A stretch of DNA of 6,962 bases from Nitrospinota bacterium (GTDB lineage Bacteria > Tectomicrobia > Entotheonellia > J063), in contig RFHZ01000899.1 in NCBI GenBank assembly GCA_003696125.1, positions 1-6,962 on the forward strand. The letters are read 5' to 3'. The notes under the pieces were generated by a model. That model saw only the letters and a program-made list of their open reading frames with translations, did no database searches and was not told the origin of the DNA. Below, piece after piece: positions 1 through 6,962 of this stretch (its first letter is position 1; each line of letters starts with the position of its first letter). The translations under genes were made by a program, and so were the position numbers.

Positions 1-575
1 TACTTGGTCTGGGTCTGCTCTGCCCACCGGATCCCTTGTTCCTGAAAGAGCGAGAGTAAAAGGGGACGGACGCTTTCCGGTGTCTCTGTCTCTACCTCGA
101 CCTCATACTCCTCCCTGGCATCGGGCATGCGGATGCGATCGAGCTCAATGCAAAAGCCCCCGTCATGCCGGAAATACCACCGCTCTGTTTCAATGCCCCC
201 CAGGAGCTGGAGCGGTTCGGCCTGGATAAGAGATCCCAGTTCTCGGTGGAGAAGAGAGAGGGCAGAGAGTGCCAACTCTCCTCGTTTCACCTGCTCCCAG
301 GTGGGTCTGTCCAGGGGAAAAGTGAGCTCCTCGGCCGTGAAGTAGGCAGAAGCCACAGTGGCATTCCGCTTGAGACACAGGGAAACCTCCCCTTCCTCTT
401 CCCGCACACGCACCATGATGCGCCGGGCTGCCAGCAGGCGGGAAGGGGTATCAAAGTAGTAGTTGGTCTGATAGCTCACCCTTTGAAGATTGGGGAGCAT
501 GTCGCGCAGCTTCTGATAATCCCTGACCGTGGCCAGCGCAAACTTCAACTCTTTTTCCTGATTCTTCCCCTGCAA
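1..575 (-). CDS. CYTH-domain triphosphate tunnel metalloenzyme (3' end beyond window)
   Basis: CYTH proteins (CyaB/thiamine triphosphatase superfamily) fold into a beta tunnel that binds triphosphate groups with metal; members are inorganic triphosphatases, thiamine triphosphatases or class IV adenylate cyclases. The 191 visible codons carry the family marks in order: the N-terminal ExExK signature (E7, E9, K11), a YxFDT segment near residues 39-43, basic strands with R56, R58 and K69, and an acidic YExExE strand at 157-162. The visible end, QTQTK followed by a TA? codon cut by the edge, resembles the usual C-terminus (S/T-K-Y), so little is missing. The frame has no ATG before the signature. 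I chose TTG at 575-573, with AAGGAG (587-592 on the plus strand) 11 bases upstream. The next in-frame ATG, Met26, would delete ExExK. The substrate cannot be told. It is transcribed away from the aminotransferase gene. Confidence 0.85.
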   Translation of the reverse strand, partial: MQGKNQEKELKFALATVRDYQKLRDMLPNLQRVSYQTNYYFDTPSRLLAARRIMVRVREEEGEVSLCLKRNATVASAYFTAEELTFPLDRPTWEQVKRGELALSALSLLHRELGSLIQAEPLQLLGGIETERWYFRHDGGFCIELDRIRMPDAREEYEVEVETETPESVRPLLLSLFQEQGIRWAEQTQTK

Positions 576-590
576 CTTGCCACTCTCTCC

Positions 591-619
591 TTGTTTCCCC
601 GCACCGGCTACACTATAAT
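591..619 (+). promoter_or_regulatory. Candidate sigma70-type promoter for the class III aminotransferase
   Basis: TTGTTT at 591-596 and a perfect TATAAT at 614-619 are separated by exactly 17 bases. Transcription would start near 626 and give a leader of about 130 bases before the ATG at 754. The -35 half is weak, so the call rests mainly on the -10 box and spacing. On the opposite strand the same bases read TATAGT (617-612), a possible -10 for the CYTH gene, but I see no matching -35 for it. Confidence 0.5.
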
Positions 620-695
620 GATGAGCAAAACATCGGCCGTCTGTCAAACAGCGCTTCTATTTTAGGGAAACAGAGCACGCAAAATCAAGTCTCTA

Positions 696-734
696 CCCCA
701 GCCTCTTTTTTGTTCTCAAAACGAAGAGGAGGGG
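696..734 (+). promoter_or_regulatory. Long hairpin in the 5' leader of the aminotransferase gene
   Basis: The arms are CCCC (696-699), CCTCTT (702-707) and TTTTG (708-712), pairing with CAAAA (717-721), AAGAGG (724-729) and GGGG (731-734). The loop is TTCT. There is an AG/A mismatch and a CG bulge, and about 15 base pairs in all. The structure ends five bases before the AAGGAG at 740-745 and buries an extra purine-rich, SD-like GAGGAGGGG. It could modulate translation initiation or simply be leader structure; no T-run follows it, so a classical terminator is unlikely. Confidence 0.45.
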
Positions 735-753
735 AGGAAAAGGAGAAGCAGCC

Positions 754-2124
754 ATGTCCATTCCCCCGGATCATCTCCGCCATATCGTGGTCGATTTTCA
801 GCAGATGCAGGAGTTTATGAAAGATCCGCTGATCATCGCCAGAGCAGAAGGGATTACCTACGAAGATATCCACGGCAAACGTTACCTGGACGGGCTCTCC
901 GGGGTCTTTGTGGTCAATGTCGGCCACCAGAATCGCCGGGTGATCGAGGCGATGAAGGCACAACTGGAGCGCTTGACCTTTGCTCCTCCCCTCCACAGCA
1001 CCAATCCGCAGGCGATCGAGCTGGGAAGGATGATCGCTGAGCTGGCACCGGGCGATCTGAATACGGTAAAGCTGGTGAGTGGTGGCTCAGAGGCCACCGA
1101 GACCGCCATGAAGCTCGCCCGCCAGTACCACAAGCAGAGCGGCGCACCGGGCAGGTATAAGATCATCTCCCTCTACGGCTCCTACCACGGAGCCACCATG
1201 GGTGCTTTGGCCGCAACCGGGACCACCCGGCGACGCAGCATGTTCGAGCCCTTTGGTCCAGGATACGTGCGCATCCCTCCTCCCTACTGTTACCGGTGTC
1301 CCTACGGGCTGACCTATCCGGGCTGTCACCTGACCTGTGCCCATGTTCTCGACACGGTGATCGAGGGGGAGGATCCAAATACCGTGGCTGCCGTCCTCAT
1401 CGAGCCGGTGATCAACACGGCGGGAGGACTGGTTCCTCCCCCGGAATACCTCCCCATCATCCGGGAGATCTGTGACCGGCACGGTGTGCTCCTCATCTTC
1501 GACGAGATCATCACCGGGTTTGGTCGCACCGGTAAGCTCTTTGCCGCCCACACCTTCCAGGTGACCCCCGATCTCCTCTGCCTGGGCAAAGGGATGAGTA
1601 GCGGTTATGCACCGCTGGCCGGTGTCGTTTACTCTGACCGTGTAGCCCAGGCCTTTTGGGGCAGAGGAGAGGATCGAGTCGAGTTCTCGCACGGCCACAC
1701 TTACGGGGCCAATCCCCTCTCCTGTGCGGCCGGAATCGCCAACATCCAGGAGATCCTGGAGCGGCACCTCCCGGAACGAGCAGCGCGGGTGGGTCAACAC
1801 CTGCGCCAGCAACTCGACGCACTCCGTCGTTATGGGGTCATCGGGGATATCCGCGGTATCGGGCTGTACGGGGCGGTAGAGTTTGTGAAAAACCCCACGA
1901 CCAGAGAACGCTTTCCCCCTGAGGTGGCCCTGGGGATCCTGGTCGGGAAAGCCTGTCTCAAGAACGGCCTGATCCTGCGAGCCGATGCGCATACGGTCAC
2001 CCTGGCTCCCCCATTGATCACTACCGAAGCACAAAGCGAAGAGATGGTCCATATCCTGGCCCAAAGCCTGGAGCAGGTCTTGCAAGAGATAAAGCCACCT
2101 GTACCTGGGCAGGACTCACCATGA
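754..2124 (+). CDS. Class III PLP-dependent aminotransferase (omega-aminotransferase type)
   Basis: This 456-residue cytosolic enzyme should move an amino group between an amine or omega-amino acid and a 2-oxo acid through pyridoxal phosphate. The class III fold marks are present in order: SGGSEA phosphate-binding turn (109-114), YHG (144-146) stacking on the cofactor, DEIITGFGRTG with the pyridine-nitrogen aspartate D250, Schiff-base lysine K279 in LGKGMSSGYAP, the cross-subunit phosphate threonine T316 in HTYGANP, and R409 before the APPL strand (418-421), a usual carboxylate-binding position. Length is typical of the family. AAGGAG at 740-745 lies eight bases before the ATG. A cysteine cluster (C179, C182, C191, C195) sits in the middle, as I recall from a subset of omega-aminotransferases. 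The substrate cannot be assigned: GABA, putrescine, taurine and beta-alanine enzymes share these motifs. The methyltransferase follows after 41 bases with no visible terminator, so the two may be cotranscribed. Confidence 0.92.
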   Translation: MSIPPDHLRHIVVDFQQMQEFMKDPLIIARAEGITYEDIHGKRYLDGLSGVFVVNVGHQNRRVIEAMKAQLERLTFAPPLHSTNPQAIELGRMIAELAPGDLNTVKLVSGGSEATETAMKLARQYHKQSGAPGRYKIISLYGSYHGATMGALAATGTTRRRSMFEPFGPGYVRIPPPYCYRCPYGLTYPGCHLTCAHVLDTVIEGEDPNTVAAVLIEPVINTAGGLVPPPEYLPIIREICDRHGVLLIFDEIITGFGRTGKLFAAHTFQVTPDLLCLGKGMSSGYAPLAGVVYSDRVAQAFWGRGEDRVEFSHGHTYGANPLSCAAGIANIQEILERHLPERAARVGQHLRQQLDALRRYGVIGDIRGIGLYGAVEFVKNPTTRERFPPEVALGILVGKACLKNGLILRADAHTVTLAPPLITTEAQSEEMVHILAQSLEQVLQEIKPPVPGQDSP

Positions 2125-2165
2125 CCAGAGAGGACCGGTAGACCGATGGGCAACCCAGATCTTCT

Positions 2166-3083
2166 ATGAGCGAACACGAGACACTTATGCCGGAATATTC
2201 CCACATTATTCCCGATTTCACCACGTTTCTCCAGAGCCTGGAGCGGCCCCTCCCCGTGCATCTGCGGGTGAATACCTTAAAGGTTGCACGGGAGCGCTTC
2301 TTAGAACTGGCGCAAAAAAAGGGGTACGAGCTCAAACCGATCCCCTGGTACCCGGACGCCTTTCTCGCCCTGAACCTCGAGTCTCCTGGTACCACGCTCG
2401 AGTATTTCCTCGGGTATTACTATCCCCAGGGCTTGAGCTCGATGATTCCGCCACTGCTATTGGATCCGCAGCCAGAAGAGACGGTACTCGATCTCTGCGC
2501 CGCTCCCGGGGGAAAGACCTCTCAGTTGGCCCAACTCATGCAAAACCGGGGACTCATCGTTGCCAACGACATCACCATGCACCGTCTGCGAAGCCTGAAG
2601 GCGAATCTGGAACGACTCGGGATCCTGAACACCCTCACCACGCAATACCATGGACAGAACTTCCCGACCCGTTTCCGCTTCGATCGTGTCCTGGTCGATG
2701 CTCCCTGTTCCGGAAGCGGCACCTACCGGGGAAAACAGGGAGAGCAGGGCATAGAGAGACCGGCCTGGCTGATTCGCCGGCTCAGCAAGCTGCAAAAGCA
2801 GCTTATCGTAAGGGCCTTTGATCTGTTAAAACCGGGTGGATGCCTGGTCTACTCTACCTGCACCTATGCCCCGGAAGAGAATGAGGAGGTGATTGCCCAT
2901 CTGCTGCAAACCCGGGAAGACGCCGTCCTGGAAGAGATTCAGCTCCCCTTTCCTCATGCCACCGGGCTGACCGACTGGCAGGGGAAAGCGTATCCTGAAG
3001 CACTCAAACGCTGTGTACGTGTCTATCCACATCAACTCGACTCCTGGGGATTCTTCTATGCCAAGATTACTCGTCCCAGATGA
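2166..3083 (+). CDS. RsmF/NSUN-type RNA (cytosine-C5) methyltransferase
   Basis: This 305-residue protein should transfer a methyl group from SAM to carbon 5 of cytosine in rRNA or tRNA. It has an N-terminal segment with the family's LRVNTLK, then a Rossmann domain: VLDLCAAPGGKTSQ SAM-binding motif I (from residue 107), DAPCSGSG (178-185) with C181, and YSTCTYAPEENE (from 229) with C232. In the Fmu/RsmB group the second cysteine is the attacking nucleophile and the first helps product release; both are kept. The protein ends at SWGFFYAK plus a few residues, where the methyltransferase domain normally ends, so the C-terminal RNA-binding part of RsmF is missing and seems to be the separate gene at 3991. 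ATG 2166 lacks a strong Shine-Dalgarno sequence; Met8 (2187) is an alternative. The last 39 bases form the left copy of a direct repeat. RsmF is the closest guess, but the target base is unknown. Confidence 0.88.
   Translation: MSEHETLMPEYSHIIPDFTTFLQSLERPLPVHLRVNTLKVARERFLELAQKKGYELKPIPWYPDAFLALNLESPGTTLEYFLGYYYPQGLSSMIPPLLLDPQPEETVLDLCAAPGGKTSQLAQLMQNRGLIVANDITMHRLRSLKANLERLGILNTLTTQYHGQNFPTRFRFDRVLVDAPCSGSGTYRGKQGEQGIERPAWLIRRLSKLQKQLIVRAFDLLKPGGCLVYSTCTYAPEENEEVIAHLLQTREDAVLEEIQLPFPHATGLTDWQGKAYPEALKRCVRVYPHQLDSWGFFYAKITRPR
3045..3083 (+). repeat. Left copy of 39-bp direct repeat flanking the toxin-antitoxin-like block
   Basis: It matches 3978-4016 at 38 of 39 positions; the one difference is A at 3066 against G at 3999. 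The repeat begins TGGGGATTCTTCTATG and ends CCCAGATGA. It holds the last 12 codons and TGA stop of the methyltransferase gene, and also, one frame over, an ATG identical to the start of the PUA-like gene. Homology ends abruptly on both sides (C3044 against T3977, A3084 against G4017). Confidence 0.95.
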
Positions 3084-3099
3084 ATCGAAAGATGATTGA
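3058..3099 (+). pseudogene. Stub of the PUA-like gene's start, left behind at the left repeat
   Basis: ATG at 3058 opens a 13-codon frame, MPRLLVPDESKDD, ending at TGA 3097-3099. Its first nine residues are identical to the start of the protein encoded from 3991, after which it diverges at the repeat boundary. It is best read as the duplicated 5' end of that gene and is unlikely to be a functional peptide. Confidence 0.7.
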
Positions 3100-3124
3100 C
3101 ACCCGCCTGACCATACGCTATCCT
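3096..3124 (+). promoter_or_regulatory. Promoter of the toxin-antitoxin-like pair
   Basis: A perfect TTGACA (3096-3101) lies 17 bases from TATCCT (3119-3124). It starts 12 bases inside the inserted block, so the cassette brings its own promoter. Transcription would start near 3131. An inverted repeat GTGAT/ATCAC (3136-3140 and 3152-3156, 11 bases apart) lies just downstream of the predicted start, where an autorepressing antitoxin could bind. That operator is only a guess. Confidence 0.6.
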
Positions 3125-3207
3125 TTTGCAGATCTGTGATAGCGAAACACAATCACGAAGAACCTCTATTTACCTTATCTCCATATCTCTAGCAGAGAGG
3201 AATACGG

Positions 3208-3474
3208 ATGTTACGATGCGTAACGGTGAAGTTAGAACTCCCTGCTGAAGTCCTCCATAATCTTCATGATGAGGACATCGCCGCAAAAGCAAAAGAAGCC
3301 TTTATCATGGAGTTACTCCGAGAACATCGACTATCACAGGGGAAAGCTGCTGAACTCCTTGGGATAGACCGCCATTGTCTCTTTGAACTCATGGGGAAAT
3401 ATCACATTCCTGTGATCGATCTCACACCTGAAGAGCTGGCAGAGGAGTTGCAGCAGCCCTTCCCTAAACCTTAA
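3208..3474 (+). CDS. UPF0175-family small protein, likely antitoxin of the PIN-domain partner
   Basis: This 88-residue protein matches the UPF0175 pattern: an N-terminal beta strand with VKLELPAEVL (residues 7-16), a helix AAKAKEAFIMELLREH (25-40), then a helix-turn-helix-like LSQGKAAELLGID (42-54), continuing through FELMGKYHIP (59-68) to an acidic tail with EELAEEL. UPF0175 genes are commonly found directly upstream of DUF3368 PIN genes and are regarded as antitoxins that bind the nuclease and may repress their own promoter; neither activity is shown here. ATG 3208 has AGAGGAA at 3196-3202 as its ribosome binding site. The toxin-like gene starts 16 bases after the stop. Composition is AT-richer than the neighbours, in line with recent acquisition. 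Length is normal for the family and I see no damage. Confidence 0.8.
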   Translation: MLRCVTVKLELPAEVLHNLHDEDIAAKAKEAFIMELLREHRLSQGKAAELLGIDRHCLFELMGKYHIPVIDLTPEELAEELQQPFPKP

Positions 3475-3490
3475 GAAATACCGTGCAGAC

Positions 3491-3973
3491 ATGAGCATTG
3501 TTTCTGACTCTGGCCCTATCCTCTCTTTTGCCCGAGCAGATCATTTAGACCTCCTGCGAGAAGTTGTCCGTGCTTTGATTATCCCTGAAGCGGTTTATGA
3601 AGATATCGTTATTCAAGGTGCCGGGAAACCTGGAGCCGGCGAAGTGCAACAAGCAACCTGGATTCGGTGTGAACGGGTACAGGACAGATCGCTGGTTAAT
3701 CAGCTCCCTTCGAAACTCCATCTGGGAGAACGTGAGGCCCTCGCCCTGGCTAAAGAGCGGGGCTGTATGTTACTGATTGATGAATACGAGGCGAGAAAAG
3801 AAGCGCTTCGACAGAATATAAAGCACTTTGGGAGTCTCAGGGTGCTCAAGGAGGCCAAGGATCGTGGAATTATCCAAGAGATCAAACCGGTCCTCGACGC
3901 CTTTATCGCTTCTGGAACCTATATCAGTTCCTCTCTCTATTCTGCATTCCTCCGGGAAGTAGATGAAGCATAA
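3491..3973 (+). CDS. DUF3368-family PIN-domain protein, likely ribonuclease toxin
   Basis: PIN domains are metal-dependent nucleases; as toxins they cleave RNA when not held by their antitoxin. This 160-residue protein starts with the hallmark VSDSGPILSFARADHLDLL, giving first acidic residue D6. It continues with IIPEAVYEDIV (E37 or D38), LGEREALALAKERG with E82 in the conserved GExEA position, LLIDEYEARKEA with D97 and R102, and the DUF3368 tail GSLRVLKEAKDRGIIQEIKP followed by the final helices. All expected acidic positions are present and the length is normal, so the nuclease looks intact. No strong ribosome binding site precedes ATG 3491. Translation may depend on coupling to the upstream antitoxin-like gene 16 bases away, as is common in such pairs. 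Its stop lies 17 bases before the next gene, so readthrough from this operon may now drive the PUA-like gene. The toxin role is inferred from family and pairing. Confidence 0.82.
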   Translation: MSIVSDSGPILSFARADHLDLLREVVRALIIPEAVYEDIVIQGAGKPGAGEVQQATWIRCERVQDRSLVNQLPSKLHLGEREALALAKERGCMLLIDEYEARKEALRQNIKHFGSLRVLKEAKDRGIIQEIKPVLDAFIASGTYISSSLYSAFLREVDEA

Positions 3974-3977
3974 ACAT

Positions 3978-4016
3978 TGGGGATTCTTCTATGCCAAGGT
4001 TACTCGTCCCAGATGA
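3978..4016 (+). repeat. Right copy of 39-bp direct repeat
   Basis: This is the partner of 3045-3083, 933 bases downstream, with G at 3999 in place of A. It supplies the ATG (3991) and first codons of the PUA-like gene, and its GGGGA at 3979-3983 is a usable ribosome binding site seven bases before that ATG. In the other frame it still spells the methyltransferase C-terminus, SWGFFYAK-type residues and a TGA stop, now without a gene in front of it. Confidence 0.95.
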
Positions 4017-4458
4017 GAAGAGAGCCATCGTGGCCGAACTGGTCACCCGCTTCGGCTTTCCACCGGACCTCTTCGATCCCTACCTCTTCCTGGAACAGGG
4101 GAGAAGTATCTGGGTTCTCCGTCAAACCCCTTACCTGGAAGAGGTACTCACCGTTGTGCAGCGACGCGTGGAAACGGCAGGACTCCGCTTGCTGCGCCGC
4201 ATCCAGACACAGTGGAAACCGACGACCTACGGCCTGCAACTCTTTGGCCCGTACGCTACCCGGAATATCGTGACGCTAAACGACGCTGAAGTGCGTATCC
4301 TCTTTACTGAGGGGAGGGTCAGAGGCCCTTTTGCCCTGGAAGAGGGGTACGTGATCATCAACTCATCCCTTGGCGTCCTCGGCTGTGGTCTCTACCGGGG
4401 GGAGACGCTCCGTTCCCAGATCCCTCGACCGCGTAGCCGTCTGGTGACCTCGTTCTGA
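3991..4458 (+). CDS. RsmF C-terminal-like PUA-type RNA-binding protein, split from its methyltransferase
   Basis: I do not recognise this 155-residue protein as a named gene, but its plan resembles the part that follows the catalytic domain in RsmF-type methyltransferases. It has an opening helical segment (KRAIVAELVTRFGFPPDLF), a WVLRQTP strand, TTYGLQLFGPYATRNIVTLND, and a final EEGYVIINSSLGVLGCGLY then LRSQIPRPRSRLV, like the Gly-rich closing strands of the RsmF PUA-like domain. It carries no SAM-binding or catalytic motif. A reasonable inference is that it binds RNA and works with the methyltransferase at 2166. Before the cassette arrived the two genes would have overlapped by 26 bases and probably been translationally coupled. 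Its start lies in the right repeat copy. Its last 96 bases overlap the convergent TrmJ-type gene, and the well-conserved-looking end of this protein suggests that this frame is the constrained one. Confidence 0.65.
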   Translation: MPRLLVPDEKRAIVAELVTRFGFPPDLFDPYLFLEQGRSIWVLRQTPYLEEVLTVVQRRVETAGLRLLRRIQTQWKPTTYGLQLFGPYATRNIVTLNDAEVRILFTEGRVRGPFALEEGYVIINSSLGVLGCGLYRGETLRSQIPRPRSRLVTSF

Positions 4459-5178
4459 ATACCAGCGGACCTGCCGGATAATCCCGCGTAAGATACTGAC
4501 CTCACGAGAGGTAAGGCCGGCACGACCGAACAGCCGTCGCAGTGCCCGCATGATCCGCTGTGGATTCTGGGGATCGAGGAAACCGATTTGCAGCAAGAAA
4601 TCCTGGAGATCGGCGTACATCTGCTCCACCTGCACCGTATCGGCCGGAACCATGCACGAAGCTGGGGGGATAGACTCTTGAGCGCAGGCAGCATAGAGCT
4701 CGTAGCACAACACCATGACCGCCTGTGCCAGGTTCAAAGACGGGAAGGCTTCTGAGGAGGGGATACGGACCAGCAGGTGGCAGAGATCAAGGTGTTCGTT
4801 ACACAATCCGCTCCGTTCCGGCCCAAAGACCAGCGCCACCCGATTGGTTCGCGCCGTAGCCAGCACCCTGGGAACGATCTCCCGGGGGGTATAGACCGGA
4901 AAGCGCTCCTTCCCCGGACGACAGGAGGTTCCTATCACCAGTCCCATCGGGGCAATCGCAGCTTCCAGGGAAGAAAAAGTTTGTGCTTTTTCCAGAATGT
5001 CTGCGCCGTTAAGGGCCATGCGCACCGCTTCTTGACCGCGAAAATTCTCCGGAGGATTTACCAGAACGAGGCGTGAAAGACCCATGTTCTTCATGGCACG
5101 AGCCACGGCCCCGATGTTTCCCGGATGCTGGGGTTCTACCAGCACCACCTGGATGTTGGTGAGAAGGGACTGATCCAC
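4363..5178 (-). CDS. trmJ: TrmJ-type tRNA (cytidine/uridine-2'-O-)-methyltransferase, SpoU (SPOUT) family
   Basis: TrmJ methylates the 2'-hydroxyl of position 32 in the tRNA anticodon loop, using SAM bound in a trefoil knot. The three SPOUT motifs are visible (numbering from GTG 5178, 271 residues): NIGAVARAMKNMG (21-33) with R27, LVFGPERSGL (116-125), and IPSSEAFPSLNLAQAV (139-154). The C-terminal FLLQIGFLD, RALRRLFGRAGL and EVSILRGIIRQV stretch is typical of TrmJ. I prefer GTG 5178 because AAGGAG (5184-5189) lies five bases upstream; ATG 5199 would add seven residues and has no clear ribosome binding site. Family similarity ends near WY at residues 239-240, and the final 31 residues are read entirely from the strand opposite the PUA-like gene, so the natural stop seems to have been lost. 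It shares a promoter region with the divergent DinB gene. A tRNA or rRNA relative with another target is possible. Confidence 0.87.
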   Translation of the reverse strand: MDQSLLTNIQVVLVEPQHPGNIGAVARAMKNMGLSRLVLVNPPENFRGQEAVRMALNGADILEKAQTFSSLEAAIAPMGLVIGTSCRPGKERFPVYTPREIVPRVLATARTNRVALVFGPERSGLCNEHLDLCHLLVRIPSSEAFPSLNLAQAVMVLCYELYAACAQESIPPASCMVPADTVQVEQMYADLQDFLLQIGFLDPQNPQRIMRALRRLFGRAGLTSREVSILRGIIRQVRWYSERGHQTATRSRDLGTERLPPVETTAEDAKG

Positions 5179-5224
5179 GGCGTCTCCTTTTTCAGTCATG
5201 GTTACCCAGGAACAAAGTCTTCTG

Positions 5225-5253
5225 TTGAGCAGTTATTCATATCAGGGTATTAT
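5225..5253 (+). promoter_or_regulatory. Promoter of the DinB-family gene
   Basis: TTGAGC (5225-5230) and TATTAT (5248-5253) are separated by 17 bases. Transcription would start near 5260, about 50 bases before ATG 5312. The -10 lies in the palindrome GGTATTATACC (5246-5256), which also forms the -10 of the divergent trmJ-type promoter. Confidence 0.62.
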
Positions 5254-5277
5254 ACCATCACCGGTCCTCGGAGGAAA
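5249..5277 (-). promoter_or_regulatory. Promoter of the trmJ-type gene (extended -10)
   Basis: On the minus strand TGGTATAAT (5257-5249) is a perfect TATAAT with an extended-10 TGn. The -35 position 17 bases upstream reads TTTCCT, a poor match, as is usual for extended -10 promoters. Transcription would start near 5242, giving a leader of about 65 bases to GTG 5178. Its -10 shares five base pairs with the DinB promoter's -10. Confidence 0.6.
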
Positions 5278-5311
5278 CAGGGTGACCACACTTGGTAAAC
5301 AGGAGGAAACC

Positions 5312-5764
5312 ATGCTCTCATTTTTACAGCGTCTCTATACCTACGATCACTGGGCAAACGGTGTCGTGCTCGACACCCTGGAGAAGAGTCAGGATAACGC
5401 ATCGGCCAGGCGATTCCTGGCGCATATCATCGGTGCGCAGCAGATCTGGCTCGCCCGCCTCAAAGGAGAGGAGACCACAGCCGTGCAGGTCTGGCCGTCG
5501 CTCACCCTTGCCCAGTGCCGGCAACTGCTGGAAGAACTCAGACAGGCGTGGATCGAATTTTTCCACCCCCTGACACCGGAACGATTACGGGAAAACGTCT
5601 CCTATCAGAATACGGAAGGAACCCGCTTTACCAACCCTCTGCAGGATATCCTGCTCCATGTGGCCATGCACTCTGCCTACCATCGCGGACAGATTGCTAC
5701 GGCCATGCGGGAGGCCGGACAACAACCGGCGGTAACCGACTATATCGCCTTTGTACGGCGGTAA
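5312..5764 (+). CDS. DinB-family four-helix metal-binding protein
   Basis: DinB-like proteins are four-helix bundles holding a divalent metal with three histidines. Some members are thiol (bacillithiol- or mycothiol-type) S-transferases; most have no known substrate. This 150-residue protein opens with the usual YTYDHWANGVVLDTL, then LAHIIGAQQIWLARL giving H38, and later LHVAMHSAYHRGQIA giving H120 and H124 as HxxxH, the expected triad. It ends at the typical D-Y-I-x-F (IAFVRR). Length is normal. ATG 5312 has a full AGGAGG at 5301-5306. A GTG at 5282, in frame ten codons upstream, also has a good GGAGG at 5270-5274, so two starts are possible; homology to the family begins at the ATG. It is divergently transcribed from the trmJ-type gene through a shared promoter. 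I cannot assign a substrate or a role in DNA damage, despite the family name. Confidence 0.88.
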   Translation: MLSFLQRLYTYDHWANGVVLDTLEKSQDNASARRFLAHIIGAQQIWLARLKGEETTAVQVWPSLTLAQCRQLLEELRQAWIEFFHPLTPERLRENVSYQNTEGTRFTNPLQDILLHVAMHSAYHRGQIATAMREAGQQPAVTDYIAFVRR

Positions 5765-5833
5765 GTACCCGGTATCGCGCTCAGCGCTGTTTCTATGAGG
5801 CTAAGGGTTACACAGGAATAAAGGCACAAAGGC

Positions 5834-5872
5834 ACCAGACGCCTGGTAGGGTGCAGCGCCCTGCGTCCCTAC
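5834..5872. repeat. Two adjacent hairpins in the DinB-methyltransferase gap
   Basis: ACCAG-ACGC-CTGGT (5834-5847) is followed by GTAGGG-T-GCAG (5846-5856), loop CGCC, and CTGC-GT-CCCTAC (5861-5872), a 10-bp stem with a small bulge. The two overlap by two bases and could be alternatives or stack. A short tandem, AAGGCAC at 5821 and again at 5829, precedes them. There is no T-run, so this is not a standard terminator. The look is of an interspersed intergenic palindrome. The remainder of the 183-base gap (5765-5947) shows no gene. Confidence 0.5.
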
Positions 5873-5947
5873 GCGTCGAACACGGGAAACTTGACCATAA
5901 TAAACCAGACACAAAGGAGGAGATCGGCCGGTAATAAGGAAAAAGCG

Positions 5948-6805
5948 ATGCCTGATGCGGGTCACCAGAGTGATGAACGGCTCTTCCCCCAAAAGCAGTG
6001 GCGAAAACAGGATCAATATCTTCTCTTCCTCCGTCAACTCTTTGCTTACCGGTACGCCGAAACCCATGTCTATGGGAAAAGAGTGCTGGACCTCGGTTGT
6101 GGTGCCGGTCATGGCATTACCCTGCTCGCCCAGAAGGCCCGCATGGCGGTGGGGATGGATAAAGATCTCTCTGGCCTGCTCTTTGCCCGGCAACAGGCCG
6201 GCTCAGCTCTACCTCTCTCCTTTGTCGCCGCCAGCGGATACGATCTCCCTTTTGCCGAGCACTCCTTTGATCTTGTCCTCTCCTTCCAGGTTCTTGAACA
6301 CCTGCATCACCCCCAGACCTACCTGCAGGCCATCAAACGGATCCTTACCCCCACCGGAATGGCCATCTTTACCACCCCGAACAGGCGTTTACGCCTCCTC
6401 CCCTTCCAGTCCCCCTGGAATCACTATCATGTCCGCGAATACGACTGGAGAGCATTGCGTCGTCTGCTGCACACCACTTTTCCCCGGGTCCAGCTCCTCG
6501 GAATCACGGCCACAGCAGACATTGTTGAACTGGAGAGGCGACGGGTGCAGCAGGACCCCTGGCTGGTGTACGGGACCTGTCTCCGTAACTCCCTTGAAAA
6601 TCTGCTTCCTTCCTCCCTTACCCGGCGACTTGACGCCTTCCTCGAACAGCGACAAAGCCAGAAGGTTTCTCGTCTCCGGGCCATCCAATCCTCCTTCTCC
6701 CGGTCTTATACGGTATCAGACTACCGGGTTACGGAGGATGATCTGAAGGGATGTCTGGATCTCCTCGCCTGCTGCTGGCCGCAGACGGAAAATGCCACCG
6801 GATAA
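5948..6805 (+). CDS. Class I SAM-dependent methyltransferase (Methyltransf_11-like)
   Basis: This 285-residue protein has a Rossmann-type SAM-binding domain: RVLDLGCGAGHG motif I (VLDLGCG at 46-52), acidic D71 ending the second strand in VGMDKD for the SAM ribose, YDLPFAEHSFDLVLSFQVLEHLHHP with the typical VLEH at 115-118, and IFTTPNR (TTPN 142-145) on a later strand. After PWNHYHVREYD comes a C-terminal part rich in Arg and Leu that I cannot assign. The family methylates small molecules, lipids, sugars or quinones, so the substrate is open. I chose ATG 5948 with AAGGA (5936-5940) seven bases upstream; the frame can be opened from a TTG at 5891, but those residues do not look like part of the domain. 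It follows DinB by 183 bases, and I see no convincing promoter of its own. Confidence 0.87.
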   Translation: MPDAGHQSDERLFPQKQWRKQDQYLLFLRQLFAYRYAETHVYGKRVLDLGCGAGHGITLLAQKARMAVGMDKDLSGLLFARQQAGSALPLSFVAASGYDLPFAEHSFDLVLSFQVLEHLHHPQTYLQAIKRILTPTGMAIFTTPNRRLRLLPFQSPWNHYHVREYDWRALRRLLHTTFPRVQLLGITATADIVELERRRVQQDPWLVYGTCLRNSLENLLPSSLTRRLDAFLEQRQSQKVSRLRAIQSSFSRSYTVSDYRVTEDDLKGCLDLLACCWPQTENATG

Positions 6806-6816
6806 AGCCTTGCAGC

Positions 6817-6845
6817 TTGACATGCCGCCGAAGACCCTCTACAAT
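6817..6845 (+). promoter_or_regulatory. Strong sigma70-type promoter reading out of the window
   Basis: A perfect TTGACA (6817-6822), a 17-base spacer and TACAAT (6840-6845, five of six) lie only 12 bases after the stop of the methyltransferase gene. Transcription would start near 6852. No convincing ORF begins in the remaining 110 bases, so the transcript has a long leader or an RNA gene beyond the edge. Small inverted repeats occur in it, for example ACCT-GCAT-AGGT and CAGAT-TC-ATCTG (6904-6915). Confidence 0.6.
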
Positions 6846-6944
6846 ATCCATGCTCTGGCACCAAACAACCTGCATAGGTAGCGATTACTGACAGTCTTGC
6901 ACCCAGATTCATCTGTGGCGATACGTTACCGGAAAACTCTTTAC

Positions 6945-6962
6945 CGCCGAGCACGCTAAGAA
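6945..6962. repeat. Possible first two units of a 9-base tandem repeat at the right edge
   Basis: CGCCGAGCA (6945-6953) is followed directly by CGCTAAGAA (6954-6962), six of nine bases identical. Arrays of similar CGCCAAGAA-like units occur between genes in some bacteria, but two imperfect units at a truncated edge could be chance. Confidence 0.2.

Follow-up and report, generated by a model that had tools for sequence, protein, structure and literature searches.

The window, by which we mean the whole stretch of 6,962 nucleotides analysed here, is contig C305 of a 4.18-Mb genome assembled in 990 contigs, with an estimated contamination of about 8%. A pair of small genes lies in it between two larger neighbours and is bracketed by a direct repeat, with the following arrangement:

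2166–3083, forward strand: RsmB/F-type RNA m5C methyltransferase gene, the left neighbour, 305 residues (Pfam PF01189, 2.8e-56; NCBIfam TIGR00446, 4e-79; frame check).
3045–3083, forward strand: left repeat copy, the putative target duplication; last 12 codons and stop of the methyltransferase gene.
3084–3977, forward strand: inserted cassette, 894 bp, 48.0% GC, set off by GC from its flanks and lacking a terminal inverted repeat.
3096–3124, forward strand: promoter-like site, TTGACA-17-TATCCT (1 found, 1.2 expected in shuffled sequence).
3208–3474, forward strand: UPF0175 (COG2886-type) gene, 88 residues, predicted HTH antitoxin (Pfam PF03683, 1.4e-15).
3491–3973, forward strand: DUF3368 (COG2405-type) gene, 160 residues, predicted PIN-like toxin (Pfam PF11848, 4.2e-12).
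3978–4016, forward strand: right repeat copy, the putative target duplication; contains GGGGA, which resembles a Shine-Dalgarno sequence, and the opening 26 nt of the PUA-like gene.
3991–4458, forward strand: PUA-like gene, the right neighbour, 155 residues; its homologues follow the methyltransferase or are fused to it.

The PUA-like protein has no match in Pfam, and its label rests on gene context and on the homologues fused to the methyltransferase. At two loci, L006 and L009, a single long reading frame covers both the methyltransferase and the PUA-like regions; thus the two genes look like the halves of a split RsmF-type enzyme. No relative of the PUA-like protein was detected among viral contigs at the sensitivity used. 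The window also encodes a class-III aminotransferase and, on the opposite strand, a TrmJ-type methyltransferase. The gene for the latter (reverse strand) and the PUA-like gene (forward strand) overlap tail to tail by 96 bp at 4363–4458.

The 894-bp insert has a GC content of 48.0%, against 54.5–62.4% in flanking windows of equal size, and a GC3 of 46–47%, against 64–71% in the flanks. These values bear out the lower GC between the repeat copies that was remarked upon in the preliminary description, and they mark the cassette as foreign. Its content is also as first described: the list of open reading frames and the Pfam matches agree that it carries nothing but the UPF0175–DUF3368 pair, and no recombinase is encoded between 3084 and 3977 or elsewhere in the window. 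The two genes lie on the same strand, 16 nt apart, with the small gene first, an order that is kept in most homologous loci. Both Pfam matches exceed the curated cut-offs. Among 21 homologues of the DUF3368 protein E80 and D97 are invariant and E38 is nearly so; these acidic residues match the expectation for a PIN-like nuclease, a fold that is predicted here, the single-sequence structure models being poor. Matches in the PDB to pentatricopeptide repeats look like an artefact of repeats or composition and were set aside. The pair is predicted to be a type II, PIN-type toxin–antitoxin (TA) module.

A promoter belonging to the cassette had also been proposed. The TTGACA site is indeed present on the forward strand, but a promoter role for it is no better than plausible, because the scan yields no excess of such sites over shuffled sequence. 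Hallmarks of insertion sequences and MITEs, that is, terminal inverted repeats and a short target duplication, were not found at this cassette, for which the duplication is 39 bp; its two 40-nt ends share no inverted word longer than 4 nt (P = 0.98). Relatives of the toxin were absent from viral contigs and phage records at the sensitivity used, and its plasmid matches are distant, with at most 36% identity among the matches listed.

The two repeat copies agree at 38 of 39 positions, differing by a single A/G mismatch at repeat position 22. Such a repeat pair would be expected by chance about 2e-14 times in the window and about 7e-9 times in the whole genome. When up to three mismatches are allowed in its 29-nt core, exactly two sites are found in the 4.18-Mb genome, both of them here. 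The bracketing of the pair by the repeat is thereby confirmed, with no third copy genome-wide. An exact 20-mer scan of a collection of genome contigs gave two matches; the one examined, at L032, lies in an unrelated gene, is consistent with chance and was rejected. The repeat consists of pieces of both neighbouring genes and is far longer than transposon duplications. The frame check agrees with the earlier statement that the left copy ends the methyltransferase gene and the right copy starts the PUA-like gene. The left copy is also a remnant of the start of the PUA-like gene, in which an ATG at 3058 leads to a stop after 13 codons.

Removal of 3084–4016 in silico leaves both proteins unchanged, with their genes overlapping by 26 nt. 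The same two genes, with GTG starts, overlap by 26 nt in the distant genomes represented by L004, L062 and L064, and in each of these the 39-nt stretch leading up to the methyltransferase stop aligns with the repeat without gaps. At L003, where an insert is likewise absent, the overlap is 32 nt. Because three distant genomes show exactly the 26-nt overlap with nothing between the genes, the insert is judged to be the derived state. The empty junction is deduced from distant genomes; the search for close relatives covered four other genomes of the source phylum, all from another family. The deletion reconstruction and these relatives thus agree in upholding the proposal that the cassette was inserted where the two genes overlapped and that both genes were rebuilt, and the empty site with its 26-base overlap is seen as a gene arrangement in the three genomes.

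The mismatch had been ascribed either to a copy brought in with the element or to later drift. The guanine of the right copy is synonymous in the PUA-like frame (AGA to AGG) and, read in the methyltransferase frame, would replace Ile by Val; the relatives have A (L004) or C (L062 and L064) at this position. The mismatch is most simply read as drift in the right copy after the methyltransferase frame had ceased to constrain it, since G is synonymous in the sole frame still encoded there and L004 has A, although C is found in L062 and L064.

A search for further copies of the 39-bp sequence beside other UPF0175–DUF3368 pairs of the same genome had been proposed, and none was found; the two other pairs, on contigs C207 and C553, lie in different contexts and lack a repeat bracket by the strict test defined below. 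The repeat-rich contig C207 (L030) carries a 67-bp repeat with 93% identity at 1044–1110 and 2014–2080, and a 62-bp repeat in three copies, so placed that repeats occur beside the UPF0175–DUF3368 pair and around a lone antitoxin-like reading frame of 79 residues.

For a survey of other pairs, DUF3368 homologues were drawn from 386 genomes near to or far from the source and from 386 genomes of the G326 phylum, probably cyanobacteria to judge by GCGATCGC motifs and gene content. The regions retrieved span about 3.5–13.5 kb, and random regions of the same genomes served as controls. In a loose test 12 of 38 and 15 of 64 pairs were bracketed by repeats, against 2–5% of control intervals. Since interspersed and low-complexity repeats passed this test, it was replaced by a strict one, which admits repeats with two copies only in the fetched region (for the window, in the whole genome), a length of at least 28 bp, at least 82% identity, both gaps no longer than 200 bp, and passage through a dinucleotide entropy filter. 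With these thresholds, which were set after an initial inspection of the results, and in a sample dominated by one phylum, strict brackets surround 12 of 96 UPF0175–DUF3368 pairs, as against 7 of 12,678 random intervals and 17 of 7,830 intervals beside TA pairs. The 12 represent about 10 independent insertions in several lineages: the window, L074, L081, L187, L188, L195, L203, L208/L209/L214 (a single insertion in three congeners), L221 and L231. The weakest is L221 (41 bp, 83%). The remaining 84 pairs have no strict bracket and may be older, decayed or otherwise inserted. Bracketing repeats at L069, L086, L091, L098 and L190 were discarded as interspersed, low-complexity or shared promoter sequence. 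On the reverse strand of L080 (5334–8295), three DUF3368 genes stand in tandem with repeats of several hundred base pairs, at about 1.1 kb per unit.

The duplicated pieces in the strict set are parts of ordinary local genes, mutually unrelated and 28–203 bp long, and the copies in cases other than the window differ by 3–18%. Typically the gene is intact at one copy, the other copy being left over as a remnant. The ends of genes are duplicated at L203 (189 bp, 3' end of pyruvate:ferredoxin oxidoreductase) and L081 (203 bp, the 3' end of a gene), and the beginnings at L074 (165–175 bp, 5' end of an alpha/beta hydrolase gene), L195 (about 122 bp, 5' end of a gene with an FGE-sulfatase domain), L187 (94 bp, codons 1–14 of a Uma2 gene plus the region upstream) and the L208 group (135 bp, codons 1–8 of a gene for 164 residues, again with the region upstream). 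The duplication at L188 (28–29 bp) resembles that of the window in spanning the ends of two neighbouring genes, here the facing 3' ends of a RecQ gene and of another gene. An empty site is present for L231 within the same genome: a paralogue at L175:1300–1548 is collinear with the left flank, one repeat copy and the right flank, and has no cassette. For L074, a search of its family for an empty site gave only distant homologues.

The limits of the moved unit can be judged from cassettes that resemble one another. Those at L189, L190, L191 and L194 are 81–88% identical to the cassette of L187 and lie at other sites; the similarity begins 11–22 bp inside the left boundary and stops 29–83 bp before the right one. 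Since it is confined within the limits defined by the repeats, the moved unit would be essentially the TA operon and its upstream region. At L193, from another genus, the L187 insertion itself is present, including the right flank. Strict-set cassettes measure 802–986 bp around the gene pair, and because they are so consistently minimal, the earlier suggestion of a remnant of a larger element finds no support. Neither common ends nor terminal inverted repeats were found across the cassettes (L208 has one inverted word of 9 nt), and the cassette genes examined included no recombinase.

A scan for repeats that took no account of gene content gave a similar picture. The control sequence, 1.59 Mb in all, contains 29 two-copy repeats around stretches of 400–2,200 bp; 16 of these repeats have both copies within genes of at least 120 codons. 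The remaining clear cassettes, with repeats longer than 100 bp, contain mainly PIN-type TA pairs: a MazE-like/PIN pair at L238 (7478–8549; 139-bp repeat, 91%, a DUF2887 gene having the right copy in its 3' end), a UPF0175–DUF3368 pair at L261 (217 bp), a PIN gene at L280 (about 300–313 bp, part of the repeat having a third partial copy nearby) and an 83-residue protein with a PIN protein at L291 (207 bp). The strict-test matches in random intervals within 200 bp appear to stem from a single repeat, that of L238; no other control repeat outside coding paralogues has a fitting size. The fifth cassette, L271, contains a metallophosphoesterase gene between 116-bp direct repeats (93%; 4772–4887 and 6351–6466), and its left copy lies at the end of a 433-residue gene with a weak phage-integrase match. 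L271 may be a genuine att-type insertion.

It is probable that, in the window, a minimal predicted TA operon was inserted at the 26-nt overlap of a split RsmF-type methyltransferase and in doing so duplicated 39 bp of its target. The best reading of the cassettes as a group is insertion with a long and variable target duplication, the pattern associated with restriction-modification (RM) genes and here found with TA modules. No dedicated recombinase would be involved. Instead, a small TA-bearing fragment may be taken up at a break whose ends are widely offset, so that their filling-in would duplicate the target; alternatively, in line with the template switch allowed for in the preliminary description, replication might change template and return upstream of its point of departure. 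Either process, the filling-in of offset nicks or template switching, would naturally produce a long duplication, and the data fit both. Selection would have retained those insertions that left the neighbours functional, and for neighbours at an overlapping junction to stay functional, the duplication must span the overlap. Once in place, the TA pair would be hard to lose because of addiction.

The principal alternative, which we regard as unlikely, is homologous integration of the Campbell type, in which a circle bearing the TA pair and the same junction from a related strain recombines with the recipient, so that one repeat is the donor copy and the other the recipient copy. The 3–18% divergence between repeat copies at other loci could reflect the difference between donor and recipient, and two direct repeats would allow homologous excision and re-entry. 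Such a scheme requires a prior insertion at the same junction in the donor, and therefore moves the first event elsewhere; moreover, the target is a different one each time, and no target sequence is common to related cassettes that lie at other sites.

Far less probable is a site-specific integrative element, with the 39 bp as an att core and an integrase acting in trans on a non-autonomous cassette; site-specific recombination was one of the routes first put forward. The length of the repeat and its gene-restoring position do resemble att sites, and one control repeat, that of L271, lies at the end of a gene with a weak integrase-domain match. Against this, the genome holds no third copy of the 39 bp and the window no recombinase, the other two pairs of the source genome occur in different contexts without this repeat, and comparable cassettes have repeats of unrelated sequence, from 28 to more than 200 bp in length, and no termini in common. 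The lack of shared termini and of any recombinase seen, together with the unrelated targets, argues against transposase action as well as att-type integration. A chimeric contig joining two contexts at a short repeat might be suspected in so fragmented and partly contaminated an assembly, yet it is scarcely credible, as the two flanks are parts of a single split RsmF-type operon, the junction of which can be rebuilt exactly, the repeat copies differ by one base, and the same architecture occurs within large contigs of 4–5 Mb, for example at L187 and L195.

Stand-alone TA pairs vary between close strains, usually without a transposase. In a comparison of Synechocystis 6803 and 6714, at least 12 TA insertion or deletion events were recorded, one of them the absence of a pair from an operon that is conserved in other respects (PMC4963859); unlike the present work, that comparison, in the part relevant here, contains no analysis of junctions or repeats. 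UPF0175 (COG2886) has been described as a predicted HTH antitoxin of PIN toxins (PMC2701414) and COG2405 as PIN-like (PMC6929052). The window contains the same two families in the same order, and the sections of those papers on this family leave its mode of insertion, with which we are concerned, undescribed.

The closest parallels come from other units. RM genes have been reported to insert with long, variable target duplications, of the order of 100 bp (PMC3874152; Nobusato 2000, as cited in PMC1643837). They share with the cassettes described here an addiction-type unit, the lack of a transposase and a long, variable direct target duplication; the present cases differ in that the unit is a TA pair, the duplications are 28–203 bp, and the events recur in one TA family and in several lineages. 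A search of the open-access literature yielded one published TA pair with this architecture, the ParE/ParD-like pair of Microcystis aeruginosa PCC 7806, which lies between two identical 152-bp direct repeats (PMC7935541). That pair is also tightly bracketed, at 147 bp upstream and 120 bp downstream, but it belongs to another toxin family and is intergenic, and in the account of the locus given there the repeats are not interpreted as a target duplication. Because the search covered open-access papers, the novelty of long target duplication at TA pairs is provisional.

The occurrence of the same type of scar around related cassettes in unrelated bacteria suggests that TA modules are able to spread although they carry no transposase. 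More tentatively, TA operons, at least those of the PIN type, might be minimal mobile units that use one widespread and undescribed route, duplicating tens to hundreds of base pairs across unrelated lineages; the toxin, or host repair and replication proteins, could possibly assist such a route. Overlapping genes illustrate the point with particular clarity, since an insertion there can leave both genes intact only by way of a long duplication. The finding links TA modules to an insertion mode proposed for RM genes, and with a duplication scar and a defined cassette in hand, the entry of TA modules into new sites becomes testable by genome comparison and in the laboratory.
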